From: Natronococcus occultus SP4
GTDB taxonomy: Archaea > Halobacteriota > Halobacteria > Halobacteriales > Natrialbaceae
Direction of reading: 5' to 3'
Length of the DNA stretch: 64,000 nucleotides
NCBI RefSeq assembly: GCF_000328685.1
Contig: NC_019976.1
Location: 1 to 64,000 of the forward strand
Part shown: piece after piece, positions 1 to 64,000 of the stretch
Layout of the letters: every line of letters starts with the position of its first letter
Numbering within the stretch: position 1 is the first letter of the stretch
Translations under genes and position numbers: made by a program
The notes under the pieces: model-generated
What the model saw: the letters and a program-made list of their open reading frames with translations, nothing else
The model's database searches: none
Told to the model about the DNA's origin: nothing

Positions 1-103
1 CTGCTGGATCAGACTGACCAGTATTACTGTCTGGCTCATCAGCATTCTCGTCTTGATCGTTTTGTTGATCATCGGCAAAGGGATCAGTTGCTCCAGATTT
101 CAT
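1..103 (-). CDS. Protein downstream of ParA (N-terminal 34 residues only)
   Basis: An ATG at 101-103 (minus strand) overlaps the TGA of the parA gene in an ATGA junction, and the frame stays open to the window edge. The visible start, MKSGATDPFADD, is followed by an Asp/Gln/Asn-rich stretch. By position it should be the second gene of the partition operon, probably a ParB-like or accessory segregation protein, but no domain is visible, so this role is inference from context. Confidence 0.6.
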   Translation of the reverse strand, partial: MKSGATDPFADDQQNDQDENADEPDSNTGQSDPA

Positions 104-969
104 GCTTCAACCTCCGGTCGCTCAAACTGTTTGGTGATATGCGCAGCGAGGTCATCGAACTTCTCGAGTGTTGGACGTTCATAATCACGGAGATCTCGAT
201 AGTCTTCACTCGAGTCAAGTTCGTAAATCGAGACCTGGTTGTCCCACGCGTCGCCAAGCATCGATCCCCGTTCGCCGATCGTGACCGGTGCAACTGGAAG
301 CTCTTCTTCCTCGAGGGCGTCAAGATATTTCTGGTTGATATTCGTTCCCTTGACCTTGTTCGGGACAGCCCCAAGAATACCGACATCGATGTCGTCCAGT
401 TCCGATTCAATTCCACGGACCACGTCACGGAGTCCGTTCACACTCTGTTCACCTTTTGGCGACGGTTCGAAAGGAATGAGCAGATTCGACGTTGCATAGA
501 CAGCATTGTAGAGGTGCTGACCCTCCGACGCAGGTGGATCGATAATCAGGACGTCGTATTCAGACGGAACGTCTGCATCAATGAGTACACGTCGGAGTTG
601 CTTCTCCTTCTCGTACTCGTAGTCTGGATCTGGATTCGTATCCTCCTCAAGTTCCTTTGCTTTCCCTAAGAGCTCCTCAAGCGTACCGAGCATGTTGTGG
701 CTCGGAATACAATCGATTCCCTCACTCGTACGCACGAGATCGTCAAATGATCCCCGGCCGCGGTTGAGCATATGCAACACGAGGTTATCGACTTCTCCGT
801 CGGCCTTGGCGTCATCAAGACCGAAATGGTTAGTCAGTCCACCATCCTGCGGGTCCATGTCGATTACGAGAACATCTTGACCGCGGTTCGAGTGCGCTCG
901 AGCGAGATTCGCAGCCAGCGTTGTTTTGCCGACACCACCAGCCTCCGACCAAACCGTATATGGGATCAT
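100..969 (-). CDS. parA: ParA/Soj-type partition ATPase
   Basis: This 289-residue protein has the deviant Walker A motif of the MinD/ParA family near the N-terminus (SEAGGVGKTTLAANLA, about residues 8-23), the DMDPQDG motif (about 37-43) and a later DVLIIDPPAS motif. Family members are ATPases that bind DNA non-specifically and position plasmid or chromosome copies before division. It is divergent from the neighbouring orc1/cdc6 gene and overlaps a downstream gene by 4 bp, the arrangement expected for a partition operon. The length is typical. No damage is seen. Confidence 0.93.
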   Translation of the reverse strand: MIPYTVWSEAGGVGKTTLAANLARAHSNRGQDVLVIDMDPQDGGLTNHFGLDDAKADGEVDNLVLHMLNRGRGSFDDLVRTSEGIDCIPSHNMLGTLEELLGKAKELEEDTNPDPDYEYEKEKQLRRVLIDADVPSEYDVLIIDPPASEGQHLYNAVYATSNLLIPFEPSPKGEQSVNGLRDVVRGIESELDDIDVGILGAVPNKVKGTNINQKYLDALEEEELPVAPVTIGERGSMLGDAWDNQVSIYELDSSEDYRDLRDYERPTLEKFDDLAAHITKQFERPEVEA

Positions 970-992
970 ACAGCTGATAATCAGTATACTTC

Positions 993-1046
993 TACATAAA
1001 TACTGTGCAGAGTGTTCAGTTATACTGGTCAGTATTACTGGCCAGT
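993..1046. promoter_or_regulatory. parA upstream region with quasi-palindrome, possible par site
   Basis: Between parA and orc1 there is a quasi-palindrome at 1024-1046 built on ACTGGTC and GGCCAGT around CAGTATTACTG. The same 11-mer CAGTATTACTG occurs at 19-29 inside the gene downstream of parA. A T/A-rich stretch at 993-1003 could be the parA TATA box on the minus strand. Sites shared by the two ends of a partition operon are often centromere or operator sequences; that role is inferred here. Confidence 0.35.
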
Positions 1047-1081
1047 GTTGCTGAGAGTATTGACCACACTAACCATATAGG

Positions 1082-1103
1082 CTAACAGCGGAAGCAGTGG
1101 AGT
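1082..1103 (+). repeat. Origin-type repeat (family 1), copy upstream of orc1
   Basis: CTAACAGCGGAAGCAGTGG lies just before the Orc1/Cdc6 gene. Three related copies lie downstream at 2369-2389 and 2422-2442 (minus orientation) and 2622-2643 (plus orientation). The repeat covers the possible GTG start at 1097, one reason to prefer the later ATG for the gene. Confidence 0.7.
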
Positions 1104-1165
1104 CAGACGCTTATAAGCAAAAAGTGCAAAGGAAGCAGCGGAACCAAAGGTTAAGGGGCTGGACT

Positions 1166-2368
1166 ATGACGCTCTCAATAATGAATGAGTTCAGGTTCGA
1201 GCCAACAGGGAATATCTTCAAAGAAAGAGAAGCCCTTCTCGAAGAATGGACACCGGAAAAGCTAGTTGGTCGTGATGAGGAACTCAGCCAGTATCACGCT
1301 GCATTACAACCGGTGATCGAAGGTGAAACCCCTTCCAATATCTTTCTCTACGGCAAGAGCGGGGTCGGGAAAACAGCAGCGACACGATTTCTCTTACACC
1401 TTCTTGAACGCGATGCCGAGGACGTAGATGGGCTTAATCTTCATACGATCGAAGTTAACTGTGATGGTCTCAATTCTAGTTATCAGACTGCTGTTGCACT
1501 TGTAAACGAGCTTCGCGATCCAGCCAATCAGATCTCTAATACGGGATATCCCCAAGCATCTGTCTACCAATTCCTATTCGACGAACTCGATCGACTAGGT
1601 GGAACTGTACTCATCGTTCTCGACGAAGTCGATCACATCCAAGACGATAGTCTCCTCTATAAACTCCCTCGAGCACGGTCGAACGGGGATGTGACAAATG
1701 CAAGACTTGGTGTCATTGGAATCTCTAATGATCTGAGTTTTCGTAACCAACTTAGCTCGAAAGTCAGATCCAGTCTCTGTGAAAAAGAAGTATCGTTCAG
1801 TGCCTATGATGCGAACGAACTCTGCGAAGTCCTCCGACAGCGTGTGGAAGTCGCCTTCCAGGACGATGTGCTTGATGACGGCGTTATTGAAATGTGTGCT
1901 GCCTATGGTGCCAAAGACTCCGGAGACGCTCGGCAGGCTCTAGATCTACTCCTCGAAAGTGGCGACATCGCTCGTGAAAACAATGATGATCTTGTGACCG
2001 AATCGCATGTTGCAAAAGCTAGGGAACGACTTCAGACTGATCAGGTAATAGAAGGCATCAGCAACTACTCGAGACATGGTCAACTGGTACTCTGGGCATT
2101 GACGATCCTAGAAGAGGAAGGAAAGACGCCAGTTCGAACGCGAGAAATCCGAGAACCGTACGAAGCTTTGTGTAACAGTGAAGGTAGTGAACCTGTCTCC
2201 GATCGAGCAGTACGTGAGTACCTTGCTGAACTGGAAACACTCGGGATTATCTCGTCGACACAGATTAACCGCGGCAAAGGAGGCGGAAAGTACAAAGAGC
2301 ACAAATTGGACCAATCGATTTCAAGTGTCAAGACTGGTTTAAAAGAACTCCTTGGGACAACCCCCTGA
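1166..2368 (+). CDS. orc1/cdc6: Orc1/Cdc6 replication initiator (first copy)
   Basis: From the ATG at 1166 the product is 400 residues; a GTG at 1097 would add 23 but lies in an origin repeat, and ATG 1181 is a third choice. It has a Walker A motif in the context LYGKSGVGKTAATRF, a Walker B motif LIVLDEVDHI, a sensor-1 region GISNDLSFR, and a C-terminal winged-helix domain with Lys/Gly-rich wing (RGKGGGKYKEH). Family members bind origin repeats and load the MCM helicase. Origin-type repeats flank the gene on both sides, so it probably fires the adjacent origin. It is clearly divergent in sequence from the second copy at 4942-6186. Confidence 0.93.
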   Translation: MTLSIMNEFRFEPTGNIFKEREALLEEWTPEKLVGRDEELSQYHAALQPVIEGETPSNIFLYGKSGVGKTAATRFLLHLLERDAEDVDGLNLHTIEVNCDGLNSSYQTAVALVNELRDPANQISNTGYPQASVYQFLFDELDRLGGTVLIVLDEVDHIQDDSLLYKLPRARSNGDVTNARLGVIGISNDLSFRNQLSSKVRSSLCEKEVSFSAYDANELCEVLRQRVEVAFQDDVLDDGVIEMCAAYGAKDSGDARQALDLLLESGDIARENNDDLVTESHVAKARERLQTDQVIEGISNYSRHGQLVLWALTILEEEGKTPVRTREIREPYEALCNSEGSEPVSDRAVREYLAELETLGIISSTQINRGKGGGKYKEHKLDQSISSVKTGLKELLGTTP

Positions 2369-2643
2369 CCCCACTACTTCCGCTGTTAGTGAAGACAAAG
2401 GAGAGCTGTTGGAGACACCCACCCCACTACTTCCGCTGTTAGCAAGAAGAAGACGTCCTGTTCTTCCTCTCAACTTCTATTCTCGTGGTTTGATCCACAC
2501 ATCATATGTCTGGTTACCTAGGATACTATTAAGTTAGAGGAGCAAAAATTAGTCCGTAGTACGTTCATCACCGAACGACAAATACCCTCCTCCCATGGAG
2601 GGTAATGCAGTCGTTCTCCCTCTAACAGCGGAACTGGTGGGGT
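2369..2643. other. Putative replication origin 1 (ORB-like repeats)
   Basis: Three copies of an origin-type repeat lie here: CCCCACTACTTCCGCTGTTAG at 2369-2389 and again at 2422-2442, and an opposed copy beginning CTAACAGCGGAACTGG at 2622-2643. The first starts directly after the orc1 stop codon. A less certain degenerate copy may lie near 2717-2740. The opposed repeats enclose an A/T-richer segment (about 2480-2570) that could be the unwinding element. Inverted Orc-binding repeats flanking an AT-rich stretch next to orc1/cdc6 are the usual haloarchaeal origin design. A 7-bp-arm hairpin (ACCCTCC/GGAGGGT) lies at 2583-2603. The rest of 2644-2862 shows no gene. Confidence 0.7.
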
Positions 2644-2862
2644 GGGAGGGTTCGAGGGTATCCCAAGTTGAATATCTGCCGTCAGTTGGTCATGGAAAAA
2701 TCACACTGATGGTTTCGCCTACCGCTGATAGTAGCAACTGACCCCATCACCTCCTTGTTCGCTGCGACAGCATCTACATCAGTCAGTAAAGGGGGTTGAT
2801 GATTTCAGCTCAGCCTTCATTGGGTCGTGTCGAATCGTTCCGGTCTCTGGGACCGAGGTTGA

Positions 2863-4248
2863 CTAACTTATCTTATTAGAAGCACCCACGATGTCAGTAA
2901 GGTTATAGAGTGTAACATCATCTCGGGTCGTAGCCTGCTGACGAAGATCATCAGTATATCCTGATCGGCTAAACAAGACATACTGTGTCGTCGCATCTGC
3001 AGGCTCGTCTGACCAACGGACATGTCCGGAAGTTCGCTCGAGGTCTGCAAGAACTCCCTCGCTGACAGGTGATGAGGTAAACTTGCACTCACCAGCGACG
3101 AGTCCATCGTCAGTCAAGCCGAGGACGTCCAATTCATGCTCTTTGAACCACCATTGACCGATAGTATGGAAGCGGCGGTCAATGAGATGAGGGAGGGCTC
3201 GCTGGCAAAGGCGTTCGAAAAGTGGGCTAACATAATCCGATAGCTCAGGAGCAACGAGCTCGTCGTATGCGTCGTCGCCTAATAACCGAAGCCGATCCTG
3301 ATTCCCATAGACGAACCGAAACCAGAATCTGAACAGTGGCGCAGAGAGCCGATATCGACCTCGCTTTGACGATGTCGGTGATTCAGTTACCGGGATGTGA
3401 CGTTCAACAAGCCGAAGCCGACGTAGTTTCTGAAGATACGTACTCAGTGACTGGGACTCGACGCCAGCCATTCCAGCGATTTCGTTGGGAGTTCGGCGGC
3501 CATGCGCCAAGGCTCGGAGAATACTGAAGTAGGTGTTCGGTTGTCGAAGCTCTGTTCGAAGGAGAAATTCCGGCTCAGAGTACAGGAGACCACGTTCTGA
3601 GAGAATAGACTGCTGGACATTCACTGCAAGTGGCTCAGTGGGATCAATGGTCTGAAGGTAGTATGGCGTACCACCGTAGATCGCCCACGCTATAACAACT
3701 GCTTCGTCGTCGTACTGTGGGTAGAACTCCCTCGTGTTCCCGACAGAGAGTGGTTTGAGGTCAATAGTTGCTGTTCGACGGCCATACAGAGGACTGTTGC
3801 CAGCAAGCACTTCATCCTCCATTACGCTAATCGAGGAACCGACAAGTACGAGCGTTATTCCAGTCTCCTGAAGTTGCGTGTCCCAGACTCGCTGAACCCG
3901 TGAAGGAAGTGAATCATCTTCCTCGAGGAGAAACGGAAATTCATCGATAACGACGACTGCATTCTGATCACCTAATGCACTGAGTAATGCTTCCCAGTCT
4001 CGGCGAATATTTTTGATGGAAGGAAATTGATCTGTAACTACGTCAACGAACTGTTCGAGTTGGTTTTGTGCAGTCGACTCGATCGCCTGATAGTAGACCG
4101 CATCGTCACGGTCAGCAATCGACTGACGGACGAGTTCGCTTTTACCAAGTCGACGTCTCCCGTATAGGACGACGAATTCAGCGCGGTCCGAATTGTACCG
4201 GTTCGTTAGCTCCTCAAGTTCCTGTTTTCGATCAATGAACGAGTCCAT
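2863..4248 (-). CDS. Archaeal AAA-type ATPase with C-terminal DUF234 nuclease-like domain
   Basis: The 461-residue protein begins with the archaeal ATPase fold: a Walker A motif GRRRLGKSEL (about residues 30-39) and a Walker B motif VVVIDEFPFLL (about 96-106), followed by a winged-helix segment (RTPNEIAGMAGVESQSLSTYLQ, about 255-276, shown in parts) and a C-terminal region with the DUF234-like pattern ELDVLGLTDDGLVAGECKF (about 365-383), where D and E-x-K resemble a PD-(D/E)XK nuclease core. Such proteins are common on haloarchaeal plasmids; their function is unknown and a defence or regulatory role is only guessed. The gene is intact and has its own promoter region with palindromes. Confidence 0.85.
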   Translation of the reverse strand: MDSFIDRKQELEELTNRYNSDRAEFVVLYGRRRLGKSELVRQSIADRDDAVYYQAIESTAQNQLEQFVDVVTDQFPSIKNIRRDWEALLSALGDQNAVVVIDEFPFLLEEDDSLPSRVQRVWDTQLQETGITLVLVGSSISVMEDEVLAGNSPLYGRRTATIDLKPLSVGNTREFYPQYDDEAVVIAWAIYGGTPYYLQTIDPTEPLAVNVQQSILSERGLLYSEPEFLLRTELRQPNTYFSILRALAHGRRTPNEIAGMAGVESQSLSTYLQKLRRLRLVERHIPVTESPTSSKRGRYRLSAPLFRFWFRFVYGNQDRLRLLGDDAYDELVAPELSDYVSPLFERLCQRALPHLIDRRFHTIGQWWFKEHELDVLGLTDDGLVAGECKFTSSPVSEGVLADLERTSGHVRWSDEPADATTQYVLFSRSGYTDDLRQQATTRDDVTLYNLTDIVGASNKIS

Positions 4249-4261
4249 GGTATAGATTCAT

Positions 4262-4345
4262 TCGTGTAGAGTATATAGTACCCTAGCTTCGGAAAGGTAC
4301 ACTTCGGCAATCCAAGTTTCCGAAATCTAGATTTCGGAAATCCAG
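4262..4345 (-). promoter_or_regulatory. Promoter and operator-like palindromes upstream of the DUF234 ATPase
   Basis: Reading toward the ATPase gene, a TATA-like GTACTATATAC is followed by about 20 bp to the ATG. Upstream there is a perfect 18-bp palindrome CCGAAATCTAGATTTCGG (4320-4337) and further half sites of the form TTCGGAAA, TTCCGAA and CTTCGG spread over 4288-4345. The clustered half sites suggest binding by a dimeric regulator, possibly autoregulation. Confidence 0.5.
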
Positions 4346-4353
4346 ATTTCTAA

Positions 4354-4510
4354 GTAGTGCAACGGTAAGATACGGCGCATACGACTCAAAGTACTCCACA
4401 ACGGTTGCGATGCGTTCGGAATCAATTGCCTCGAGTGAATCGAGTAGCATGAACGGCACCGTCTCGTAGACGTCGTGGACCAGATACCCTGCAAGCGCAA
4501 AGACAAGCCC
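4354..4510 (-). pseudogene. Duplicated C-terminal fragment of the SMC-related gene
   Basis: About 157 bp here are nearly identical to 7560-7716, the C-terminal coding part of the SMC-related gene (Walker B region PFMLLDSLEAIDSERIA). Only a few differences are seen (for example GGCACC for GGAACC). The frame is the same but lacks everything upstream, so it is a dead fragment, probably moved with the adjoining transposase debris. Confidence 0.85.
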
Positions 4511-4559
4511 AGCCGATCACATCGATTTAGAGAAAGTGCCTGCTTGGAGAGGATATGCA

Positions 4560-4940
4560 GCCTAACAAAGCAGACAGTCAGAGACGACCTTACGTTTGAA
4601 CTTGGAGAGACTGTCGAGGTCACGACGGAAAAGCTGTACGAGGTCTCGCCGGTGCTGGCGCCGGGAGACCTCGATCAATCACGTCTGCGAGACCACCGAC
4701 GACTCGCCCCACGCCAATACCGTCCGTGGACATCTTACCACTCAGTTCGATCTTGATACCGTCGAAGCGGTCGGGAACACGCTCCTTCAACGGGATACCC
4801 TTGAGACGCTTCCAGATCGACCGGTGGAGGTCGGTGACGACCTCCACCTCGATCCCTACTACATTGAGGAGGACGAGACGGAAGGCGCTGTACTTCTTCC
4901 AAGCGAAGCGAAGAACCACCTTTCACGCTACTATAGGAGG
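4560..4940 (+). pseudogene. ISH3-family transposase remnant (N-terminal part, frameshifted)
   Basis: Two plus-strand frames join to give an N-terminal transposase sequence: first LTFELGETVEV...LYEVSPVLAPGD, then FDLDTVEAVGNTLLQRDTLE...VEVGDDLHLDPYYIEEDETEG. This resembles the start of ISH3-type (ISH27/ISH51-like) haloarchaeal transposases, from memory of that family. At least one frameshift is needed and the catalytic C-terminal half is absent, cut off where the second orc1/cdc6 gene ends. Confidence 0.7.
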
Positions 4941-4941
4941 A

Positions 4942-6186
4942 TCAAGAGAACTGGGAGATCGTCGAGTTGGTCGAGAGATCCCGTAGTCGTGGGGTATCTT
5001 GGAGCGCATCATTGATGAGATCAGCATCTACACCAAGTTCGTATTTATAGCGTTTTCCACCGCCACGTCCTTTGTTCTCCTCAGTAACGTTGAGAAAGCC
5101 TTTGAGTTGGAGTTTACTCAACTTGTTGTGGATCGTGCGTTGCGATTTAGCGTTAACTCCAGTTCTTTTGCAGAATTTTTTGTAGAGACGATGTATTTCT
5201 TTTTTCGTGACCTGGTTCTGACCAGATTGGTTGAGTACAGCGACAGTATAGATGACGAGTTGCGCCTGTGTTGGAAGTGCACGGATTTCGTCTTTAATCA
5301 ATCCATTTTCGACTGCATCCATTGCCTGCCGAACGTGGTTCTCTGTAACAACGTCATTGTTTTCGTTCCGTGCAATTGTCCCAGCCCGGTAAAGGATATC
5401 GAGTGCGTTCCGTGCACTCCCTGTATCCTGTGCCACAAGCCCAGCAGTTAGCGGAACTACACCCTCCTCGAGCACACCGTCAGAAAAGGCTTTCTCAGAT
5501 CGTTGTTTGAGAATTGCAGTGAGTTGATTTGCGTCGTACGGAGCAAAATGAATCTCATCCTCACATAGTGATGACTGAACACGAGCTGAGAGATTTTGCC
5601 TAAAGGTGAAGTTGTTGCTGATCCCAATTAGCCCGACCTTTGTCCCCTCGACTTTCGCGTTCGCATTCGCGCGAGGAATCTGGTACAAGAGATCATCGTC
5701 CTCACTAAGTGAGTCGATTTCGTCGAGTACGAAAAGAACATGCGTTGCGTCGATCTCTTCAAGATGGGTCCATAGTTTGTTGTTCACGTCCGCCCGTGAG
5801 TGACCTGTAGAATTAATATGATTAGAGGGCTCCCGAAACTCATTAACAAGATGAACCCCTGCCTGATATGAAGTAAGATCCTTGCAGTTGATTTTAACAA
5901 ATTTTATTTCGACATCTTCGAAATTCTTCTGGTCACGATTAAGATCATCAATGATACGATTCGTTGCCACCGTTTTTCCCGTACCTGTCTCTCCGTAAAC
6001 GAAAATGTTCCGAGGGGATGCTCCATTAACGACCGGCTGGAGAGAATTTGTATATGCCTCAAGCTCATCTTCGCGGGCAGGCAAGTCTTTGGGGGTATAA
6101 TCGTCTTGGAGGACGTTTTCGTCCCTGAAGATACGATCATCCTGCGTGAACGTTGGCACGGCGGGAGAATGTAACTCCAGTACCAT
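4942..6186 (-). CDS. orc1/cdc6: Orc1/Cdc6 replication initiator (second copy)
   Basis: The 414-residue protein has the Orc1/Cdc6 layout: an N-terminal segment PKDLPAREDELEAY, Walker A in the context VYGETGTGKTVATNRI (about residues 64-79), Walker B VLFVLDEIDSL (about 150-160), GISNNFTFRQ as sensor 1, and a winged-helix C-terminus with RGGGKRYKYE. It starts at ATG 6186 and faces an upstream origin carrying three exact 17-bp repeats. The repeats differ wholly from those around the first copy, so the two initiators probably recognise different origins. It is similar in organisation to the first copy and typical in length. Confidence 0.94.
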   Translation of the reverse strand: MVLELHSPAVPTFTQDDRIFRDENVLQDDYTPKDLPAREDELEAYTNSLQPVVNGASPRNIFVYGETGTGKTVATNRIIDDLNRDQKNFEDVEIKFVKINCKDLTSYQAGVHLVNEFREPSNHINSTGHSRADVNNKLWTHLEEIDATHVLFVLDEIDSLSEDDDLLYQIPRANANAKVEGTKVGLIGISNNFTFRQNLSARVQSSLCEDEIHFAPYDANQLTAILKQRSEKAFSDGVLEEGVVPLTAGLVAQDTGSARNALDILYRAGTIARNENNDVVTENHVRQAMDAVENGLIKDEIRALPTQAQLVIYTVAVLNQSGQNQVTKKEIHRLYKKFCKRTGVNAKSQRTIHNKLSKLQLKGFLNVTEENKGRGGGKRYKYELGVDADLINDALQDTPRLRDLSTNSTISQFS

Positions 6187-6240
6187 AAAACCGGTAGTTC
6201 GAGTGTTTCATGTGTTACGAGTGATCTGGATCGGCGTATA

Positions 6241-6604
6241 CACAGACACACCAGTTTGCAAGTGTTCTATCTCGCAGAAGGGGTGGATACCAAATAGAAG
6301 TGCTGTCGGGATCAGAGAAACGGCTCATCAACCAAGAGACATATTCTGAGGGGGTCTTTCTAGACAGAAATCTTTACATGCTAGGCTTGTGAAATGGATC
6401 TGTACTGGGCATAGAAAGAATATTACATAGATAAATATATGTAATATTCTATGGGGAGACTAGTACAGCCCTTAGTATCGACAGAAACACTTGCAAACTG
6501 GTGTCTCTGTGTACTCAATCTATAACTGCTTACTCAGCACGCGAATATCGCCTAAGTGCTTCTTACAAACCCCAGTCCGTCCTTTTTCACTTGCAAACTG
6601 GTGT
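6241..6604. other. Putative replication origin 2 (three exact 17-bp repeats and AT-rich inverted repeat)
   Basis: The 17-mer ACACCAGTTTGCAAGTG occurs at 6248-6264 and, in the opposite orientation, at 6488-6504 and 6588-6604, the last two exactly 100 bp apart. Similarity extends outward through CACAGA-type flanks. Between the opposed copies is a very AT-rich stretch with a 13-bp inverted repeat (AGAATATTACATA at 6417-6429 and TATGTAATATTCT at 6438-6450). Opposed initiator-binding repeats around an AT-rich unwinding element directly upstream of an orc1/cdc6 gene is the classic archaeal origin layout. Confidence 0.8.
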
Positions 6605-6789
6605 CTCTGAGTCCACTGGTTTCATTTTGAGACATGCTGAATAGAGTATCTCTACCTACGCCTTTCCTTACTAATTCACACCTATATCTCGCCGGTGTCC
6701 TTAGGAACAATGGGAAAATCAAGCATTCGGCAATCATCTTCTCCTGTGGACACTGACTCAGCGTCTGTGATATCTGGATAACCTCTGGA

Positions 6790-7235
6790 GCGATAGTGAC
6801 GGTGAGTTCTGGCGGCGGTCGGTCGCTATCGGCGGCAGATCGCCGCTGACACGACAGTGTAGCCACTTCCGGTCGCCGCCCCATTCAGGATAGCTACCGG
6901 AAGACCGGTTTCCGAGTGGTTGATTCGATGGGACCCCTCTGTGCACACCGAGCGCTGTTTAGGCAGCACGAACCACTATCCCATAGAACTCCGTGGACGG
7001 CCACTCCTAGAGACGGCGCCCCCCACGGCGGGGCATTACCACGCACATCCAGTGGAGGTATCGCCAGACGTTCTGCAGTAACAGGCTCACGACGAGCAGC
7101 AACAACCAAAGCTCGGCGTCTCGAGAACTAGTGATAGCGAGGCCCTGGTTGGCTAACCGGTAGCTTGATTCGATACCGAAGCGCTTGCTATAGTGTTCTC
7201 GTGCGTCCCGTGGCGTGTATTTGATCCAGATGGAG
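6790..7235 (-). pseudogene. DDE transposase C-terminal remnant with in-frame stops
   Basis: Reading the minus strand from about 7235, the frame gives YTPRDAREHYSKRFGIESSY then a hydrophobic run ELWLLLLVVSLLLQNVWRYLHW, followed by two in-frame stops (TAG, TAA). The pattern (Y-x-x-R...GIE-x-x-Y...LLLQNxW) is that of the C-terminus of an IS4-superfamily-like haloarchaeal transposase with the catalytic Glu region. The N-terminal half is missing. Exact family not determined. Confidence 0.7.
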
Positions 7236-7261
7236 GATCTCTTTGGATATAACGCACTGAG

Positions 7262-7301
7262 TTAACCAACGAAAGGTATATTCTGCACCTCCGTTGGTTA
7301 A
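7262..7301. repeat. TTAACCAAC inverted repeat, copy 1
   Basis: Perfect 9-bp arms TTAACCAAC (7262-7270) and GTTGGTTAA (7293-7301) are separated by 22 bp. Three other copies lie at 12543-12581, 27434-27477 and 52260-52299. No open gene follows within 200 bp here; the copy sits between a dead transposase and the end of the SMC-related gene. Confidence 0.85.
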
Positions 7302-7503
7302 TCATACCGATTTCGTTCTCTCCCATATATCGGATATAATACTACTCGAAGTTACACCCTAGCCTTGTGGCAGGCAGAAGGCTTGACCACAGTACGGGTT
7401 GACTTTTCTGTACTGCCGTGGACTATCCGGAGAGAGGGTTTCGCCACACAGTGAATTATGGAGAAGACTGTGACCGTCTCCGCCAGTGGCCGGTAGCAGA
7501 GAA

Positions 7504-9468
7504 CTAGATATTTGTTACTGTATCGTGTTCGTCCTCAAGTGCCTGGGCGTCCTCGTCGAGTAGTGCAACGGTAAGATACGGCGCATACGACTCAAAGTAC
7601 TCCACAACGGTTGCGATGCGTTCGGAATCAATCGCCTCGAGTGAATCGAGTAGCATGAACGGAACCGTCTCGTAGACGTCGTGGACCAGATATCCTGCAA
7701 GTGCAAAGACGAGTCCGGTAACCTCGCGCTCGCTTTCGCTGAGATGGCTGATCGAGTCCTCGTAGGCTGCTCCCTCCTCAGTACTGCGGACAATCTTGAG
7801 ATCGAACGACGATTTCGTCACTTTACGCCGTCCTTCGCGAACGTCGCGTGTGGTTTGATCGATCCAGATCCGATCGAGGTTACTGTACTCGAGGATCTCC
7901 AAGAGACTCTCCATGTGCTCGTTGAACGCTTCGACTGCGCTGTCTTCGATTTGGTCGATACGGGTTCGGAGATCAGCTAACTCCTCCGTCGTTTTTTCGC
8001 GCCGCTCCTGAAGTCCTTCGCGATCATCGAGTCGTTCCTCGATTGACGTGATTTTGTCTTCCACGTCGTCGCGCTTGCTTTCCTTTCGTTCGATCTCGAA
8101 CTCGAGTTGATTGACTTCCCGGTGTTGTTCGAGAATGTCTTCGGAGTCGTCGGTCTCGAGGTCATCGATCTCTGCCTCGAGTTCAGTAATCTCCTCCGTG
8201 AAAGCTTCTCGATCGTCCGTGAGATCCTCAATGCGATCTCGCCGGCGCTCGATTTCGTCGTCGATCGACTCGAGACGTCGCGTCGCTTGCTGATGCTCGG
8301 AGCGATTCTCTTCAATCTCGTTACGCATCGCTCGGTTCTTCTCGAGTTCGTCGTTGATCTCCGAGCGTTCATCCAGCCGCTCTTCGTATACTGACCGCAG
8401 CTGTTCGAGTGTGGTCTCGATCTGATCGGTTGCGACCGAGGACCCACAGGTCCAACACGTGACGGTATCCGAATCAGAATCGGGAAGCAACTGGTCGGTT
8501 ACGGGTTCCTCGTTGCTGCCCTCTCCCCCTCCAAGGAAGTCACCGGGATCCTCCAGCAGTTGCTCGTTGAACTGAATCGTCCGCTGAAGCTGCGAAATTT
8601 CTTCGTTGAGTTCGTCTTTCTCTGCTTGGAGCGTATCGATTTTTGCTTCTAGACGTCCGAGATCCGCTTCTCCACCTGCCTGCAGCTCTTCGAGAGTGGC
8701 TTCGACGTCCTCGCGCTCGTCTTCGAGTGCTTCGATACTCTCGCGTTCAGTCTCGATTCGATTTCGAACGCGTTCGAGTTCCGATCGTGTCTCGCGAAGT
8801 TCGTCGAACTTCTCCTCGAGTTCGGACCGTTCCTCACGCCGGGTTTCGACGTCGGTATTCGCAGCTTCGAGTTCGTCCTCGGCTGTTTCGAGTTCGTCTC
8901 GGAGTTCGTTGATTTCGTCGATCAGTCGTGTTCGCTTGGCCTCAAGATCAGGGAGCTGATTTTCGAGATCATCGAGTTCGTCGAGTTGGCTATCGATCTG
9001 CTTCTTTCGTTGCTCGAGTTGTTGGATCTCGGCTTTGATAGCCTCGGTATCGACCGGCCGCATAATCAGATCGCGCAGATCGTCGCCACGAGCAACAGCC
9101 TGACGAGCCTCGTTTGACTCGAGTAGAAACGCAAACAGATCCGCGATCTCCGGATCATCAAGATAGGGGTCACCCTCAGTAACGATCGTCCCGTTCCGCC
9201 GGTGAAGCGTCTGCTGGTAGGTTTCTTCGCCGAACTCGAGTACAGCTTGGCCCTCTTTGCTGTCAGCTTTGAGGCTCGCTTGATCACTACCGAGTGCCGC
9301 CATAATTCCCTGGAGCAACGACGTCCGATTTGTCGCGTTGCGACCGGAGAGAATAGTAATCCCCTGTTCGAACGACACCTCTGTCTCATCAATTCCGCCA
9401 ATATTGTTGACAGAGAGAGTCGCTTGCTCAGGCAGTGATCGTTCTCGAGCGTGCTGGCTTGTTCCCAT
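7504..9468 (-). CDS. Archaea-specific SMC-related coiled-coil ATPase
   Basis: The 654-residue protein starts at ATG 9468 (a TTG at 9480 would add four residues). The N-terminal head has GRNATNRTS where a Walker A would read GxxxxGK(S/T); the GK is replaced, a variant I associate with this haloarchaeal family. A long charged coiled coil (about 120-530) contains a single CWTC (CxxC) near its middle, like the Rad50 zinc hook. The C-terminus has an ABC signature-like HLSESEREVTGL and Walker B PFMLLDSLEAID. Relatives (Sph3-type) are linked to cell shape together with RdfA in Haloferax; no rdfA-like gene is adjacent here. Its last 157 bp are duplicated at 4354-4510. Confidence 0.88.
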   Translation of the reverse strand: MGTSQHARERSLPEQATLSVNNIGGIDETEVSFEQGITILSGRNATNRTSLLQGIMAALGSDQASLKADSKEGQAVLEFGEETYQQTLHRRNGTIVTEGDPYLDDPEIADLFAFLLESNEARQAVARGDDLRDLIMRPVDTEAIKAEIQQLEQRKKQIDSQLDELDDLENQLPDLEAKRTRLIDEINELRDELETAEDELEAANTDVETRREERSELEEKFDELRETRSELERVRNRIETERESIEALEDEREDVEATLEELQAGGEADLGRLEAKIDTLQAEKDELNEEISQLQRTIQFNEQLLEDPGDFLGGGEGSNEEPVTDQLLPDSDSDTVTCWTCGSSVATDQIETTLEQLRSVYEERLDERSEINDELEKNRAMRNEIEENRSEHQQATRRLESIDDEIERRRDRIEDLTDDREAFTEEITELEAEIDDLETDDSEDILEQHREVNQLEFEIERKESKRDDVEDKITSIEERLDDREGLQERREKTTEELADLRTRIDQIEDSAVEAFNEHMESLLEILEYSNLDRIWIDQTTRDVREGRRKVTKSSFDLKIVRSTEEGAAYEDSISHLSESEREVTGLVFALAGYLVHDVYETVPFMLLDSLEAIDSERIATVVEYFESYAPYLTVALLDEDAQALEDEHDTVTNI

Positions 9469-10024
9469 AGGAGTAGCCAAGAGATGTGGAGGTAGGTATT
9501 TATTAATTAGCCCTACAATATGATAGATATCACTGGCTTCTGTAATTTTGGAGTCGTGTCTTGTGATATTCTGAGCTACTTCGTTAAAACCCCTCCAAGT
9601 TTGGTATCGGATTGCGTACTGGATACAGAGTATGAGTTCAGGTTTCCTTTGGTTCAGGCCTCTTAGACTGAATTGGCCACAAGAACGCTATTGTGTATTG
9701 GGAAGCGAATGTGTTTTAATGGAATTGGTGCTTACCGATTTTCACTACTAGCATGAGTATAACCTCTCGTCAAAAAATATAATTTGGAGCGGTTGGTCGT
9801 TCTAATAGCATTGAAAGTTCGAGCATGAATACTCAACCAGATCGACTCATTCTTTCTTATCACTTGAACACCACCTCGACGATGCAGTACGGTACCACAG
9901 CAGTTTGTTTACCTGAGGGGGGTATAACTAGTATTGAAGAACATTGCGGGGGTGGCGACATAGTCAAGGGATCGCCCGACCCCGTTCATCGCACGGTTTG
10001 TCCGGAAGTAAGGAGGGGGCGCCG
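9469..10024. other. Intergenic region, nothing recognised
   Basis: This 556-bp stretch lies between two divergently transcribed genes. It is AT-richer than its flanks and must hold both promoters. No coding frame with haloarchaeal character, repeat or remnant was identified. Confidence 0.5.
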
Positions 10025-12274
10025 ATGTCGCTAACTGAGCGGATCGTCGACCGGATCGGTAACGATCGGTACGCCGATGCCTTGCCCGACGACCTGCGGG
10101 AGCAGGCTCAGGAGGACAAAGGCGTGGACTCAGAGGATATCGACCTCGCGGTCTCGACCGGCGAGGTCTACCCCGACAAGACGGAGCAGCGGGCGTTCGC
10201 GACCACACTAGCCGTTGCGGTTGTCCTGTGGCTGATGCTGCTGGTCGCGGGCGGCCGCCTCTCGCCCGTACAACTGCTTGCTACCGGTTTCTCCATCGAT
10301 GATCTGCTTACGTTCACCGTCTATGGGTACTTCGCCGTTGCGCTCGCCGTCGGAACAGGTGTCTCAGCCGCCCACTGGTACGTTCGGAGGGCGCCGTCCG
10401 AGATCCGCGAGCACCTTGACGCGAGTCCGTTAGTAACCTTTGTTACCACCACGGTCATCAGCGGCCTAGTGTTCCTGCTAGCGGCACTAGGCGGATGGCT
10501 GCTCGTCATGGGAGCTCTGCTGGGCGCGATCGTGGCCCTGCTTGTCCTGCTTGTGGCCATCCTACTGTCGATTCCGCTGGCCCTATACGGTCTCCTTAAG
10601 TGGGACCGAAGGGCAATCGGTGTCAGCGTGGGCGCATTCGTGGCCGTGGCCGTTCTCCAAGTGCTCGAGGCTATCTGGCCCTCTGGGATTCCGGTCGAGT
10701 ACTACGTTCTGATGATGACGTACGCGCTCGCGATCGTTCTCGCCGGCATGCTCCTCGATACCGCCGTTTCCAACGATCTTGAGGAGTACCGCGATCACAT
10801 CGGCGAGATCCGGGTCTCCCGCGATCTCTTGGAGACCGATGTGGAGCGCCTGCGGTCAAGCGCGCCTGCGGGTTATCCCGTCAAGGTACCGGTGCCCGAT
10901 CCCGACGTGTCTGAGAGTGCGACCGACAGCGAGGCAGTCGTCGCGGAGGCCTTCGACTTGGTCAAGGCCTACGACCGCCACATTGACGCGCGGCCCGACT
11001 CCTCAACCAGGCGAGGACACTCTACGGTCGCGAACCTGCTGTTGACCGCCGCGGCAGCGACTCATCCCTCGCGGTGTATTTCGCCCACAGTCGCAACAGA
11101 CGCCGCGGACGCGCTGGAAAAACTCGTGGCCGCGTGCGAGGCGTTCGAGGACGAGGGGTTCGACGACGATCAGTTGACTGAGACTCACGTCTGGAGCGTC
11201 TGTCGGGATCTCGAATCGGCCGACAATGCCGATGCTGGCGACATACAGCGCCTGTGGGACGCCTGTGAAGCGTTCGAGGACCGGCTGACCGATCTTGAAG
11301 ACCGCAAGGAATTCCGCGAGCGCGTTGATGAACTTCGCTCTGGACTGGCGTCGACGTTCGACGATCCACCCGCCGACTACCTCGATGTAGGGTCCACCGG
11401 CGACCAGAACTGGGAGCGCCTGGAGCGGGAAGAGCAGGTGCTGGCGCTGGCACAGCAAGCTGCAGACCTTCGCCGCGAGTATCCCCGTGCCGACCTTCCG
11501 GTGGCGCTGCTGTCGGTACTGCGCGATGACGCGATCAACGCCCGTGATCTCGACCCCTACGACCTACTGGTTGAAGTCGGCAAGCGTGCGTTGGACACCG
11601 CCGCTGAGTACGGTGCGCCGTTCGATCGGGCGCGCTCGCAGGTACTGACGATCGCACGGGAGGACCCGACTGGGCGGGCCGACGACCTCGACGCTCTGAG
11701 GGAGGTGCTTGAGCGCGGGGTACGGATCACCGAGTTCCTCGACCGCGTCGACCACGACCACCCTTCAGTTGAGGCCGCGGAGTGGCGGGACGCGCTGGCG
11801 ACGGCCGTTGACGACGCGTTCCCGAACATCCTACGGCCTATCGACAGCCAAATTGAGGCGATGGGTGACGGCCTCTGGGAACGCTCGGACTTGTTCGCCT
11901 ACGACTGGCAGGAGTTCGAGTCACTGGTGGGGTCGCTGTACGCCGACGATGACTATGACATCGAGGTTACGACCGACACCAATGACGGTGGCGTCGACGT
12001 GTGGGCGCGCTCGCCCGGGGAGACAGTCGCGGTCCAGGTGAAACAGCACTCGCCGGGGAACACGGTTGGCCGCCGCGTCCTCCAGCAATTGGCCAGCACC
12101 ATCGCCAAGGGCAGCGCGGACCGAGTTGTGGTTGTGACCAGTGCAGAGTTCGCTAACACCGCAATCGAGTACGCCGCTGAGTTCGGGCCGGAGATGGATC
12201 TTGTCGACGGCGACGACCTAGTGCGGCGACTTTCAGCGTCAGATCTTCCGCCGCCGCGGACAATCGAGCCTTGA
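10025..12274 (+). CDS. Polytopic membrane protein with C-terminal Mrr-type restriction endonuclease domain
   Basis: From the ATG at 10025, preceded by an AAGGAGGGGG ribosome-binding site, the product is 749 residues. About five to seven hydrophobic segments lie between residues 60 and 265 (for example TLAVAVVLWLMLLVAGG and VLLVAILLSIPLALYGLL). A long soluble helical region follows. The last 120 residues form an Mrr_cat-like domain: YDWQEFESLVGSLY, then DTNDGGVDVWAR and VAVQVKQHS, giving the D...Q-x-K catalytic pattern of PD-(D/E)XK enzymes, and ending with DRVVVVTSAEF. A membrane-anchored nuclease suggests defence against incoming DNA, by inference. No methyltransferase is nearby. GC content and codon use look higher than in the neighbouring genes. 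Confidence 0.85.
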   Translation: MSLTERIVDRIGNDRYADALPDDLREQAQEDKGVDSEDIDLAVSTGEVYPDKTEQRAFATTLAVAVVLWLMLLVAGGRLSPVQLLATGFSIDDLLTFTVYGYFAVALAVGTGVSAAHWYVRRAPSEIREHLDASPLVTFVTTTVISGLVFLLAALGGWLLVMGALLGAIVALLVLLVAILLSIPLALYGLLKWDRRAIGVSVGAFVAVAVLQVLEAIWPSGIPVEYYVLMMTYALAIVLAGMLLDTAVSNDLEEYRDHIGEIRVSRDLLETDVERLRSSAPAGYPVKVPVPDPDVSESATDSEAVVAEAFDLVKAYDRHIDARPDSSTRRGHSTVANLLLTAAAATHPSRCISPTVATDAADALEKLVAACEAFEDEGFDDDQLTETHVWSVCRDLESADNADAGDIQRLWDACEAFEDRLTDLEDRKEFRERVDELRSGLASTFDDPPADYLDVGSTGDQNWERLEREEQVLALAQQAADLRREYPRADLPVALLSVLRDDAINARDLDPYDLLVEVGKRALDTAAEYGAPFDRARSQVLTIAREDPTGRADDLDALREVLERGVRITEFLDRVDHDHPSVEAAEWRDALATAVDDAFPNILRPIDSQIEAMGDGLWERSDLFAYDWQEFESLVGSLYADDDYDIEVTTDTNDGGVDVWARSPGETVAVQVKQHSPGNTVGRRVLQQLASTIAKGSADRVVVVTSAEFANTAIEYAAEFGPEMDLVDGDDLVRRLSASDLPPPRTIEP

Positions 12275-12542
12275 CCGGGTGCTCCATCAGAACCACCCTT
12301 GTGGACGCAGACGCGTTTTGAGAGTAGAGAATGGTCGAGAGGACCGAATTCGATTCAACTGGCTTTATGTTCTGACTTCATTATAACTATCTTGTCCGGT
12401 CTTCATCCAACTTCCGTGGTGACCACGGTGCCGGATACAACTCGACGCCAATCCCGCCCGCTAAACACACTACGGACTAGGGATTTCAGCAGACCCTTCT
12501 GAGCCAAACTCTTCAAGACTGTTCTCAATAAAGGGCAGTCAC
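12275..12542. other. Intergenic region, nothing recognised
   Basis: About 270 bp between the Mrr-domain gene and the TTAACCAAC inverted repeat. No coding frame or repeat was identified. Confidence 0.5.
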
Positions 12543-12581
12543 TTAACCAACAAGAATACTAAAACCGCACCCGTTGGTTAA
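12543..12581. repeat. TTAACCAAC inverted repeat, copy 2, over a promoter
   Basis: Perfect arms TTAACCAAC (12543-12551) and GTTGGTTAA (12573-12581) with a 21-bp spacer containing AATACTAAAA. The right arm ends 7 bp before the ATG (12589) of a small intact gene, so the repeat spans the region where a leaderless archaeal promoter would lie. An operator function is the simplest reading. Confidence 0.85.
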
Positions 12582-12588
12582 CTGTGCT

Positions 12589-12885
12589 ATGTCAGATCCG
12601 CCGAAGTACATTCTCGAGGGTCTTGAGAAGCAATCGCCAGAAACACTCCGAGAAATTGCGCAGATCGCTACCGAGATGGCAGATCGAAAAGAGAGTCAAC
12701 GCGAGGCAGAACTCGAAGAGCAGGAGGTTGATGATCAGCCTGAGGACCTCAATTGCGACAACGCACCATCCAGTGCGACGCTGACGAAAAAGGAAATCAA
12801 CGGAAACCAGTATTATTACTGGCAGTGGCGAGAGGGCGAAAAAATCAAATCAGAATATATTCGGCCAGTTGATCCAAAGCGATGA
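12589..12885 (+). CDS. Small acidic hypothetical protein (DUF6788-like)
   Basis: The 98-residue product starts MSDPPKYILEGL. The N-terminal half is a charged helix rich in Glu; the C-terminal half has the pattern KKEINGNQYYYWQWREGEK, where aromatic residues precede a charged strand, as in the small DUF6788-type proteins common on haloarchaeal plasmids (recognised from memory). Function unknown. The gene is preceded directly by an inverted repeat that recurs elsewhere in the window and so may be under a shared regulator. An upstream TTG at 12574 lies inside that repeat and is not a likely start. Confidence 0.7.
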   Translation: MSDPPKYILEGLEKQSPETLREIAQIATEMADRKESQREAELEEQEVDDQPEDLNCDNAPSSATLTKKEINGNQYYYWQWREGEKIKSEYIRPVDPKR

Positions 12886-13125
12886 CGACTGAGATTGGAT
12901 TTTAGCTTTCTCTACTACGGGAGTACGGTGCTGTAAGCTTCGTATCCGAGACTACGTCTGACTCTTACGGCTTTGTCTTCAGGATGAGCCGATCCTGTAT
13001 TGATGAGGTTGGCTGTCTCTCAGTGACTGCTTCCCCAGCCTACCGAGAGTAATCACTCAGGTCGAGGTGCTCTTGGGATGCAACGAATTCGATGACGCCC
13101 AAAGTCCTATGGTAGAACCACTGAT

Positions 13126-13133
13126 CTTTATAG
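13126..13133 (+). promoter_or_regulatory. TATA box of the tbp gene
   Basis: CTTTATAG lies 26-33 bp before the ATG at 13159, the spacing expected for a leaderless archaeal transcript. Confidence 0.5.
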
Positions 13134-13158
13134 CATCTTCATACGACTTTGGTGACAG

Positions 13159-13719
13159 ATGACAGACCCACAGGACTCTATCACGATCGAGAACGTAGTT
13201 GCTTCCTCAGGGATCGGACAAGAACTTGCACTCGAGAGTCTCGCAATGGATCTTCCAGGGGCCGACTACGACCCAGAACAGTTTCCGGGTCTCGTTTACC
13301 GTACGACGGACCCCAAAGCTGCTGCCCTGATCTTCCGTTCGGGGAAAATCGTCTGTACTGGTGCCAAAAGCATCGATGGCGTCCAAGAGAGCATGGAGAT
13401 TGTGTTCGAAAAGCTGCGTGATCTCCAGATTGAAGTCGAAGAAGATCCGGAAATCGTCGTCCAAAATATCGTCAGCAGCGCCGACCTCGGCAGAAGCCTC
13501 AACTTGAACGCGATCGCTATTGGCCTTGGCCTCGAGAGTATCGAGTATGAACCAGAGCAGTTTCCGGGCTTAGTCTATCGACTCGATGAACCCGATGTTG
13601 TGACTCTCCTCTTTGGTTCCGGGAAACTGGTTGTCACTGGCGGGAAGGACGTCGACGACGCTAGACAGGCTATCGATGTGATTGTTGAACGCCTTGAAGA
13701 TCTGGGTCTGCTCGAATAA
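13159..13719 (+). CDS. tbp: TATA-box-binding protein (TBP)
   Basis: The 186-residue protein consists of two imperfect TBP repeats: IENVVASSGIGQELALESLA...YDPEQFPGLVYR...ALIFRSGKIVCTGAKS and VQNIVSSADLGRSLNLNAIA...YEPEQFPGLVYR...TLLFGSGKLVVTGGKD. The conserved EQFPGLVYR and SGK-VTG strands that contact DNA are intact in both repeats. TBP recruits TFB and RNA polymerase at the TATA box. Haloarchaea often have several TBPs, some on plasmids; this accessory-region copy may tune a subset of promoters. No TFB gene is adjacent. Confidence 0.97.
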   Translation: MTDPQDSITIENVVASSGIGQELALESLAMDLPGADYDPEQFPGLVYRTTDPKAAALIFRSGKIVCTGAKSIDGVQESMEIVFEKLRDLQIEVEEDPEIVVQNIVSSADLGRSLNLNAIAIGLGLESIEYEPEQFPGLVYRLDEPDVVTLLFGSGKLVVTGGKDVDDARQAIDVIVERLEDLGLLE

Positions 13720-13825
13720 GAGAACTCGCTAAGAGCGCTGCCGAAGCCGTATTGGGAGACCTTTTTGTTTGGATCGTTATTGCTGGATCCAGTATGATCG
13801 TTTACTCCTTCTTTGCTCACTCTAG

Positions 13826-14315
13826 ATACCGTACGCGATCGAGGACGTCACTCGGGTTGGCGTTGATCTAAACGACAATCCGCTAGCGGCTGTGGCAGTC
13901 TGGGACGGCAGTGAAGTAGTCGGCGTCGAGATGGAATCCGGTGCCGAGTTTCGCCACCACCGAGAGCGGATGAAGCGAGCGAAAGACCAGGCGATGGCGA
14001 CGACAACCTCGAAATAATCCGTGAGGCCCGTCGAAATTACCAGAAATACACCGATTATATCACAGATCACGCCAGTCGGCGGGTCGTCGATATCACTGCG
14101 AAACATCAGCCGTGTGCTACCACTTGGAGGATCTGCCCCTTCTCAGACAGCCAGTCGAGGACCCGATCCATGACTGGCCCTACGGGCAGATTCAAGAACA
14201 GATTGTAGCCAAGGCACAGGAGCAAGAGATACCTGTTACGCACGTGGACCCGCACGATACGAGCACGCCGTATGCTGGCGTGTCGCCTCGAGTTCGTCGT
14301 GATCGTCGTTAGTCA
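13826..14315 (+). pseudogene. IS200/IS605-family TnpB remnant
   Basis: Broken frames on the plus strand read VGVDLNDNPLAAVAVWDG (RuvC-like first Asp segment), HHRERMKRAKDQ, then NLEIIREARRNYQKYTDY, and finally LEDLPLLRQPVEDPIHDWPYG followed by PVTHVDPHDTSTPYAGV. These match the order of TnpB segments (D, E-D-L, DPxxTS). At least two frameshifts are present, the N-terminus is missing and the zinc-finger Cys residues are lost. Confidence 0.75.
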
Positions 14316-14359
14316 TTGAGGTCACACCCGAGACGGGTCGTCGCGTCCTCGACGGCCGA

Positions 14360-14617
14360 TCACTCTTGGTTCTCAAGGGCGCACTCGAGTTCTTCGCACA
14401 CAGCTGTGATGTCCGACTGCTTGCCTTTGGAGCTAGCCCCGACGTCCTCGCGTGGGTCGTCGACAAGTTCGTACACGCCACGGCCATGTTTCGAACGTGA
14501 TCGGCTGTCTCGAGCAGCGCGAGACGCTGGCTAACGTACTGGCGCGTCACATCCAGGTCATCGCGAGGTTCAACGGGACGTTGCGCCCATCGTGTAGTTC
14601 ATCGAGTCTCTTGCCAT
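14360..14617 (-). pseudogene. Winged-helix (PhiH1 repressor-like) regulator, frameshifted
   Basis: One minus-strand frame reads RDDLDVTRQYVSQRLALLETADHVRN (helix-turn-helix) and a second continues GRGVYELVDDPREDVGASS to a stop at 14360-14362. Joining them gives a normal small haloarchaeal winged-helix regulator with its wing sequence RGVYEL. The shift lies around 14470. No continuous start is found, so the gene is probably dead. Confidence 0.65.
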
Positions 14618-14721
14618 CGGTCTCCTTTCGGCTGAGGCCATTGGCCTATGCTTTGTGAACACGACTGATTCCGATGGACAGCGATCACCAACTTCATACT
14701 GAAACGCGTAGAAAATAATCT

Positions 14722-15273
14722 GTGAGACGACGCGACGCAATCGCGACCGTCGGCACTGGTACAATTGCCGTATCCCTTTCTGGATGTCTCGATTTTGCCG
14801 GTCTTCGCCCGGACAGCACCGACCAGGAGCAAGAGGAGAGCGATGATGATCGTGGCAACCATGATCACCCGAGCGAAGAGGAAATAGACGATGTAGAGAA
14901 CTCTGACAGAACTGAGGACGACACCGGCGACGGTGATCCACCGGAACCCGAGGATGCCAAGCAACGTGATGCAGGCCAGGACGTTCTCGAATTTGGCGAC
15001 CTTCGGATCATTGACTACGAAGAACGGGTCGAAGAGTTCGAATACGACGAGGAAATCAGCTACACAGGAGAAGTCGAAAACGTGGGTGACGAAGCGTACG
15101 AGTCGGTATCGGTCGAAGTGAGGGTCTACGACGAAGATGGCGAGGAACTGGGCAGCCACCGCGATCTGACTCCTGAACTTGCTGCCAACGAGACGTGGCG
15201 CTTCGAGATTGCACCCCATAGCCGGCCGGCGGAGGTCGCCGACCATGACATCGCTGTGACTGGCGAGCAGTAG
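14722..15273 (+). CDS. Secreted lipoprotein with FxLYD-like domain
   Basis: The GTG-started 183-residue protein opens with a Tat signal MRRRDAIATVGTG and a lipobox SLSGC (about residues 17-21), so it is expected to be exported folded and lipid-anchored. A low-complexity Asp/Glu/His spacer (residues 30-85) precedes a beta-sandwich-like domain with FEYDEEISYTGEVENVGDEA...VEVRVYDEDGEEL, which fits the FxLYD family of haloarchaeal surface proteins. Substrate and role unknown. It stands alone, converging with the regulator at 15288. Confidence 0.8.
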   Translation: MRRRDAIATVGTGTIAVSLSGCLDFAGLRPDSTDQEQEESDDDRGNHDHPSEEEIDDVENSDRTEDDTGDGDPPEPEDAKQRDAGQDVLEFGDLRIIDYEERVEEFEYDEEISYTGEVENVGDEAYESVSVEVRVYDEDGEELGSHRDLTPELAANETWRFEIAPHSRPAEVADHDIAVTGEQ

Positions 15274-15287
15274 CCGCAGATCTCACT

Positions 15288-15797
15288 TTATCGGTGGTCA
15301 GAGTTTTGGACTTCGTCGCGGAGAACGAGTAGGTTGTCGCGGATCGCTTCAACCCACTCCTCAAGTGTATCGTGGTTCTCGTGGGGGTCGTAGAGTATAC
15401 TTCGCAGCTGCTCGTTTTCCTTTTCTAGTTTCTCTATGCGAGCCTCGAGTTCGTCGAACCGACGCCGTACTTCTCCCTCCTCAACCGGCGCGAGATCGTA
15501 GTTCGTTTGCGCTTCTGCGAGCACCTCTTTACCCCTATCAGTGATTCGATACTTGTATCCTTCCTTCGGGAGCGCTCCACCTGGAGAGCGTTGCCCTTCG
15601 TCTATCTTCTCGACCAACTCAGCATCGATCATCCTTTTAAGGTGGTCGTTGACGATCTGGTTGTACAGCTCGGGGCTGCTCGAAGTGATCCCAGAGGTCC
15701 GCGCCTCTCCACCCTCGTTGCGAATCGCGTCGAGAGTCATATATCGCTTTCTCGTCAATTCGCGGGCGACCTCCCACGGCTCCTGGTCTGGATCCAT
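15288..15797 (-). CDS. Winged-helix transcriptional regulator with C-terminal coiled coil
   Basis: The 169-residue protein has a winged-helix domain (about residues 15-95) ending in the typical wing YKYRITDRGKEVLAEA, then a Glu-rich coiled coil (RRRFDELEARIEKLEKENEQL, about 112-132, dimerisation likely). It resembles PadR/MarR-like haloarchaeal regulators. The target is unknown; it converges on the lipoprotein gene, so autoregulation or distant targets are possible. Confidence 0.75.
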   Translation of the reverse strand: MDPDQEPWEVARELTRKRYMTLDAIRNEGGEARTSGITSSSPELYNQIVNDHLKRMIDAELVEKIDEGQRSPGGALPKEGYKYRITDRGKEVLAEAQTNYDLAPVEEGEVRRRFDELEARIEKLEKENEQLRSILYDPHENHDTLEEWVEAIRDNLLVLRDEVQNSDHR

Positions 15798-16435
15798 ACT
15801 TCGACGTTGCTGCGGTAGTCAAAAAGTTTTGTGACCTTTTGATATCTAAACCACTGAGCCGACAGTACTATAGGCCGGCTACCCCCACAACGCTCAAGCG
15901 AGGACGTCGCGTTGTGGCGCCACGCCTAGAGCTCTGCATGGATTATCAGCAAAGCGAGAAGCGTGTGGAAAAACAGCCTGGCTACAGCAGGTGAGATGAC
16001 GAACAGAGCGCTGCGGCGCGACCAGCGAAAAGGGTAGTTCACCGAGCTCAGTGAGAGGTGAATCACATCGAACTCTACCAGAGGAAATATTATTCCGAGG
16101 ACGTGGTGGACTATCAGGCTATGCACTAGCAAGATGGACTATCAACAGGCTGGTAGATAGGAGGACTATCACCTCGAGTGGAGGCATGTGATCCTGGGAG
16201 ATCTTGCGTCCTCGAGGCGAGGTAGTGTCTGGGGGTCAGCCCTGGCTACAACAGCGTGGGTTCCCCACAGGAGCGAGCGCGGAGCGAAGCGGAGCGCGAG
16301 CGGGCAGTCGGTAGCGGACGGCGCGGTGCTGTAGCGATCCGATCGCTGGTTCAGCCTAGGGACTGCCGCGACCTTCGCTATCAAAATCAGGTGGTCTCCC
16401 AAAGTAGTATCATCTCAGAACATGATTATACACAC
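15798..16435. other. Intergenic region with no recognised gene
   Basis: About 640 bp with stops in all frames at short intervals. The motif GGACTATCA recurs near 16108, 16135 and 16162, with GGATTATCA near 15938. A purine-rich GAGCG-based stretch lies at about 16270-16305. Nothing could be assigned; it may be decayed transposon DNA. Confidence 0.4.
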
Positions 16436-17863
16436 ATGGAAGTCTCATACTCCCGCCGTAACGTTCTCCGCAGCGGCGCGGCGGTGTCAGTGGCGTCGGT
16501 AGCCTCTCTGGCAGGGTGTATGGCCTTCGATGGGGGATCATCTATGGGGGAGGGAAATCCAGCCAATGCTGGCACAACGGATATCGACGCGGAGGTCGCG
16601 ACGGCGATTGATCCGGCAGCCTACGAGGACCGGTTCAGCAACGTGGTGGACATCACTGACGATCCGTACAACGCGGATCCGACGGGAGAGGAGCCGATCG
16701 GCGATGCGCTGTCGATGGCGTGGGAGGACGACACGTTGATCGTCTTCCCGCAGGGGCAGTACAAAATGAACCAGGGGTTCCGCCGGACGGGGTGGCGCGA
16801 TGTCGGCCTGATCGGGCAGAACGCGGTGATCCGGCACGGCGAGGTCGAAGCGATCCACGGACACACCGTCGATGAGGGGGAGTACCGTGGTGGCACGATG
16901 CTGTTTCGAGTCGGGACGTTCAACCGACCACACGAGGGAGAGTTCGTATTTGGTGGGTTTATCTTCGATTGGACCCAGGAGAACTCGGGGATGCGCGGCC
17001 TCTACGCGATTATCAACGATCGGGCTGAGATCCGGAACATCGCCTTCGCGGGGCTGCACGATCTCGGATCGCACGGGAACATGCGGATAGCAACGTCGTC
17101 ACCGGACGCGTTCGCTCGCGTGAGTTCGGTCGACATGAGTGAAGGCGGAATGCACTACGGCGACACGATCAACACGCGAGAGACGACTGATTACGCCGGC
17201 AACGTGAACGAACACGGACTGGGGCAGTCGTGGTCGACGACGGGAATCGTAGGTCACACCAACATGCAGGGGACGACGCTCTTCGAGAACTGTATCTGTG
17301 GGCCCTGGCCGGACAACGGGATGTACGTTCAGGGCGGTGGGCGGCAGATCATCCGGAACTGTATCGCGTCGAACTCCGGGACTGCCAACTTCCGGTTTAA
17401 CAGTACGGACGAGTGGGAACCGATTCCGGAGCTCGATCAGAACGAGGACGGCGAGTTGACACGGGACGGAAGGTATCCGGCGTCGACGGTCGAAAACTCG
17501 ATCGCGATCGTCGACCGGCAGCCGTCAGGTACTTACTCGAGTGGTCGGTCGATCTGGCACTACTCAGGTGAGGGTCTAATCCGCAACTGCGAAATCGTGA
17601 TCGCACACGAGGACGACGCCGGCGGGCCCGGAGGCAACTTCGCGATCGGAACACGGTCGGGGGTGACCGAGTCCACAATCGAGAACTGTCAGATCACACT
17701 TCGGGCACCGGCGGACGCGTTCTACTCGGGGACGTCAGCGCCGGTAACGCTTCGGAACGTGGATATCGTCGCTGAGGGTTGGGATGCCGGGTCATCGCCG
17801 ACGGACGTGATGGATGGCCAAACGCCGACGCTCGAGGAGGTGACGCTGAACGGTTCATCGTAA
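16436..17863 (+). CDS. Secreted right-handed beta-helix protein (pectate-lyase-like fold)
   Basis: From ATG 16436 the product is 475 residues; an upstream ATG at 16256 would add 60 residues of non-coding character. It begins with a Tat signal SRRNVLRSGAAVSVAS and a lipobox SLAGC. The body contains repeated short strands typical of right-handed beta-helices (for example LIGQNAVIRHG, TTLFENCICGPW, QIIRNCIASNSG, STIENCQITLR), a fold used by polysaccharide lyases and hydrolases. No catalytic residues could be assigned with confidence, so the substrate is unknown. It is expected to be anchored on the cell surface. Confidence 0.8.
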   Translation: MEVSYSRRNVLRSGAAVSVASVASLAGCMAFDGGSSMGEGNPANAGTTDIDAEVATAIDPAAYEDRFSNVVDITDDPYNADPTGEEPIGDALSMAWEDDTLIVFPQGQYKMNQGFRRTGWRDVGLIGQNAVIRHGEVEAIHGHTVDEGEYRGGTMLFRVGTFNRPHEGEFVFGGFIFDWTQENSGMRGLYAIINDRAEIRNIAFAGLHDLGSHGNMRIATSSPDAFARVSSVDMSEGGMHYGDTINTRETTDYAGNVNEHGLGQSWSTTGIVGHTNMQGTTLFENCICGPWPDNGMYVQGGGRQIIRNCIASNSGTANFRFNSTDEWEPIPELDQNEDGELTRDGRYPASTVENSIAIVDRQPSGTYSSGRSIWHYSGEGLIRNCEIVIAHEDDAGGPGGNFAIGTRSGVTESTIENCQITLRAPADAFYSGTSAPVTLRNVDIVAEGWDAGSSPTDVMDGQTPTLEEVTLNGSS

Positions 17864-17910
17864 CAGAAGTTGGGAGTATGGGTCCTTATATTCAGAATTC
17901 CGTGTGAAAC

Positions 17911-18080
17911 TCGCGTTACGTACAGGTGAAGCTGATACCGCTGCGGTACGGTCCAAGCGCAGCACCCGTGAGCGACCGACTGGGAGCGAGCGGCTTTTTA
18001 GCGTAGATTTTTGCAAGCGGTTCGAGCGACCGCAGTGAGCGAGGACCCGCAGCAAAAAGGTACGTACGCATCTCTACGTA
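17911..18080. repeat. Dispersed repeat family A, copy 1
   Basis: A segment with CTCGCGTTACGTACAGGTGA, then the core GGGAGCGAGCGGCTTTTTAG, GTAGATTTTTGCAAG and CAAAAAGGTACGTACGCATC. Related copies lie at 45330-45485 and 52335-52478. It has no open frame in common. It lies in the 3' flank of the beta-helix gene. Confidence 0.75.
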
Positions 18081-18230
18081 GCAGCTGTTTCCGGTAGAAA
18101 AACATCCAAAGAAAAAGCTCTCAACAGAGTCAAAAGAGCCGACAAACTTGCCTTGTGCAACGAAGAGGTCCATCATCAGGCGATATTGCACAAGACCAAG
18201 AAACAGTGATGCATCCCTTGACCCCTTCGA

Positions 18231-18796
18231 TCACCGTCGGCGGAAGTGCCCGTACACTTCGTCTGTCGTTTGTAATCTCGCGTGACGAAGACGTAGCATA
18301 ACATCCTCGAGACGTTTGTCTTCCCTCCGAATCAACCGAAAGGCGATCGAGTGCCGGAACGTATGGGGAGTGACCTCGCGCGGTTCACCCCGTCCGCCCT
18401 CTATCCGATAGGGACGAACCTCGGCGACCTCGGCTGCTTTCGTAACAACGTTTCGGACCGATCGGTCGGTCATCCGATCAGCCTGTCGCGACGGGAACAC
18501 TGTCTCGCTGTCTTTCCACACTCGGTTCCAGTAGCGACGGAGTTGTCGGCGCGTCTCGTCGGTGAGATCAAGATAGGAGGCGCCGGATTTCCTTTTTGAA
18601 CCTCGCTCGGTAGATAGAGTTCACCGGGATCGACGCCAAGATCAATATATTCCCAATCGAGCGCGACGAGCTCGCTGACGCGAAGGCCTGTATCTGCCAG
18701 AACGACGACGACTGTCTCGTTACGATCCTGAAGGTACGTCGCAAACTCCGCTGAGAGACAGGCGTCGCGAATCCGCTCGATCTGTTCGGGAACCAA
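18231..18796 (-). pseudogene. Tyrosine recombinase (XerC/D, phage integrase type), truncated and frameshifted
   Basis: Two minus-strand frames together give the catalytic domain. The first has ETVVVVLADTGLRVSELVAL (catalytic Arg), the second has VTPHTFRHSIAFRLIRRED (H-x-x-R) and ends LQTTDEVYGHF with the Tyr at the nucleophile position. The shift is near 18570. The N-terminal SAM-like domain is missing. A fragment of a different integrase lies at 36770-36915. Confidence 0.85.
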
Positions 18797-18956
18797 CTAG
18801 GTCTTTGCTTGTTTTTGAGTTTCCGAGTTTCCGGTAAACTCGGAAGCTCCCCTGAAGTTGTAGCACGGGTTTTGTATTGCGGTTATTACTTTATCCCGCA
18901 GCCTCAGAGCGGCTTCCAGTAGAACGAGTATAGGTGGAGAACGGTCAGCCCTCACA
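18797..18956. other. Short gap, nothing recognised
   Basis: About 160 bp between the broken integrase and the PIN toxin. No gene or repeat seen. Confidence 0.4.
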
Positions 18957-19406
18957 TCACGGCTCGCCAGTATCTTTAGGCACGACGGTGAAACCAAGTG
19001 TTCGAAAGTCGCCGTCAAAGGCAAAGATGCGATCGATATTTCGCTCATCAGCCAGGACACTGGTGAGGTGATCAACGAGAGAAATCTCCTGATCATCGTA
19101 TCGATCGAACTCTGTTACAGCGGCATCGAAGGCTACTCGGTCCGCGTGGATCACCGTCACGTTCGGCGAGGAGCGTATCTGCTGAAGCGCCTTCGAGGCG
19201 GCGTCGTGACTATTCCGGAGGAGGAGTGTCGCCAGCTCTCCGAGCACGTGGCTGGTCGTGTAGATCGGCCGGTACATGAGATCTCCGGCGAGGATCGCCT
19301 CGCGGACGGCTGTTGCTCGAGCGTGGCGGGCATCGTCCTCGTCGAAGATTGCGTACCACGCGCTCGTATCCACGAACACCGGTGTCGTGCCGGGATCGTC
19401 GGTCAT
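18957..19406 (-). CDS. PIN-domain ribonuclease toxin (VapC-like)
   Basis: The 149-residue protein has the PIN pattern: VFVDTSAWYAIFDEDD near the N-terminus (first Asp), HVLGELATLLL (Glu), a middle SLVDHLTSVLADE (Asp) and IFAFDGDFRTLGF at the C-terminus. These acidic residues form the metal site of PIN RNases. It overlaps the upstream wHTH gene by 4 bp (ATGA), the usual toxin-antitoxin spacing, so it is probably the toxin of that pair. Confidence 0.88.
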   Translation of the reverse strand: MTDDPGTTPVFVDTSAWYAIFDEDDARHARATAVREAILAGDLMYRPIYTTSHVLGELATLLLRNSHDAASKALQQIRSSPNVTVIHADRVAFDAAVTEFDRYDDQEISLVDHLTSVLADERNIDRIFAFDGDFRTLGFTVVPKDTGEP

Positions 19407-19789
19407 TCGTCGTCGCTCTCACCCGCGATCGCGTCGGCAAGGTATGCGTCGGTGTTCGCCGATACATCGGTTTCGCCGCTCGAGAACGTCACAGGGTCGG
19501 TGAACAATGGATCGGACGGATCAAATTCATCGACTGGCCCCTCCCGGTCAGCGTCGACGATCCACCATACAACCGCGCCGGCGCCGACCTTCCGACGAGC
19601 GACGATACCCTCGTCTTGGAGTTTGAGGAGTTTCTGCCGAGCGGCTTCAGACGTCCGCCCGAGCGCCTCGCCGACCTCTTTTGCGGTGACGATCGGATCG
19701 GGCGATCGTCGCATGACCTCGAGGACCCCCTCGGGAGTGACGGTCTCGACGTACTCCCCGCGGTCATTTCGTTTCCGGTCGGAGCTCAT
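19403..19789 (-). CDS. Winged-helix antitoxin-like regulator paired with the PIN toxin
   Basis: Starting at ATG 19789 the product is 128 residues; a longer frame reaches 19870 but its first 27 codons are less haloarchaeal in composition. A helix-turn-helix (PEGVLEVMRRSPDPIVTAKE, then GRTSEAARQKLLKL) and wing (GIVARRKVGAGAVVWWIV) are followed by an acidic tail. Similar two-gene units (wHTH first, PIN second) occur in haloarchaea. It is likely the antitoxin and autorepressor. Confidence 0.75.
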   Translation of the reverse strand: MSSDRKRNDRGEYVETVTPEGVLEVMRRSPDPIVTAKEVGEALGRTSEAARQKLLKLQDEGIVARRKVGAGAVVWWIVDADREGPVDEFDPSDPLFTDPVTFSSGETDVSANTDAYLADAIAGESDDE

Positions 19790-19945
19790 ACATCTGCATA
19801 CGAAATCCGCCAACATAAGCCTATTGCTCCGTGGCTTGTGGATCTGGCCAAGCCAATTGTTCCGTGGCAATGGGATAGGTGGATCTTGAATCGTCTGACG
19901 TACAGTAATGTTCCCGTCCTTCGAGGTGTGAGACGGCGTCTGGCG

Positions 19946-19976
19946 AACGGCGGAGTTTGTGGTGAACTCCGCCGTT
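19946..19976. terminator. Strong hairpin (12-bp arms)
   Basis: AACGGCGGAGTT and AACTCCGCCGTT flank a 7-base loop. A related half (CCCCGCCGTTCTCTATC) lies at about 31983-31999, so this may belong to a dispersed repeat and not be a simple terminator. The strand is not determined. Confidence 0.4.
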
Positions 19977-20133
19977 CTCTATCTGCCAGTCGTGGTTTTG
20001 ATGAAGCGTCTGTTACGTATAGGTGAACGATGTAACGCAGTGGTTGTAACCTACTCACCTTCTATCAGGAACTCGTGTTGAATAGTGAGGATCAGTTACT
20101 CAAAGTCAAATATTGATCGCCTTTGTGGGCGGT

Positions 20134-21003
20134 TCACGATCGAGGTGGCTCGGGTGCCGCGGTGAAAAACTGTCTGACCTCGTCAGCGACAGCCTCGGGC
20201 GTGTGGATAGGACCCGTGTGTCCGGTGCCGTCAATCTTACTCACTTGGGAGTCAGTCACGTGCTCGGCGACGTGATGGTTGCCGTCGATGAACCATGGAT
20301 CCGATTGGCCTCCCTGCAAGAGCAGGACCGGTGCTGCGATCTTCGCGAGTTCAGATGCTTCGGTCGGGCTCGTCTTCTCTTCTTTGTTGAGTTCTTCTAC
20401 CTCCTGCAAGAAGAGGTGGACGTTTGCTGCGCAACCTTCGACGAAGTCCGCTATCATCGCGTCGTCCATCTCGTCCATCTCGTCCTCAGTGGAAACCCAT
20501 TCGATGAAGGTCCGGGCTGCATCAGCCGGACGATCCTCAGCGACCAGCTCGCTCACGCGTGTAATCGTATCAGTGAATTGTGCGAACTCCTCCTCATTTA
20601 TTGCCTCTACCACAGCTGGCTCGTAAGCGGCGAGGGCGGAAACTGCGTCGGTGCGTTCCGCTGCACCGAGCGCAAGCTGGCCACCCTGAGACCATCCCAG
20701 TAATCCGACAGGTTCGCCAACGTTCTCAACGAACGCCGTCACGTCCTGTATTCGACGCTCCGTCGAGAGGTCGGCACTGTGGCCGCTCAATCCCCTGCTT
20801 CGCATGCTCATCGTATAGCAGGTAAAACGGTCGGTGAGAAACGGTAACAGCTGATCCCAGACGAATTCGCCGTCGCCCATCGCACCGTGGACAAGAACCA
20901 AAGGTGGCCCCTCTCCATGCACGCGTCCGGCTATCTCGGTGCCGTCATCTGAGACGGCTCGGTGAATTTCCTCGTCTGGATTTGATTGTGTTGGTTTATC
21001 CAT
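20134..21003 (-). CDS. Alpha/beta-fold hydrolase
   Basis: Starting at ATG 21003 the product is 289 residues (a GTG at 21015 would add four). It has the oxyanion-loop motif LVLVHGAMGD (about residues 35-44), the nucleophile elbow LGWSQGGQLAL, a late acid segment LQGGQSDPWF and the catalytic His in GTGHTGPIH. The four elements fit an esterase, lactonase or haloperoxidase-like enzyme; the substrate cannot be told. It is monocistronic and cytoplasmic (no signal). Confidence 0.88.
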   Translation of the reverse strand: MDKPTQSNPDEEIHRAVSDDGTEIAGRVHGEGPPLVLVHGAMGDGEFVWDQLLPFLTDRFTCYTMSMRSRGLSGHSADLSTERRIQDVTAFVENVGEPVGLLGWSQGGQLALGAAERTDAVSALAAYEPAVVEAINEEEFAQFTDTITRVSELVAEDRPADAARTFIEWVSTEDEMDEMDDAMIADFVEGCAANVHLFLQEVEELNKEEKTSPTEASELAKIAAPVLLLQGGQSDPWFIDGNHHVAEHVTDSQVSKIDGTGHTGPIHTPEAVADEVRQFFTAAPEPPRS

Positions 21004-21189
21004 AGGGTGATACACCCTGGTCCACTATGTTGCCAAGTGTCATAGAATCATCCCGTGACAAATTTGCATGATCTGACAGGGGCGCATCGTCTGACTCGAG
21101 ACACGACGCGTCACAGGCCAGCTCATTGGCGAACGATGTACGGCTTCTCACCTCCGAATATAAGTTGAGACTGACAGAAAGTCCAACGA

Positions 21190-21934
21190 GGCACTGTCTA
21201 GTTGAACCAGTTTGAGAAGTGAGCAGGTCATTGAGTTCGTTGGATCAAATGCTCGCAGACCTGCTCAGCGAGGGCTACGACACGGATTTAGAAGAATCTT
21301 GGGAGAATGAGCGGACGGCGACGCCCGTCAGGGCGTTCGCCGTCCGCCTCCATCAGACCGGTTGTTCTCTTCGGGAGACAACAACGATTCTCGCTGAATT
21401 AGTCGTTGAGAGCTCTCACGGAGCGGTCTGGAACTGGGTACATCGGCTGGCTGACAGCGAACGCGACCCGCCGACGGCGACGCCGTCGCGGGTCGCTGTC
21501 GACGAAACCGCTGTCAAGATCAATGGCGAGTGGTCTTGGTTGTACGCTGCAATAGACATCGATACAAAATTGATTCTCGACGTCGCGTTATTTAGTCGGC
21601 ATGGCACTGATCCGGCAGCTGCATTTCTGCATGGACTCCGTGAGAAACACGATCTCTCCGAGGCTGAGTTTCTCGTCGATCAATTTGGCTATCGGACTGC
21701 CCTTGCTCGATTAGGATTGGACGGTCGGGTGGACTATACCGACCGAAACCTCGTCGAAAAGTGGTTTTATACCTTCAAAATTCGAGTCGACCGTTTTCAT
21801 AACTCTTGGGTGGGCAGTCGGGAGAGCGCACGCGAATGGATTGAACAGTTCGTGTATTACTACAATTATTAAAGACCGCATCAATCGCTCGATGGAAAAA
21901 CGCCAGCTGAGGAGGTGCTGAACTAGACAGTGCC
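21190..21934 (+). mobile_element. IS6-family insertion sequence (ISH-type), copy 1
   Basis: A 745-bp element with 14-bp terminal inverted repeats GGCACTGTCTAGTT (21190-21203) and AACTAGACAGTGCC (21921-21934). It contains one transposase frame with a premature stop. No 8-bp target duplication is evident (flanks TCCAACGA and CTGAATGA), which suggests recombination after insertion. Copy 2 at 39435-40179 has the same length and ends. Confidence 0.93.
21249..21872 (+). pseudogene. IS6-type transposase, premature stop near C-terminus
   Basis: From ATG 21249 the frame encodes a DDE transposase with VAVDETAVKINGEWSWLYAA (first Asp), LDVALFSRHGTD, and DYTDRNLVEKWFYTFKIRVD (Glu). It stops at TAA 21870-21872 after YYYNY; reading through gives RPHQSLDGKTPAEEVLN, the normal family end. 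The stop replaces a Gln codon (CAA to TAA). About 17 C-terminal residues are lost; activity is doubtful. Confidence 0.85.
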
Positions 21935-22048
21935 CTGAATGAGACGGTGTTACTAACCCGACGTTTTACAGTTCCAGACGGATTCAGCTAGACTGCCGAC
22001 TATCGTAGCCGTGAAACTGGTATAACAGTTCGAAAGTGGTGAATCCTG

Positions 22049-22423
22049 ATGGGTAGGAACCCCATGTACCTCGCAGCAATTGCAGTTGGGATCCACGGAG
22101 TCATTCACTTCCTCGGGATCGGGGTATACTTCGAGCTAATCGAAATGGCTGACCTCCCGTACAAAACCACATTGCTCGGGGGCGCCGTTGACGTGGGAGA
22201 TGTCGGGATACGGATCTTCGCCGTCTTGACTGCCGTGGCCGGCGTTGGGTTCGTCGCTTCGGCTGTCGCACTGGTGACTGACTGGCGCTACTGGCGAGAA
22301 CTGCTGCTCGCAGTTACCGCGTTTTCACTGGTTCTCACAACGTTCGATTGGACCGTCGCCTCAGCAGGCGTTCTGGCGAACCTGGCGATTCTGGCTGGCC
22401 TTTTCGTGATGCCACGGTTGTGA
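22049..22423 (+). CDS. Small four-helix membrane protein
   Basis: The 124-residue protein has four hydrophobic segments (about residues 7-28, 54-78, 88-103 and 107-123), with GIHGVIHFLGIG in the first. It is a plausible haloarchaeal integral membrane protein of unknown function. The start follows soon after the IS element with no clear partner gene. No domain family recognised. Confidence 0.7.
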   Translation: MGRNPMYLAAIAVGIHGVIHFLGIGVYFELIEMADLPYKTTLLGGAVDVGDVGIRIFAVLTAVAGVGFVASAVALVTDWRYWRELLLAVTAFSLVLTTFDWTVASAGVLANLAILAGLFVMPRL

Positions 22424-22704
22424 AGACTCTCTGTTACGCTTCTCGCCTGAGTGTCTGTGATTCGACACGCCGTGACGAATACATTCCTGTCGTTCTCTGT
22501 CTACTAATACTGATAGACGAACAGTGAGCCACAATATCGGATATCCGAGAGAGGATCAGTTACAGGAGGAGGCCCCCGGAACTCTCGAACGAGAGCGAGC
22601 AATGCATCGATATCACGTCGGGCTCCGGATCAATAGACTTGCTGGATGAGACTATCAAACTCACCCACAAGAAGGTAAAATACGGAAGTAATCGAAAGAG
22701 GAGT

Positions 22705-25398
22705 ATGGCCATCCTCGAACGAGCTCCCGCTGTACTTTCCTTATCGGACCCGCAGGCCACGAATACTGAACTCTCCGGCGGGAAGGGAGCAAACCTCGCC
22801 AAACTCGTCTCGGCCGGGCTTCCCGTTCCGGACGGGTTCTGCGTGACGACGGCTGTCTACGAAGAACTCGCGGAAGACAAGGAGATGTCCGCGATGATCG
22901 ACGACCTCGAAGCCACGAATCCGATCGATACCGAGAGGTTGCGGGAGCGAGCGACGGAACTCCGGGATACCATTCGAGCAAAAGAACTCCCAGAGGACGT
23001 CCAGGAATCTATTGAGGTCCAGCTGGAATCTGGTGTCTCGTACGTCGCCAGGTCGAGTGCGACAGCCGAGGACCTCCCGACGGCCTCGTTCGCCGGACAA
23101 CATAGCACGGTCCTCGACGTGAACAGCCTCGCGGACGTTACGGACGCGGTTCTGGAGTGTATGGCGAGTCTGTTCACCGATCGGGCGGTATCGTACCGAG
23201 CGCGAAACGAGATCGCACACGAGGAGGTGTCGATGTGCGTAGTCGTTCAGGAGATGATTGACGCCGACGCATCCGGCGTGCTATTCACGGCCGATCCGCT
23301 CACCGGCAAGCGAACTGTCGCCTCGATTGACGCCTCGACCGGACTGGGTGAAGCGGTCGTTTCGGGAACGGTGACAGCGGAAAACGTTCGGGTAGACCGA
23401 GAATCCGGCGACATTCTCGAATACCGTGCCGGAGTCAGTGGCGACGATGGATCCGATCCGGTCGGCGCGAACGAACCGGTCATTGACATCGAGAACGGAG
23501 GCGTACCGGACGCCAAGGACGACCGAGTTCTCACCGACGAGCAGGTGACGACGCTCGTCGCCTACGGTGAGGGGATCGAACGTTCGTTCGACTCTCCACA
23601 GGATATCGAGTGGTCGATCGCCGACGGCCAGTTCTGGATGCTGCAAACGCGCCCGATAACCACGCTTTCGCCACTCCCTGAACCGCGGCCCGATGACGAC
23701 GCGCTGCACGTCTACTACAGCTGGAATCACCGGCAGGGGATGACCGAGGTGATGCCGCCGCTCGTTGTCGATTACTGGTCGCGGACGATGGACGGACTGT
23801 TCGACCGAGTCGGGTCCGATCCCGAGACTGGGTTGTCGAGTGCGACCGCGTGTGGGATGGTGTACATAGACGTTACGTCGCTCCTGCAATCAGATAGGCT
23901 TGCACCGATCCTCCTCGAAGGGCTCAACGACTTCGATAGGCAAGCAATCGCGCCCCTCGAAGCCGTTCGTGAACAGCGTGGTGACGAACTGGCCCAATCG
24001 TCCGTGCTTCGGGGCACGTCGCTAACGCAGACTGCTTCGACGATCGGGAAGTTAGCTCCCGTCGTCGGACAGACGCTCGGTTCCATCCTTCAGGGGTTGG
24101 TGAGCAGCTCGTACGAGCAGGCTCCACGCAGAGCACGCCAGTGGGCAGACGCCACAGCGGAGGAGATGATTCGGGAGATTCGGACGGGGGACTCGGAGGC
24201 AGCCCGGCTGCGGATCGCTCTCGAAAAGAACGACGAGTTCAGCTGGGAAGCCATGGAGGTGGCGTTGAAGCTGTGGAACGTCTACTTCTACAGGGCGGCC
24301 CTGCGGCGGCTCTGCCCCGACGCCGACGACGAGTTCGAGGCCCTCGAACGAGGGTTGCGTGAAAACGTCACCACTGCGATGATGATCGAATTGGGTGACG
24401 TCACTGATATCGCCCGCGACAACCCGCAAGTCGAAGGAGCGCTCAAAGAGGGCTGTAGCCTCGACGAGATACGCGAGGTAGCTGGCGGCGAAGAATTCAC
24501 TGCTGCGCTCGAGAACTTCCTCGATGCGTATGGGTTCAGGGCCCCCGCCGAAATCGAGTTCTCTCGCCCACGATATCACGAGGATCCGTCACAGCTGTTG
24601 GGCACCGTTCGGGCGAAACTCGAAACTGGCGAACCTGGAGACCACAGAACTCACGTCGAACGCCTGGAGACCGAAGCCGAGCGAGCGATCACTCGCCTCG
24701 AACGACAGGCGGGTGGAGAACGGTTCGGCTCGATTCGACGACGTCTCGTCCGTCCGTTCGCGCTGCGGTACCGGAGCTATCTCTCGATGCGGGAGGTCAC
24801 CAAGTACGCTCTCTCGCAACTGCTGGATGAAACCCGGCGACAGGTACTCGCAGCTGGTGAGAAACTGGAACGTGAAAGCCGTCTCGAAGACGTGAACGAC
24901 GTCTGGCTCTACGACTTCGACGAACTGCTGTCCGAACTCTCGAATCCCGACACGCCGATCGACATCGATATCGATGCACGGCGGGCCGAACAGTTCCACA
25001 ATCAGCAACTTCGTGCACCGCGTCTCATCACGAGTGACGGGGAGATCCCCCGAGGCGATATTGGTTCGGATGTCGATACCGACGGACTCGCAGGGATACC
25101 GACAGCCAGTGGTGTCGCAGAAGGGCAGGCTCGGGTCATCGAAGAACCGAGCGACGCCTCCCTCGAAACTGAGGAGATACTCGTCGCCCCACACACCGAC
25201 CCCGGGTGGACGCCGCTGTTTCTCAACGCAGCCGGACTGGTGACCAATAACGGCGGGAAGATGACCCACGGGTCGATCGTCGCCCGAGAGTACGGCATCC
25301 CATCGGTAGTGGTCGCTGGAGCGACGGAGCAGATAGAAACAGGACAGCGAATTCGAGTCGATGGGAACCGGGGCGTCGTCGAATTGCTCAAAGACTGA
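22705..25398 (+). CDS. PEP-synthase-like phosphotransferase with rifampicin phosphotransferase (Rph) architecture
   Basis: From ATG 22705 (preceded by AAAGAGGAG) the product is 897 residues. The N-terminal third is a PPDK/PEP-synthase ATP-grasp domain: LSGGKGANLAKLVSAGLPVP at the start, YVARSSATAEDLPTASFAGQ, GVLFTADPLTGKR and DIEWSIADGQFWMLQTRPI. A long helical middle region follows. The phosphohistidine domain is at the extreme C-terminus with NNGGKMTHGSIVAREYGIPS (catalytic His). PEP synthases have a TIM-barrel domain after the His domain, which is absent here, so the order ATP domain, middle, His domain is that of Rph enzymes. The natural substrate in an archaeon is unknown. Confidence 0.88.
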   Translation: MAILERAPAVLSLSDPQATNTELSGGKGANLAKLVSAGLPVPDGFCVTTAVYEELAEDKEMSAMIDDLEATNPIDTERLRERATELRDTIRAKELPEDVQESIEVQLESGVSYVARSSATAEDLPTASFAGQHSTVLDVNSLADVTDAVLECMASLFTDRAVSYRARNEIAHEEVSMCVVVQEMIDADASGVLFTADPLTGKRTVASIDASTGLGEAVVSGTVTAENVRVDRESGDILEYRAGVSGDDGSDPVGANEPVIDIENGGVPDAKDDRVLTDEQVTTLVAYGEGIERSFDSPQDIEWSIADGQFWMLQTRPITTLSPLPEPRPDDDALHVYYSWNHRQGMTEVMPPLVVDYWSRTMDGLFDRVGSDPETGLSSATACGMVYIDVTSLLQSDRLAPILLEGLNDFDRQAIAPLEAVREQRGDELAQSSVLRGTSLTQTASTIGKLAPVVGQTLGSILQGLVSSSYEQAPRRARQWADATAEEMIREIRTGDSEAARLRIALEKNDEFSWEAMEVALKLWNVYFYRAALRRLCPDADDEFEALERGLRENVTTAMMIELGDVTDIARDNPQVEGALKEGCSLDEIREVAGGEEFTAALENFLDAYGFRAPAEIEFSRPRYHEDPSQLLGTVRAKLETGEPGDHRTHVERLETEAERAITRLERQAGGERFGSIRRRLVRPFALRYRSYLSMREVTKYALSQLLDETRRQVLAAGEKLERESRLEDVNDVWLYDFDELLSELSNPDTPIDIDIDARRAEQFHNQQLRAPRLITSDGEIPRGDIGSDVDTDGLAGIPTASGVAEGQARVIEEPSDASLETEEILVAPHTDPGWTPLFLNAAGLVTNNGGKMTHGSIVAREYGIPSVVVAGATEQIETGQRIRVDGNRGVVELLKD

Positions 25399-25710
25399 AT
25401 GTGACCAGCGAACGCGTCTATTGGGGCTCGAACAATTATACGGTCTCACCGCATCTGTGGCGGTATACGCAGACTCTCGCTCACGTTACTGACGCTCGCA
25501 CTGACAGGGTGGATTATCGCCGGTGTTGCACACGGACGGAGTCTCCGAGCGGATAACGAAGACGAGAGATCGAGGTGGACGATGAGACGGAACCAGTGTC
25601 TACTGCTGTCGAGTATTTCGATGAACTCGTTCGTCGTGATCGGTCTGTATCGATACGTGAGGAAATTCGCGTATCAAAGGGGTTGATACTGGACGGAAAC
25701 GGCCGGGCCC

Positions 25711-26109
25711 TCACTGTTCGACTCGCAGATTGCCCTCGGTTGGTGGTTGAGAACTGGTGTGAAGATACCCACCGAGATAGCCACCAGCGGTGCTCAGTCC
25801 CACGAACCAGAGTGCGAGCATCGGCAACATGATCAGGAAGATGATCGCCAGTTCCAGACCGCCGGGAGCGCCTAGGCTGGCTGCGGGGATTCCGGCGTAC
25901 AACAGCAGTCCCAGACACATCACGAGGACGACCGGGAGGGTGGCAATCGCACCGGAGATTGCTCCGACTTTGGCTCCACGCTTGGGTAGTTCTCTCTGAA
26001 GATATCCCGCAACACCCCCACCGAGGAGTGGCGAGAATCCTGTGAACGAGAGTGCGATCGTGATGACTGCTCCAATAGCTGCATTGATCCACGTACTTCT
26101 GTTAGTCAT
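25711..26109 (-). CDS. DUF5518-like membrane protein
   Basis: Starting at ATG 26109, the 132-residue product has four hydrophobic stretches including INAAIGAVITIALSFTGFSP, GGGVAGYLQ, and GLELAIIFLIMLPMLALWFVG, with small-residue-rich turns typical of the haloarchaeal DUF5518 family (recognised from memory). Function unknown. It is divergent from the CPBP protease. The region 25399-25710 between it and the Rph-like gene holds no clear gene. Confidence 0.75.
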   Translation of the reverse strand: MTNRSTWINAAIGAVITIALSFTGFSPLLGGGVAGYLQRELPKRGAKVGAISGAIATLPVVLVMCLGLLLYAGIPAASLGAPGGLELAIIFLIMLPMLALWFVGLSTAGGYLGGYLHTSSQPPTEGNLRVEQ

Positions 26110-26264
26110 GGTGAATAGATGGGCGCACATCTGCATAGCCTTCGTGTTAGATTCTCGGAAAGCAGGAACGGACGAATTCGAAAGTGAGGGGAAGAGCCGA
26201 TCGAAACCAGGAAAACGAAAACCGATAGCTTGAGTCCCTCAACCGTGTACATTCGGGAAATATC

Positions 26265-27149
26265 ATGCTCACAGTCTGGATTCGAACGCACCGTCTCGTT
26301 TCGTTTTTCCTTCTCACGTACGCAATCTCCTGGAGTCTCAACGGAATCGTGATCGCCCTGCAAATGGAGCCGTCGTGGACGCGCTGGATCCTCAGCGGGT
26401 TTCTCAGTGCGCTTGGACCCGCGATCGCTGCCGTGATCGTGGTTCACGTCAGTGACGACGATCTTCGAGCGTGGGCCCGTGGTATTGTTCACTGGCGCGT
26501 TCATCCGAAGTGGTACGTGGCCGCGATCGGTATTCCTGCTGCCATCGCGCTGAGTGCCGCAGCCATAGCCGCGGTACTCGGTAGCCCAATCGATTTCGGC
26601 GCGTTCTCACCGAATCTGCTCACGCTCGCGTTCGGGATTCTCCTGGGGACGTTCATCGGAGGTGGACAGGAAGAGATCGGCTGGCGTGGGTTCGCCCAGC
26701 CGGAACTCCAGCAGCGCTACAGTGGGCTCGTCGCGGCCGTCGTGATCGGCGTCCTCTGGGGTGGCTGGCACCTTCCATTGTTCTTCGATCCGACCGCTCC
26801 ACACGCCCAGTGGCCGCTCGCGTCGCAGCTTTCGTACTTCGTCGGCATCATCGGATTCTCGGTACTCCTGGCCTGGGTCTACAACGGCTCGGGTGGAAGT
26901 ATCCTGCTCGTCATGATCATGCATGGGAGCGAGAACGCCCTCGGTGCGCTCGTTCCACTCGACGTCGATCTCGTCATCGTAGACGGCGTCCCGGATTGGG
27001 GACTGCTCGTGTCACTCAACGTCTCCCACGTCGTAGTGACGTGGATGTTCGCACTGCTCGTCATCGTGGTCGTCGGAACCGGATTACGTGCCAGGAGACT
27101 GTCAGTGGCCGACACTACCGGGACAACACAGCAGGATGACCGAGTGTAA
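26265..27149 (+). CDS. CPBP-family intramembrane metalloprotease
   Basis: The 294-residue polytopic membrane protein carries the CPBP (Abi, Rce1-like) motifs: EEIGWRGFAQPELQ (paired Glu and Arg), GVLWGGWHLP (His) and HGSENALGAL (second His). These residues form the metal-dependent active site of type II CAAX prenyl endopeptidase-like enzymes. Eight or so hydrophobic segments are visible. In prokaryotes members are linked to bacteriocin self-immunity or peptide processing; no such gene is directly adjacent, the halocin-like gene being 11 kb away. Confidence 0.9.
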   Translation: MLTVWIRTHRLVSFFLLTYAISWSLNGIVIALQMEPSWTRWILSGFLSALGPAIAAVIVVHVSDDDLRAWARGIVHWRVHPKWYVAAIGIPAAIALSAAAIAAVLGSPIDFGAFSPNLLTLAFGILLGTFIGGGQEEIGWRGFAQPELQQRYSGLVAAVVIGVLWGGWHLPLFFDPTAPHAQWPLASQLSYFVGIIGFSVLLAWVYNGSGGSILLVMIMHGSENALGALVPLDVDLVIVDGVPDWGLLVSLNVSHVVVTWMFALLVIVVVGTGLRARRLSVADTTGTTQQDDRV

Positions 27150-27155
27150 GCGTCG

Positions 27156-27440
27156 CTACGGCCCCCACGTCGAGAAGATGCCATCCAACCAGTCGTAGGT
27201 GATCTGCTGTCCTCGCGTCCAGTTGTCCATCTGGACATGATCGTCGGAACCGTCCTCTTCGAGTGTTCGTCTTTCGATTGCTCGAGAACGTTCGGAGCGA
27301 AAGCGGAGTTCTCCAAGTATACCAACGCTAAACACGCTGGCGAGTACCAGGGTGAGGAGTGGCCCGACACGCTAGCGGGTCGGAAGGCGCACCGCGATCG
27401 TGACGAGGACTACAAGAAGTAGCGAACTCGAAATTAACCA
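27156..27440 (-). pseudogene. C-terminal fragment of a small membrane protein with an in-frame stop
   Basis: The minus strand reads SSSLLLVVLVTIAVRLPTR, a TAG, then RVGPLLTLVLASVFSVGILG, ELRFRSERSRAIERRTLEED and a stop at 27156-27158. Two hydrophobic helices and an acidic-basic tail look genuinely coding, but there is no start and one internal stop. The fragment ends at the left arm of a TTAACCAAC repeat, so the break may be connected to that element. Confidence 0.55.
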
Positions 27441-27477
27441 ACACTGGCCCGGTAGAGACCTCCCTCTCGTTGGTTAA
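27434..27477. repeat. TTAACCAAC inverted repeat, copy 3
   Basis: Arms TTAACCAAC (27434-27442) and GTTGGTTAA (27469-27477) with a 26-bp spacer, the longest of the four. A very short frame beginning ATGTTGG follows at about 27496, but no real gene. Confidence 0.8.
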
Positions 27478-27539
27478 GACGGTGGTGTTGCGTATGTTGG
27501 TTGGCGGTGGCAGATAACCACTACACAGAACTCACGTGA

Positions 27540-27935
27540 AGTACCACGAGCGCGGTGGCCCGTGGCTTCGCCGTGGTCTCTGGCATGAAGCCAGCGGAAC
27601 GACCGATGGCGAATGTAATTTCGCCCGCGCTCGTCTCTGGAGAGACTCGCGTGGAACCAGTAACACCCGAACACACCGGAAATGCCACCGCAACAGAGGT
27701 TGTCTGTTGCTGCCGTGGCGGGTGTATCCGTGGGCGTCCGCCCCTTCACGAGGGCGCGACACAGGCCCGGCGTCGTTCGAAAATCTCCGATTTTCGTGAT
27801 CACGAAAGACGAAGTCTTTCGGACGACACCGCGTCTTATCCCGAAGTGGGTGCGCGGATTTTGCGAGGCCGATAACGTGGATTCCAAACTGTAGTAGGGC
27901 GTCCCGATACTTAAAAACAGGGACGCAGCCGAGCG
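27540..27935. other. Unassigned mosaic region containing a double hairpin
   Basis: Several overlapping frames are open on both strands and none looks like a known protein. At 27778-27821 two hairpins sit back to back: CGAAAATC-TCC-GATTTTCG, TGATCA, CGAAAGAC-GAA-GTCTTTCG. The plus frame around 27640-27780 weakly resembles the variable tail of haloarchaeal TnpB proteins. I regard it as probable transposon debris. Confidence 0.3.
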
Positions 27936-28059
27936 GACGCGCTTCACCCCCGCTCACGGTGGGGCGGGGAACTCGCGCTGCTTTTCGTTTAGAGCGACGA
28001 CGTCCTCGAGTTGACGCACTGAGCTGGTGAGATTGGGGTTACTTTCTTGAGTGGGTCTT

Positions 28060-28270
28060 TTACGATTGCTCAAGAACTTCCGCGAAAGCGACATTCTCTC
28101 GAAGGTCGGTAACTTTAACCTTGACACGATCTCCCTGCTTCGTATCGGGAACGATGATCACGTATCCACGTTTGACACGGCAATGCCGTCGCCCTGTTCC
28201 CCGATGTCCTCGATTTCGAGGGTCCGTGTTTCACCTTCCGTGGCCGGCGGCTCAGGATGGGTGGGTTTAG
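28060..28270 (-). pseudogene. TRAM-domain protein, frameshifted C-terminal part
   Basis: One minus-strand frame gives EGETRTLEIEDIGEQGDGIA, a second continues GYVIIVPDTKQGDRVKVKVT, DLRENVAFAEVLEQ and stops at 28060-28062. Joined, they form a complete TRAM domain, an OB-fold RNA-binding module frequent in haloarchaea as stand-alone proteins. The shift is near 28183. The N-terminal zinc or linker part was not found upstream, where transposon-like DNA begins. Confidence 0.75.
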
Positions 28271-28399
28271 CTGTAATTGAGGGCGCTAAGCCCCCTTCCT
28301 CAGCAAGCGAAGCGAGCAGGGAGGGGATACAGCGCCCGCACGTCTTGTTTTCGTGTGAATCGGCATCCTTACTACCCCGACAGTCGAAGAGGGTAGTAA

Positions 28400-28640
28400 G
28401 ATGCTCACCACGCTTTCGGCGTTGTTCAAACGCGACAAAAAGCGTGCATCGTCGGTTGTGGCCGAGTGTCAATTCGGTAGGAGTGGGACACTCCGAACCG
28501 CCCGTAAAGGGAAATCGCCTGCGGAGTCTGGAACCGCTGTGGGGTCTGTTCCTGCACGTTCCGACGCAGAAACAGGAAGCCCCACCCTCAACAAGCGAGG
28601 GCTGGGTAAGCCCGAGCGCGGTAGGATGGGGTAGTTCACA
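28400..28640 (+). pseudogene. Probable IS200/IS605 TnpB C-terminal tail and right end
   Basis: The plus frame ends with AESGTAVGSVPARSDAETGSP, like the variable Ser/Thr/Val-rich tails of haloarchaeal TnpB proteins (a resemblance from memory). The last bases, CCCCACCCTCAACAAGCGAG onward, have right-end character. There is no upstream catalytic part. Confidence 0.4.
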
Positions 28641-29083
28641 ATTTCGCGCTGTCGAAGGTGAATTGACGAAAGTAGCTCCTTCCACTCAGAGCGACTTGGT
28701 AGCGTAGACTATACGCTGACAGGTACAATACTGCGGCTTCAGTCCGTGGCGGATGTCAATTCGCTTCAGACGAGTTGATCAACTCGACACTGCAAACGAC
28801 TGCAGCATGGTTACGTCGGTATGGCTCTATACTTCGACCGTCGCTACAGAGCGTTTACCCCAGATCGCGTCTGTGGCGATGTTTCTCCTCTCCCCCACTT
28901 CCCCTCCCCCCACTTCTCTCAAGAGTTGGGCGTTGCTGGTTGTTTCACTGTGGATAGAAAGTTTCCAGTTTGCGATACAACCCCTCCAGTCTCAGTACGA
29001 CTATCGTATCGCTGTTTCTGTGTGAGCGCCTGTGCTAGCTGGCTCCCGAGTTCGGTGGCCTGTAGTACCTGCGTATATCGCAC
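28641..29083. other. Gene-free stretch
   Basis: About 440 bp with pyrimidine-rich runs (CTCTCCCCCACTTCCCCTCC around 28890). No coding frame, repeat or RNA was recognised. Confidence 0.4.
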
Positions 29084-29698
29084 TCACTGCAGGTAATCGA
29101 GACCACCGCGGTACTCACGCTGCATAATTTCGCCTACGAATCGTCGGAGGGTGTCGACGAGTTCTGCTTCAGTGTCGTACGTTTCGATTCGTAGATCCCA
29201 CCGTACTTTCGCCGACCGAATCATGGCACTTGTCACATTGTCCTCATGAACGAAGACAAGCCGGTCACCGTGTGTTTCTGCGAGAGTGGCAAGGATGCTT
29301 CCAGCTTCCTCACCGACACCGAAATTATGCCCAAGAAATGGAACAATGAACGCGGTGGCGTTGCTACACCGGGTGTACTCGATACTCTGGGTTACTGCAT
29401 CCACATCATTTGTATCTACATCGACGTCGAGAGCCAGAAACGCGTTTACTCCGGGTGTCGTTCGAAGCTCCCCTTGTATTCGCCGCAAGAGTGCCTGTGC
29501 CTCGTCGATATCGGCTTTATTCCGGAAAAGCTTTCGAAGCGGTCCAGGAAGATCGTTGATATCAATCTCTTGGCGCACCTCTTCGCTCAGGACATAGTTG
29601 AGGTTGAACGACTTGTACGGCCCCATCAGATAGAACAGGAACCGGTCGTATTTGACGTCACCTAGCTGATCAGCGATTCGATTCCGCGTAATTTCCAT
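29084..29698 (-). CDS. DUF7509-like haloarchaeal protein
   Basis: From ATG 29698 the product is 204 residues. It begins MEITRNRIADQLGDVKYDRF and contains FYLMGPYKSF, TRCSNATAFIVPFLGHNFGV and DRLVFVHEDNVTSAMI, an alternating alpha/beta pattern resembling nucleotide- or TIR-like folds (a Gly/Pro segment after a strand near residue 25, and a VxPFxGxNxGV segment in the middle). I place it with the DUF7509 group from memory; function unknown. It is divergent from a wHTH gene 98 bp away, so the two may be a regulator-effector pair. Confidence 0.7.
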   Translation of the reverse strand: MEITRNRIADQLGDVKYDRFLFYLMGPYKSFNLNYVLSEEVRQEIDINDLPGPLRKLFRNKADIDEAQALLRRIQGELRTTPGVNAFLALDVDVDTNDVDAVTQSIEYTRCSNATAFIVPFLGHNFGVGEEAGSILATLAETHGDRLVFVHEDNVTSAMIRSAKVRWDLRIETYDTEAELVDTLRRFVGEIMQREYRGGLDYLQ

Positions 29699-29715
29699 GG
29701 AGTTTGCTCTTCTTC

Positions 29716-29733
29716 GAGAGTATATAAAAAGGA
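29716..29733 (-). promoter_or_regulatory. TATA box of the DUF7509-like gene
   Basis: On the minus strand CCTTTTTATATACTC lies about 25-30 bp before ATG 29698, as in leaderless archaeal genes. Confidence 0.6.
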
Positions 29734-29796
29734 GCATTTTCGGGAAGTCCTGGCTTGATAACGACTAAGGCTCTTCCGCTCGTCTTTCGAAGCAAG

Positions 29797-30207
29797 ATGG
29801 CTACGAATTCTCGCGCTGCTAATGGGGACTTCCCAGATGATCCGGAGGAGTTGTTGCCCGACGACAGTATCCTCTCTCTGGATGAATACCTCGAGATGCA
29901 TGCTGCCGTTGGTCAGCGGACCCGGTACGAAATCCTCTACCGACTCGTTCACAGTGGGGAGATGAGTCCAAAGGAGCTTGAGGAGGCGATGCAGATCGAC
30001 GATAGTACCCTTCATTACCATCTCAACAAACTTCTCGATGTGAGCCTCGTCGAGAAGCGACAACGCACCGAACGAGGACAGGACGGGTTGTACACCTACT
30101 ATCGGGCGACGGTCTTCGGAGAGGTCACACTTACAGAAGGCGTAGACGAACTGATCCGCGGCGAACAGGCGTTCGGAGAGATGTACGACAGTTCAGTTGA
30201 GGAATGA
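29797..30207 (+). CDS. ArsR-like winged-helix regulator
   Basis: From ATG 29797 the product is 136 residues. After an acidic N-terminus comes a winged helix: GQRTRYEILYRLVHSGEMSP, KELEEAMQIDDSTLHYHLNK (recognition helix) and a wing VEKRQRTERGQDGLYTYYRA. The C-terminal GVDELIRGEQAFGEMYDS is a short dimerisation helix. It is an ArsR/TrmB-like regulator typical of haloarchaea and probably controls the divergent DUF7509-like gene. Confidence 0.85.
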   Translation: MATNSRAANGDFPDDPEELLPDDSILSLDEYLEMHAAVGQRTRYEILYRLVHSGEMSPKELEEAMQIDDSTLHYHLNKLLDVSLVEKRQRTERGQDGLYTYYRATVFGEVTLTEGVDELIRGEQAFGEMYDSSVEE

Positions 30208-30273
30208 CCTTTTGGATTAACGTCTTCTGCGGTCTGAGGGCCGTGGTATTGCGCCTTCTCTGCGTTTGAGCTA

Positions 30274-30293
30274 CCCACGACTAAAGTCGTGGG
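30274..30293. repeat. IS200/IS605-type right-end hairpin remnant
   Basis: CCCACGAC-TAAA-GTCGTGGG, followed by ATTCAGCGTGG, is the hairpin I know from the right end of haloarchaeal IS200/IS605 elements. No intact transposase gene accompanies it. Confidence 0.6.
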
Positions 30294-30294
30294 A

Positions 30295-30327
<33 letters not shown>

Positions 30328-30360
30328 CTGTCTTTTCTGTAAAAACCCATCGGTAGGTTC

Positions 30361-30420
30361 GCAATCCTACGTAACACAGCGATTGAGGTATACCGACCAG
30401 ATTAGTCGAGCAATCGTTCC
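30361..30420. repeat. Dispersed short repeat, shared with 52479-52530
   Basis: CAATCCTACGT...GATTGAGGTATACCGACCAG and ATTAGTCGAGCAATCGTTCC here match CAATCCTATGTATTGAGGTG and ATTAGTCGAGCGATCGTTCC at 52479-52530. The shared block looks like one end of a transposable element. Confidence 0.65.
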
Positions 30421-30538
30421 GTACAGGGTGTACACCTATCAATGCGAACACCATGTGGTAGAATAGCATTTAGTATTACAGGTGTCATATCATACATTAA
30501 ATTAATTTATACATTCTCGGCGAATAGGCTGAGGTGGT

Positions 30539-30862
30539 ATGGTCGGGCAAACCATTATTGACCGTCTCGAGAAAGAGGTCGATGTTCTCAATCGGAATTT
30601 AGAGGTCTTCGTCCTCGTCTGGCAGGCCGAACCGATTGGCATCGTCGAATTATCTACCCGGACTGATCTCCCGCATCACAAGGTTCGATACTCACTTCGC
30701 GTTCTCGAGGAAGAGGAACTCATTGAACCGTGTTCAGCAGGGGCAACGACGACAGACCACGCCCACCAGTTCGTCGAGACAGTAAACGATGAACTGGCGA
30801 CTGTAATCGACGCATTGGATGATATGAAAATTTCCGAATCGGAGAAGCTACAATTGGTATGA
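30539..30862 (+). CDS. Winged-helix protein translationally coupled to TyrRS
   Basis: The 107-residue protein starts at ATG 30539 after a GAGGTGG ribosome-binding site. It has a helix-turn-helix layout: NLEVFVLVWQAEPIGIVELS, DLPHHKVRYSLRVLEEEELI, then an acidic helical tail. Its stop overlaps the tyrS start (ATGA), so the two are made from one message. Genes of this type are common in haloarchaea as small DNA-binding proteins; a regulatory link to the TyrRS is inferred from coupling alone. Confidence 0.8.
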   Translation: MVGQTIIDRLEKEVDVLNRNLEVFVLVWQAEPIGIVELSTRTDLPHHKVRYSLRVLEEEELIEPCSAGATTTDHAHQFVETVNDELATVIDALDDMKISESEKLQLV

Positions 30863-31842
30863 ATACCTACGAGTTACTCACCCGGAACACTGAGGAAGTC
30901 GTTACCGAGCAGGAGGTGCGTGACCTCGCTGATAATCCGGTAGACAAACGAGTCTACGTCGGCTACGAACCGTCCGGTGTCCTCCACCTCGGCCACCTTC
31001 TAACGGCGAACAAACTCATTGACGCGCAGGAAGCGGGGATGGATGTTGTCGTCCTGCTGGCGGACGTTCACGCACATCTCAACGGGAAGGGCAGTTTCGA
31101 GGAAATTCACGAGACAGCGGAGCGAATGAAGGCACAGTTCGCCGCGTACGGCCTCGACGAGGAGAAGACCGAATACGTCTACGGGTCCGACTTCCAACTC
31201 GAAGCGTACTACTCACTCGATCTGCACGAACTCGGTGTCTCGACGACGCTCAACCGTGCCCAGCGAGCGGTCGCCGAACTCCAAAGCGGCGACACCGCAA
31301 CGGTGAGCCACACGGTATATCCCTTGATGCAGGTCCTCGATTTCGAGTTCCTCGGTATCGATCTTGCTGTCGGTGGCACCGATCAACGGAAGGTGCATAT
31401 GCTCGCCCGGGAGAAATTGCCAGAGTTGGGATACGAGACGCGACCGTGTCTGCACACGCCCATCCTCTCCGATCTCGAAACCGGCGAGGGGAAAATGTCC
31501 TCGAGTGAGGGAGCGACGATCTCGATGGAGGACTCGGCTGCGGACCTCGAGCGAAAGATCGAGTCGGCGTTTTGTCCCCCGACCCGTGATCCCGAGGGTG
31601 ATCGCGAGAATCCCGTTCTCCAATTGTTCGAGTACTACGTGTTTCCGAGATTTGAGTCAGTGACCGTCCGACGACCCGAGAAGTACGGTGGAAATCAGAC
31701 CTACGACTACTACGATGACCTTGCAGCGGCGCTCGAGTCCGGAGAGCTGCACCCGGCAGATGCGAAAGAGGCAGTAGCCGGATATCTCGATGAGTTGATC
31801 GCTCCCGGACGGGAAAAGCTCCGGGAACTGACGAGCGAATAA
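30859..31842 (+). CDS. tyrS: Tyrosyl-tRNA synthetase
   Basis: The 327-residue class I synthetase has the HIGH-type motif GYEPSGVLHLGHLLTANKL (about residues 35-53), the Tyr-binding segment YPLMQVLDFEFLGIDLAVGG with the Tyr, Gln and Asp expected in archaeal enzymes, QRKVHMLARE, and the KMSKS-type motif EGKMSSSEG (about 212-220). Length is near the archaeal norm. It attaches tyrosine to tRNA-Tyr in the cytoplasm. An essential chromosomal tyrS would not usually sit among transposon debris behind a wHTH gene, so this may be a second copy; the rest of the genome would tell. Confidence 0.95.
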   Translation: MNTYELLTRNTEEVVTEQEVRDLADNPVDKRVYVGYEPSGVLHLGHLLTANKLIDAQEAGMDVVVLLADVHAHLNGKGSFEEIHETAERMKAQFAAYGLDEEKTEYVYGSDFQLEAYYSLDLHELGVSTTLNRAQRAVAELQSGDTATVSHTVYPLMQVLDFEFLGIDLAVGGTDQRKVHMLAREKLPELGYETRPCLHTPILSDLETGEGKMSSSEGATISMEDSAADLERKIESAFCPPTRDPEGDRENPVLQLFEYYVFPRFESVTVRRPEKYGGNQTYDYYDDLAAALESGELHPADAKEAVAGYLDELIAPGREKLRELTSE

Positions 31843-31862
31843 GTCGAAGCCGGTCAATCCGC

Positions 31863-31980
31863 CTCTCCATGTAACGGTATCCAGAAAAGCCCCTGTCTCC
31901 AGTAAAGCGGTGACACCAACCGTCTTTCTCTTGTAACTCTCTATGTTGTGTGTTATGATTTCAGGCAAGCGTCTGAGTTC
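31863..31980. repeat. Dispersed repeat family B, copy 1
   Basis: CTCCATGTAACGGTATCCAG, AAAAGCCCCTGTCTCC, GTAAAGCGGTGACACCAACC and GCGTCTGAGTT recur with about 80-85 percent identity by eye at 36528-36645. No open frame is shared. It could be a MITE or a remnant. The remaining DNA 31981-32315 holds no recognised gene. Confidence 0.75.
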
Positions 31981-32315
31981 AAACCCCGCCGTTCTCTATC
32001 GGTCGGTCTCAAGTATCCTGTGGAGACCACACTGGATTTGTTAGTAACCCTTGATAAACTTCGATAGACTGTATTGCTCCAGAATTATCGATACACGTTT
32101 TGGAGAATGTTCTCGTACATCGAGAACAGGTCCTAACTCGGACTTTCCCACTTTCTTTTTTGCTCTCAAAATATTTCGAATCTGCATGGCCAAAAAATAG
32201 CACCTGATGGACATTTTCTATACCTCGCTATGAAGTCGTGATAATAGTACTGATTAGAAGTTCTACCTGTGAGGTTGCTGTTCCACTCTCATCGATACGT
32301 GACCATCATTGCATA

Positions 32316-32936
32316 CTACTGCCTTGTACCTCCATTCGCGACGAGAAACAGCGCAATGATGATACCACTAAGAAATTCTCCAGAGATCGGAATCAACCCA
32401 AGTGTGACGGCCAGTAACAGTATCGCGCTGAGGCCAGCGGACCCTAAATACCAGTTGTCGACCGCTTGTATGTCAAAGGCCATTGTATCAGAACTAGACC
32501 GAGCATCGTTCTCTTCGTTAGGAGAGAGCTCAAGATACGGTGCAAAGACATTCAGCTGTGTGGTTGGCTCAACGAGCCCTTTGGTCGAATCGTACCGGAT
32601 AACTCCTGCTTCGTCGAGCTTTGGGAGATGTGACTGATAGAGTGGGATGTAGATACGCTGGTATTGCGCCTGCGTTACGTCCTCAACAGATGTTTCGTGT
32701 TCCAGTGCTGCAATGTGTTTGGCAAGCTTCGGTAGTCCAACCTGGTCTCCTGTTTCGAGAAGATACCGGATTGCTTCTCGCCGACGAGTTGTGTTCAGTA
32801 GATGAAATATTTTATTTCTAGATAATGCTTGGGACTCCGAGCAAGGATTCAAATGCGCGTTTTCCTCGCTTTGGAGGGAGTGATCTGTTTCTGGGCTCAT
32901 TTCTATTACTCGCCAATTAGATCTTGTCTGAGTCAT
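32316..32936 (-). CDS. DUF7344-like winged-helix protein with C-terminal membrane helices
   Basis: The 206-residue protein (ATG 32936; ATG 32900 is possible) has SRNKIFHLLNTTRRREAIRY followed by HETSVEDVTQAQYQRIYIPL and LYQSHLPKLDEAGVIRYDST, the signature of the haloarchaeal DUF7344 winged helix. Two hydrophobic segments at the C-terminus (GSAGLSAILLLAVTLGLIP and LSGIIIALFLVAN) would tether the regulator to the membrane. Such one-component sensors are frequent in this group; target unknown. Confidence 0.85.
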   Translation of the reverse strand: MTQTRSNWRVIEMSPETDHSLQSEENAHLNPCSESQALSRNKIFHLLNTTRRREAIRYLLETGDQVGLPKLAKHIAALEHETSVEDVTQAQYQRIYIPLYQSHLPKLDEAGVIRYDSTKGLVEPTTQLNVFAPYLELSPNEENDARSSSDTMAFDIQAVDNWYLGSAGLSAILLLAVTLGLIPISGEFLSGIIIALFLVANGGTRQ

Positions 32937-33130
32937 TACACCATGGTCAAATAAACCATTCTATAGGTTTTGAGGAACATACTAACAGTATCTGCCTCAC
33001 TCTTTACTATTATCGTCTGATTACGTGTATATCTCGTGTGCTAGACCGATCTGTTCTTCATACAGCTAAGATACTGTTACTACAAAAGTACAAAAAGGTC
33101 TATGTACTGTAACGTACAACCCATTGAACT

Positions 33131-34213
33131 ATGGTACGAATACAGCGTGGCATGGTAGTGATTGCAACCGTGTTTCTTGCTATTGGCATGCTCGTTTCGA
33201 TGGGTGCTGGTGCCGGTGCAGCAGAACCAACTGCTGACGACATCGAGGACGCGATCGATGATATCGAGTCCTACGAGTATGAGACTGAGATGAGTTCCTC
33301 GAGTACGGTTGTTGAGGACAGTGAAGAACAAGAGACACAGTCGGAAGGTAATGGCAGTGGTGCAGTCAACGTCACCGCTGGGGAAATGAACCAAGCGATA
33401 ACCACTGAGGCCACTGGTGACGAAGAACTCGAAGAGGGACCGGTCGAGATTGAGGTGTACCTCACTGACGGAACGTACTATATGGGTACCACGGAGTCGG
33501 GAGAAGAGACAGAATGGCTCCAGCTAGATGCACCGGAAAGTGAGGGTGTTGCTGAGGATCCACTGACCCAGTACAAGTCCTTGCTTGACGCTTCCGACGT
33601 AGAGGCAGTTGGTGAAGAAGAAGTTGATGGGACTGACACGTACGTTCTTGAACTCGACGTTGATACAGAGGCATACATGGAGACGATGATGGGTGAACTC
33701 GGGAACGATGGACTCAACGGTGCAAACGGAGATCTTGACGCAGCAAACGGTGACAATACCACTGACGCAGCGGTCGACGATGAGATGTCTGAAGAGCTTG
33801 TGAGCCCAGATCAGGAGATGACGGTCACGATGTGGGTCGACTGTGAGACAGACCTACCGGTCAAAACTGAGCTTACTACTGAGACCTTCATGGAGGATCT
33901 CGGAGCGGACGATGACGACAACGCGAGTGAAGACATGAATACGATCGAGAGTATCGAAACCACAGCCACTGAAACGACGTACTTCGAAGCGTACAACGAG
34001 CCGGTTGACATCGAACTCCCCAAGGACGCCGAAGATGCACAGACCCTCGAAGAGCAACTTGAGGACTTCGAAGCGGAGTTCGATGACGACGAAGCCTTCG
34101 ACGTTGACGAAGACGAACTCAACGAAGATGGTGAGTTTGACGTCGACGAGGACGAACTCGCTGATCACGACGCTGACGAGCTAGACGAGGACGACACTAA
34201 CGACGACTGCTGA
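33131..34213 (+). CDS. Secreted, very acidic LolA/LppX-like protein (DUF6612-like)
   Basis: The 360-residue protein begins with a Sec-type signal peptide (GMVVIATVFLAIGMLVSMGA). The mature part starts DDIEDAIDDIESYEYETEMS, has VEIEVYLTDGTYYMGTTESG, TYVLELDVDTEAYMETMM and MTVTMWVDCETDLPVKTE, the strand pattern of LolA/LppX-type lipid-carrier folds seen in DUF6612. The tail is a run of Asp/Glu with the repeat FDVDEDEL (about residues 325-355) and a last-residue Cys. No lipobox is present. Function unknown; the tail suits a surface protein in high salt. Confidence 0.78.
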   Translation: MVRIQRGMVVIATVFLAIGMLVSMGAGAGAAEPTADDIEDAIDDIESYEYETEMSSSSTVVEDSEEQETQSEGNGSGAVNVTAGEMNQAITTEATGDEELEEGPVEIEVYLTDGTYYMGTTESGEETEWLQLDAPESEGVAEDPLTQYKSLLDASDVEAVGEEEVDGTDTYVLELDVDTEAYMETMMGELGNDGLNGANGDLDAANGDNTTDAAVDDEMSEELVSPDQEMTVTMWVDCETDLPVKTELTTETFMEDLGADDDDNASEDMNTIESIETTATETTYFEAYNEPVDIELPKDAEDAQTLEEQLEDFEAEFDDDEAFDVDEDELNEDGEFDVDEDELADHDADELDEDDTNDDC

Positions 34214-34568
34214 CCGAGATCGAAGATTCAGTTGAGCGGCTAAACTCGACTTCTTGTTTTTCCGAAGTAACTGTTGAGAGTTACGCCTATATTGGTGGTT
34301 CCGGAACTGTGAGACGACTTTCGACTACTATGCCAGAAACGTAATTACGTATGGCAATCGTCTGTTGCATGCTTGAGTTTTCTTACTCAAGCAATCGGGA
34401 TAGTACGGGCCTGCACCCGGGCCGAAGCCGAAGTCGGCCTCCCGTTTCCCCCACACCCACTTGCCGATCAGAGTTCTAAAGGCGGCTTTGATCGGTCGGT
34501 TGCGATCGTCTCGAATCGACACTATCGCGGTAGCCGACAGATGGATAACTGTGTTGTGTACAGGTCAT
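34214..34568. other. Gene-free stretch with a hairpin
   Basis: GCTTGAGTTTTCTTACTCAAGC at about 34371-34392 forms a hairpin with 8-bp arms. The sequence around 34420-34510 looks like decayed coding DNA, but no protein was recognised. Confidence 0.35.
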
Positions 34569-34808
34569 CTACGTGTCAATTAAATCGAAGCCAGTTCCGC
34601 CGCAGTTAGGACATGAATCCCAGTTCAGGGGAGTGGAATCAGCGTCGCTCACCGCTTGCAAAACAAATCCACAGCTCTGGCATTCACTAAAGATGTCCAA
34701 GTAAGAATGGATACGGCATCCATTAGCATCCTCTTTATCCCACGAGAATTTGGTAATGGGAAGAGAGAACAGTGTTCCATTCGCTTCTACAGGTAACGCA
34801 AACCCATC
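34569..34808 (-). pseudogene. Small zinc-ribbon-like protein, start lost or frameshifted
   Basis: A minus-strand frame of about 80 codons with clear coding character reads GTLFSLPITKFSWDKEDANG, then SYLDIFSECQSCGFVLQAVS, DADSTPLNWDSCPNCGGTGF and DLIDT before the TAG at 34569-34571. Two CxxC pairs 23 residues apart suggest a zinc ribbon. The frame has no ATG, GTG or TTG; an ATG sits one frame away at about 34809, so a 1-base shift or an unusual start is likely. It lies directly behind the HEPN-like gene in the same direction. Confidence 0.55.
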
Positions 34809-34825
34809 TCAAAGGGCAGTTTAAT

Positions 34826-35557
34826 TCAAAAGATACTCACAGTCATTTGGAAAATCGGGAGCACCACTTGAGCAACAAATACTCTCCGGCTGGATCTAGG
34901 CGCGGTTTTGTCGCACCACTCTTCAAAGGCGTTCTCAAATTCGCTAAACAAGTTCCGGTGGAAGCTACCAATATACGGGAGTGGATATTGCTGATCCTCG
35001 TCCGAAGCATGGACTAAATAGTCGCCAGCGCTATCGAGATCCCCTTTCGGCGTCGCTTCAAAATCGCGTTTCTGGAAGTACAATTGATAGCAGTCGGTTC
35101 CATTTTGAGTTCCTTCGTACCGAACCCTGAGACACCAGTAGTCGCCATGCTGGAAATCGTTCCGTAGTCCCCAGAGGAACGTCCCTCGCCGAACATAGTC
35201 TGGTGCAGCCTTGTTATCTCGTGCTGGGAGGAAATACCCCTTCCTGATGTGCTGTTTCAATCGCTTGTTGAGAATAGAGCGGATCTGCTCGTTGTAGGAG
35301 TACAGTGACGAAACGTAGTTGTGAACTCGCCGATAGACCTCGTTCTCAACGTCCGTCTTCTCAGCTCCTTTCTCGACAATAATCGTTCCCGTTGTGGAGA
35401 TATCATCGCATATCTGAGCCAGCTCGTGAAAATTTCCGTGTACAATATAAGCCGATGACCGTGCTCGTGTGAGATCACGGTCGGTAACCGGCTCCGCTGG
35501 CCCTTTCGTGTGACCCAATAGCTGGTCTACTGTATTGGTAGAACCTGGCTCGCTCAT
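34826..35557 (-). CDS. HEPN-like hypothetical protein
   Basis: The 243-residue protein is mostly helical. Residues about 125-135 read LWGLRNDFQHGDYW, which contains R-N-x-x-x-H, the catalytic R-x4-H motif of HEPN ribonucleases. The segment before it (YSYNEQIRSILNKRLKQHIR) would be the preceding long helix. HEPN proteins are common in toxin-antitoxin and abortive-infection systems. The assignment rests on this motif and helix context only. It starts 11 bp after a 40-residue gene and is followed by a zinc-ribbon-like remnant, so a two- or three-gene unit is likely. Confidence 0.6.
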   Translation of the reverse strand: MSEPGSTNTVDQLLGHTKGPAEPVTDRDLTRARSSAYIVHGNFHELAQICDDISTTGTIIVEKGAEKTDVENEVYRRVHNYVSSLYSYNEQIRSILNKRLKQHIRKGYFLPARDNKAAPDYVRRGTFLWGLRNDFQHGDYWCLRVRYEGTQNGTDCYQLYFQKRDFEATPKGDLDSAGDYLVHASDEDQQYPLPYIGSFHRNLFSEFENAFEEWCDKTAPRSSRRVFVAQVVLPIFQMTVSIF

Positions 35558-35568
35558 TAGAAATACCG

Positions 35569-35691
35569 CTACTCGTCGTCAGAACTGCTCGACATTTTCG
35601 CCGCAGCCTCTCGGTCCTTCAGAAGCTGCTCCTTGGACTGGCCAGTCGTTTCAGCCAGTTCATCGACAGTGGGGATATTCTTCAGGGCCAT
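35569..35691 (-). CDS. 40-residue protein upstream of the HEPN-like gene
   Basis: A short minus-strand gene starts at ATG 35691 after AAGGAG and reads MALKNIPTVDELAETTGQSK, EQLLKDREAAAKMSSSSDDE, ending at TAG 35569-35571. It has its own TATA box (about 35721-35734) and lies 11 bp ahead of the HEPN-like gene. The composition (short, charged, helical) would fit a small antitoxin or regulator. No family recognised. Confidence 0.6.
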   Translation of the reverse strand: MALKNIPTVDELAETTGQSKEQLLKDREAAAKMSSSSDDE

Positions 35692-35720
35692 CTCCTTAGG
35701 GTTCTATTCTCTGCTCGGCC

Positions 35721-35734
35721 AATTATACCTTTCG
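35721..35734 (-). promoter_or_regulatory. BRE/TATA promoter of the 40-residue/HEPN operon
   Basis: On the minus strand CGAAAGGTATAATT fits a purine-rich BRE followed by a TATA box, about 30 bp before ATG 35691. An AAGGAG site lies between it and the ATG. Confidence 0.55.
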
Positions 35735-36101
35735 CACAGTTAGAACCTAGATACCTCTGGTACGGCCGACTCAGTTCTCGAATCGGTCTCGAGTCGGCGA
35801 TCGGGCTCGATTGAGAAGCTGGCGACGTCGACGACACCGAGGTTGCGTATGTGACGGCCGATACCGGCGGGATCTATGCACACCGCGGTTCCGTTCAATA
35901 CGCTACCCGTGCATACATCGGAGCAACTGCATACATCGACATCGAACCCCCACAGGGGTCTCACCTCGAAACCCGCCTCGCGTTACGTACAGATGAAGCA
36001 CCTATCGACACTAAAGTATTGACACAAATACTTCTATGTGTATTCCGTCATGTTATGTCATCCACTAGAATTTTATCAGAGGGGGCCGATGAAGAACGTG
36101 A
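35735..36101. other. Probable remnant DNA with a repeat segment
   Basis: Overlapping frames are open on both strands from about 35760 to 36000 without a recognised protein. CTCGCGTTACGTACAGATGA at 35977-35996 matches the start of repeat family A (17911). No confident gene. Confidence 0.35.
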
Positions 36102-36494
36102 ATGCACAAACCTTCCAGGATTACCCTTTTTGCTGCATCTTTGGGGATCCCTTTGATTCTCGTATTGGCTATCCTGGGCTCAATTGCGGCTGCAGGGCTT
36201 GCAACTATATTTGTTATCTTGTTTGCTGCTGTTATGGCAGTAGCGACTCAACTCAGTTCGAATCAGTCACAGATTAAATCCAATGACACTGTCTCTACCG
36301 ATTCTTCCCAATCAGATGCTACAGATCCATTTGGAGAGCTTCAAGATCAATATGCAAAAGGAGAGCTCACAGAAGTAGAGTTTGAACAACGTGTAGAAGT
36401 GCTACTTGAGACTGAGCACGGTTACTCCTCGGATGATCAGAAGGTAGACTCCAAAGAGAGCGAAAAACAAGAACCTGCAGTTGAGCGAGAGTGA
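36102..36494 (+). CDS. Membrane protein with SHOCT domain
   Basis: The 130-residue protein has two adjacent hydrophobic helices (residues about 8-50, including GIPLILVLAILGSIAAAGLA) and then a SHOCT domain, DPFGELQDQYAKGELTEVEF followed by EQRVEVLLETE. SHOCT is a short C-terminal oligomerisation module in haloarchaeal membrane proteins. The tail is acidic. Function unknown. Confidence 0.82.
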   Translation: MHKPSRITLFAASLGIPLILVLAILGSIAAAGLATIFVILFAAVMAVATQLSSNQSQIKSNDTVSTDSSQSDATDPFGELQDQYAKGELTEVEFEQRVEVLLETEHGYSSDDQKVDSKESEKQEPAVERE

Positions 36495-36527
36495 TTTTTG
36501 CTACTTACCAGTGTTCCATTCGCATCT

Positions 36528-36645
36528 CCATGTAGCGGAATTCAGAGAAGCCCCTGTTTCTGGTAAAGCGGCGACACCAACCGTGATTCTCTTGCAATCT
36601 CTCTATGTGGTATGTCATATTGTCAGCCGAACGTCTGAGTTTGGC
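36528..36645. repeat. Dispersed repeat family B, copy 2
   Basis: Matches 31863-31980: CTCCATGTAGCGGAATTCAG, GAAGCCCCTGTTTC, GTAAAGCGGCGACACCAACC and ACGTCTGAGTT. As at copy 1, it lies just behind an intact gene on the plus strand. Confidence 0.75.
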
Positions 36646-36769
36646 ACAAACTGAGACGTTCACCGACCGATTTACCCTTCTTGCTTATAAACCATGTCGC
36701 CCACAGAACCCATGCTAAGCAATCCCGACGTTGAGTATACTAATGGGTTTGTGTCCGAACGTGGCTAAA

Positions 36770-36915
36770 ACTCGAGGAGATGGAACAGCTTCGAGGCGTC
36801 TGCCTATCTGACGCCGTCGTACCCTACCTTCAGGAACGGAATGAGGCGATTGTCGCACTGCTCTATGATGCGGGCCTTCGCGCCGGCGAGCTGTGCGCTC
36901 TTGACGTGAATAGTT
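36770..36915 (+). pseudogene. Integrase (tyrosine recombinase) fragment
   Basis: The plus strand reads LEEMEQLRGVCLSDAVVPYL then QERNEAIVALLYDAGLRAGE, LCALDVN. This corresponds to the start of the catalytic domain with the first catalytic Arg (AGLRAGEL). It is cut by an IS6-type remnant and nothing of the C-terminal half is present. Confidence 0.75.
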
Positions 36916-37000
36916 CGTGCATTATTACAACACCCAGAAATCACGTCAATTAATTGATTAAAAGACGTCAGCTGAGGGGGTGCTAGACAGTACCTTGGGT
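36916..37000 (+). mobile_element. IS6-type element remnant (3' end)
   Basis: The stretch beginning CATTATTACAACACCCAG encodes HYYNTQKSRQ-like residues and ends in GTGCTAGACAGTACC, comparable to the end of the two full IS6-type copies (YYNRQRPH...EEVQN, CTAGACAGTGCC). Only the last about 80 bp remain, inserted in the integrase fragment. Confidence 0.75.
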
Positions 37001-37078
37001 TACCATCCTTATGATTAATTATATACGGATTTTAATTAACACACTCCAATCTCCATAATATTCACTCATCATCCCTGA

Positions 37079-37825
37079 TCAGTCGCCATATTCCTGAACG
37101 ATTCGATTCGCTACTCGAGGCGGAAGGACGACGAGGGTCGGCGCGTAGCCAGCGCGGTGTTGGAGCGCGAGAACGACGACGTCGCCGACACGAACTGCTG
37201 TCGTTCCGACAACGTCCTTGAGAGACGTTCTCCGGTCGTCGCCGCTGAATCCGCGGAGCAGGTCCCAAAGGTTGCCTCCGCCGCCCTCGGTGAGTGTGCG
37301 TCGGTTGTATATTACGAGCGTCTCCGATTCGACATCGAGACGACCCCTGTTCGGTGCGGTCCACCAGAAAAAACAACAGAGTACAGCGCCGGCGAAGGCC
37401 ACCCCAAGTACGTATTCGGGCTGGGATTCGAACACAAAAATCGACCCAAAATACCCGACGAACCCGACCGCCGCTGCTACTGCATACTGCCGAGGAGGAG
37501 CGTGGTCGAATATCGTCCGTTCGGGATGGGCCGGGTCAAAGAAAAAATACTGGGCTATCATTCTCTTCCTCCCGGTTCCGGTTAACGTCCGTAACACGCC
37601 CCAGAAGGCAAGAATTGGAACACCCATAACGAGAGCAAGAATTCCCACAAGTTCGAGCATCGTTGTTCCAGTCACGTATCGTGAAGCAATAGCGAGGAGC
37701 AGACTCGTTCCCACGAGGAGGACCAGCCCCCAGACGACTGCAAACTGGGTAGCGAGCAGAGCCTCTATTGTTCGCGACGTGCTGGCGTTGACGTCCCACT
37801 CCAGTTCGGCTTTGCTCGGTTGCAT
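37079..37825 (-). CDS. Membrane protein behind the halocin-like gene
   Basis: From ATG 37825 the product is 248 residues. Two hydrophobic helices (AVVWGLVLLVGTSLLLAIAS and MLELVGILALVMGVPILAFW) are followed by two more (QYAVAAAVGFVGYFGSIFVF and GVAFAGAVLCCFFWW) and a cytoplasmic C-terminal domain with strands LDVESETLVIYNRR and DVVVLALQHRAGYAPTLVVL. It lies 80 bp after the halocin-like precursor in the same direction, so an immunity or export role is conceivable but unproven. No family recognised. Confidence 0.65.
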   Translation of the reverse strand: MQPSKAELEWDVNASTSRTIEALLATQFAVVWGLVLLVGTSLLLAIASRYVTGTTMLELVGILALVMGVPILAFWGVLRTLTGTGRKRMIAQYFFFDPAHPERTIFDHAPPRQYAVAAAVGFVGYFGSIFVFESQPEYVLGVAFAGAVLCCFFWWTAPNRGRLDVESETLVIYNRRTLTEGGGGNLWDLLRGFSGDDRRTSLKDVVGTTAVRVGDVVVLALQHRAGYAPTLVVLPPRVANRIVQEYGD

Positions 37826-37905
37826 CGCGATCACGTATTCGAGACGCGCTACAAGTACCAAGTGAAATCAACCAGAAATAAAGATTCCGATAGCGGACCT
37901 GCTAT

Positions 37906-38910
37906 TCAAAAGAATACATCTTCGAGGCGTTCCGCACCGTCGAGACCGAGTTCGACGATGCAATAGATCGCATCAATACAACTACAGTAGTTGTATAAAC
38001 TCACGCTACAGATTTGGGTCGCACAGATGAAGCACGCAACGTATCCCGGTGCGCTCATTCGCGCTGAACAGACTAGGTTGCAAGATCGACATCCAGCTGG
38101 GCTGATAACGTTTAGGACGCACGATGATGCGTCCACGGTCCACTCGGCTGGGTCACAATCGCTCGTGCACGGGTTGCTGATCTGTGCACCAATACTATCC
38201 GACTGGTTCGGTTCGACTTCTTTGACGTCGATCGATACCTCATCGTGATTTACGTCAACGAAGGCCGTTTCGATCTTCTCGTCTCCGGTTCGTTCGACGA
38301 CGAATTCCTCGGTTCTCGCTTCTGCGATCACTGCCATGTCGCCCTCCCTGATCTCCTTAGCCGAAACGGACTCGAGCGAGGTGGACTCTCCTTGCAATGT
38401 CCGAGCGATCTGGGCGCGCTCTTGCTGGGTGGCCGTCCGGCGGAAGGCTGCCTCAGACTTGTCGTATATAACTACCGCGTCAGTCCCGCCCGGGAACAAA
38501 TGCACGTCGGAAAGTGACTGCTGCCGTACGATCTGGTTTCGACGACGCTTGTACACATCTACGTCTGGTCCCTCAAAGAAGAATATAGTGCTCAGGAGGT
38601 GATCATTATACACAAGTGATCTGATATTACCAATGTTTGTCGGTATTTCGATGAGACCAACCGGCCCCTCTAAGTTCTCGTGCTCGAGAGTCTCAATTTC
38701 TGCGTTATTTTTTGCCGGTTTGACGACCATCACCTTATCCGCACCCGGAATCGGCCGTTCGACCATCGAGATTACCTCTTGTACCATATCAGACTGGAGG
38801 AAAACTTCGACAGACGAGCCCTCAACCCTCTCCGCCTTTACCGAAGCACCAGCCATGGATAATGACGCCCCAGCCACGCCAATTGACTGCAATACTTTCC
38901 GTCGATTCAC
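37906..38910 (-). CDS. Halocin C8-like precursor protein
   Basis: The 334-residue protein starts with a Tat signal MNRRKVLQSIGVAGASLSMA. A middle domain (about residues 30-240) has the helix-strand pattern VMVVKPAKNNAEIETLEHEN and resembles the immunity/propeptide part of halocin precursors. The last 90 residues contain twelve Cys in the arrangement GCRSCNLVCSA, YVACFICATQIC and YNYCSCIDAIYC, comparable to mature halocin C8 (ten Cys, GCSACKYA...). The likely product is a secreted, disulfide-rich peptide that kills related haloarchaea, with the N-terminal part giving immunity. A membrane protein gene follows. Confidence 0.8.
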   Translation of the reverse strand: MNRRKVLQSIGVAGASLSMAGASVKAERVEGSSVEVFLQSDMVQEVISMVERPIPGADKVMVVKPAKNNAEIETLEHENLEGPVGLIEIPTNIGNIRSLVYNDHLLSTIFFFEGPDVDVYKRRRNQIVRQQSLSDVHLFPGGTDAVVIYDKSEAAFRRTATQQERAQIARTLQGESTSLESVSAKEIREGDMAVIAEARTEEFVVERTGDEKIETAFVDVNHDEVSIDVKEVEPNQSDSIGAQISNPCTSDCDPAEWTVDASSCVLNVISPAGCRSCNLVCSARMSAPGYVACFICATQICSVSLYNYCSCIDAIYCIVELGLDGAERLEDVFF

Positions 38911-39089
38911 ACTTCCACACCTTCCGTAGCTGCGTTACTACCCAGAATTTGCAGAACAGCTCGTTGATCGGTTTTGAATTGGTCGATCATATCTATCTAA
39001 AAAAGTATACCGGTTTACATTATTTAATACTTTTTGATTGTTTTAGTATATAGAATAGATCAGTGCTTATTTATATTTTTACCCAGGAC
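38911..39089. promoter_or_regulatory. AT-rich upstream region of the halocin-like gene
   Basis: A strongly AT-rich stretch (about 38980-39075) with many TTTA/TATA motifs lies upstream of the halocin-like gene. The exact promoter cannot be picked out by eye. Confidence 0.3.
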
Positions 39090-39343
39090 TCATACCTCAG
39101 TTGAGTAGCGGTAGCGAGCATCTCTTGTAACACTGGTCGTTGCTGGTGGGTCTTCGGTCAGCCATTCTAGCAACGGTGGCGGTGAATAGCCGAGATATTC
39201 ACTGAATACATTGAGGACGAGCTGGGCGTGCGACCAGAAGGTCACCACCTAGCGTTCCGGCGGAAATACGATCTCATCGTCCGCCTGCTCGGTGACCAGA
39301 TCGAGTGGATCACGACTCACCAGCAGTGACAGTAACGTGTTTC
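39090..39343 (-). pseudogene. C-terminal fragment of an unidentified protein with one in-frame stop
   Basis: The minus strand reads LLSLLVSRDPLDLVTEQADD, EIVFPPER, a TAG, then VVTFWSHAQLVLNVFSEYLG, YSPPPLLEWLTEDPPATTSV and ends TGA at 39090-39092. Codon use is haloarchaeal. The upstream part is lost where a TGA precedes the fragment. I do not recognise the protein. Confidence 0.5.
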
Positions 39344-39434
39344 AGATAAACCCTTGTGGGGCCTGGTTGCTGTGTCAAGACAACTGTGATGTCGAGGTAG
39401 AAACAGACCCAGAGCGGGATTGATACTCCTGATA

Positions 39435-40179
39435 GGCACTGTCTAGTTGAGCCAGTTTGAGGAACGAGCAGGTCGTTGAGTAAATTGGGTAAGATGCTCG
39501 CAGACCTGCTCAGCGAGAGCTACGACACGGATTTAGAAGAATCTTGGGAGAACGAGCGGACGGCGACGCCCGTCAGGGCGTTCGCCGTCCGTCTCCATCA
39601 GACCGGTTGTTCGCTTCGAGAGACAACAACGACTCTCGCTGAGTTAGGCGTTGAACGCTCTCACGGGGCGGTCTGGAACTGGGTACATCGGCTGGCTGAC
39701 AGCGAGTGCGACCCGCCTGAGGCGCAGCCAAAGCGGGTCGCGGTTGACGAGACCGCTGTCAAAATCAACGGCGAGTGGTCTTGGTTGTACGCTGCAATAG
39801 ACACCGAAACGAAGCTGATTCTTGACGTCGCGTTGTTCGGTCGGCACGGAACCGATCCGGCAGCTGCGTTTCTGCATCGACTCGACGAAAAATACGATCT
39901 CTCCGACACCGTATTTCTCGTCGATCAATTTGGCTATCGGACTGCCCTTGCTCGATTAGGGTTGAGCGGTCGGGTCAACTATACCGAGCGAAACCTCATC
40001 GAAAAGTGGTTTCACACCCTCAAAATGCGTATCGACCGCTTCCACAACTCGTGGGTGGGCAGTCGGGCGAGTGCACGCGAATGGTTTGAACAATTCATGC
40101 ACTACTACAACCGCCAGAGACCGCACTAAGCTCTCGACGGAAAGACGCCGATCGAGGAGGTGCAGAACTAGACAGTGCC
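39435..40179 (+). mobile_element. IS6-family insertion sequence (ISH-type), copy 2
   Basis: A 745-bp element with the same 14-bp terminal repeats as copy 1: GGCACTGTCTAGTT at 39435-39448 and AACTAGACAGTGCC at 40166-40179. The interior is highly similar to copy 1 but not identical. No direct target repeat is visible (TCCTGATA and ATACATTC). Confidence 0.93.
39494..40129 (+). pseudogene. IS6-type transposase, nonsense mutation near C-terminus
   Basis: Starting at ATG 39494, the frame gives MLADLLSESYDTDLEESW, the catalytic-region segments VAVDETAVKINGEWSWLYAA and NLIEKWFHTLKMRIDRFHNS, and stops after YYNRQRPH at TAA 40127-40129. Reading on gives ALDGKTPIEEVQN, so a Gln codon (CAA) has become TAA. 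This is three codons beyond the position of the analogous stop in copy 1. Confidence 0.85.
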
Positions 40180-40293
40180 ATACATTCTTGATTCCTCAGT
40201 AAACCGTCACGTAGGTCTGCGAACCTAACGCACTAACCCCCATTCCTCGTTAACTACGCAAAATTCATTTACGCTTCTTTAGTGTAACTAGGA

Positions 40294-40737
40294 TTATAAA
40301 TTCCGACCGACAACTTCGATGGCACCGGGATACGACCATGCCGATCCGGAGATGGCTTTTTGTGTAGCTATAATAGTGTACGCGAACGTAGCGAACACTG
40401 CAATCATCGCCGCAAGCAGCAGCAGAATGCCAGTAAGCGTAAGTACAGTGTCAATTGGACCCGGAAGCGATAGTGTCTCGATTGATTCTCCGCCGATGGT
40501 GGCTTCATCAGCACCGAAGAATCCGATCACCATCGCGACGACCGCCAGAACAACGACGGTAATATGCCAGTTAAGGGCATGTCGGGCGTTCTCTTTCGTG
40601 AATTCGTTGTCCGAAACCACATACATGATTGCAGCCCCGATGAAACTGGTGAATAGCGCTAGTGGATGGACGAGAATGCCACCAAGAGAACGTTCTTTCG
40701 ACTGTTCAGGGCTAGGTGTAGTAGGTGTTGTAGTCAT
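40294..40737 (-). CDS. DUF4870-like membrane protein
   Basis: From ATG 40737 the product is 147 residues. After a Thr/Ser/Pro-rich N-terminus it has LGGILVHPLALFTSFIGAAI, NARHALNWHITVVVLAVVAM and VLTLTGILLLLAAMIAVFAT, with the DUF4870 signature of HPL near the first helix and N-A-x-x-ALNW before the second. These small membrane proteins occur widely; function unknown. Intact, monocistronic. Confidence 0.85.
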   Translation of the reverse strand: MTTTPTTPSPEQSKERSLGGILVHPLALFTSFIGAAIMYVVSDNEFTKENARHALNWHITVVVLAVVAMVIGFFGADEATIGGESIETLSLPGPIDTVLTLTGILLLLAAMIAVFATFAYTIIATQKAISGSAWSYPGAIEVVGRNL

Positions 40738-40803
40738 GGTGTGTAGTGGTCGTGATGAAAATAACGTGGGTGTAATCAAAAAATTTCGTTTTTAGGATTT
40801 GTA

Positions 40804-41396
40804 TCAGAATTCAAATTCGTAACCGACCGAGCCACACTCTTCGACGGGCCATCCACCTACACAGACTTCACCAGTCAAGCGGACCCCGTCGTCAAACACG
40901 GTACCTGTTAACGGTTCGATACCTGCTTCAAAGTCTGCGACTACGATATCGATCCCAACTGTGTTTGATCCCTCGCAATTGACCCGGTCACCGCTGCCAG
41001 AATAAATGCCAGTCGAAATCGTAATCCCGTAATTGCAGATCGGATCATCCATATCATAAATCGATAATGTAGCCTCAAATTCTCTACCTCCGAATTCAAA
41101 GTCGAAGCCTCTTTGCCATTCGGGAGCAGGGGTCTGTACCCTAATATCAGTCCCCTCATCCGATGGCTGGTCAATTCGCTCAGCTGCTAGAAGCTCTGTT
41201 TCGTTGTCTGCTGTTTCAGATATCCAATATGGAGTCTCATTATCTTCGTTTTGATTGTACTCATCTTTTTCGGTTACCGTAGCGGTCGGAATGAAGAGGG
41301 TTGATACCCCGACTCCAGTTATAGTTCCGAGAATCCGACGCCGAGTTCGCTCTGGTTTTGATCTGGCTTTTCAGCCTTCGAATTACCTGGTGACAT
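40804..41396 (-). pseudogene. Tat-exported protein gene with a frameshift near its start
   Basis: The ATG at 41396 gives MSPGNSKAEKPDQNQSELGV and then a stop in that frame. One frame away, with overlap, ERTRRRILGTITGVGVSTLF begins a Tat-like signal and continues for about 180 residues to VCVGGWPVEECGSVGYEFEF and the stop at 40804. A single-base shift inside the first 20 codons joins the two. The mature part is acidic with Cys pairs (CNYG, NCEG, VCVGG, EECG) and strands, like a small exported domain. Either a decayed gene or a sequencing error. Confidence 0.6.
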
Positions 41397-41755
41397 GCAA
41401 CTCCAAATATATTTTCCTGTGTTTTACTATTAGTCATCGTGGATGGTTTTTCCTCCAGCCAATAATTTAAAACAGTTTATTTGTCTGCTTGATAGCAATC
41501 TAAGTTCCTCAAAGTTAGTTGAGTATCGAATCAATAATATTACCCCCCTCCCCCACTTCTCTTTGATCAAAGGAATGCCGAATTCTCGAAGGCTAGTGGT
41601 CATACTGAGCGGTCCCAACTATCCATAGGAATTGATCGCACCAACCGCGGTCTCATCGTAGATACGGCCGTCAAGCAGCAGTAGTCAGAGCTGAGAAATA
41701 CCTAAAGACCTGTGCTCAGCGATTCGAAGAGAAGTGTACGATACACTGCTCGTGA
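41397..41755. other. Gene-free stretch
   Basis: About 360 bp, AT-rich, with a C-run (ACCCCCCTCCCCCAC near 41540). No gene or repeat recognised. Confidence 0.4.
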
Positions 41756-42520
41756 TCAATCATCCGATGTTTTGATCTGGTCGACTGGCACCGTTCGGAC
41801 TGATTCAAGTGCGGCGTGCACAGCGTCTTTGTCAGCCGTAGCCTCGAGATACCATTTCCGTCGATCGGTGTTCTGGTGAATATTCGAGAGCGACTGTCGG
41901 GTGACAGGGAGCCCTTCAGCGACAGACCGGTATGACTCGCCGTTGTCGATTCGCTCGAGTGCGTCCCGGAGTTCGAGATATCCCGTTTCGCCGGCGTCGT
42001 GGTCTGGATCAATGATCGGCTGAAGGTATCCCTCGTCGTCGCGGCGGAAGCCTACCGGAACTTGACCTAACCATTTGCCCTGTCGTTGCGCACGGCGCTG
42101 TCCAGCCTCGATCCGTCGGATGAGCGTGCGGCGCTCCTGCTGGTAGACCATACCGATGATATCAGCAACGAATCGGCCAGTGCCGTCAGGAGTGACTTTT
42201 TCGACACTCCCATCCGTGATCACAACACTCGTCTCGGTGTCTTCGCAGACGTCGAAGAATCGCTGCAGTGTCGCGCCTTTCCTCGAGAGACGACTGATCT
42301 CCCAGCACACAACATGCGTATACTCGCCGGCTTCGAGTGCCTCGAGCAGCTCGGTGAACTGCTCACGGTCGTCACTCGCGCCTGAGTGGCCGAGGTCAGC
42401 ATACCGATCGACATCCGCGAGGTCGATACCGTTCTCCTGTAGCCACTCGTCGATGCTCTTCCGTTGATGTGCGTCTGTTTGGTTGTCCGTGCTCGCTCGA
42501 ATGTAGGTTGCGCAGTTCAT
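41756..42520 (-). CDS. Serine recombinase (resolvase/invertase type)
   Basis: The 254-residue protein starts MNCATYIRASTDNQTDAHQR with the catalytic Ser in R-A-S-T-D. Further resolvase motifs are DLGHSGASDDREQF, VVCWEISRLSRKGA (Arg residues) and the long helix QERRTLIRRIEAGQRRAQRQ. A C-terminal helix-turn-helix DNA-binding part (DNGESYRSVAEGLPVTRQSL) follows. Such enzymes resolve or invert plasmid DNA. An inverted repeat at 42579-42608 lies directly upstream and could be part of its site. Confidence 0.92.
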   Translation of the reverse strand: MNCATYIRASTDNQTDAHQRKSIDEWLQENGIDLADVDRYADLGHSGASDDREQFTELLEALEAGEYTHVVCWEISRLSRKGATLQRFFDVCEDTETSVVITDGSVEKVTPDGTGRFVADIIGMVYQQERRTLIRRIEAGQRRAQRQGKWLGQVPVGFRRDDEGYLQPIIDPDHDAGETGYLELRDALERIDNGESYRSVAEGLPVTRQSLSNIHQNTDRRKWYLEATADKDAVHAALESVRTVPVDQIKTSDD

Positions 42521-42578
42521 CTTGTTTTCACCGTGTCTCTTTCAGCGTTAGCAATTAAAGGATAGGACTTGTTTACAG

Positions 42579-42608
42579 CCTGTAAGCAGACAAGTACCCG
42601 CTTACAGG
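42579..42608. repeat. Inverted repeat upstream of the serine recombinase
   Basis: CCTGTAAGC (42579-42587) and GCTTACAGG (42600-42608) are separated by 12 bp. The first copy overlaps a partial direct repeat (TTTACAGCC). It lies 59 bp before the recombinase ATG, so it may be a recombination subsite or an operator. Confidence 0.5.
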
Positions 42609-42653
42609 ACACATCACTCGAAAATAGACGTGAGGACCGAAATTCGATTTGGA

Positions 42654-42884
42654 CTATCTGCTCGGAAGTTCTTCTGGAACAAGCTCATATATTCCATGGC
42701 CTAGTGGTTTCACGATATTATCTTGTTTTAAGCGACCCAGACGCTCACGAACATATTGCGAAGAGTATCCTGTTTCTTCAGCAATCAGCGGCGCATTTGC
42801 TCTTCCCTCACGAAGTACGTCTACGATTGCCCAGTCAGCATCCCGCATATCATCCGCGTCCATAAATCGTGCTGATGTACTCAT
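42654..42884 (-). CDS. Small winged-helix regulator
   Basis: From ATG 42884 the product is 76 residues (MSTSARFMDADDMRDADWAI). It has ILV-rich helices and EETGYSSQYVRERLGRLKQD as the recognition helix, then a short wing KPLGHGIYELVPEELP. This PhiH1-repressor-like fold is common in haloarchaeal mobile elements. The alternative start MDADDM is 7 codons inside. A perfect 11-bp-arm inverted repeat upstream is a likely operator. Confidence 0.8.
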   Translation of the reverse strand: MSTSARFMDADDMRDADWAIVDVLREGRANAPLIAEETGYSSQYVRERLGRLKQDNIVKPLGHGIYELVPEELPSR

Positions 42885-42915
42885 TAGTGTCTGATAAGTG
42901 GTCGGCAATTGCCAA

Positions 42916-42950
42916 AAACCTATGGGCAATAACCTACAACCCATAGGTTT
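42916..42950. promoter_or_regulatory. Perfect inverted repeat between divergent genes, likely operator
   Basis: AAACCTATGGG (42916-42926) and CCCATAGGTTT (42940-42950) have perfect 11-bp arms and a 13-bp spacer. It lies between the wHTH gene (minus) and the plus-strand gene series from 43050. Centre-to-centre distance is about 24 bp, roughly two helix turns, suited to a dimeric repressor. Confidence 0.65.
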
Positions 42951-43049
42951 AATAGTCGCGCTGTGATACTACAGAGTAGAGACCGAGGGTGGCCGGAAAA
43001 TCTCGGCCGGCTGTTCCAGCAGCCGACCTCGGTCTGCGTCTACAGACCA

Positions 43050-43343
43050 ATGTCAATTCAACCACGCACACCCGAAACCGTTTCGGCTCGCAGTCGCACC
43101 GACCCTCGACCGGACTACATTCTCGTCGGTATCGACACCGAGGACGCACACCACGTCTACCGAACGACCGACGAAACGGTCCACGTCATCCACGACACCG
43201 ACCGCACCTACCGCTACGACCTCGCGGCCCCCGACCGATCGATCAACGACTGGATTGACTACATCCAGACCCGGCGGGGCTTCAGAACCCAGCACCGCTA
43301 CAAGACGCTCGCGGACTTGCTCACCATGGCGGAGGCGATCTAG
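43050..43343 (+). CDS. Hypothetical protein of the recombinase module
   Basis: From ATG 43050 the product is 97 residues (an upstream start at 42963 would add 29 less plausible codons). It begins MSIQPRTPETVSARSRTDPR and has DYILVGIDTEDAHHVYRTTD followed by a strand-rich stretch. High-GC codon use is typical for haloarchaeal plasmid genes. No family recognised. Its stop is adjacent to the next gene. Confidence 0.6.
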   Translation: MSIQPRTPETVSARSRTDPRPDYILVGIDTEDAHHVYRTTDETVHVIHDTDRTYRYDLAAPDRSINDWIDYIQTRRGFRTQHRYKTLADLLTMAEAI

Positions 43344-43692
43344 ATGGCCTCGAGCGACACCACTACGCCTGGACGACCGCCCGCGCCTGCGCGTCGGCGA
43401 CCACGTCCGCAATCGCGAGATGCCCACCCAGACGCTGCTCGTCCTCGAACACACGGAGATCCCCGCCAACGAGTACCCGATCGGGAACACAAAGAGTCAC
43501 GGCAGCGAGTACCCGATCGGGATGGGACTCGCGACCAGTGCCGACGTCCACCCCGAGTACGACCCCACCAGCGAAATCCTTCGGGTCGCCTACCCCAATC
43601 CAACGGCGCCCAGCGTTTCGGAGCTCATCATCGCGCCGATCCCACGGGCTCGCCTCGCACTGGTCATCCGCTTCCACGGAGGCCACGACTAA
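43344..43692 (+). CDS. Hypothetical protein, probable 5' frameshift
   Basis: The frame ending at 43692 carries a convincing protein: LRLDDRPRLRVGDHVRNREM, LLVLEHTEIPANEYPIGNTK, ADVHPEYDPTSEILRVAYPN and ARLALVIRFHGGHD. It has no start codon before ATG 43420. The ATG at 43344 (MASSD) is one frame off; removing one A near 43359 would join it. So either the gene starts at 43420 (90 residues) or it is frameshifted. The stop overlaps the next start (TAATG). Confidence 0.5.
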
Positions 43693-43946
43693 TGTTGCTC
43701 GAGGCTACGCCCGTGCAACTGCTCGCGGGACTGTCCGTCGGTACCCAGGGTTCCACCCACTGCCAGTGGTGTGGCTACGAGTTCTACGAAGGCGACGTCG
43801 CCACCGTCCTGGTCTCGAAGCCAGCCGACAGTGACCACTGGACGGTTCACCGCGCCTACTGTGCCGGCTGTTCACCGATGAGCACTCCGGACGGGGCTAA
43901 CACCAGTAGCTCCGAGAAACGGGTCACCCAGTCCGACGCCGATTAA
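43692..43946 (+). CDS. Small zinc-ribbon-like protein
   Basis: The 84-residue protein has CQWCGYEFYEGDVATVLVSK and HRAYCAGCSPMSTPDG, two CxxC pairs about 35 residues apart, suggesting a zinc-binding module. It overlaps the preceding gene by one base and is part of the same series. Function unknown. Confidence 0.7.
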   Translation: MLLEATPVQLLAGLSVGTQGSTHCQWCGYEFYEGDVATVLVSKPADSDHWTVHRAYCAGCSPMSTPDGANTSSSEKRVTQSDAD

Positions 43947-44099
43947 GCACGGCATTCGATGTCGGCCACTCCGCCAGCAGCCCGCGAACATAGGGACTCC
44001 ACCAGTTCCGGAGTCCCGGCTGCCAAGCCGACCGACCACAGTGGCCGCACAGCGACGCGTATCGTTCGCACAGCGATTTTTTGCGATCACTAACCACCG

Positions 44100-44921
44100 A
44101 TGTCTTCCAACCACACTACTTCCGACAGCGACGCACAGTCGACGACCGTCCAGACGCTAACCGAGGAACTACGAACACTCCGTTCGCGGGTCGACGAACT
44201 CGAGACCGAAAAGGAGACGCTCGAACGGCAGGTCGAAACCCAGCAGGAACGGATCGACGACCTGGAAGAGCGACTCGACGAGAACGACCAGACCCGCACG
44301 GACCTCGCGAAAAACGCCACCCAGGCCAAATCACAGGCCGAGGAAGCAAAGGAGATCGCCCGCTCTGCCAGCGCCAAGGCCTGCCAGGTCGAAGCCACTG
44401 TCGAAGAGAACGACGGTGCCGACACCGCCAACGAGACGGCACAGCTGCCCGGTGACGTCGAACCCTCCACGAGTCCGCTGGACTTCTTCGCGAACTGCCG
44501 CCAGTACAAAGTCAAGCAGCGGTTCGTGGACGACCGCAGCGAGCAAAACACCTACCGAGCGTTGCTGGTCGCCAAACGCTGGGAGGAGTTCGCGACCAAA
44601 CGCACGACCGGTGATGGCGTCTTCTTCACCCGCGAGGACGTGCGCCAGGCCCTGACCGCGATCATGGGCGAACAGCCACACGGGACGACCATCACGCGTG
44701 TCTGGGAAGCAATGAAAGACCTCGGTGGCTCGGACCTCGAAGAGCGGACGCGACAGGTGAGTCCGAAGCAACCTGCAAAGGAGATCTTGGTGATGGATCG
44801 TGAGACCGCAACCGGACTGCTCGAGAATCGGTACTGCCACCTAGATCTGCTCGAGGACGGTGCACCGAGTGCTGGTGGCGTCACACCTGTTGTGACCAAG
44901 CCAACAGCCGGAACCGCGTGA
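44100..44921 (+). CDS. Coiled-coil hypothetical protein of the recombinase module
   Basis: The 273-residue protein has a Glu/Arg-rich coiled coil at residues about 18-95 (LRSRVDELETEKETLERQVE and following), then a globular helical domain: PLDFFANCRQYKVKQRFVDD, EQNTYRALLVAKRWEEFATK, FTREDVRQALTAIMGEQPHG. The domain looks like a DNA-associated or structural plasmid protein, but no family is recognised. Codon use is strongly GC-biased as in the neighbours. Confidence 0.7.
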   Translation: MSSNHTTSDSDAQSTTVQTLTEELRTLRSRVDELETEKETLERQVETQQERIDDLEERLDENDQTRTDLAKNATQAKSQAEEAKEIARSASAKACQVEATVEENDGADTANETAQLPGDVEPSTSPLDFFANCRQYKVKQRFVDDRSEQNTYRALLVAKRWEEFATKRTTGDGVFFTREDVRQALTAIMGEQPHGTTITRVWEAMKDLGGSDLEERTRQVSPKQPAKEILVMDRETATGLLENRYCHLDLLEDGAPSAGGVTPVVTKPTAGTA

Positions 44922-45626
44922 GAACGACAAGATAGGCCACAATAAGAGAGGAAGACGGACACGAACGGATCTGGTCGTCGACTTCCCAGTCGACGTCGCT
45001 GTCTCTTCTAGTGACAACTACGAGGAGGTGCCTCCTGTTTCAGAAGTAGTAGCAGTATGAATAACACCGATTCGGCGGTTGCGCTCACCTTCGTCCTCAC
45101 AACGGGTGTGACTGGTTCTCTCTTGTAGTTCCATGGAGGGGAGCGTTTGATTCACAGCAGCGTCTATTCTACAAGAAATACTTGATACTGTCCAGTTCCA
45201 TATAATACAGTGGCGAGACTCGAGAAGAATTTCATGACACGATGGTCGTGGTAGATGGACGAACAGCTCTGAGTTCTCGATTGTCTATCTGTACGTATAG
45301 TGGGCGATCACGGATCGTAGTTCGTGCTGCATTCGCGCTGTGGCGGTACCGCTAGCGCTACAAGCGCAGCACCCGCGAGCGACCATCGGGAGCGAGCGGC
45401 TTTTTAGCGTAGATTTTTGGAGGAGTGGTGAGCGAGCAACGCGAGCGAACCCGACGAGAAAAAGGTACGTGGGCATCTGCACGTACCGATTCGAGCAACT
45501 CGAGTCTATACCATACTATAGAAAGGTTACCATTTCACGACTCCATCCCTAGGTGAACTCGCGACCCCGAATCGCATCGTGTATCTGGTGGCCGTCGGGC
45601 ACGAAATCACAACACGATACCAGCTA
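44922..45626. other. Gene-free region with dispersed repeat
   Basis: About 700 bp between the coiled-coil gene and the RHH antitoxin promoter. It contains copy 2 of repeat family A (45330-45485). No coding frame was recognised. Confidence 0.4.
45330..45485. repeat. Dispersed repeat family A, copy 2
   Basis: CAAGCGCAGCACCCGCGAGC, GGGAGCGAGCGGCTTTTTAG, GTAGATTTTTGGAGGAGTGG and AAAAAGGTACGTGGGCATCT match copies at 17911-18080 and 52335-52478; the last copy is the closer match, with the same GGAGGAGTGGTGAGCGAGCA stretch. Confidence 0.8.
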
Positions 45627-45681
45627 GGCTCACATTGTACACACGAAAAGGGCTAAATATGCTGGCTCACAACGTACACAT
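45627..45681 (+). promoter_or_regulatory. Operator direct repeats and TATA box of the RHH/PIN operon
   Basis: GGCTCACATTGTACACAC (45627-45644) and GGCTCACAACGTACACAT (45664-45681) are direct repeats 37 bp apart. GGGCTAAATATG, a TATA-like element, lies between them. The second repeat ends just before ATG 45683. This arrangement is expected for autoregulation by a ribbon-helix-helix antitoxin. Confidence 0.7.
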
Positions 45682-45682
45682 C

Positions 45683-45985
45683 ATGAGTAGCGACAAGAAG
45701 CGCGTTCAATTTCGGGCGCCACACCGACTTATCGATCGAACTGATGCACTCGCGGACGTCCTCGGAGAAGACCGGACGGACATCCTCGTGACTGCGCTAC
45801 GGGAGTACCTTCAGGAGGCCGCTCACGACGATGCGCTCACCCAAGAGATTGCAGCCGCCTACTACGACGGCGAGATTTCGTTCGAGCAACTCAAAGCACT
45901 CGTCGGTGCCGAAGAGGCGGCGAATCTCCGGGTGTTAAAACAGCAGCTGGACGAGGACTTCATCGACGAGGTTGCCGACGCATAG
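45683..45985 (+). CDS. Ribbon-helix-helix antitoxin
   Basis: From ATG 45683 the product is 100 residues: MSSDKKRVQFRAPHRLIDRT gives the RHH strand and helix, followed by DALADVLGEDRTDILVTALR as the second helix. The acidic C-terminus (ILQQL-like and DEDFIDEVADA) would wrap the toxin. Its stop codon abuts the PIN gene start (TAG ATG). An earlier start at 45635 would add 16 codons through the operator and is less likely. Confidence 0.85.
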   Translation: MSSDKKRVQFRAPHRLIDRTDALADVLGEDRTDILVTALREYLQEAAHDDALTQEIAAAYYDGEISFEQLKALVGAEEAANLRVLKQQLDEDFIDEVADA

Positions 45986-46498
45986 ATGTCGCGGCTTGTC
46001 GCAGATTCTTCTGGCCTCATTAGTCTCGGAGTCGTTGCTGACGACGATCCCAATCCACTCTCAATTTGTCTGACCCAGTACGAGGTTGTGGTTCCAACAG
46101 CGGTCATCGAGGAACTCCGAGAGGTCGCCTCGTATGATGATGCCCACGGTCGTGCTGCAACCACTGTGCTTGAACGAGATGAGATGCTCGAGAGACGGTC
46201 GGTCGACCTCGACGCCGAGTTTCCGCTCGATGACGGTGAGAACACTGCCGTCACCCTCTCGAACGAACTTGACGCCACACTATTTCTCTGTGATGAATTT
46301 AACCAACTCGGCTTGATCCACGCATCGCTCGCCGATACCCGGCTTGTGACGACGCCGACCATGCTCTCGGTCCTTGTCCAAACCGAGCAGCTGTCAGGTG
46401 CCGAGGCCCGGATACTCCTCGACAAAATCAGTGACGCCCGCAGCTGGGACGCGAACAGCTACGTACAGCGGGCCCGCTCGTTGCTCGAAGAACCCTGA
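45986..46498 (+). CDS. PIN-like toxin (VapC superfamily)
   Basis: The 170-residue protein starts MSRLVADSSGLISLGVVADD with the first Asp of a PIN-type fold, then VVPTAVIEELREVASYDDAH (Glu), GENTAVTLSNELDATLFLCD with two acidic residues, and TRLVTTPTMLSVLVQTE. It follows an RHH antitoxin with no gap, as in many VapBC-like pairs. The acidic quartet supports metal-dependent RNase activity. Confidence 0.85.
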   Translation: MSRLVADSSGLISLGVVADDDPNPLSICLTQYEVVVPTAVIEELREVASYDDAHGRAATTVLERDEMLERRSVDLDAEFPLDDGENTAVTLSNELDATLFLCDEFNQLGLIHASLADTRLVTTPTMLSVLVQTEQLSGAEARILLDKISDARSWDANSYVQRARSLLEEP

Positions 46499-46509
46499 CA
46501 ATACCACTC

Positions 46510-46760
46510 TCGCATCAGCTGGCAGTTGACCCTTGGCTCGAGCGCGCTGTTGATCGATGTCTGGCCGGGTGTACTACGGTCAGGAGCACCACCAAGTTCC
46601 TCGTAGACGCGTTCAGGGATCACAAAGGTAATCTCGTGCTACCGAGCGAACCGCTCGAGAGCACTGTACTTGGGATTCTGTTGGCGACTACATGCGACAA
46701 AAAGTCCGAATCAGCAACCCATGCTACGGAGTCCGATAAGTAGTCGTCATCTCGATTCAT
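46510..46760 (-). pseudogene. Degenerate PIN-domain gene
   Basis: Two minus-strand frames give WVADSDFLSHVVANR and QQNPKYSALERFAR, then a stop, and HEITFVIPERVYEELGGAPD, RSTPGQTSINSALE. These match the start of a PIN-domain toxin (VADSDFL, VIPERVYEEL). A frameshift and one stop are present. The stretch 46761-47027 holds no clear gene; a short frame with TYYVATEIGDDVLEAVEDGQ (about 46856) may be another fragment. Confidence 0.6.
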
Positions 46761-47027
46761 CGAACTCACTCAGGCTGGCTCTCAGCCAGCGGATGCTCAC
46801 GTGCGTTCTGTAAATGCTCGAAATACGGATCAACCTCCTGCATGTCGAGAACCACGTACTATGTGGCGACAGAAATCGGGGATGACGTGCTTGAAGCGGT
46901 TGAGGATGGACAGCTTGACAGTCACTGATCGTCCGTACGTACTACATAACGGTTCGAAACCAGCGGAGTCCGAATAGCAGGCGACAGCGGCCAGGACTTG
47001 ATTACCGAGCGATGCGTACTGCTGGAT

Positions 47028-47366
47028 ATGGCATATCGGCTTGTACGTGCTCGCCCGAAGGTGGATCGACTCGTCGAATTACGCGAACGGCTCGATACTG
47101 GAGAGATCGAAGCGATGGATCCGTTCGGACGTGCTATGACACAAGCATTGGAGGAGGCGCGGTTCGATCCAGCGAGCGGTGAGGCAGTCTGGATCGAGGA
47201 GGACTACTGTTCGCCGCCACTTGCGATGGAACGTACCGAAGTCCTAGACGACTACTTCGAGGACATTACTATCGTCGAAGAAGACGTGGAGGAAACAGCT
47301 GGATGGCAGCAGATCAGTGATTTCCCCGGCCTCTGGAAGCAGGTTCTCGACGACGTACAACGTTAA
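47028..47366 (+). CDS. Hypothetical protein
   Basis: From ATG 47028 the product is 112 residues (an upstream start at 46998 would add ten). MAYRLVRARPKVDRLVELRE and GEIEAMDPFGRAMTQALEEA are helical; SGEAVWIEEDYCSPPLAMER contains the only Cys. I recall similar haloarchaeal proteins of unknown function, but no family name. It stands alone with no obvious partner. Confidence 0.6.
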   Translation: MAYRLVRARPKVDRLVELRERLDTGEIEAMDPFGRAMTQALEEARFDPASGEAVWIEEDYCSPPLAMERTEVLDDYFEDITIVEEDVEETAGWQQISDFPGLWKQVLDDVQR

Positions 47367-47508
47367 ACGAGGACTCTCCATGAGCGAGATCGGACTAGGC
47401 GTTGCTGTCGGAACAGATGGATTCTGTTCACGGCGGATTCCTACGAGAGACACCGGATATTGGCCACTGGGACCTAGACGGAGTTTCGGTGTCTCACCGG
47501 ACTGGCTA

Positions 47509-48621
47509 CTACACGGATTCGTCGAGAAGTTCCTGAATCCTCTCCTCGATGAATTCCTTATCTGTAGGATCAAGCCCAAGCATTCCGAAATGTCCCCATG
47601 GGGTAGGAATCGAACGGAGTTCGCTATCGGGAATCATCTCTTCTTCGTGCTGGCAGCTTTCGACCGTGAAGAACATGTCCTGCTCGAACGGCATCACGTA
47701 GGTCTTCGCTTCGATACGGTTGAGCGCTGCTTCGAGGTCGCCATCCGTGATGCGACTGACGTCGGCGTTCTGCCATTTCCACGCCATGCAGAGCAGGTTG
47801 TTCGGGTCCATTGGAAGGAACCACTCGTCCCAGAACGCGTGCATGAAATCGCTCAATGAAGAAAAGCCGACGTCGCGCCATTTCTCTTGTCGATACAATG
47901 CGTCACTGGCGCCGATGATCGCCCAGATCCGGGCATGACGTTGTAGCCCTCGCCTGACGTCGCGTGGATCAGAATAGTACCCCTCGTCCCAGTTCGGGTC
48001 CGATTTGATGGCGTCAGTCAGCGCATCGACCAGCAACCGGCTGATAACGGGGTTTCGTGCTGTGCCACCGATCGGCGCCGCCCGTTTGACCATTTCCGGA
48101 TACCGAACGGCCCATTCGTAGGTTTGCTGGGCGCCCATCGACCAACCCAGCACAAGTTGCAACTCGTCGATACCGAATTCCTCTGTGACGAGTCGATGCT
48201 GGGCCCGAATGTCATCGCTGATACGCACTTTCGGGAAGTCCCCCTGTCCATATGGCGGTGGCGTGTTATGCGGGGACATCGATAACCCGTTACCGATCTG
48301 ATTCGGTAAGATAACGAAGTACTCATTTGGATCAACTGCTGCGTCTTCGCTAATATACATCTCCATGTCCTTGCTCGTTCCCGAATACATATGCGGGAAC
48401 AGCACAGCGTTGTCCTTCGCGTCGTTTAGTTCGCCGAAGGTCGCGTATGCGATCGTACAGTTCCTGAGTGTCTCACCTTCTTCGAGTTCGAAGGTATCCA
48501 TCGAGAAGAACTCGAGCGGACCGTGGAGTTCTTCGGTGTAATAGTTGGTTCCGATTCCGGTTTGGACGTGACTGGCTCCTGGTGAGGGTGTGTCGGCTGG
48601 TGTCTGGTTTTCATTGGTCAT
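47509..48621 (-). CDS. MetX-like alpha/beta hydrolase (homoserine O-acetyltransferase family)
   Basis: The 370-residue protein has the alpha/beta fold of MetX: ETLRNCTIAYATFGELNDAK and NAVLFPHMYSGTS in the N-terminal part, VILPNQIGNGLSMSPHNTPP, the nucleophile elbow LVLGWSMGAQQTYEWAVRYP (Ser), and a late His in TPWGHFGMLGLDP. MetX enzymes acetylate homoserine, but many relatives have other substrates; the segment after the elbow is divergent, so the reaction is open. A ribosome-binding-like element is weak. No methionine genes adjoin it. Confidence 0.85.
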   Translation of the reverse strand: MTNENQTPADTPSPGASHVQTGIGTNYYTEELHGPLEFFSMDTFELEEGETLRNCTIAYATFGELNDAKDNAVLFPHMYSGTSKDMEMYISEDAAVDPNEYFVILPNQIGNGLSMSPHNTPPPYGQGDFPKVRISDDIRAQHRLVTEEFGIDELQLVLGWSMGAQQTYEWAVRYPEMVKRAAPIGGTARNPVISRLLVDALTDAIKSDPNWDEGYYSDPRDVRRGLQRHARIWAIIGASDALYRQEKWRDVGFSSLSDFMHAFWDEWFLPMDPNNLLCMAWKWQNADVSRITDGDLEAALNRIEAKTYVMPFEQDMFFTVESCQHEEEMIPDSELRSIPTPWGHFGMLGLDPTDKEFIEERIQELLDESV

Positions 48622-48863
48622 TCTTGGATCCTTCCGACCCTCTATGTTAGAGAGTCGCTTACAATCTACCCCACCTCGGGATATACCAATTGGGGAGGAG
48701 CATACCTCGTGAACGAAACACTCTCGGAAATTCTCTGAAGTAGGGATATTTCACCAATATCCTATAGCAGTACAAGGACGTACATATTCATCCCAATATA
48801 AATTACAATGTCTTGCTTCCGGTTGGATAAGATTGATACTCGTAGGGAAAAACACGCTATCTG

Positions 48864-50546
48864 ATGACGGAAAAAGTAAAAAGAAGGTCAAGCAAAGATG
48901 GATTGACAAACGAAGAGGAAATCGAGACCTCGGCTCACAGCTCGGTCTTCGGCCGGCGGTCCGTGCTGAAAGCCGCGGGCGTCGCCGGCGCCGGGAGTCT
49001 GGTAGCTAGCACCGCTGCCGTGGGAACATCGGGGTCCGAGTCGTTCGATCTGCTCGAGACGACCGTCGCGGAGGTACATGCGGCATTCGAAGCCGGCGAA
49101 CTGACTTCACGGGAACTCACCGAACGCTACATCGAGCGGATCGACGCCTACGACGACGAACTCAACTCGGTCATCACGGTCAACGAAGGCGCGATCAGCC
49201 GGGCCGAGGAACTCGACGAAGCATTCGCGGAGTCAGGCTCTGTTGGTCCGCTCCACGGCATCCCGTTGATGGTCAAGGACATCTTCAACACGGCGGACCT
49301 ACCGACGTCGGGCGGGAACGTCCTGTTCGAAGACACGGTCCCACACACGAACGCCTTCGTCGTCGAGCGCCTTCGTGAGGCCGGTGCAATCGTCCTCGCG
49401 AAGGTGAACACGGGAGAGTTCGCCTCCGGCTCGCTGAGTTCGCTCGGCGGCCAGACGTTCAACCCCTACGACACGGAGCGGAGTCCGTCGGGCTCGAGCG
49501 CGGGGACGGGAGCATCGGTCGCGGCGAACCTCGGGACAATCGGCATCGGGACGGAGACGAGCGGATCGATACTAGGCCCATCGACAGCAAACTCCCTGGT
49601 CGGGATCCAGCCGACGACGGGGCTGATCAGCCGTGACGGGATCATCCCGCTCAGCAGCACACTCGACACCGCGGGACCGATGACCCGAACCGTCGCCGAC
49701 GCCGCACGGCTGCTCGACGTCATGGTCGGCTACGATCCGGCGGATCGCGTCACCGCCGAAGGGGCCAGTAATATCCCCGAGGAGCCGTACATGTCGTTCC
49801 TCGAACCCGGCGGACTCGAGGGCGTCCGAGTCGGTGTTCCTCGCGGGCTCATCCCCGATGATCCCGAAGAGACCGGGATCGACGTCGGACAGCCTGCACA
49901 GGTCGTCGAGCGCTTCGAATCAGGTCTCGAGACGATCGAAGCCTGCGGTGCGACGGTCGTTGATCCCGTCGAGATTCCTGAGGAGCTCCAGGAAATCGCG
50001 GGCGAGCTAGCCCTCGACCTCATCACCTACGAGTACCGCCGCGAGTTCAACGCCTACCTTGAGAGTCTCGGCGACGCGGCGCCGGTCAATTCGATGCAGG
50101 AGGTCCTCGATTCCGAGACGATCGAAGGGTCGATCCTCGGACTGTTCGAGGCGGCCCTCGAGGTCGACCTGGAGGAACTCGACGAGAACGTCGATTATCT
50201 GGGGGCACTGCGAGACCAGCAAACGCTCCGTGAGGGGATGTTCGCCGTGTTGGCCGACGACAACCTCGACGCGCTCGTCTACCCCACGGACAACCGCACG
50301 CCGGCGGTCGTCGGTGAGGACCGGGAGATTCCCGACGCGATAAGCCCCACTATGCGGACGTTTAGCCCCGCAGCCAACTTCCCCAGCATCACCGTCCCCG
50401 CGGGGTACACCTCTGATCCCGCGCTTCCGGTCGGACTCTCGTTTCTCTCGCGGCCGTTCGCCGAACCGGACTTGATCGGGATGGCCGCAGCCTATGAACG
50501 GGCCTCGGACCTGCGCCGTCCACCCGAAGGGTTCGGCGCGCTGTAG
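48864..50546 (+). CDS. Secreted amidase (amidase signature family)
   Basis: The 560-residue protein begins with a region containing the Tat motif FGRRSVLKAAGVAGAGSLVA (about residues 29-48). The amidase signature domain has the Lys segment GIPLMVKDIFNTADLPTSGG, and the glycine/serine-rich segment ERSPSGSSAGTGASVAANLG followed by IGIGTETSGSILGPSTANSL, giving the Lys-Ser-Ser triad. Such enzymes hydrolyse amide bonds outside the cell or in its envelope; substrate unknown. It is divergent from the MetX-like gene. Confidence 0.92.
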   Translation: MTEKVKRRSSKDGLTNEEEIETSAHSSVFGRRSVLKAAGVAGAGSLVASTAAVGTSGSESFDLLETTVAEVHAAFEAGELTSRELTERYIERIDAYDDELNSVITVNEGAISRAEELDEAFAESGSVGPLHGIPLMVKDIFNTADLPTSGGNVLFEDTVPHTNAFVVERLREAGAIVLAKVNTGEFASGSLSSLGGQTFNPYDTERSPSGSSAGTGASVAANLGTIGIGTETSGSILGPSTANSLVGIQPTTGLISRDGIIPLSSTLDTAGPMTRTVADAARLLDVMVGYDPADRVTAEGASNIPEEPYMSFLEPGGLEGVRVGVPRGLIPDDPEETGIDVGQPAQVVERFESGLETIEACGATVVDPVEIPEELQEIAGELALDLITYEYRREFNAYLESLGDAAPVNSMQEVLDSETIEGSILGLFEAALEVDLEELDENVDYLGALRDQQTLREGMFAVLADDNLDALVYPTDNRTPAVVGEDREIPDAISPTMRTFSPAANFPSITVPAGYTSDPALPVGLSFLSRPFAEPDLIGMAAAYERASDLRRPPEGFGAL

Positions 50547-50587
50547 GCAGCTTGGACTCCTTGTCTGATAGATTCGCCCGGACACCA

Positions 50588-50645
50588 ACTACGGTCGCTA
50601 GCGTGGGTTACAAAACCGGCAACCCGACAGTCGACAACGCGGTTT
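50588..50645 (+). pseudogene. Remnant of a bioB 5' end
   Basis: GCTAGCGTGGGTTACAAAAC and ACCGGCAACCCGACAGTCGA resemble the start of bioB at 63253 (GCTAGCGTGGTTTACGAAAC), including the bases upstream of the GTG. In frame it reads VGYKTGNPTVDNAV and stops. About 55 bp are recognisable. Confidence 0.65.
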
Positions 50646-50649
50646 GATG

Positions 50650-50930
50650 TAGAAAACCCGAACTTAACGGCAGCTCCAGATTGGCTGGTTACTCGGTGGT
50701 TGCTGGCGCTTCTCCTGATAGTGGAAATTGAAATTATCATTGTGATATCAGCGAATCTCGAGGTGAACAGACGTTTGTTCAAGTAATAGCCATCAGACAG
50801 CGCGACACGAATATGCAGCTGCCCTCTTCGGCGAGTTCCGACGACTCAAACATGCGGTGCCCGACGAACAGGGCCGCATTCACTCCAATACCGACTCGTC
50901 TATCGGTGCGGCACTCCACCATTGTTCACC
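50650..50930 (+). other. Two short coding-like plus-strand fragments
   Basis: A frame at about 50645-50787 has a hydrophobic stretch (LVTRWLLALLLIVEIEIIIV) and stops at a TAA. The next one, about 50790-50940, reads EYAALFGEFRRLKHAVPDEQ, GRIHSNTDSSIGAALHH. Neither has a clear start. Both look like gene fragments; families not recognised. Confidence 0.35.
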
Positions 50931-51447
50931 GGCATCATCTCAACTGTGCGACGAGGTCGTCGAGTCGGCGACTTTTTCTGGGTACGTTCGTGGAGGCGAC
51001 GCTCCTCGGTGACGGTGGACCAATCACCGAATTCCGTCTACACCTCGTTAACCCGTTCCGCATCAAATCGAGGACGTCGACCTCCGTGGGTGAGTCGACA
51101 CCGTAGTCATCGCGGTACTCCGTAACCCGATCGGTCAGCTCCGACGCGTGGGCTTGCAACTCGTCGACCGTATTCTCCTGGGTCAACTCGTTGACCCGCC
51201 GCCATTCAAAATAGTCGTCGTTGCGTTCGTACCCGACCGGCCGATCCTCGTGCCGAACAACAATGCCAAAGTCCGCGTAGAAGGACGTCCGCGTCGACTC
51301 TGCCGAACAGTCCGCTCGCTTGGCAAGTCTCGGCAGCCGTCATCGGTTCTCGGGCGTGCAGCACCGCCACGTACACGTGCTGCTTCGTGTCCTCGCCTTC
51401 GAACGATCAAACGGAGGCGGGCCGTCGCGACGGGCATTGTCTGTCAT
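50925..51447 (-). pseudogene. DUF7342-like winged-helix regulator, multiply broken
   Basis: From ATG 51447 the minus strand reads MTDNARRDGPPPFDRSKART, then in another frame HVYVAVLHAREPMTAAETCQ, then ADFGIVVRHEDRPVGYERND, DYFEWRRVNELTQENTVDEL and ELTDRVTEYRDDYGVDSPTE; the tail continues in a third frame FDAERVNEV, stop, TEFGDWSTVTEERRLHERTQ. Pieced together this is a complete DUF7342-type plasmid regulator (family name from memory) with at least three frameshifts and one stop. Confidence 0.75.
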
Positions 51448-51872
51448 ACTCTCGCTAATGGGACTAGCGTACATATTTCTATCATGATCAAAATGTATCG
51501 TTTAGAGAGCTAGATTACACGTCGCTCAGGACATCACGCTGGAACGAATTGATCGGAAAGTCGCGGACCCCGGCGGTGACGAATGAGGACTCTTGCAACG
51601 CAAGAATCGAGAACAGGGCCAACGAGAGGGAGCAGAAAGGAAATCTAGATCAAGACTTCAACACAGGAGAGACCACCTGGGTAAATGGATTGCTCACGAT
51701 AGCGTTCATACGTTTTCGCGACCCACTCGATTAGCTCCTCGCTCGAACTGAGTTGATCACGGCCCTAGGATATCGTTACTTCTAGTCGAGGTGTATCATA
51801 GAGCCAGCCAAAGAAGCCATTTTCACAAATATTCTATCGAATAGACTGTTGGATGGGTCTGCCCACTGCCAG
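51448..51872. other. Gene-free stretch
   Basis: About 425 bp with no coding frame of haloarchaeal character and no repeat seen. Confidence 0.4.
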
Positions 51873-52013
51873 TCACGCCGGCTGGCTCTCCAGGATGGTC
51901 ACCCAGTGGGTTGGATTGTCGGCCTCATGGGTGCTGGCAGCCTGGTTCGCGTCGGCCCAGTCCGTAAACGCCTGATCGAGTGTGCACCGATCACACCGTA
52001 GTTGGTATGTCAT
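51873..52013 (-). CDS. Small CxxC protein (46 residues)
   Basis: Starting at ATG 52013 the product reads MTYQLRCDRCTLDQAFTDWA, DANQAASTHEADNPTHWVTI and LESQPA. The C-D-R-C pair and later His residues (STHEADNPTHW) would form a small zinc site. Proteins of this size and pattern are frequent in haloarchaea; role unknown. The longer upstream frame to 52220 is not haloarchaeal in composition, so the short start is preferred. Confidence 0.7.
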   Translation of the reverse strand: MTYQLRCDRCTLDQAFTDWADANQAASTHEADNPTHWVTILESQPA

Positions 52014-52259
52014 ATGGCAACATTCAACGTGAGACTGCTTAATGGTATCCCAGCGGTTCCTCACCTCTACTGCACTATTTACTCGAGCAGGCGATGGGTT
52101 GGTCCGTGGTTGCACGTAGTAGCTCCACTCACAGCGATAGCATCTATCGAAGAACAACCAAATTATTTTGATAGGCCACCACCTGAGCGGCAGCCGCTTT
52201 CTCACACGACTCCGTAGCAACCGAGTTCCGTTTGACCCCTGATCTACTACCGCGCATAG
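52014..52259. other. Gene-free stretch
   Basis: About 245 bp upstream of the small CxxC gene with no recognised feature other than its presumed promoter. Confidence 0.3.
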
Positions 52260-52299
52260 TTAACCAACAGAATCCCCTCTATTGCCCGCTGTTGGTTAA
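52260..52299. repeat. TTAACCAAC inverted repeat, copy 4
   Basis: Arms TTAACCAAC (52260-52268) and GTTGGTTAA (52291-52299) with a 22-bp spacer. It is followed by AGGAGG and an ATG (52312) opening only six codons, as if a gene behind it had been lost. Confidence 0.85.
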
Positions 52300-52334
52300 G
52301 GAGGCAACCTCATGATCGGTACAGGGTGTTAACA

Positions 52335-52478
52335 GGCGGAACAGGTAACGCTGCGGTGCGGTTCAAGCACGGCACCCGCGAGCAACCATCGGGAGCGAGC
52401 GGTTTTTTAGCGTAGATTTTTGGAGGAGTGGTGAGCGAGCAACGTGAGCGAACCCGACGAGAAAAAGGTACGTGGGCA
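52335..52478. repeat. Dispersed repeat family A, copy 3
   Basis: CACCCGCGAGCAACCATCGG, GAGCGAGCGGTTTTTTAGCG, GTAGATTTTTGGAGGAGTGG and AAAAAGGTACGTGGGCAATC; very close to copy 2 (45330). It runs directly into the short repeat shared with 30361. Confidence 0.8.
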
Positions 52479-52530
52479 ATCCTATGTATTGAGGTGTCCC
52501 GGCGAGATTAGTCGAGCGATCGTTCCTACG
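52479..52530. repeat. Dispersed short repeat, second copy
   Basis: Matches 30361-30420 (CAATCCTATGTATTGAGGTG...ATTAGTCGAGCGATCGTTCC). It adjoins repeat A copy 3. Confidence 0.6.
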
Positions 52531-52612
52531 GGCGAAGTCGTTACCGGAACGATATCCCAGATCCCAAATAGTATCAAAACTCGGATTACACTCGAAGACG
52601 TTTCTTGCTCCG

Positions 52613-53248
52613 TTATTCGAGAGAACGCTTCTTTAATTGAGCGTCGATATACTCATCGAGTTGGTCATAGACGTCCCGAGCAGTAGCGTCGTTCATCAGC
52701 GAGTAGCGAAACAGCGCACCTTCGAGGACGGTCAGAATGAATTCGGCAACCGAATCTGGATCGACATCTCGAAAGACACCGTCCGCAATTCCACGTCGAA
52801 TGATCTGTACGATGCGATCGTGAATCGCTTCGTCCTCCCGAAGCAATTCGCGCCGAAATGCCTCGTCGTGGATGGCCTGTGCCCTGAGTTCGATGAAGGC
52901 ATCGATAGCCGTTTCGTCGAGAACACCACCGATCGAGTTGGATTCAGCACCTGGATCAATCGAGAAGAGATCGATAAGCCTCATGAGGTCTTCCTGTGGG
53001 TCTTGCGTCTCACCATCGGAAAGCGATTCGAGAAACCAGTCGAGAAACCGACTCAAAAAATCGAGCAAGAGCTCGTTTTTTCCATCGTAGTGGTTGTAGA
53101 GCGCAGATTTACTCAATTCTGCTTCGTCTGCAATCTTTGCGATCGAGAGGTTAGCGTAGCCGTGTTCCTGTAGCACACAGTAGGTCGACTGCATAATAAC
53201 GTCGACGGTGTCGGTCTGCTCTGCAACAAATTGATCGGAATTCGACAT
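52613..53248 (-). CDS. TetR-family transcriptional regulator
   Basis: The 211-residue protein has the TetR helix-turn-helix HGYANLSIAKIADEAELSKS, ALYNHYDGKNELLLDFLSRF (residues about 30-70) and a helical ligand-binding domain with DEAFRRELLREDEAIHDRIV and DPDSVAEFILTVLEGALFRY, like other haloarchaeal TetR proteins. It lies 65 bp downstream of gvpM in the same direction and could share its transcript or regulate other genes. Ligand unknown. Confidence 0.92.
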   Translation of the reverse strand: MSNSDQFVAEQTDTVDVIMQSTYCVLQEHGYANLSIAKIADEAELSKSALYNHYDGKNELLLDFLSRFLDWFLESLSDGETQDPQEDLMRLIDLFSIDPGAESNSIGGVLDETAIDAFIELRAQAIHDEAFRRELLREDEAIHDRIVQIIRRGIADGVFRDVDPDSVAEFILTVLEGALFRYSLMNDATARDVYDQLDEYIDAQLKKRSLE

Positions 53249-53313
53249 GGTACGATGTGTACTGTCCGTTCGACGGGCTCCCTAAAGAAACGGTTGCAGT
53301 GATCGATGCGAAT

Positions 53314-53679
53314 TCACGATCGGTTCGGCGGTTGGCCTGTTTTCGGTTCGGTTGCCCTCTCGCTACCTCGCCTCCCGTCATCGGCAGCTGACTCTGGTTT
53401 CCGTTCGCGATCAGTCCCCAGGCCCGGTTCGTCGCTGGTCTCCAATTTCTCGGCGAGATAGTCGTCGTCGATATCGGTCATCGCGGGCTCCCACTGGGTC
53501 ATGATTCCGTACTCGATCATCGTCTCGATATTCGCTATCGCGGCCTGCAAGCGCACCGCGACGAGAGGGATATCGTTGACGGTGATCAGTAGGTCCGCGT
53601 TCAGGATTGCTCCCTTGTTCAACGCGCGATTCAATAGTCCGGCCAGACCTTCGTCAGCTGATTCGGTTTCAGGTTCCAT
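53314..53679 (-). CDS. gvpM: Gas vesicle protein GvpM
   Basis: From ATG 53679 the product is 121 residues (a longer frame to 53754 would run deep into gvpL). It has the GvpA/J/M core GLAGLLNRALNKGAILNADL, LITVNDIPLVAVRLQAAIAN, IETMIEYGIMTQWEPAM, closest to GvpM by the DIPLV and EYG patterns. A charged tail follows. GvpM is an accessory protein that interacts with GvpL in gas vesicle assembly. It overlaps gvpL by 11 bp. Confidence 0.88.
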   Translation of the reverse strand: MEPETESADEGLAGLLNRALNKGAILNADLLITVNDIPLVAVRLQAAIANIETMIEYGIMTQWEPAMTDIDDDYLAEKLETSDEPGLGTDRERKPESAADDGRRGSERATEPKTGQPPNRS

Positions 53680-54451
53680 CTGTGTCGGTGGGGGAGGCGG
53701 TTGTTCCGAATGACCCGACGAACGAGTACGGATGCCACGGACCGGTGAAGACAACCTCGATACCCGGTTCGGCGTCGATTTCGCTCAATGCTTGTTTCAG
53801 CCCGGCGACCTCGCCGTCGGCAACGAGACATGACGCCGTAAGGACGTTTCGACCCCGCTCGTCGCTCTCACGGTCGAGGTCTTCCTCCATGATTTCGTCG
53901 ACGACGGCCTCGATACGAGGGAAGTAGGACTGAAACCGCTCCTTCGTACGTTCTGCGAGTTCCTGCCGGCGTTGCTTTTCTCGTTTCTTTCGTTCGAAGT
54001 ACGCCATCCCGCTCGAGTCGCTGGAACCCGTCTCGTCGGCCGGCTCGGTTTCCCCGATCAGTACGTCCTCCTCGCAGTAGATCCGAACGCCGTATTCGCT
54101 TGTTCCGGCCAGGTCGCCCAGACAGCTCCCGATCTGCTCTTTGTGGTCGTCGAGGAACGTTCGAAGAGCGTCCTCATCCGCGAAGATTGTGTCGAACGTC
54201 ATCGGGAGTGGTGTTCCAAACGCGTCCCCTGCCCGTTCGATCGTCTCGTTGTGTTGTTTGACCCACGTTTCCGCTTTCGATCGATCGTCGGTATCGTACG
54301 CTTGCGGCGAGCAGGAATGGACGACAGCACCGATGTCGTCCTGGACCACGACAGACACCGGTTCGTCGTCGATTCCCGTCCCGAGCGAGCGGGTATCGGT
54401 GCCGGCCGCGTCGACGATACAGTAGGTGTACTTGCTCTTGCTCTCAGTCAT
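53669..54451 (-). CDS. gvpL: Gas vesicle protein GvpL (GvpL/GvpF family)
   Basis: The 260-residue protein starts MTESKSKYTYCIVDAAGTDT, with the GvpL/F strands DDEPVSVVVQDDIGAVVHSC, AFGTPLPMTFDTIFADEDAL, VRIYCEEDVLIGE and a long charged linker; it ends VVFTGPWHPYSFVGSFGTT, the strongly conserved GvpL/F tail (GPWPPYSF). In Halobacterium GvpL binds most accessory Gvp proteins. It overlaps gvpK by 4 bp and gvpM by 11 bp. Confidence 0.93.
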   Translation of the reverse strand: MTESKSKYTYCIVDAAGTDTRSLGTGIDDEPVSVVVQDDIGAVVHSCSPQAYDTDDRSKAETWVKQHNETIERAGDAFGTPLPMTFDTIFADEDALRTFLDDHKEQIGSCLGDLAGTSEYGVRIYCEEDVLIGETEPADETGSSDSSGMAYFERKKREKQRRQELAERTKERFQSYFPRIEAVVDEIMEEDLDRESDERGRNVLTASCLVADGEVAGLKQALSEIDAEPGIEVVFTGPWHPYSFVGSFGTTASPTDTDGT

Positions 54452-54858
54452 TCTTCTGTCCCTCCAGCGTTCGTTGCTGGCGTCTCGTGCTCACTATCCG
54501 CGACGGGTTCGTCGTCTATTCCGTCGGTGAACCCACGCTGTTCCTGTGCCTCGATTTCGCGTGCCCATTCGGCCGGGTTGAGCGCCGTATTGAGGACGTC
54601 ATCAACCGTTCGATCGAGCTGTTCTTTCGTCTCCGATGCCGTCTCTTCGACGTTTTGCTCTTCCTCTATCTGCTGGATGGTCTCCTCTAAGTCCCTCAAC
54701 GATTGGCCGAGCTGTTCGGCAGACTCGTCGTCGAGAACTCCCGATTCAACCAGTTCGAGCGCCTGCTGATCGATTACCTCCTTGATAATCTCGACGAGTG
54801 CCATAATGAGCCCGAGCAGTCCTTGCTCGAGCTCCTCTTCGTCGACTTCGATCGTCAC
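54448..54858 (-). CDS. gvpK: Gas vesicle protein GvpK
   Basis: The GTG start at 54856-54858 overlaps the TGA of the preceding gene (GTGA), giving 136 residues; a start at 54948 would add 30 out-of-character codons. VTIEVDEEELEQGLLGLIMA and LVEIIKEVIDQQALELVESG, then VLDDESAEQLGQSLRDLEET are the GvpK helices. The acidic C-terminal extension is longer than usual. GvpK is an accessory protein needed in gas vesicle formation. Confidence 0.9.
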   Translation of the reverse strand: MTIEVDEEELEQGLLGLIMALVEIIKEVIDQQALELVESGVLDDESAEQLGQSLRDLEETIQQIEEEQNVEETASETKEQLDRTVDDVLNTALNPAEWAREIEAQEQRGFTDGIDDEPVADSEHETPATNAGGTEE

Positions 54859-55349
54859 GCGATAGTCACTTCCGTTTCGTGCAGGGACGCGACATCTGTC
54901 TGTCGGGGCGGATCGCCGGTAAACCACCGCTCGAACGTGATCCCCCACCCGGTTCTGGAATCGACGTCTCGCGTCTCGAACTCGAGAGTCGGCTGATTGC
55001 GGATTTCCCGTGTACTCCTGTTGAGTCGCTCTCGTCTCACGGTTAGTGTTGCCATATTCGTCTCCGCATCGACGAGCGCTGTGAGTTCCGGGATCGACGC
55101 GTGTTCGTCGTACCAGCAGTAATCGAGGACGGCGAGGCTGCGGTCATCGAGCGCCGCAACGAACTCGTAGACGGTCACTTTGCGGTGAACTCCCAGTACG
55201 GTTTGCAGTGTATCGACCGCCTCGGTGACCTGCGTAAGCGTGCGGCGTGTGGAGTCCGACGATTCGTCCGCCCGGCTGCTGACGCGCTCTCGATCATCTC
55301 GAGTGAGTGGACCCGCTTTCCGCTCCGGACGGGTTATTTCGTGTGTCAT
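54855..55349 (-). CDS. Unknown protein inserted between gvpJ and gvpK
   Basis: The 164-residue protein starts MTHEITRPERKAGPLTRDDR. After a charged N-terminus it has DTLQTVLGVHRKVTVYEFVA, ALDDRSLAVLDYCWYDEHAS and IPELTALVDAETNMATLTVR, a helical region that could be a winged helix, then strands ending GWGITFERWFTGD. It overlaps gvpK and follows gvpJ by about 112 bp, so it is transcribed with the gvp genes. It does not resemble GvpF, G, H, I, N or O as I know them. Gene-cluster position suggests a role in assembly or control of the vesicle genes. Confidence 0.75.
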   Translation of the reverse strand: MTHEITRPERKAGPLTRDDRERVSSRADESSDSTRRTLTQVTEAVDTLQTVLGVHRKVTVYEFVAALDDRSLAVLDYCWYDEHASIPELTALVDAETNMATLTVRRERLNRSTREIRNQPTLEFETRDVDSRTGWGITFERWFTGDPPRQTDVASLHETEVTIA

Positions 55350-55461
55350 TGGGGGTGAGTGTGATACTGTTCGAGTGCCGTTCGAGAGACGACTCGGCTT
55401 ACGGCCGCGAGTTCACTAGCTTTCATGATGATATAATGAGTGGACGGGCCTTCGGCATGAT

Positions 55462-55881
55462 TCATCGTTCATTGCCGTCAACGTTGTTCGAAGAGCGTTT
55501 GTTCTCGAGGGGGTCTGCGACCCGATCCGTCTCCGTTTCTTGCCGCTTCGAACGAGCGCTCTGCCAGCCACACCATGGGCACTCATCGTTCAGCAAGACC
55601 TCCTTCTCGACGCGTTTCACACACTGCGGGCACGTTTCGTTCCGGGCTCGAGCTTCGGCATACGCCTTCGTTTCTTCCGTTCCGGCCGGGAACTCGAGGC
55701 CGTACTCTGCCGCCGTTTCGAACGAAGCCAGTGCCGCACGGACTTTGATGCCGAGCAGTTCCGTTCCGGCGACGTCGATTGTGATGTCTGCATTGATCAC
55801 TAATCCCTTATCGAGAATTCGATCCACAGCTCCTGCCAGTCCACTTTCCGAGTCGTACGCGTTATTGGCTTCTATACTCAT
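55462..55881 (-). CDS. gvpJ: Gas vesicle protein GvpJ with C-terminal zinc ribbon
   Basis: From ATG 55881 the product is 139 residues (ATG 55899 would add six). SGLAGAVDRILDKGLVINAD, ITIDVAGTELLGIKVRAALA and SFETAAEYGLEFPAGTEET are the GvpA/J core, closest to GvpJ by ELLGIKVRAALASFETAAEYGL. The tail, ARARNETCPQCVKRVEKEVL then NDECPWCGWQSARS, holds two CxxC pairs and looks like a zinc ribbon, which is not part of the GvpJ proteins I know. It is the first gene of the operon. Confidence 0.85.
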   Translation of the reverse strand: MSIEANNAYDSESGLAGAVDRILDKGLVINADITIDVAGTELLGIKVRAALASFETAAEYGLEFPAGTEETKAYAEARARNETCPQCVKRVEKEVLLNDECPWCGWQSARSKRQETETDRVADPLENKRSSNNVDGNER

Positions 55882-56188
55882 GAACGATCGTTCGTTCACC
55901 AGTCCGTAAGCTATACATGAAAAAGCAGAGCGCTCGCTTGCAAGGTCCCAGAAATCGGTTCGCAGGCGATGATAGAAACAATAAAGCCACCATCACCGTT
56001 TCCGACTACTGGCTACTACTCGGGCACTGTTTCTCGGGGTGAGACGAAGGTGTGTACAGCGTTCTCTGACACCCGATGGGGTACTGTGCGACAGTGGATG
56101 CCGGAAATCCGGAATCCATCTCGACGCCACACTCCTCGGGATCTCGCTTGGCCTCTCCGCTCCAAAGAATCGATAGCGAATCGGCTAC
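55882..56188. promoter_or_regulatory. Region upstream of the gvpJ operon
   Basis: About 300 bp between gvpJ and the end of the MBL hydrolase gene. The palindrome CGATCG with flanking GAACGA/TCGTTC (about 55882-55898, AACGATCGTT) lies near the gvpJ start. No gene seen. Confidence 0.35.
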
Positions 56189-57046
56189 CTACGGCGTGAG
56201 CGTGAGGCCATCTTCAGCTACTATCACTTCACCGTCGAAGACCGATTCAGCATCGTGTTGCATCGCGTCGAGATCGCGGTACGGCATGATGTGTGTGAGA
56301 ACGAGCGTCTGAACACCGGCGTCCTGTGCGATCTCACCAGCGTCTGTCGCGTCGCAGTGGTTGGTCGTCAACGTGGTTTCGTTGAGATCCTCTTCCCCTG
56401 CCGCATGCTGTGGCCACACGAACTCGTCGTCCTCGTCCGGGACACGGTCTTCGTCGACTGGCGCAGTGTTGCACTCCTGAACGAGGACGTCCGCGTCGGC
56501 AGCGAAATCGGCAAGTGACGGGAGCTTCCGTGTGTCGCCGGAGAAGACAAACGACGACCCTGTCTCGTGCTCCGTGAACCGATAGGCATACGTCTCGATC
56601 GAATGTTCGACCGGCAGTGTGTCGATCTCCCAACCGTCCATCTGACGACTGAACCCGTCCGTCACGCACTCGGTTTCGATACCGGAGATGCCGTCCGTCG
56701 GATAGATATCCTTGCGGTACTCGATGTCTTCCGCGTAAATATCGTACAACGCATCAACGAGCCGGTCAGTACCGTCCGGGCCATATACTGTGAGCGCGTC
56801 TCGACCTGCCTCGGTCCAACTCGTGAAGGCGAAATGGAAGAAAGACGCGTTGTGATCCATATGGTGATGAGTGAAAAACACCGTCTCGATCTCCCCCATG
56901 TCGATACCAGAATCCATCAGCCCGTAGACCGTCTTGGGGCCACAGTCGATCAACACTGTGTCGTCTGCGATGTCGACCGCGAGACTCGTCCCGCCGCGTT
57001 CCGGAATTGGGACGGGACTTCCAGTTCCAACAAGGGTAATTTCCAT
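56189..57046 (-). CDS. MBL-fold metallo-hydrolase (RNase Z-like)
   Basis: The 285-residue protein starts MEITLVGTGSPVPIPERGGT and has the metallo-beta-lactamase motif FFTHHHMDHNASFF (H-x-H-x-D-H), DTVLIDCGPKTV before it, and later SFVFSGDTRKLPSLADFAAD and VLTHIMPYRD, corresponding to the remaining metal ligands. This order matches RNase Z-like or arylsulfatase-like MBL proteins. Without the exosite region seen in tRNase Z, a small-molecule or phosphodiester substrate remains possible. It is intact and monocistronic. Confidence 0.9.
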   Translation of the reverse strand: MEITLVGTGSPVPIPERGGTSLAVDIADDTVLIDCGPKTVYGLMDSGIDMGEIETVFFTHHHMDHNASFFHFAFTSWTEAGRDALTVYGPDGTDRLVDALYDIYAEDIEYRKDIYPTDGISGIETECVTDGFSRQMDGWEIDTLPVEHSIETYAYRFTEHETGSSFVFSGDTRKLPSLADFAADADVLVQECNTAPVDEDRVPDEDDEFVWPQHAAGEEDLNETTLTTNHCDATDAGEIAQDAGVQTLVLTHIMPYRDLDAMQHDAESVFDGEVIVAEDGLTLTP

Positions 57047-57392
57047 AGCAAAGCGTAGTACGGGAGCGCCTATGTATATTCGTGCTCTCTCTTCTTCCGT
57101 CCCGCTCTTCGTTGAGTGTATCGGAGAGCATGGTGAACGACCCCACCCTACTTGCTCATCGCGTTCGCGGTTCGCTCCCTGAGGGGGGTTCCTGTTTCAC
57201 TTTGCATCCACGATGATGGATGCCCCATCAGTCGTGGACGGAGGAAGTGCAAAACCTGTACTGAGCAGTCGATTCAGTCGAGATGGGTTGAAAACAACCG
57301 ACACACGGGTTTTGACATTTGGAGCTACTGCCAACGACCGTGCGCTGAGGCGAAGGGGATACTATCTGCTCTCTCAAAGCACAAACAGATCG
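57047..57392. other. Gene-free stretch
   Basis: About 345 bp between the MBL gene and the SDR gene. Short frames only; nothing recognised. Confidence 0.4.
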
Positions 57393-58193
57393 TTACAGGT
57401 CGATTCCTCCATTAATATCGATCACTTCTCCGGTCATATAACCCGACTGCTCACTGGCAAGATAGCGCACGAGACCGGCGACCTCGCTTACGGTAGCGAA
57501 CCGTTCGAGTGGAATATCTGCTCGAAGATCGTCCTGGATCTCGTCAGGAATGGCCTCGACCATCTCTGTTCGAGTGAAGCCGGGTGCGATACAGTTGGCT
57601 GTCGCACCTGTTCCGGCTAGCTCAAGTGCGAGTGAGCGGGTGAGTCCGAACAGACCGCTTTTGGCTGCTGCATAGTTTGCTTGACCGACATTCCCCTGTT
57701 TCCCAATTACGCTCGAAATAGAGATTATGCGTCCCTGATCAACGGTTTTGAGATCATCGTAGAACGCCTGCGTACAGTTGAACGTCCCGTGCAACGAGAC
57801 ATCGAGCACGCGATGCCAGTCCTCAGCCGTCATATTTTGGAACGTCCGATCGCAGGTAATTCCAGCGTTGTTGACGAGTACGTCGATCGGACCGAACGTA
57901 TCGTGGACCGCCTCACGCATCGTCTCGATTTCGGCGCGATCGGTGACGTCCGCTTGGACCGGGTGGGCCGTCCCGTCGGTATCTGCTTCGGTAATTGAAT
58001 CAGCAACTTCGTAGGCGGCTTCTTCCGATGATCGGTAGTTGACAACGACGGTTGCACCGTAACGCCCTAGTTCGCGGGCGATCCCGCGGCCGATCCCCTG
58101 GGAGGAACCGGTTACGAGACACGTTCGTCCTGCAAGCGGCTGACGAGAGGGAGGCTCTAGGGAAGTCGGTTGTTCGAGGAGTTGGGCTGTCAT
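57393..58193 (-). CDS. SDR-family beta-ketoacyl reductase (FabG/PhaB type)
   Basis: The 266-residue short-chain dehydrogenase has the cofactor motif TCLVTGSSQGIGRGIARELG (TGxxxGIG), NYRSSEE after the second strand (NADP-favouring Arg), LVNNAGITCDRTFQNM, the catalytic ISSVIGKQGNVGQANYAAAK (Ser, Tyr, Lys) and the end SGYMTGEVIDINGG. It is typical of 3-oxoacyl or acetoacetyl-CoA reductases. PhaB-type enzymes supply polyhydroxyalkanoate synthesis in haloarchaea; no phaC or phaE is in view, so fabG-type function is equally open. Confidence 0.92.
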   Translation of the reverse strand: MTAQLLEQPTSLEPPSRQPLAGRTCLVTGSSQGIGRGIARELGRYGATVVVNYRSSEEAAYEVADSITEADTDGTAHPVQADVTDRAEIETMREAVHDTFGPIDVLVNNAGITCDRTFQNMTAEDWHRVLDVSLHGTFNCTQAFYDDLKTVDQGRIISISSVIGKQGNVGQANYAAAKSGLFGLTRSLALELAGTGATANCIAPGFTRTEMVEAIPDEIQDDLRADIPLERFATVSEVAGLVRYLASEQSGYMTGEVIDINGGIDL

Positions 58194-58384
58194 AGCTGGC
58201 CTCTCGGTACTGTTAGCTTCTTACAAGTGATCGACTTCTCTGCTGCTATCGTCGCTTTTTGTTTGCTCGTGGACATCATACCCATAGAAGGGGGCAACGA
58301 TCCGAAATATAAAGATTGAGGGAGGAATGCAAACAAACATCGCGATAACTAATACCATTGAAGGAAGGTACGTTTCGTTCGGCT

Positions 58385-58560
58385 ACTGAAGTAAGTATAT
58401 TGTCATCAAGCCCACATCGTTCATAAGCGGGGCCTTCGCGCCGTACTTCCGTTCTACTTCGCTGCCAATTTCGACGGCATAACTGCCAAGCGGTGTACAG
58501 GGAACACGGACGTATACTGGTCTGAACTCCTGGAACGACTTGAGCGGCGACGATCACCAG
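58385..58560 (-). pseudogene. Fragment related to the CBS-type pseudogene at 59.3-60.1 kb
   Basis: The minus strand reads SFQEFRPVYVRVPCTPLGSY, AVEIGSEVERKYGAKAPLMN, DVGLM. The segment VERKYGAK(A/S)P recurs at about 59790-59825. The fragment lacks a start and ends after a few codons. It is a second, shorter copy of the same gene type. Confidence 0.5.
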
Positions 58561-58611
58561 CTACTCGCGGACGGAGGCCCGGTTACGAAGGACCACACAC
58601 GATCGTCACAG

Positions 58612-58965
58612 TCAGTAAGAGCTGTACTGTCCGGCCAGCGGACTGTCAGAGCGTCGGCGATCGATCCACTGCTTCACGTCGTGAACGAACAGGTCAGGGC
58701 TATCCACCGGGAAGAGTCGCAGTGCCGAATTCGCTGGCGAACGGAACATGCTGATCAGTGTCCACATCATTCCCGTGGCGAGTGCGCCAACAGCGGAGAA
58801 TGTCATCCCGAGCGTGAAGAACGTGAACGCGTACACGAACCCGATTACCATTGAGGGAAGACTGGTTCCCAGTGGGACGTTCGCCGTTGCATTGCGGAGC
58901 GTCGGCGCGAGAAACGCGATCGAGAGCCCACTCCCAATCGTAAAGACGAAATCTTGCCACATCAT
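58612..58965 (-). CDS. Small membrane protein
   Basis: From ATG 58965 the product is 117 residues: FVFTIGSGLSIAFLAPTLRN, SMVIGFVYAFTFFTLGMTFS and AVGALATGMMWTLISMFRS are three hydrophobic helices, followed by a short soluble tail with DLFVHDVKQWIDRRRS. I have seen this kind of small haloarchaeal membrane protein without known function. Intact. Confidence 0.7.
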   Translation of the reverse strand: MMWQDFVFTIGSGLSIAFLAPTLRNATANVPLGTSLPSMVIGFVYAFTFFTLGMTFSAVGALATGMMWTLISMFRSPANSALRLFPVDSPDLFVHDVKQWIDRRRSDSPLAGQYSSY

Positions 58966-59299
58966 CAAAACTACTTACTCAGTCTCGAGTTAAAAGTATC
59001 TCGGTCTGCGTACTGGCCGTGATACGGTATTTCAAGGCTCGAAGCGTGAGTTTCACCGTTCTTCATTCTCGGTATAGACGTGCGACCACACCCAAACTGA
59101 TTTGGAGACACATACATCCCTGCTACACCGTTACTGAGAAGTACGGCAGGGCGCCACGCCACATCATCAACTGCGCCATACACTGTCGTCCTGCCAACGT
59201 ACCCCTACTCTACGGTCAGAGCTCTCCATCCGGGAGCGATAGCTCATCTGACCGACTACGTTCTCGTCCGATCAAAAACACCACCTCGGTTACTAAGAG

Positions 59300-60090
59300 A
59301 AACTACCTGATACCCTTGCCGTCCATGGAGGGCGTGAATCGTCCAGCTCGGTGACGCAAATACCAGTTACTGGTAGTCAGACGACGGGCCAGACCGCCGT
59401 CCTCGTCGTCACTATCACTGTCGTCCTCTTCTGGCTCTTGCCCAGGCTCCGGCCGTGGCTCTGGCGCCTCGGGTGCAGGTGCGGGTTCCTCGGATTCCCG
59501 AAGCGATTCCGCGTCCGGCGAACCGTCGCCTTCGTCGCCAGCAATCCCTGCGTTAGGTCAGGTACGACAGTCTCAACACTGCCGACTGTCACGGCTAACT
59601 GAACTTCGACCGGGATCGCCTCTTCGGAATCGACGTCGAACACGAACTGCTCAGTCTCACCCCCGAGGTCACGGTCGTCGTTCGGCACGATAGCGATCCG
59701 ACACGCCTCGAGAACAGGAACCGAATCGCGGCCGTGCTCGCGGAACATCGCCTCAGGGATCACGGGCTCGTAGATATGCGTCCACTCATCGGTGAACGGG
59801 CTCTTCGCACCGTACTTCCGCTCAACATCACCGTCACGTTCGACGTTACCGTCCTCACAAACGAGTAGAGGCTCAGAATGCCGACCGCCACCCCATCTTC
59901 GACAACGGGCAGGTACGTGACGCGGTACTCCCGGAACGCGTGCAGTGTCTCGCCGAGTTGCGACTCCGACGCAAGCGACATCAGGCCCGTCGAGGCGGCC
60001 CAGCGACTATGATAGTATGGCCGGCTCCCGATCCGTCGAACGGGTCGGTCGGGAGCGAACGGACAGCGATCTATCTCAGTGTCGATGCGT
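59300..60090 (-). pseudogene. CBS-domain protein, frameshifted at two places
   Basis: One minus-strand frame gives a CBS-like half: LMSLASESQLGETLHAFREY, RVTYLPVVEDGVAVGILSLY. A second continues LVCEDGNVERDGDVERKYGA, KSPFTDEWTHIYEPVIPEAM, ACRIAIVPNDDRDLGGETEQ, FVFDVDSEEAIPVEVQLAVT. A third ends with a long acidic Pro/Glu tail (GSPDAESLRESEEPAPAPEA). Joined, they form one protein with two frameshifts (about 59868 and 59548). No gas-vesicle or other family could be assigned to the middle part. Confidence 0.6.
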
Positions 60091-60814
60091 GGACTCGTCT
60101 TCCAGCCTCCCACTAGTCTGATAGTGGTCGGCGGCCCACAGTTGTCGCTGGTCACGGGCCGCGGTCAACCGGGCCCGCCGACCCACGAGCGCCGAGAATC
60201 CCTCGGTACGACGCGGTGAGTCCACTGACAAGCCCCGCGCCACCGTGCGCGGGGCAGTTGACGCCGGTTTCGAATTATCTCGGTCGTAGCCGCCAGCACC
60301 CGAGGACTCATCGGATCGATCCGATCGTCCTCGAGGCCGTCGCCGAACTCGAAACCGACCGGTCAGTCGTCGTCTCTATTCAGCAGCGGACTACCCCGGA
60401 GGCACGGGATCAACACCGCCGCTACGAGCACGAGCCACCCGACAAGAAGCAGGTGGAATGGATCGATCATAGCGACCCACCTGTCCCGATCCGATCCGGC
60501 CCGTTGCCGTTCTGGAAGTCATTGACGAGTTGGGACACTGTATCGGTTCTTTCTCGACGTCCCAGTTCTTCAGTAAGCGCGGACTACCGTTCGATCTTGG
60601 AGCGGTTCGGTGTATTCGATCGAGGGCGTGAAACGCTACTAGCGTTCTCTCGTCGCCTCGTGACGGAACCGAACACGAGTTTCCGGGTAGCAACGCCTCT
60701 CGTTCGAGGGGTTTCCAAGCGATCGTTCGACACCGCCACGGTTCCACACTCCAATCGATTCGGTCGCATCAGCGAACAGGTCAATGACATACCGGGACAT
60801 CCAGTACAGCGCTG
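60091..60814. other. Region without a confident gene; one short membrane-type frame
   Basis: A minus-strand frame at 60363-60470 encodes 35 residues, MIDPFHLLLVGWLVLVAAVL then IPCLRGSPLLNRDDD, one hydrophobic helix with a charged end. It might be a small membrane protein or a fragment. The rest has open frames on both strands with no recognised product. Confidence 0.35.
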
Positions 60815-61150
60815 TCACCGCCAGGGCGTCCCTATCGCCTCCGCCTGGATGTCGTGGCCCACCCGGAGCGTACAGTCGGTCTCGGGGGTGGCAACGCAGG
60901 CGAGGACGTACCCGTCCTCGAGGACGTCGTCTTTCAGCGCGCGAGGCGGCTCCAGGTGACGACACCTCCCTTCGAGAAGCCGGGCGGTGCAGGTCCCACA
61001 GGCGCCGTAGAGACAGCCGTAGGGGAGATCGATCCCGGCCGATTCGGCAGCGTCGACAATCGACTCTCCCGGCGGGATCTGGAGGCTGTCCACCGCCCCG
61101 TCAGCGTCGCGGAGTTCGACGACGTGGCCGGGGTCGTCACAAGCGGTCAT
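60815..61150 (-). CDS. 2Fe-2S ferredoxin
   Basis: The 111-residue protein has the plant-type ferredoxin cluster motif CLYGACGTCTARLLEG (C-x4-C-x2-C) and a fourth Cys in GYVLACVATPETDC. The first strand is HVVELRDADGAVDSLQIPPG. It is somewhat shorter than haloarchaeal main ferredoxins and lacks their acidic insert. It overlaps the SBP56 gene stop by 4 bp, so the two are cotranslated; it likely carries electrons for that enzyme. Confidence 0.92.
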   Translation of the reverse strand: MTACDDPGHVVELRDADGAVDSLQIPPGESIVDAAESAGIDLPYGCLYGACGTCTARLLEGRCRHLEPPRALKDDVLEDGYVLACVATPETDCTLRVGHDIQAEAIGTPWR

Positions 61151-62559
61151 CGCCAGACATCGCTCGTGCAGTCACCGCCGGGCCAGCGAATCTCGTGGGC
61201 ACGGGCCGGACTGCCCGGCGCGTCGCCGAAGTCGACGAGGAACTCCTCGTCGAGTTCCATCCGCCCTTCATCGGGGTAGACGTCAGCCTTGAGCATTACT
61301 GACCCTTCCTCGGCGATCTCCGGGAAAAATTGGTTGTCCCACGACGAGAACAGCGACGTCGTCCAGTAGAGACGGCGGCCGTCGCGTGAAAGCTGGAGCA
61401 TCTGTGGTGACCCTCGGATGTTGGTCCCCTGAACCTCCTGGCGGTCGCCGAACAGCCCGCCAGCCCAGATCGTATCGACGAGTCGGGGGTTGCCCATGTC
61501 GCTTACGTCGTACATCCGAAGGTTGCCGTGGAGCCAGTTCGAGTAGAACAGATACTGGTCATCAAGTGACAGCAGGGTATCGGTGACTAGCGACGGCACC
61601 GGCATATCCCAGTCGTCGTGTTCACGGGCTTTCTCCTCGATGACGACGTCCCAGTCCCACGTGCCGTCGTCGGTCTCGTAGAAGTGGATGATGTTCGAGG
61701 ACAGGCCCGCTCCCACGTATCCCTGTGTCTCCTCGGGATTGTGGCTCATTCGGACCTCGAGGGGAATCCGTCCCTCCTCACCGAACTCGAGGGTCTGTTC
61801 GTGACGTTTCTCCGACCAGTCCCAGATGTGGATGCTGTCGCCGTAGTTGCCCGCCTCGACGTCCTCGAGGTCGAAGCCCGGATAGTAGGTGTTCGGGGCA
61901 GCCCACTCGGTGGAAACTAACACGTCGTGTCGGGGCTGATACCAGTAGTCGTAATGCATCCCCTCCCACTCGCCGGTATCGTTCTCCCACCGGCCGTCGA
62001 TCGTGAAGTCCTCCTGATCGAGCTGGAGGAATCCGCCGGGGAGTTCACCGTCGGCGTTGCCGAGCATGCTGATGACGATCTTTCCGTCCGGGACGCAGTG
62101 GACGGTATGGGGCGCCGAGAGATCGTACTCGAAGACCTCCTCTGGTTCGATGACTGTCACGATCTCCGGGTCCCGGGGATCTTCGGCATCAATGATGTGA
62201 ATGCGGGAGGATCGCTGCCCTGGTACCACGAGATACTGCCGGGCGAGCCCCTCCGCGTGACACGACGACGAACAGGCATTCCAGCCGAAGTGATGGAGTT
62301 CGTCGCCCTTGTTCGGCATCTCCACTGTATCGATCAACTCGCTGTACGTCTCCGACTCGGGATCGAGATCTACGACGCCGACGAAATCCTTTCCGTCGGT
62401 TTCCATGCCGACGCGAAGAGCCATCACGTAGGCCGTTTTCTCCCGTTCGGATTCGGTCCGCATCGCTGCAGGCGTCGGGTACCCGGGGCCGTCGGCGTCC
62501 TCGTGGTCGTGATCGTGGGTCGGCTGTTCGTCCTTAGAAGGTGATTGGTCTGTACTCAT
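61147..62559 (-). CDS. SBP56-family protein (methanethiol oxidase)
   Basis: From ATG 62559 the product is 470 residues. It has the selenium-binding protein pattern: GDELHHFGWNACSSSCHAEG (conserved Cys pair, His), VVPGQRSSRIHIIDAEDPRD, SAPHTVHCVPDGKIVISMLG, HYDYWYQPRHDVLVSTEWAA and WLHGNLRMYDVSDMGNPRLV. Bacterial members oxidise methanethiol to formaldehyde, hydrogen sulfide and hydrogen peroxide; Cu is the cofactor. Here no Tat or Sec signal is evident at the start, so a cytoplasmic enzyme is likely. The partner ferredoxin follows directly. Confidence 0.92.
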   Translation of the reverse strand: MSTDQSPSKDEQPTHDHDHEDADGPGYPTPAAMRTESEREKTAYVMALRVGMETDGKDFVGVVDLDPESETYSELIDTVEMPNKGDELHHFGWNACSSSCHAEGLARQYLVVPGQRSSRIHIIDAEDPRDPEIVTVIEPEEVFEYDLSAPHTVHCVPDGKIVISMLGNADGELPGGFLQLDQEDFTIDGRWENDTGEWEGMHYDYWYQPRHDVLVSTEWAAPNTYYPGFDLEDVEAGNYGDSIHIWDWSEKRHEQTLEFGEEGRIPLEVRMSHNPEETQGYVGAGLSSNIIHFYETDDGTWDWDVVIEEKAREHDDWDMPVPSLVTDTLLSLDDQYLFYSNWLHGNLRMYDVSDMGNPRLVDTIWAGGLFGDRQEVQGTNIRGSPQMLQLSRDGRRLYWTTSLFSSWDNQFFPEIAEEGSVMLKADVYPDEGRMELDEEFLVDFGDAPGSPARAHEIRWPGGDCTSDVWR

Positions 62560-62738
62560 CCTAGACAAGTGTTATCTCTTTCCAAATACTTATAGTTCGA
62601 GGCGGCGGTGCGAAACCCCTACCACGTGGTCAGAACGCTTTGCGTTCTGGTGGGCCGTACGACAGCTCCGCTCTCCTGGACGTCGGCGGATCGCGTCCGC
62701 TGTCAACCTGCCGATGTACCCTAGCCAATTCACGCAAG

Positions 62739-62769
62739 TCACTTCTCAAACTGACTCAACTAGACAGTA
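62739..62769 (-). mobile_element. Solo end of the IS6-type element
   Basis: TTCTCAAACTGACTCAACTAG ending in ACAGT matches, in reverse complement, the left end of the IS6 elements (CTGTCTAGTTGAACCAGTTTGAGAAGTGA). Only the first about 30 bp are left. The surrounding 62560-62951 contains a hairpin AGAACGC-TTT-GCGTTCT (62633-62649) and no gene. Confidence 0.7.
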
Positions 62770-62951
62770 CTCCCCATCTGACTCCTAGATGAGATTCTTA
62801 GCTAAGATAGGTGTCTAAGATTGTTGTCTAAGTGAGATCTCGTTGGCTTGATCTGCCGCACTACAACAGACAACTCGCTTCCGTTAACACAGGCGGACGC
62901 GTCGTTCAACTGGAGTTCTCCGAGTACTCGCCCCGATCGAGCGGGCGACTT

Positions 62952-63175
62952 TCAGTCGGAGGTGGGGAATTCATTAGTCCGTTCTTTGCGAATCAGATCA
63001 CGGACGAACAGCCGGATCTGACGCTCGAGTTCTTCCCGGCTTTCATCGGGTAAATGCGGGTCTCCCAGCGGTCTCGAATCGCAGCGATCGTCGCGCTGCG
63101 AACACCCGATTCGTGAGCGAAACTGACGAGCCACTGGTCTTCTGGAGGGATTTCGGTTTTCCGTGACCCCATCAT
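62952..63175 (-). pseudogene. Small protein gene, frameshifted
   Basis: From ATG 63175 the minus strand reads MMGSRKTEIPPEDQWLVSFA, HESGVRSATIAAIRDRWETR, then the coding character moves to another frame: LPDESREELERQIRLFVRDL, IRKERTNEFPTSD, stop at 62952-62954. A one-base shift near 63060 joins them to a protein of about 73 residues, helical, perhaps a small DNA-binding protein. Family not recognised. Confidence 0.65.
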
Positions 63176-63259
63176 CGGATTGTCATTCGGCGCAGCAATA
63201 CTGATTTGGAGAGATACTTGTCCGGTATCTTTATTTTCTCGTCAACCACTGTAGCTAGC

Positions 63260-64000
63260 GTGGTTTACGAAACTGGCAATCGAACGATCGACGACGCAGT
63301 ACGACGAGTGCTCGACGGCGAGCGCCTCGATCGGACCGACGGACTCGCGTTACTCGCCCAGCCCGTCGAGACCCTCGCTGCCGGCGCCGATCTCGTTCGT
63401 CGTAACTTCTCTGATGGGACAGTCGACGCCTGTAGTATCGTGAACGCGAAGGCGGGAAACTGCGCCGAGGATTGTGGGTTCTGCGCGCAGTCGGCCCACT
63501 TCGATACCGGTATCGACTCCTACGGCTTCCTCGAGCCGGAGGCGATACTGGAAGCCGCGAAACGAGCCGAAGCCGATGGTGCGCAACGGTTCGGTATCGT
63601 CGTCGCCGAAAAAGGCGTCTCGAAAAAGAAACGTCCCGATGAGTGGGACGACGTCATCCGGGCAGTTCGACTCGTCCGCGACGAGACCAGCGTCGAAATT
63701 GACGCCTCCCTGGGGCTGTTGACCCAGGAAGAGGCCGACGAACTCGCGGCCGAGGGCCTCAACCACTACAACCACAACATCGAGACCTCCAGGCGATACT
63801 TTCCCGAAATCATTGGGACGCACACGTTCGAGGACCGGCTGAAAACGCTTCGTCGTGCCAAGAACGCAGGTATGGACCTCTGTGCTGGCGTTATCCTTGG
63901 AATGGGTGAGTCTCCGACCGACCGAGTCGATGCAGCCGTCGAACTCCAGGAGATCGGCATTTCCTCGCTCCCGGTCAATATCCTCAATCCGATCGAAGGA
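63260..64000 (+). CDS. bioB: Biotin synthase, N-terminal 247 residues (window ends inside)
   Basis: A GTG start at 63260 opens a frame to the window edge. The radical-SAM cluster motif is in NAKAGNCAEDCGFCAQSAHF (C-x3-C-x2-C). Further BioB motifs: DASLGLLTQEEADEL, GLNHYNHNIETSRRYFPEI and NAGMDLCAGVILGMGESPTD, then SSLPVNILNPIEG, all as in the family. BioB inserts sulfur into dethiobiotin using a 2Fe-2S and a 4Fe-4S cluster. A degenerate copy of its first 55 bp occurs at 50588-50645. AACCAC...GTGGTT surrounds the start region and may be a regulatory site. Confidence 0.96.
   Translation, partial: MVYETGNRTIDDAVRRVLDGERLDRTDGLALLAQPVETLAAGADLVRRNFSDGTVDACSIVNAKAGNCAEDCGFCAQSAHFDTGIDSYGFLEPEAILEAAKRAEADGAQRFGIVVAEKGVSKKKRPDEWDDVIRAVRLVRDETSVEIDASLGLLTQEEADELAAEGLNHYNHNIETSRRYFPEIIGTHTFEDRLKTLRRAKNAGMDLCAGVILGMGESPTDRVDAAVELQEIGISSLPVNILNPIEG

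Follow-up and report, generated by a model that had tools for sequence, protein, structure and literature searches.

Active fragments of HalH4 and HalC8 are described in PMC12893001 as being released by proteolysis from exported haloarchaeal precursors, and a halocin C8 precursor is described in PMC11509114. HalH4 and HmHapP (HFX_0892) of Haloferax mediterranei are exported precursors activated by extracellular cleavage according to PMC12893001, and the same would apply to the precursor described here. HmHapP differs from the latter in that its active part is N-terminal and alpha-helical, and the word "cysteine" is absent from the main text of PMC12893001.

The window analysed in this study is the whole stretch of 64,000 nucleotides from Natronococcus occultus SP4, located on a contig of 287,963 bases. 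The gene under study and its downstream neighbour comprise the following features:

37906..38910, (-) strand: precursor gene, 334 aa, GTG start; identified from the sequence and a leave-one-out family profile (E = 8e-35)
38833..38910, (-) strand: twin-arginine (Tat) signal predicted for residues 1-26, with RR at positions 3-4 and the likely cut after VKA
38200..38823, (-) strand: middle (pro-)domain, residues 30-237; profile from 30 relatives, E = 4.9e-15
37960..38169, (-) strand: Cys-rich tail, residues 248-317, with 12 Cys; tail profile E = 5.1e-6, all 12 slots assigned
38008..38091, (-) strand: six-Cys core C-x2-C-x3-C-x11-C-x2-C-x4-C, located by a pattern search of the genome
37079..37825, (-) strand: membrane protein, 248 aa, ATG start, four hydrophobic segments; a neighbour of the precursor only

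The original prediction of a Tat signal, a middle domain and a Cys-rich tail with 12 Cys is borne out in the 334-aa ORF. The protein begins with MNRRKVLQSIG, and its hydrophobic stretch ends in VKA, where the Tat cut site is predicted from the sequence; the RR pair is aligned and nearly invariant in a 31-row family alignment. The middle domain of about 200 aa is followed by the tail, and all 12 Cys are located within residues 248-317, that is, in the last 87 residues, with none elsewhere and with gaps of 3-11-9-2-3-11-2-4-7-1-5. The six-Cys core pattern has a single match in the whole source genome, which is the precursor. The surroundings are those of a mobile element, with an IS6-type transposase (so annotated in matching plasmids) upstream of the precursor at 39476-40129 and a short integrase-like fragment, read by eye, downstream of the precursor and membrane gene pair at 36780-36953.

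A family of precursors with Cys-rich tails

Searches of Pfam and NCBIfam with the precursor protein gave no match of note, a search of the PDB returned signal-peptide and chance-level matches only, and a protein search found no close relatives among viral contigs and genome contigs. The structure predicted from a three-row alignment (mean pLDDT 37.8) was of no use. With the precursor alone as query, weak relatives were found in 8 other genomes of the 125 in the GTDB family. Among six of the nine matches outside the source genome, not all are precursors; clear proteins with a Tat signal and a Cys tail are present at L002, L003/L010 (two), L004 and L005. A six-row profile had matches in 40 of the 125 genomes at E <= 1e-4, and within the order a 31-row profile matched 71 of 392 genomes (E <= 1e-6); both figures are upper limits that include partial matches within the first 40-100 positions, which may be to the signal peptide only. 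The DNA pattern of the Cys core was rejected as a census tool, as, on inspection of the matches, it also picks up a zinc-finger-like gene and low-complexity TGC/TGT repeats, and a backwards control matches more.

The 31-row alignment contains the precursor, 26 proteins from genomes and four from named plasmids; near copies (e.g. L064, L071) and broken or partial copies (e.g. L060, L074) were left out. One architecture, consisting of an RR signal, a middle domain and a Cys tail, is found throughout. When the precursor was left out, the profile of the 30 relatives matched it at E = 8e-35 over nearly its full length when run against the 437 ORFs of the window and the same ORFs reversed, where the second-best hit had an E value of 0.0016, and the sub-profiles of the middle domain and the tail each matched alone (E = 4.9e-15 and 5.1e-6, respectively). 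By sequence comparison, the precursor is therefore a very diverged member of a separate Tat-exported Cys-tail family that is unnamed in Pfam and NCBIfam. The other members are 17-24% identical to it. The original prediction of an exported precursor with a Cys-rich tail, diverged enough for a type of its own, is supported. That prediction had been made to depend on the conservation of the tail in homologues, and the tail is carried by 31 of 31 aligned rows. In the 31-row tree, the end branch of the precursor is the longest (2.42; median 1.27) and its placement is without support. The core C-x2-C-x3-C-x11-C-x2-C-x4-C is the commonest form in the family, and the precursor has both this core and an even number of Cys. 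No description of the Cys-tail family, or of disulfide pairing or order in halocin C8, was found in searches of the open literature; the halocin C8 family as reportedly widened by Makarova et al. in 2019 may include some proteins of the Cys-tail family.

Paired loss of cysteines in the tail

Cys numbers and positions were compared in 54 non-redundant family members (from 89) and 31 proteins of the halocin C8 (TIGR04449) type (from 53), with 14 ambiguous proteins set aside. The tails of 6, 28, 17 and 3 members contain 8, 10, 12 and 14 Cys, respectively, and none of the 54 has an odd number, after one distant Cys of L052 had been removed by a fixed rule. The counts are also even in the 14 ambiguous proteins, in all 59 rows when five borderline rows are added, and in 30 of the 31 halocin C8 proteins, the exception being a 150-aa ORF; other Cys-rich ORFs are not a clean control for parity, as duplicates of members remain in the control set. 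The "two more Cys" than in halocin C8 that had been pointed out are thus correctly counted and are not distinctive, since relatives have 8 to 14.

Each tail was aligned to a 12-slot template, itself taken from the family, by Cys positions only. The losses at slots 1 to 12 among the 54 members are 3, 20, 0, 5, 5, 9, 7, 5, 8, 0, 20 and 3, nearly a mirror image, with slots 3 and 10 invariant. The top five of the 66 slot correlations are all nested, namely 5-8 (1.00), 2-11 (0.92), 6-7 (0.86), 4-9 (0.77) and 1-12 (0.65). These five variable pairs stay on top in all five parameter settings tried, and of the 10,395 possible pairings the nested one scores best. Unpaired losses number 2, 2, 3 and 2 for the pairs 1-12, 2-11, 4-9 and 6-7, respectively. 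When the five borderline rows are added (59 rows), the nested matching still ranks first, and pair 1-12 falls behind two non-nested pairs and out of the top five.

The same pairing is found in a tree of 51 leaves built from the N-terminal part alone, so that the Cys could not shape it. On this tree, coincident changes in the same direction number 16: 15 involve the six nested pairs and one involves the remaining 60. In 2000 trials with random placement, nested coincidences averaged 1.5 and never exceeded 6. The gap orders of the family are palindromic (0.333 for 40 distinct patterns vs 0.626 on average after shuffling; none of 2000 shuffles did as well), although the members are related and the samples not independent. 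The gap order of the precursor itself is no more palindromic than its own shuffles, 35% of which do as well.

The simplest reading of Cys slots that vanish together is that they are disulfide partners, and partners that are nested point to a hairpin with one rung after another lacing its arms together. The tail is therefore predicted, from co-loss in relatives, to be a hairpin closed by concentric disulfides, with putative rungs in the precursor at 248-317, 252-311, 264-309, 274-301, 277-296 and 281-293. The inner three rungs are firmer because they have exactly the spacing of the family core. Less weight can be put on the outer three, given the 11-residue gap between the second and third Cys and a gap order that is not palindromic beyond chance. 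Plant alpha-hairpinin antimicrobial peptides likewise have two arms joined by nested disulfides, but they have two disulfides rather than four to seven and come from unrelated organisms.

Proposed function and neighbouring genes

On balance, the gene probably encodes a precursor that is exported via Tat and gives rise to a hydrophobic peptide rich in disulfides, with a hairpin tail and nested pairing, for which an action like that of halocin C8 would be the most likely. Family membership, the conserved architecture, the even Cys number and the nested loss are the computed grounds of this model; the disulfides, the cleavage, the killing and the role of the pro-domain are what we infer from them. 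The precursor would leave the cell folded via the Tat route, with the middle domain either shielding the tail or providing self-protection or immunity. An extracellular protease would then cut between the middle domain and the tail, releasing a peptide of about 70-87 residues that would fold back as a hairpin with its arms joined by six disulfides (1-12, 2-11, 3-10, 4-9, 5-8 and 6-7). The released hydrophobic hairpin would attack competing haloarchaea in the manner of halocin C8. The product probably represents a new kind of antimicrobial peptide in archaea, its activity being predicted from sequence comparisons. If so, a common unnamed haloarchaeal gene family would hold a store of peptide antibiotics other than halocin C8, the sequence alone would provide a precise and cheaply testable disulfide map, and the loss of rungs one by one would offer a clear example of evolution acting on cysteine pairs.

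The tail composition is consistent with this model. The tails of the 31 family members have a mean GRAVY of 1.03 with 7% charged residues, resembling the tails of 18 TIGR04449-type proteins (0.88 and 11%), and the N-terminal parts are about 29% charged in both groups; the precursor tail has a GRAVY of 0.66 with 10% charged residues. This resemblance argues against an exported disulfide-rich protein with a role other than killing, such as a surface, adhesion, signalling or protease-inhibitor module that is possibly never cleaved. The export signal, the disulfide pattern and the diversity would fit such a protein equally well, as would the presence of the family on chromosome-sized contigs as well as plasmids. 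Against it are also the patchy distribution (40/125 genomes), the very high divergence and the tandem or divergent copy pairs at L046, L044, L058 and L068, features that are more usual for conflict peptides. A non-antimicrobial role is considered less likely, though far from negligible.

The gene following the precursor had been proposed as a linked partner for immunity or export. The linkage stands in so far as the ORF lies on the same strand and its ATG is 80 bp past the precursor stop (a TTG start, giving the longest ORF, would leave 44 bp), and a Kyte-Doolittle scan indicates four hydrophobic segments in the 248-aa protein; the proposed role found no support, as the homologues are not beside precursors. 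They are present in 12 of the 125 genomes, including the source genome. No homologue was detected at E <= 10 in the fetched precursor loci besides the source's own copies, and a search of the 1.5 kb around each of the 11 homologues from other genomes revealed no gene with at least 8 Cys among the last 100 residues. The membrane protein was accordingly rejected as a conserved partner. Small multi-TM genes in general are enriched beside precursors (13/29 vs 58/359 background neighbours; Fisher p = 0.0005), these being of several unlike kinds; genes were called and TM segments counted by a simple script of our own with a crude gene caller. However, the excess is not significant when only neighbours on the same strand and within 200 bp are counted (5/29 vs 32/359; p = 0.18). 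A two-gene unit in which the membrane protein confers immunity to the peptide or exports it is therefore improbable. For halocin C8, production and immunity reportedly come from one gene (title of Sun et al. 2005), in which case no partner gene would be needed.

Other genes recur near the precursors. A two-TM protein with an EYTGENRCxxCT-like motif is encoded near the Haloferax lucentense halocin C8 gene (L041:3829-4521) and in three family loci (L044:2396-3346, L049:4300-5208 and L063:4184-5089); it was rejected as a shared accessory gene, as 124 of 125 genomes carry members of the paralogous family to which it belongs. Beside two family precursors (L049:5475-6066 and L062:5659-6249) and near one halocin C8 gene (L041:1109-1710), a small gene for a multi-TM protein precedes a short HTH regulator. 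On a plasmid of halophilic archaeon DL31 (L045:3366-7485), the genes after a family precursor comprise small ORFs, one for an ABC-type ATPase and one for a many-TM protein, possibly an export or immunity cassette.

Relation to halocin C8

The precursor is not a member of the halocin C8 family by TIGR04449 (C-terminal halocin C8 domain) or PF22862 (Halocin 8-like N-terminal domain). Neither model matches the precursor or, at E <= 0.1, any of the 31 family members, whereas annotated halocin C8-like proteins match TIGR04449 in the tail (3/3) and PF22862 in the N-terminal part (3/3). The originally proposed "spacing like halocin C8" does not hold, as the gaps of C8 are 2-7-3-7-13-7-8-8-5 and the precursor has the core 2-3-11-2-4 of another family.

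The two groups nevertheless share a Tat signal (predicted for the precursor from its sequence and the family alignment), a pro-domain, a hydrophobic, low-charge C-terminal Cys tail and palindromic Cys spacing; they differ in the core (2-3-11-2-4 vs 3-7-13-7-8 in C8) and in the middle domain. For the halocin C8 type, the palindromy of 17 distinct patterns, again from related proteins, is 0.368 vs a shuffled mean of 0.589, with 0 of 2000 shuffles as good. The same order of parts and the palindromic spacing in both groups would fit a true but very diverged halocin C8 member that draws immunity from its own pro-domain, as would the first helix after the signal, which is weakly alike in hhalign (14.7% forward vs 1.4 and 1.6% reversed). 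The strong N-terminal match in hhalign, however, is carried by the Tat signal, so that homology of the N-terminus to C8 precursors was rejected, with a weak trace only beyond the signal. Tail profiles of the two groups mostly matched no better than reversed ones in a test of low power, in which two subgroups of the family itself reach only 17%; direct homology of the tails is not detectable at this power. Together with the lack of TIGR04449 and PF22862 matches in all 31 members, these results make a diverged C8 member quite improbable. A redox tail that binds metal or Fe-S would account for the Tat route, as Tat can carry cofactor proteins, and the CxxC spacing would fit it. This reading is very improbable, as the Cys disappear in nested pairs and not four at a time as ligand sets would, the family tails are hydrophobic and almost without His (0.42 per tail), and Pfam and NCBIfam searches gave no convincing metal-protein family match.

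With regard to the preferred reading, a halocin C8-like peptide from a separate family, there is a fair likelihood that the precursor works like halocin C8, and halocin C8 and the family probably work alike, whether or not they share a common descent. More tentatively, and with somewhat less confidence than an even chance would imply, both may be branches, by descent or convergence, of one archaeal antimicrobial class of pro-peptides that have a single hydrophobic hairpin and a ladder of four to seven disulfides, with whole rungs gained or lost. Such a class would amount to a second, widespread superfamily of halocins, and the connectivity of halocin C8 itself could be predicted from it.

Halocin C8-type tails (L104-L123, L041-L043 and L205-L224) have palindromic gaps, e.g. 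7-11-3-13-3-11-7, and the 8-Cys forms are without what look like nested partners, which suggests that the disulfides of halocin C8 may be nested as well. The motif [VIL][STRA][TIVASR]Q closely precedes the first tail Cys in 5 of 31 family members and in 7 of 18 proteins of the halocin C8 type, against averages of 0.14 and 0.32, respectively, for random segments. This motif, picked by eye afterwards, could mark a cleavage site; being post hoc and absent in its strict V-x-x-Q form from the window precursor, it was rejected as evidence. The source genome also encodes a true TIGR04449 protein on contig 1 (L118, G000:C1:1488831-1489043; E = 4.9e-10; 8 Cys), and since this protein is on another contig, the window precursor is a second, different one in the same genome.

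Follow-up and report, generated by a model that had tools for sequence, protein, structure and literature searches.

What does an operon of gas-vesicle genes do when gvpA is not part of it? The question is raised by the window analysed here, the first 64,000 nucleotides of contig NC_019976.1 of Natronococcus occultus SP4, in which five tightly packed minus-strand genes form the series gvpJ-X-K-L-M and gvpA is absent. The contig (C3) is a replicon of 287,963 bp (288 kb) in a genome of three contigs and 4.31 Mb, the chromosome (C1) of which measures 4.01 Mb. Because it carries genes for ParA, two Cdc6/Orc proteins and a TBP, we regard it as a plasmid-like second replicon. The nearest sampled genome that has the operon is that of Natronococcus jeotgali, which is placed in the same genus. 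The locus contains the following features, given in the direction of transcription.

55882..55893, no strand: perfect palindrome of 12 bp, GAACGATCGTTC, abutting the ATG of gvpJ on its upstream side; candidate operator
55462..55881, minus strand: gvpJ, 139 aa from the ATG, with an in-frame GTG start possible at 55899; C-terminal CPxC...CPWC zinc ribbon
55346..55426, minus strand: remnant of the X N-terminus, 26 codons, MKASELAAVSRVVSRTALEQYHTHPQ, shifted one frame relative to X, with a TGA that runs into the ATG of X
54855..55349, minus strand: X, 164 aa, predicted to be a winged-helix protein; belongs to a gvp-cluster family that has no name, and lacks the Hsp20-like tail seen in its bacterial members
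54448..54858, minus strand: gvpK, 136 aa, with a GTG start that overlaps the stop of X; PF05121
53669..54451, minus strand: gvpL, 260 aa; NF045778 GvpL equivalog, PF06386
53314..53679, minus strand: gvpM, 121 aa, GvpA family; the closest NCBIfam model is GvpM
52613..53248, minus strand: TetR-family regulator, following gvpM; PF00440 and PF13977 over cut-off; a gene of this kind adjoins all haloarchaeal copies of the operon

Overlaps of a few bases join X to K, K to L and L to M, and a gap of 112 bp separates J from X. The five-gene operon had been described in an earlier note on this DNA, and profile searches bear it out at about the positions first assigned, with J, K, L and M all over their Pfam cut-offs. 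GvpJ matches PF00741 with 54.3 bits and GvpM matches the same model with 44.2 bits (cut-off 25 for both), GvpK matches PF05121 with 48.6 bits (cut-off 25), and GvpL matches PF06386 with 202.7 bits and also passes the GvpL equivalog model NF045778 (257.9 bits, cut-off 200). These Pfam matches are far beyond chance. The NCBIfam models give a more graded picture of the two GvpA-family proteins: the best model for GvpM is the haloarchaeal GvpM exception NF046091, at 67.6 bits and below its cut-off of 109, and the best model for GvpJ is the haloarchaeal GvpJ exception NF046090, at 94 bits. Since the latter cut-off of 125 is missed, the plasmid protein is best called GvpJ-like rather than a curated haloarchaeal GvpJ.

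The local absence of the remaining genes, reported by the same note, is confirmed by an HMM scan of the window, which found J, X, K, L and M only and no gvpA, gvpF, gvpG, gvpN or gvpO, and by a PF00741 search of the contig, which found J and M only and no gvpA. No complete gvp cluster adjoins the operon. A link to the MBL and SDR genes located upstream was also considered and rejected, neither gene being kept beside the operon in relatives. The search of the whole genome that the note had proposed places gvpA, gvpN, gvpO and gvpF on the chromosome, at ~2.720-2.726 Mb, within a set of O, N, A, F, G, J, K, L and M in which O, N and A point one way and F, G, J, K, L and M the opposite way. Five proteins of the genome match PF00741 over its cut-off, namely the plasmid J and M and the chromosomal A, J and M (2.7215-2.7262 Mb). 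The plasmid operon is not a complete gas-vesicle gene cluster, and gvpA resides on the other replicon. The suggestion that it complements a distant gvpA cluster is therefore right in one part, the existence of such a cluster, but not in the other: that cluster has its own J, K, L and M, and simple complementation is unneeded. Because the chromosome already encodes these four proteins, the plasmid operon constitutes a second J/K/L/M set, whose genes have a GC content of 56-60% compared to 62-70% for the chromosomal gvp genes compared.

The second set does not look like a copy of the first made within the lineage. In a tree of K and L, the haloarchaeal plasmid copies form one clade with a bootstrap value of 100 on a long branch, and the support that ties this clade to the chromosomal haloarchaeal K and L is weak (61%); duplication of the chromosomal set within the lineage is thus not supported. 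Identity to the chromosomal counterparts amounts to no more than 36% for plasmid K and 29% for plasmid L. Over its conserved domain, plasmid GvpJ is 64-78% identical to zinc-ribbon GvpJ proteins from bacteria and methanogen-side archaea, as opposed to 59% to the chromosomal GvpJ, which suggests that it was likely acquired by transfer from a ribbon-GvpJ lineage. An origin from a virus was considered and rejected, as relatives of ribbon-GvpJ or X were absent from viral_contigs.

The two CxxC pairs that had been noticed on GvpJ are real. The C-terminus reads ETCPQC...ECPWCGW, and 19 aligned relatives, from Streptomyces, Clostridia, Bipolaricaulota, Chloroflexota and methanogen-side archaea, all keep the four cysteines and the CPWCGW core unchanged. 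The chromosomal GvpJ of the same genome is cysteine-free. So is the GvpJ of the Halobacterium p-vac system, whose indispensable C-terminal part makes contact with GvpG, GvpH and GvpL (PMC8716928), so that the ribbon is located at what would be the partner-contact region of GvpJ; the plasmid protein has the Cys4 ribbon in place of the hydrophilic, cysteine-free C-terminus of its p-vac counterpart. Scanning GTDB genomes with the C-terminal region alone yielded 60 loci, distributed among Streptomyces and other Actinomycetota, Clostridia, Desulfosporosinus, Bipolaricaulota, Chloroflexota, Atribacterota, Synergistota, Thermoleophilia, Myxococcales, one Thermoplasmatales MAG and only few haloarchaea. 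Within a class-wide sample of 391 genomes, strong ribbon matches occur in three: the genome of the window, N. jeotgali and a member of another haloarchaeal family (G270) that has two ribbon-GvpJ copies. Natrinema zhouii carries a ribbon-GvpJ on a plasmid.

The gene between J and K had been described as an inserted gene of no known family. Its lack of a name stands, as X has no match in Pfam or NCBIfam and none to the Gvp families compared, but it is not an unrelated insertion. A profile HMM built from bacterial X proteins recovers archaeal X among 6862 ORFs (E 1.3e-13 for the window copy), an HMM of three archaeal X proteins recovers bacterial X among the same ORFs (best E 3.9e-19), and a profile-profile comparison of archaeal X with X from bacteria and methanogen-side archaea gives a probability of 99.2 (E 1.3e-19). 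Given this mutual recovery, with matches located in gvp loci, we rejected a random insertion. The loci that supplied the 6862 ORFs were fetched through GvpJ, and the linkage of X to gvp genes in that collection is not independent; independent support comes from a Halobacteriota-wide search with X, in which the strong matches outside haloarchaea lie beside gvp genes in all six contexts fetched, within gvp clusters. The search for X beside gvp genes in other genomes was thus successful: in Clostridia, Desulfosporosinus, Atribacterota and Synergistota it alone separates ribbon-GvpJ from K, whereas it is found just upstream of J in Great Salt Lake Bipolaricaulota and after K in Chloroflexota, Thermoleophilia and Myxococcales. 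By sequence comparison, then, X is a recurrent gvp-cluster family, unnamed in Pfam and NCBIfam and often placed directly between J and K.

Bacterial X proteins have an Hsp20-like C-terminal region (NCBIfam Hsp20, best E 9.2e-18), which the window X is without, and some of them have extra N-terminal parts with HTH or weak GRAM-like similarity. The AF2 model of the window X (pLDDT 71.7) consists of helices followed by a wing. Its structural neighbours in the PDB are headed by CadC at Z 7.2, the list being filled by DNA-binding domains of the ArsR, MarR and OmpR types, and the best E value in a Foldseek search is only 0.72. X may be a DNA- or protein-binding factor in assembly or regulation. Profile comparison rejected its identification with GvpE (probability 0.1) and with the Hsp20-like haloarchaeal GvpH (probability 0.15 for archaeal X, and 5.7 for bacterial X, where similarity is confined to the Hsp20-like tail). 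Microcystis gvpX and Methanosarcina gvpH are, like X, located between J and K (PMC9501494, Table 1); X could be related to one of them. Compared to its orthologues in Natrinema and Natronococcus, the window X is shortened at the N-terminus by a frameshift that leaves the predicted winged-helix core intact, and MKASELAAVSRVVSRTALEQYHTHPQ in the gap between J and X matches the X N-termini of N. zhouii and N. jeotgali. The G270 copies of the operon have no X.

The TetR gene matches TetR_N (PF00440) with 42.8 bits against a cut-off of 24. Its orthologues follow gvpM in the window, in N. zhouii and in N. jeotgali, and related TetR genes flank both G270 copies. N. zhouii and N. jeotgali likewise have the palindrome GAACGATCGTTC directly before the ATG of J; it was not found in the copies from the other haloarchaeal family. 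Since it overlaps the possible upstream GTG start of J, its conservation could be partly due to coding. This arrangement suggests that the TetR protein would control the operon. In Streptomyces, the TetR gene of SGAir0924 is not kept beside other copies of the module. Comparison of the window with N. zhouii and N. jeotgali by simple NG86 estimates, some of them near saturation, gives dN/dS values of 0.07-0.10 for J, 0.24-0.30 for X, 0.13 for K, 0.17-0.26 for L, 0.15-0.21 for M and 0.13 for TetR, at a synonymous divergence of 0.4-1.9. The gvpK of N. jeotgali appears cut short, at a point where its contig has a gap in the assembly. Judged by these ratios (0.07-0.31 overall), all genes of the module are under purifying selection.

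Modules without gvpA also occur outside haloarchaea. Among the Streptomyces ribbon-GvpJ loci for which the full 20-kb span was available (n=19), 18 contain J-M-K-L and lack A, N, O and G; in the remaining one (L051), O-A-F-G is located some 3 kb off. In three Desulfosporosinus genomes an F/L-type gene is followed by J-X-K-L-M, with further GvpA-family genes on another contig, and a MarR-like gene lies upstream of the operon in both of the genomes read in detail. Further GvpA-family genes are present elsewhere in all 23 genomes with an A-less operon that were checked (4 haloarchaea, 16 Streptomyces and 3 Desulfosporosinus), and a module in a genome without gvpA was not found among them. Most hosts of A-less operons have a second GvpK. 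The whole genome of S. megasporus (G421) encodes one GvpK, two GvpF/L and three GvpA-family proteins, and its gvp system is split between two loci, O-A-F-G at one and J-M-K-L at the other; Nesterenkonia has the same eight genes in a single complete cluster. In most other bacteria, ribbon-GvpJ and X occur inside full, A-containing clusters. Our search of the literature on gvp operons without gvpA and on gas vesicles in Natronococcus or Desulfosporosinus returned nothing specific.

Four known systems help to place the operon. With the p-vac region of Halobacterium salinarum (gvpACNO, gvpDE and gvpFGHIJKLM) it shares the order and overlap of J, K, L and M, the GvpA-family proteins J and M, and the GvpL platform; it differs in the absence of A, C, N, O, F, G, H and I, in the Cys4 ribbon of J, in the presence of X between J and K, in having its own TetR in place of GvpD/E, and in its location on a different replicon from gvpA. 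GvpJ, GvpS and GvpK of Bacillus megaterium pNL29, together with GvpL (PMC11445434), likewise combine two GvpA homologues with K and L, but there the seeding group shares a cluster with A/B, F, G, N, R, T and U, whereas the haloarchaeal operon stands alone on a plasmid. The Streptomyces J-M-K-L modules (e.g., NZ_CP027299, S. megasporus) share ribbon-GvpJ (62.5% identical), K, L, a GvpA-family M and the lack of a nearby gvpA; they differ in gene order, in the absence of X and in a C-terminal extension of M with weak PH/GRAM-like similarity. Finally, the complete ribbon-GvpJ clusters of Clostridia, Atribacterota, Bipolaricaulota and methanogen-side archaea have ribbon-GvpJ, X, K, L and M in common with the operon, X often lying between J and K, but add A, N, O, F and G, and their X has the Hsp20-like C-terminal region and their M is often extended.

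The comparisons show gene content, conservation, selection, the presence of gvpA elsewhere and the separation of the module from the A genes in three lineages; that the operon seeds vesicles, we infer. The reading that we favour, at about even odds (a probability of roughly 0.5), is that it is a mobile, plasmid-borne, TetR-controlled second gas-vesicle seeding module that uses the chromosomal GvpA, GvpF, GvpG, GvpO and GvpN. L would serve as the platform, J and M would be GvpA-like subunits that form or cap the first tip, K would be a soluble assembly factor and X a winged-helix accessory protein. Vesicles nucleated by J-X-K-L-M would then grow by means of chromosomal GvpA, the chaperones GvpF, GvpG and GvpO and the ATPase GvpN, and the dedicated TetR would let the plasmid switch seeding on or off apart from the wall genes. 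We read the operon as a transferable seeding module because J-M-K-L part from A-F-G-O along the line that published work draws between seeding and chaperoning. In B. megaterium, GvpS, GvpK and GvpJ are proposed seeding factors needed for the interaction of GvpA2 with GvpL, GvpA2, GvpF and GvpG form a chaperone subnetwork of their own, and GvpN acts in elongation (PMC11445434); the split in S. megasporus coincides with this biochemistry. Support also comes from Halobacterium GvpL, a platform that binds all Gvp proteins but GvpA (PMC9501494), from the gvpA-family genes found elsewhere in every checked genome with an A-less operon, and from the purifying selection, the related TetR at each haloarchaeal copy and the palindrome kept in three species. 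On the other side, a second seeding set is not strictly needed where the chromosome has J, K, L and M, and interaction of plasmid K and L with chromosomal A, F and G is not assured because of their low identity (36% and 29%) and their deep separate clade. Related haloarchaea with intact 11-gene clusters are reported to be Vac- (PMC4390858), and the co-occurrence with gvpA may just mirror how common gvp clusters are in such taxa.

The redundancy of the plasmid set with the chromosomal J, K, L and M is also compatible with a role independent of GvpA, and it leaves real room for a structure without buoyancy in which J and M, which carry the GvpA-like shell segment, join K and L to build a small shell, cap or scaffold of their own, with the zinc ribbon and X as partners. 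That the operon of three lineages consistently lacks A, G, N and O, that nearly all hosts have a full cluster with its own GvpK and that K and L have diverged deeply from the chromosomal copies agrees with such an assembly; the absence of any checked genome with the module and without gvpA, the occurrence of ribbon-GvpJ and X inside A-containing clusters in most other bacteria and the finding that A, J and M cannot substitute for one another (PMC8716928) do not, and we consider it possible but doubtful. As an account of the A-less ribbon-GvpJ operon in general, that is, a J/M shell or cap with a non-buoyancy role that would be kept in haloarchaea, Streptomyces and Desulfosporosinus beside normal clusters, it appears unlikely. 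The plasmid set, whose genes are divergent paralogues accompanied by a TetR gene of their own, might also act as an antagonist, its L, J, M and K binding chromosomal Gvp proteins unproductively so that induction reduces or reshapes the vesicles, and J and L do contact many Gvp proteins in published assays (PMC9501494). We hold this to be improbable in view of the purifying selection on all genes, the J ribbon included, and of S. megasporus, where the module is the only source of K and must therefore act positively if vesicles are made. Still smaller is the chance that the operon is what remains of a complete gvp cluster in decay, which lost A, F, G, N and O in connection with its move to the plasmid. 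The original N-terminal segment of X has indeed been lost by frameshift in N. occultus SP4, and X is wholly missing from the G270 copies, but dN/dS is well below 1 in all genes at high synonymous divergence, the same gene set and TetR are retained in Natronococcus, Natrinema and another family, and the upstream palindrome is conserved.

Of the steps in gas-vesicle assembly, seeding is described as the one least understood (PMC11445434). Here J, M, K and L are found detached together from the wall protein and its chaperones, in three lineages that span two domains. Two further components deserve attention, the conserved zinc ribbon of GvpJ and the gvp family X, which is predicted to be of winged-helix type and is nameless in the libraries searched. 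The arrangement offers a natural test of whether J, M, K and L may constitute a self-sufficient seeding module, and of whether the number of vesicles could be set independently of the supply of wall protein.

In two haloarchaea of different families, the region upstream of the mini-operon (the gvpJ-K-L-M type gene group without gvpA) encodes a polyprenyl synthetase-like protein and a TetR protein, at the following positions (L-numbers denote loci outside the window):

L104:4407-6122, polyprenyl synthetase-like and TetR genes
L015:7796-10599, polyprenyl synthetase-like and TetR genes

In one haloarchaeal genome of another family than the window, G270, the A-less J-K-L-M operon is present twice, each time lacking X, the probable winged-helix protein of gvp clusters. 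The same genome also has a complete gvp cluster, as well as a solitary gvpA on a separate contig (locus L106; the G270 loci are L104, L105, L106 and L128). The polyprenyl synthetase-like and TetR pair was not found at the second of these mini-operon copies.

Outside haloarchaea, the GvpM-like protein in many clusters with a ribbon-GvpJ (a GvpJ with a C-terminal four-cysteine, putative zinc ribbon) is 300-380 aa long and shows similarity to PH/GRAM or Vps36-like sequences. Examples from ribbon-GvpJ clusters are:

L016:10452-11363, GvpM-like protein
L026:12950-14029, GvpM-like protein
L120:5987-7072, GvpM-like protein

The methanogen-side copies (L120, L121, L123) have a C-terminal ribbon that closely resembles the GvpJ ribbon. 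Some methanogen-side MAGs contain several gvp loci (L125:5843-6079, a ribbon-GvpJ with a truncated start; L109; L116), and the genome search found in-frame TGA codons in two of their X matches.

Other plasmid genes in the window include:

7504-9480, AAA_23 ATPase, close to the next protein
9944-12274, protein of 776 aa whose C-terminal domain is an Mrr-type restriction endonuclease
22639-25398, plasmid-borne phosphoenolpyruvate synthase-like protein (PPDK_N and PEP-utiliser)
30859-31842, plasmid-borne Trp/Tyr-type class I aminoacyl-tRNA synthetase (PF00579)
60815-62568, 56-kDa selenium-binding protein homologue (PF05694) and adjoining small ferredoxin-like ORF

Just past the window end, the same plasmid is predicted from sequence alone to encode biotin synthase-like and biotin-synthesis aminotransferase-like proteins (L135:207-3604).
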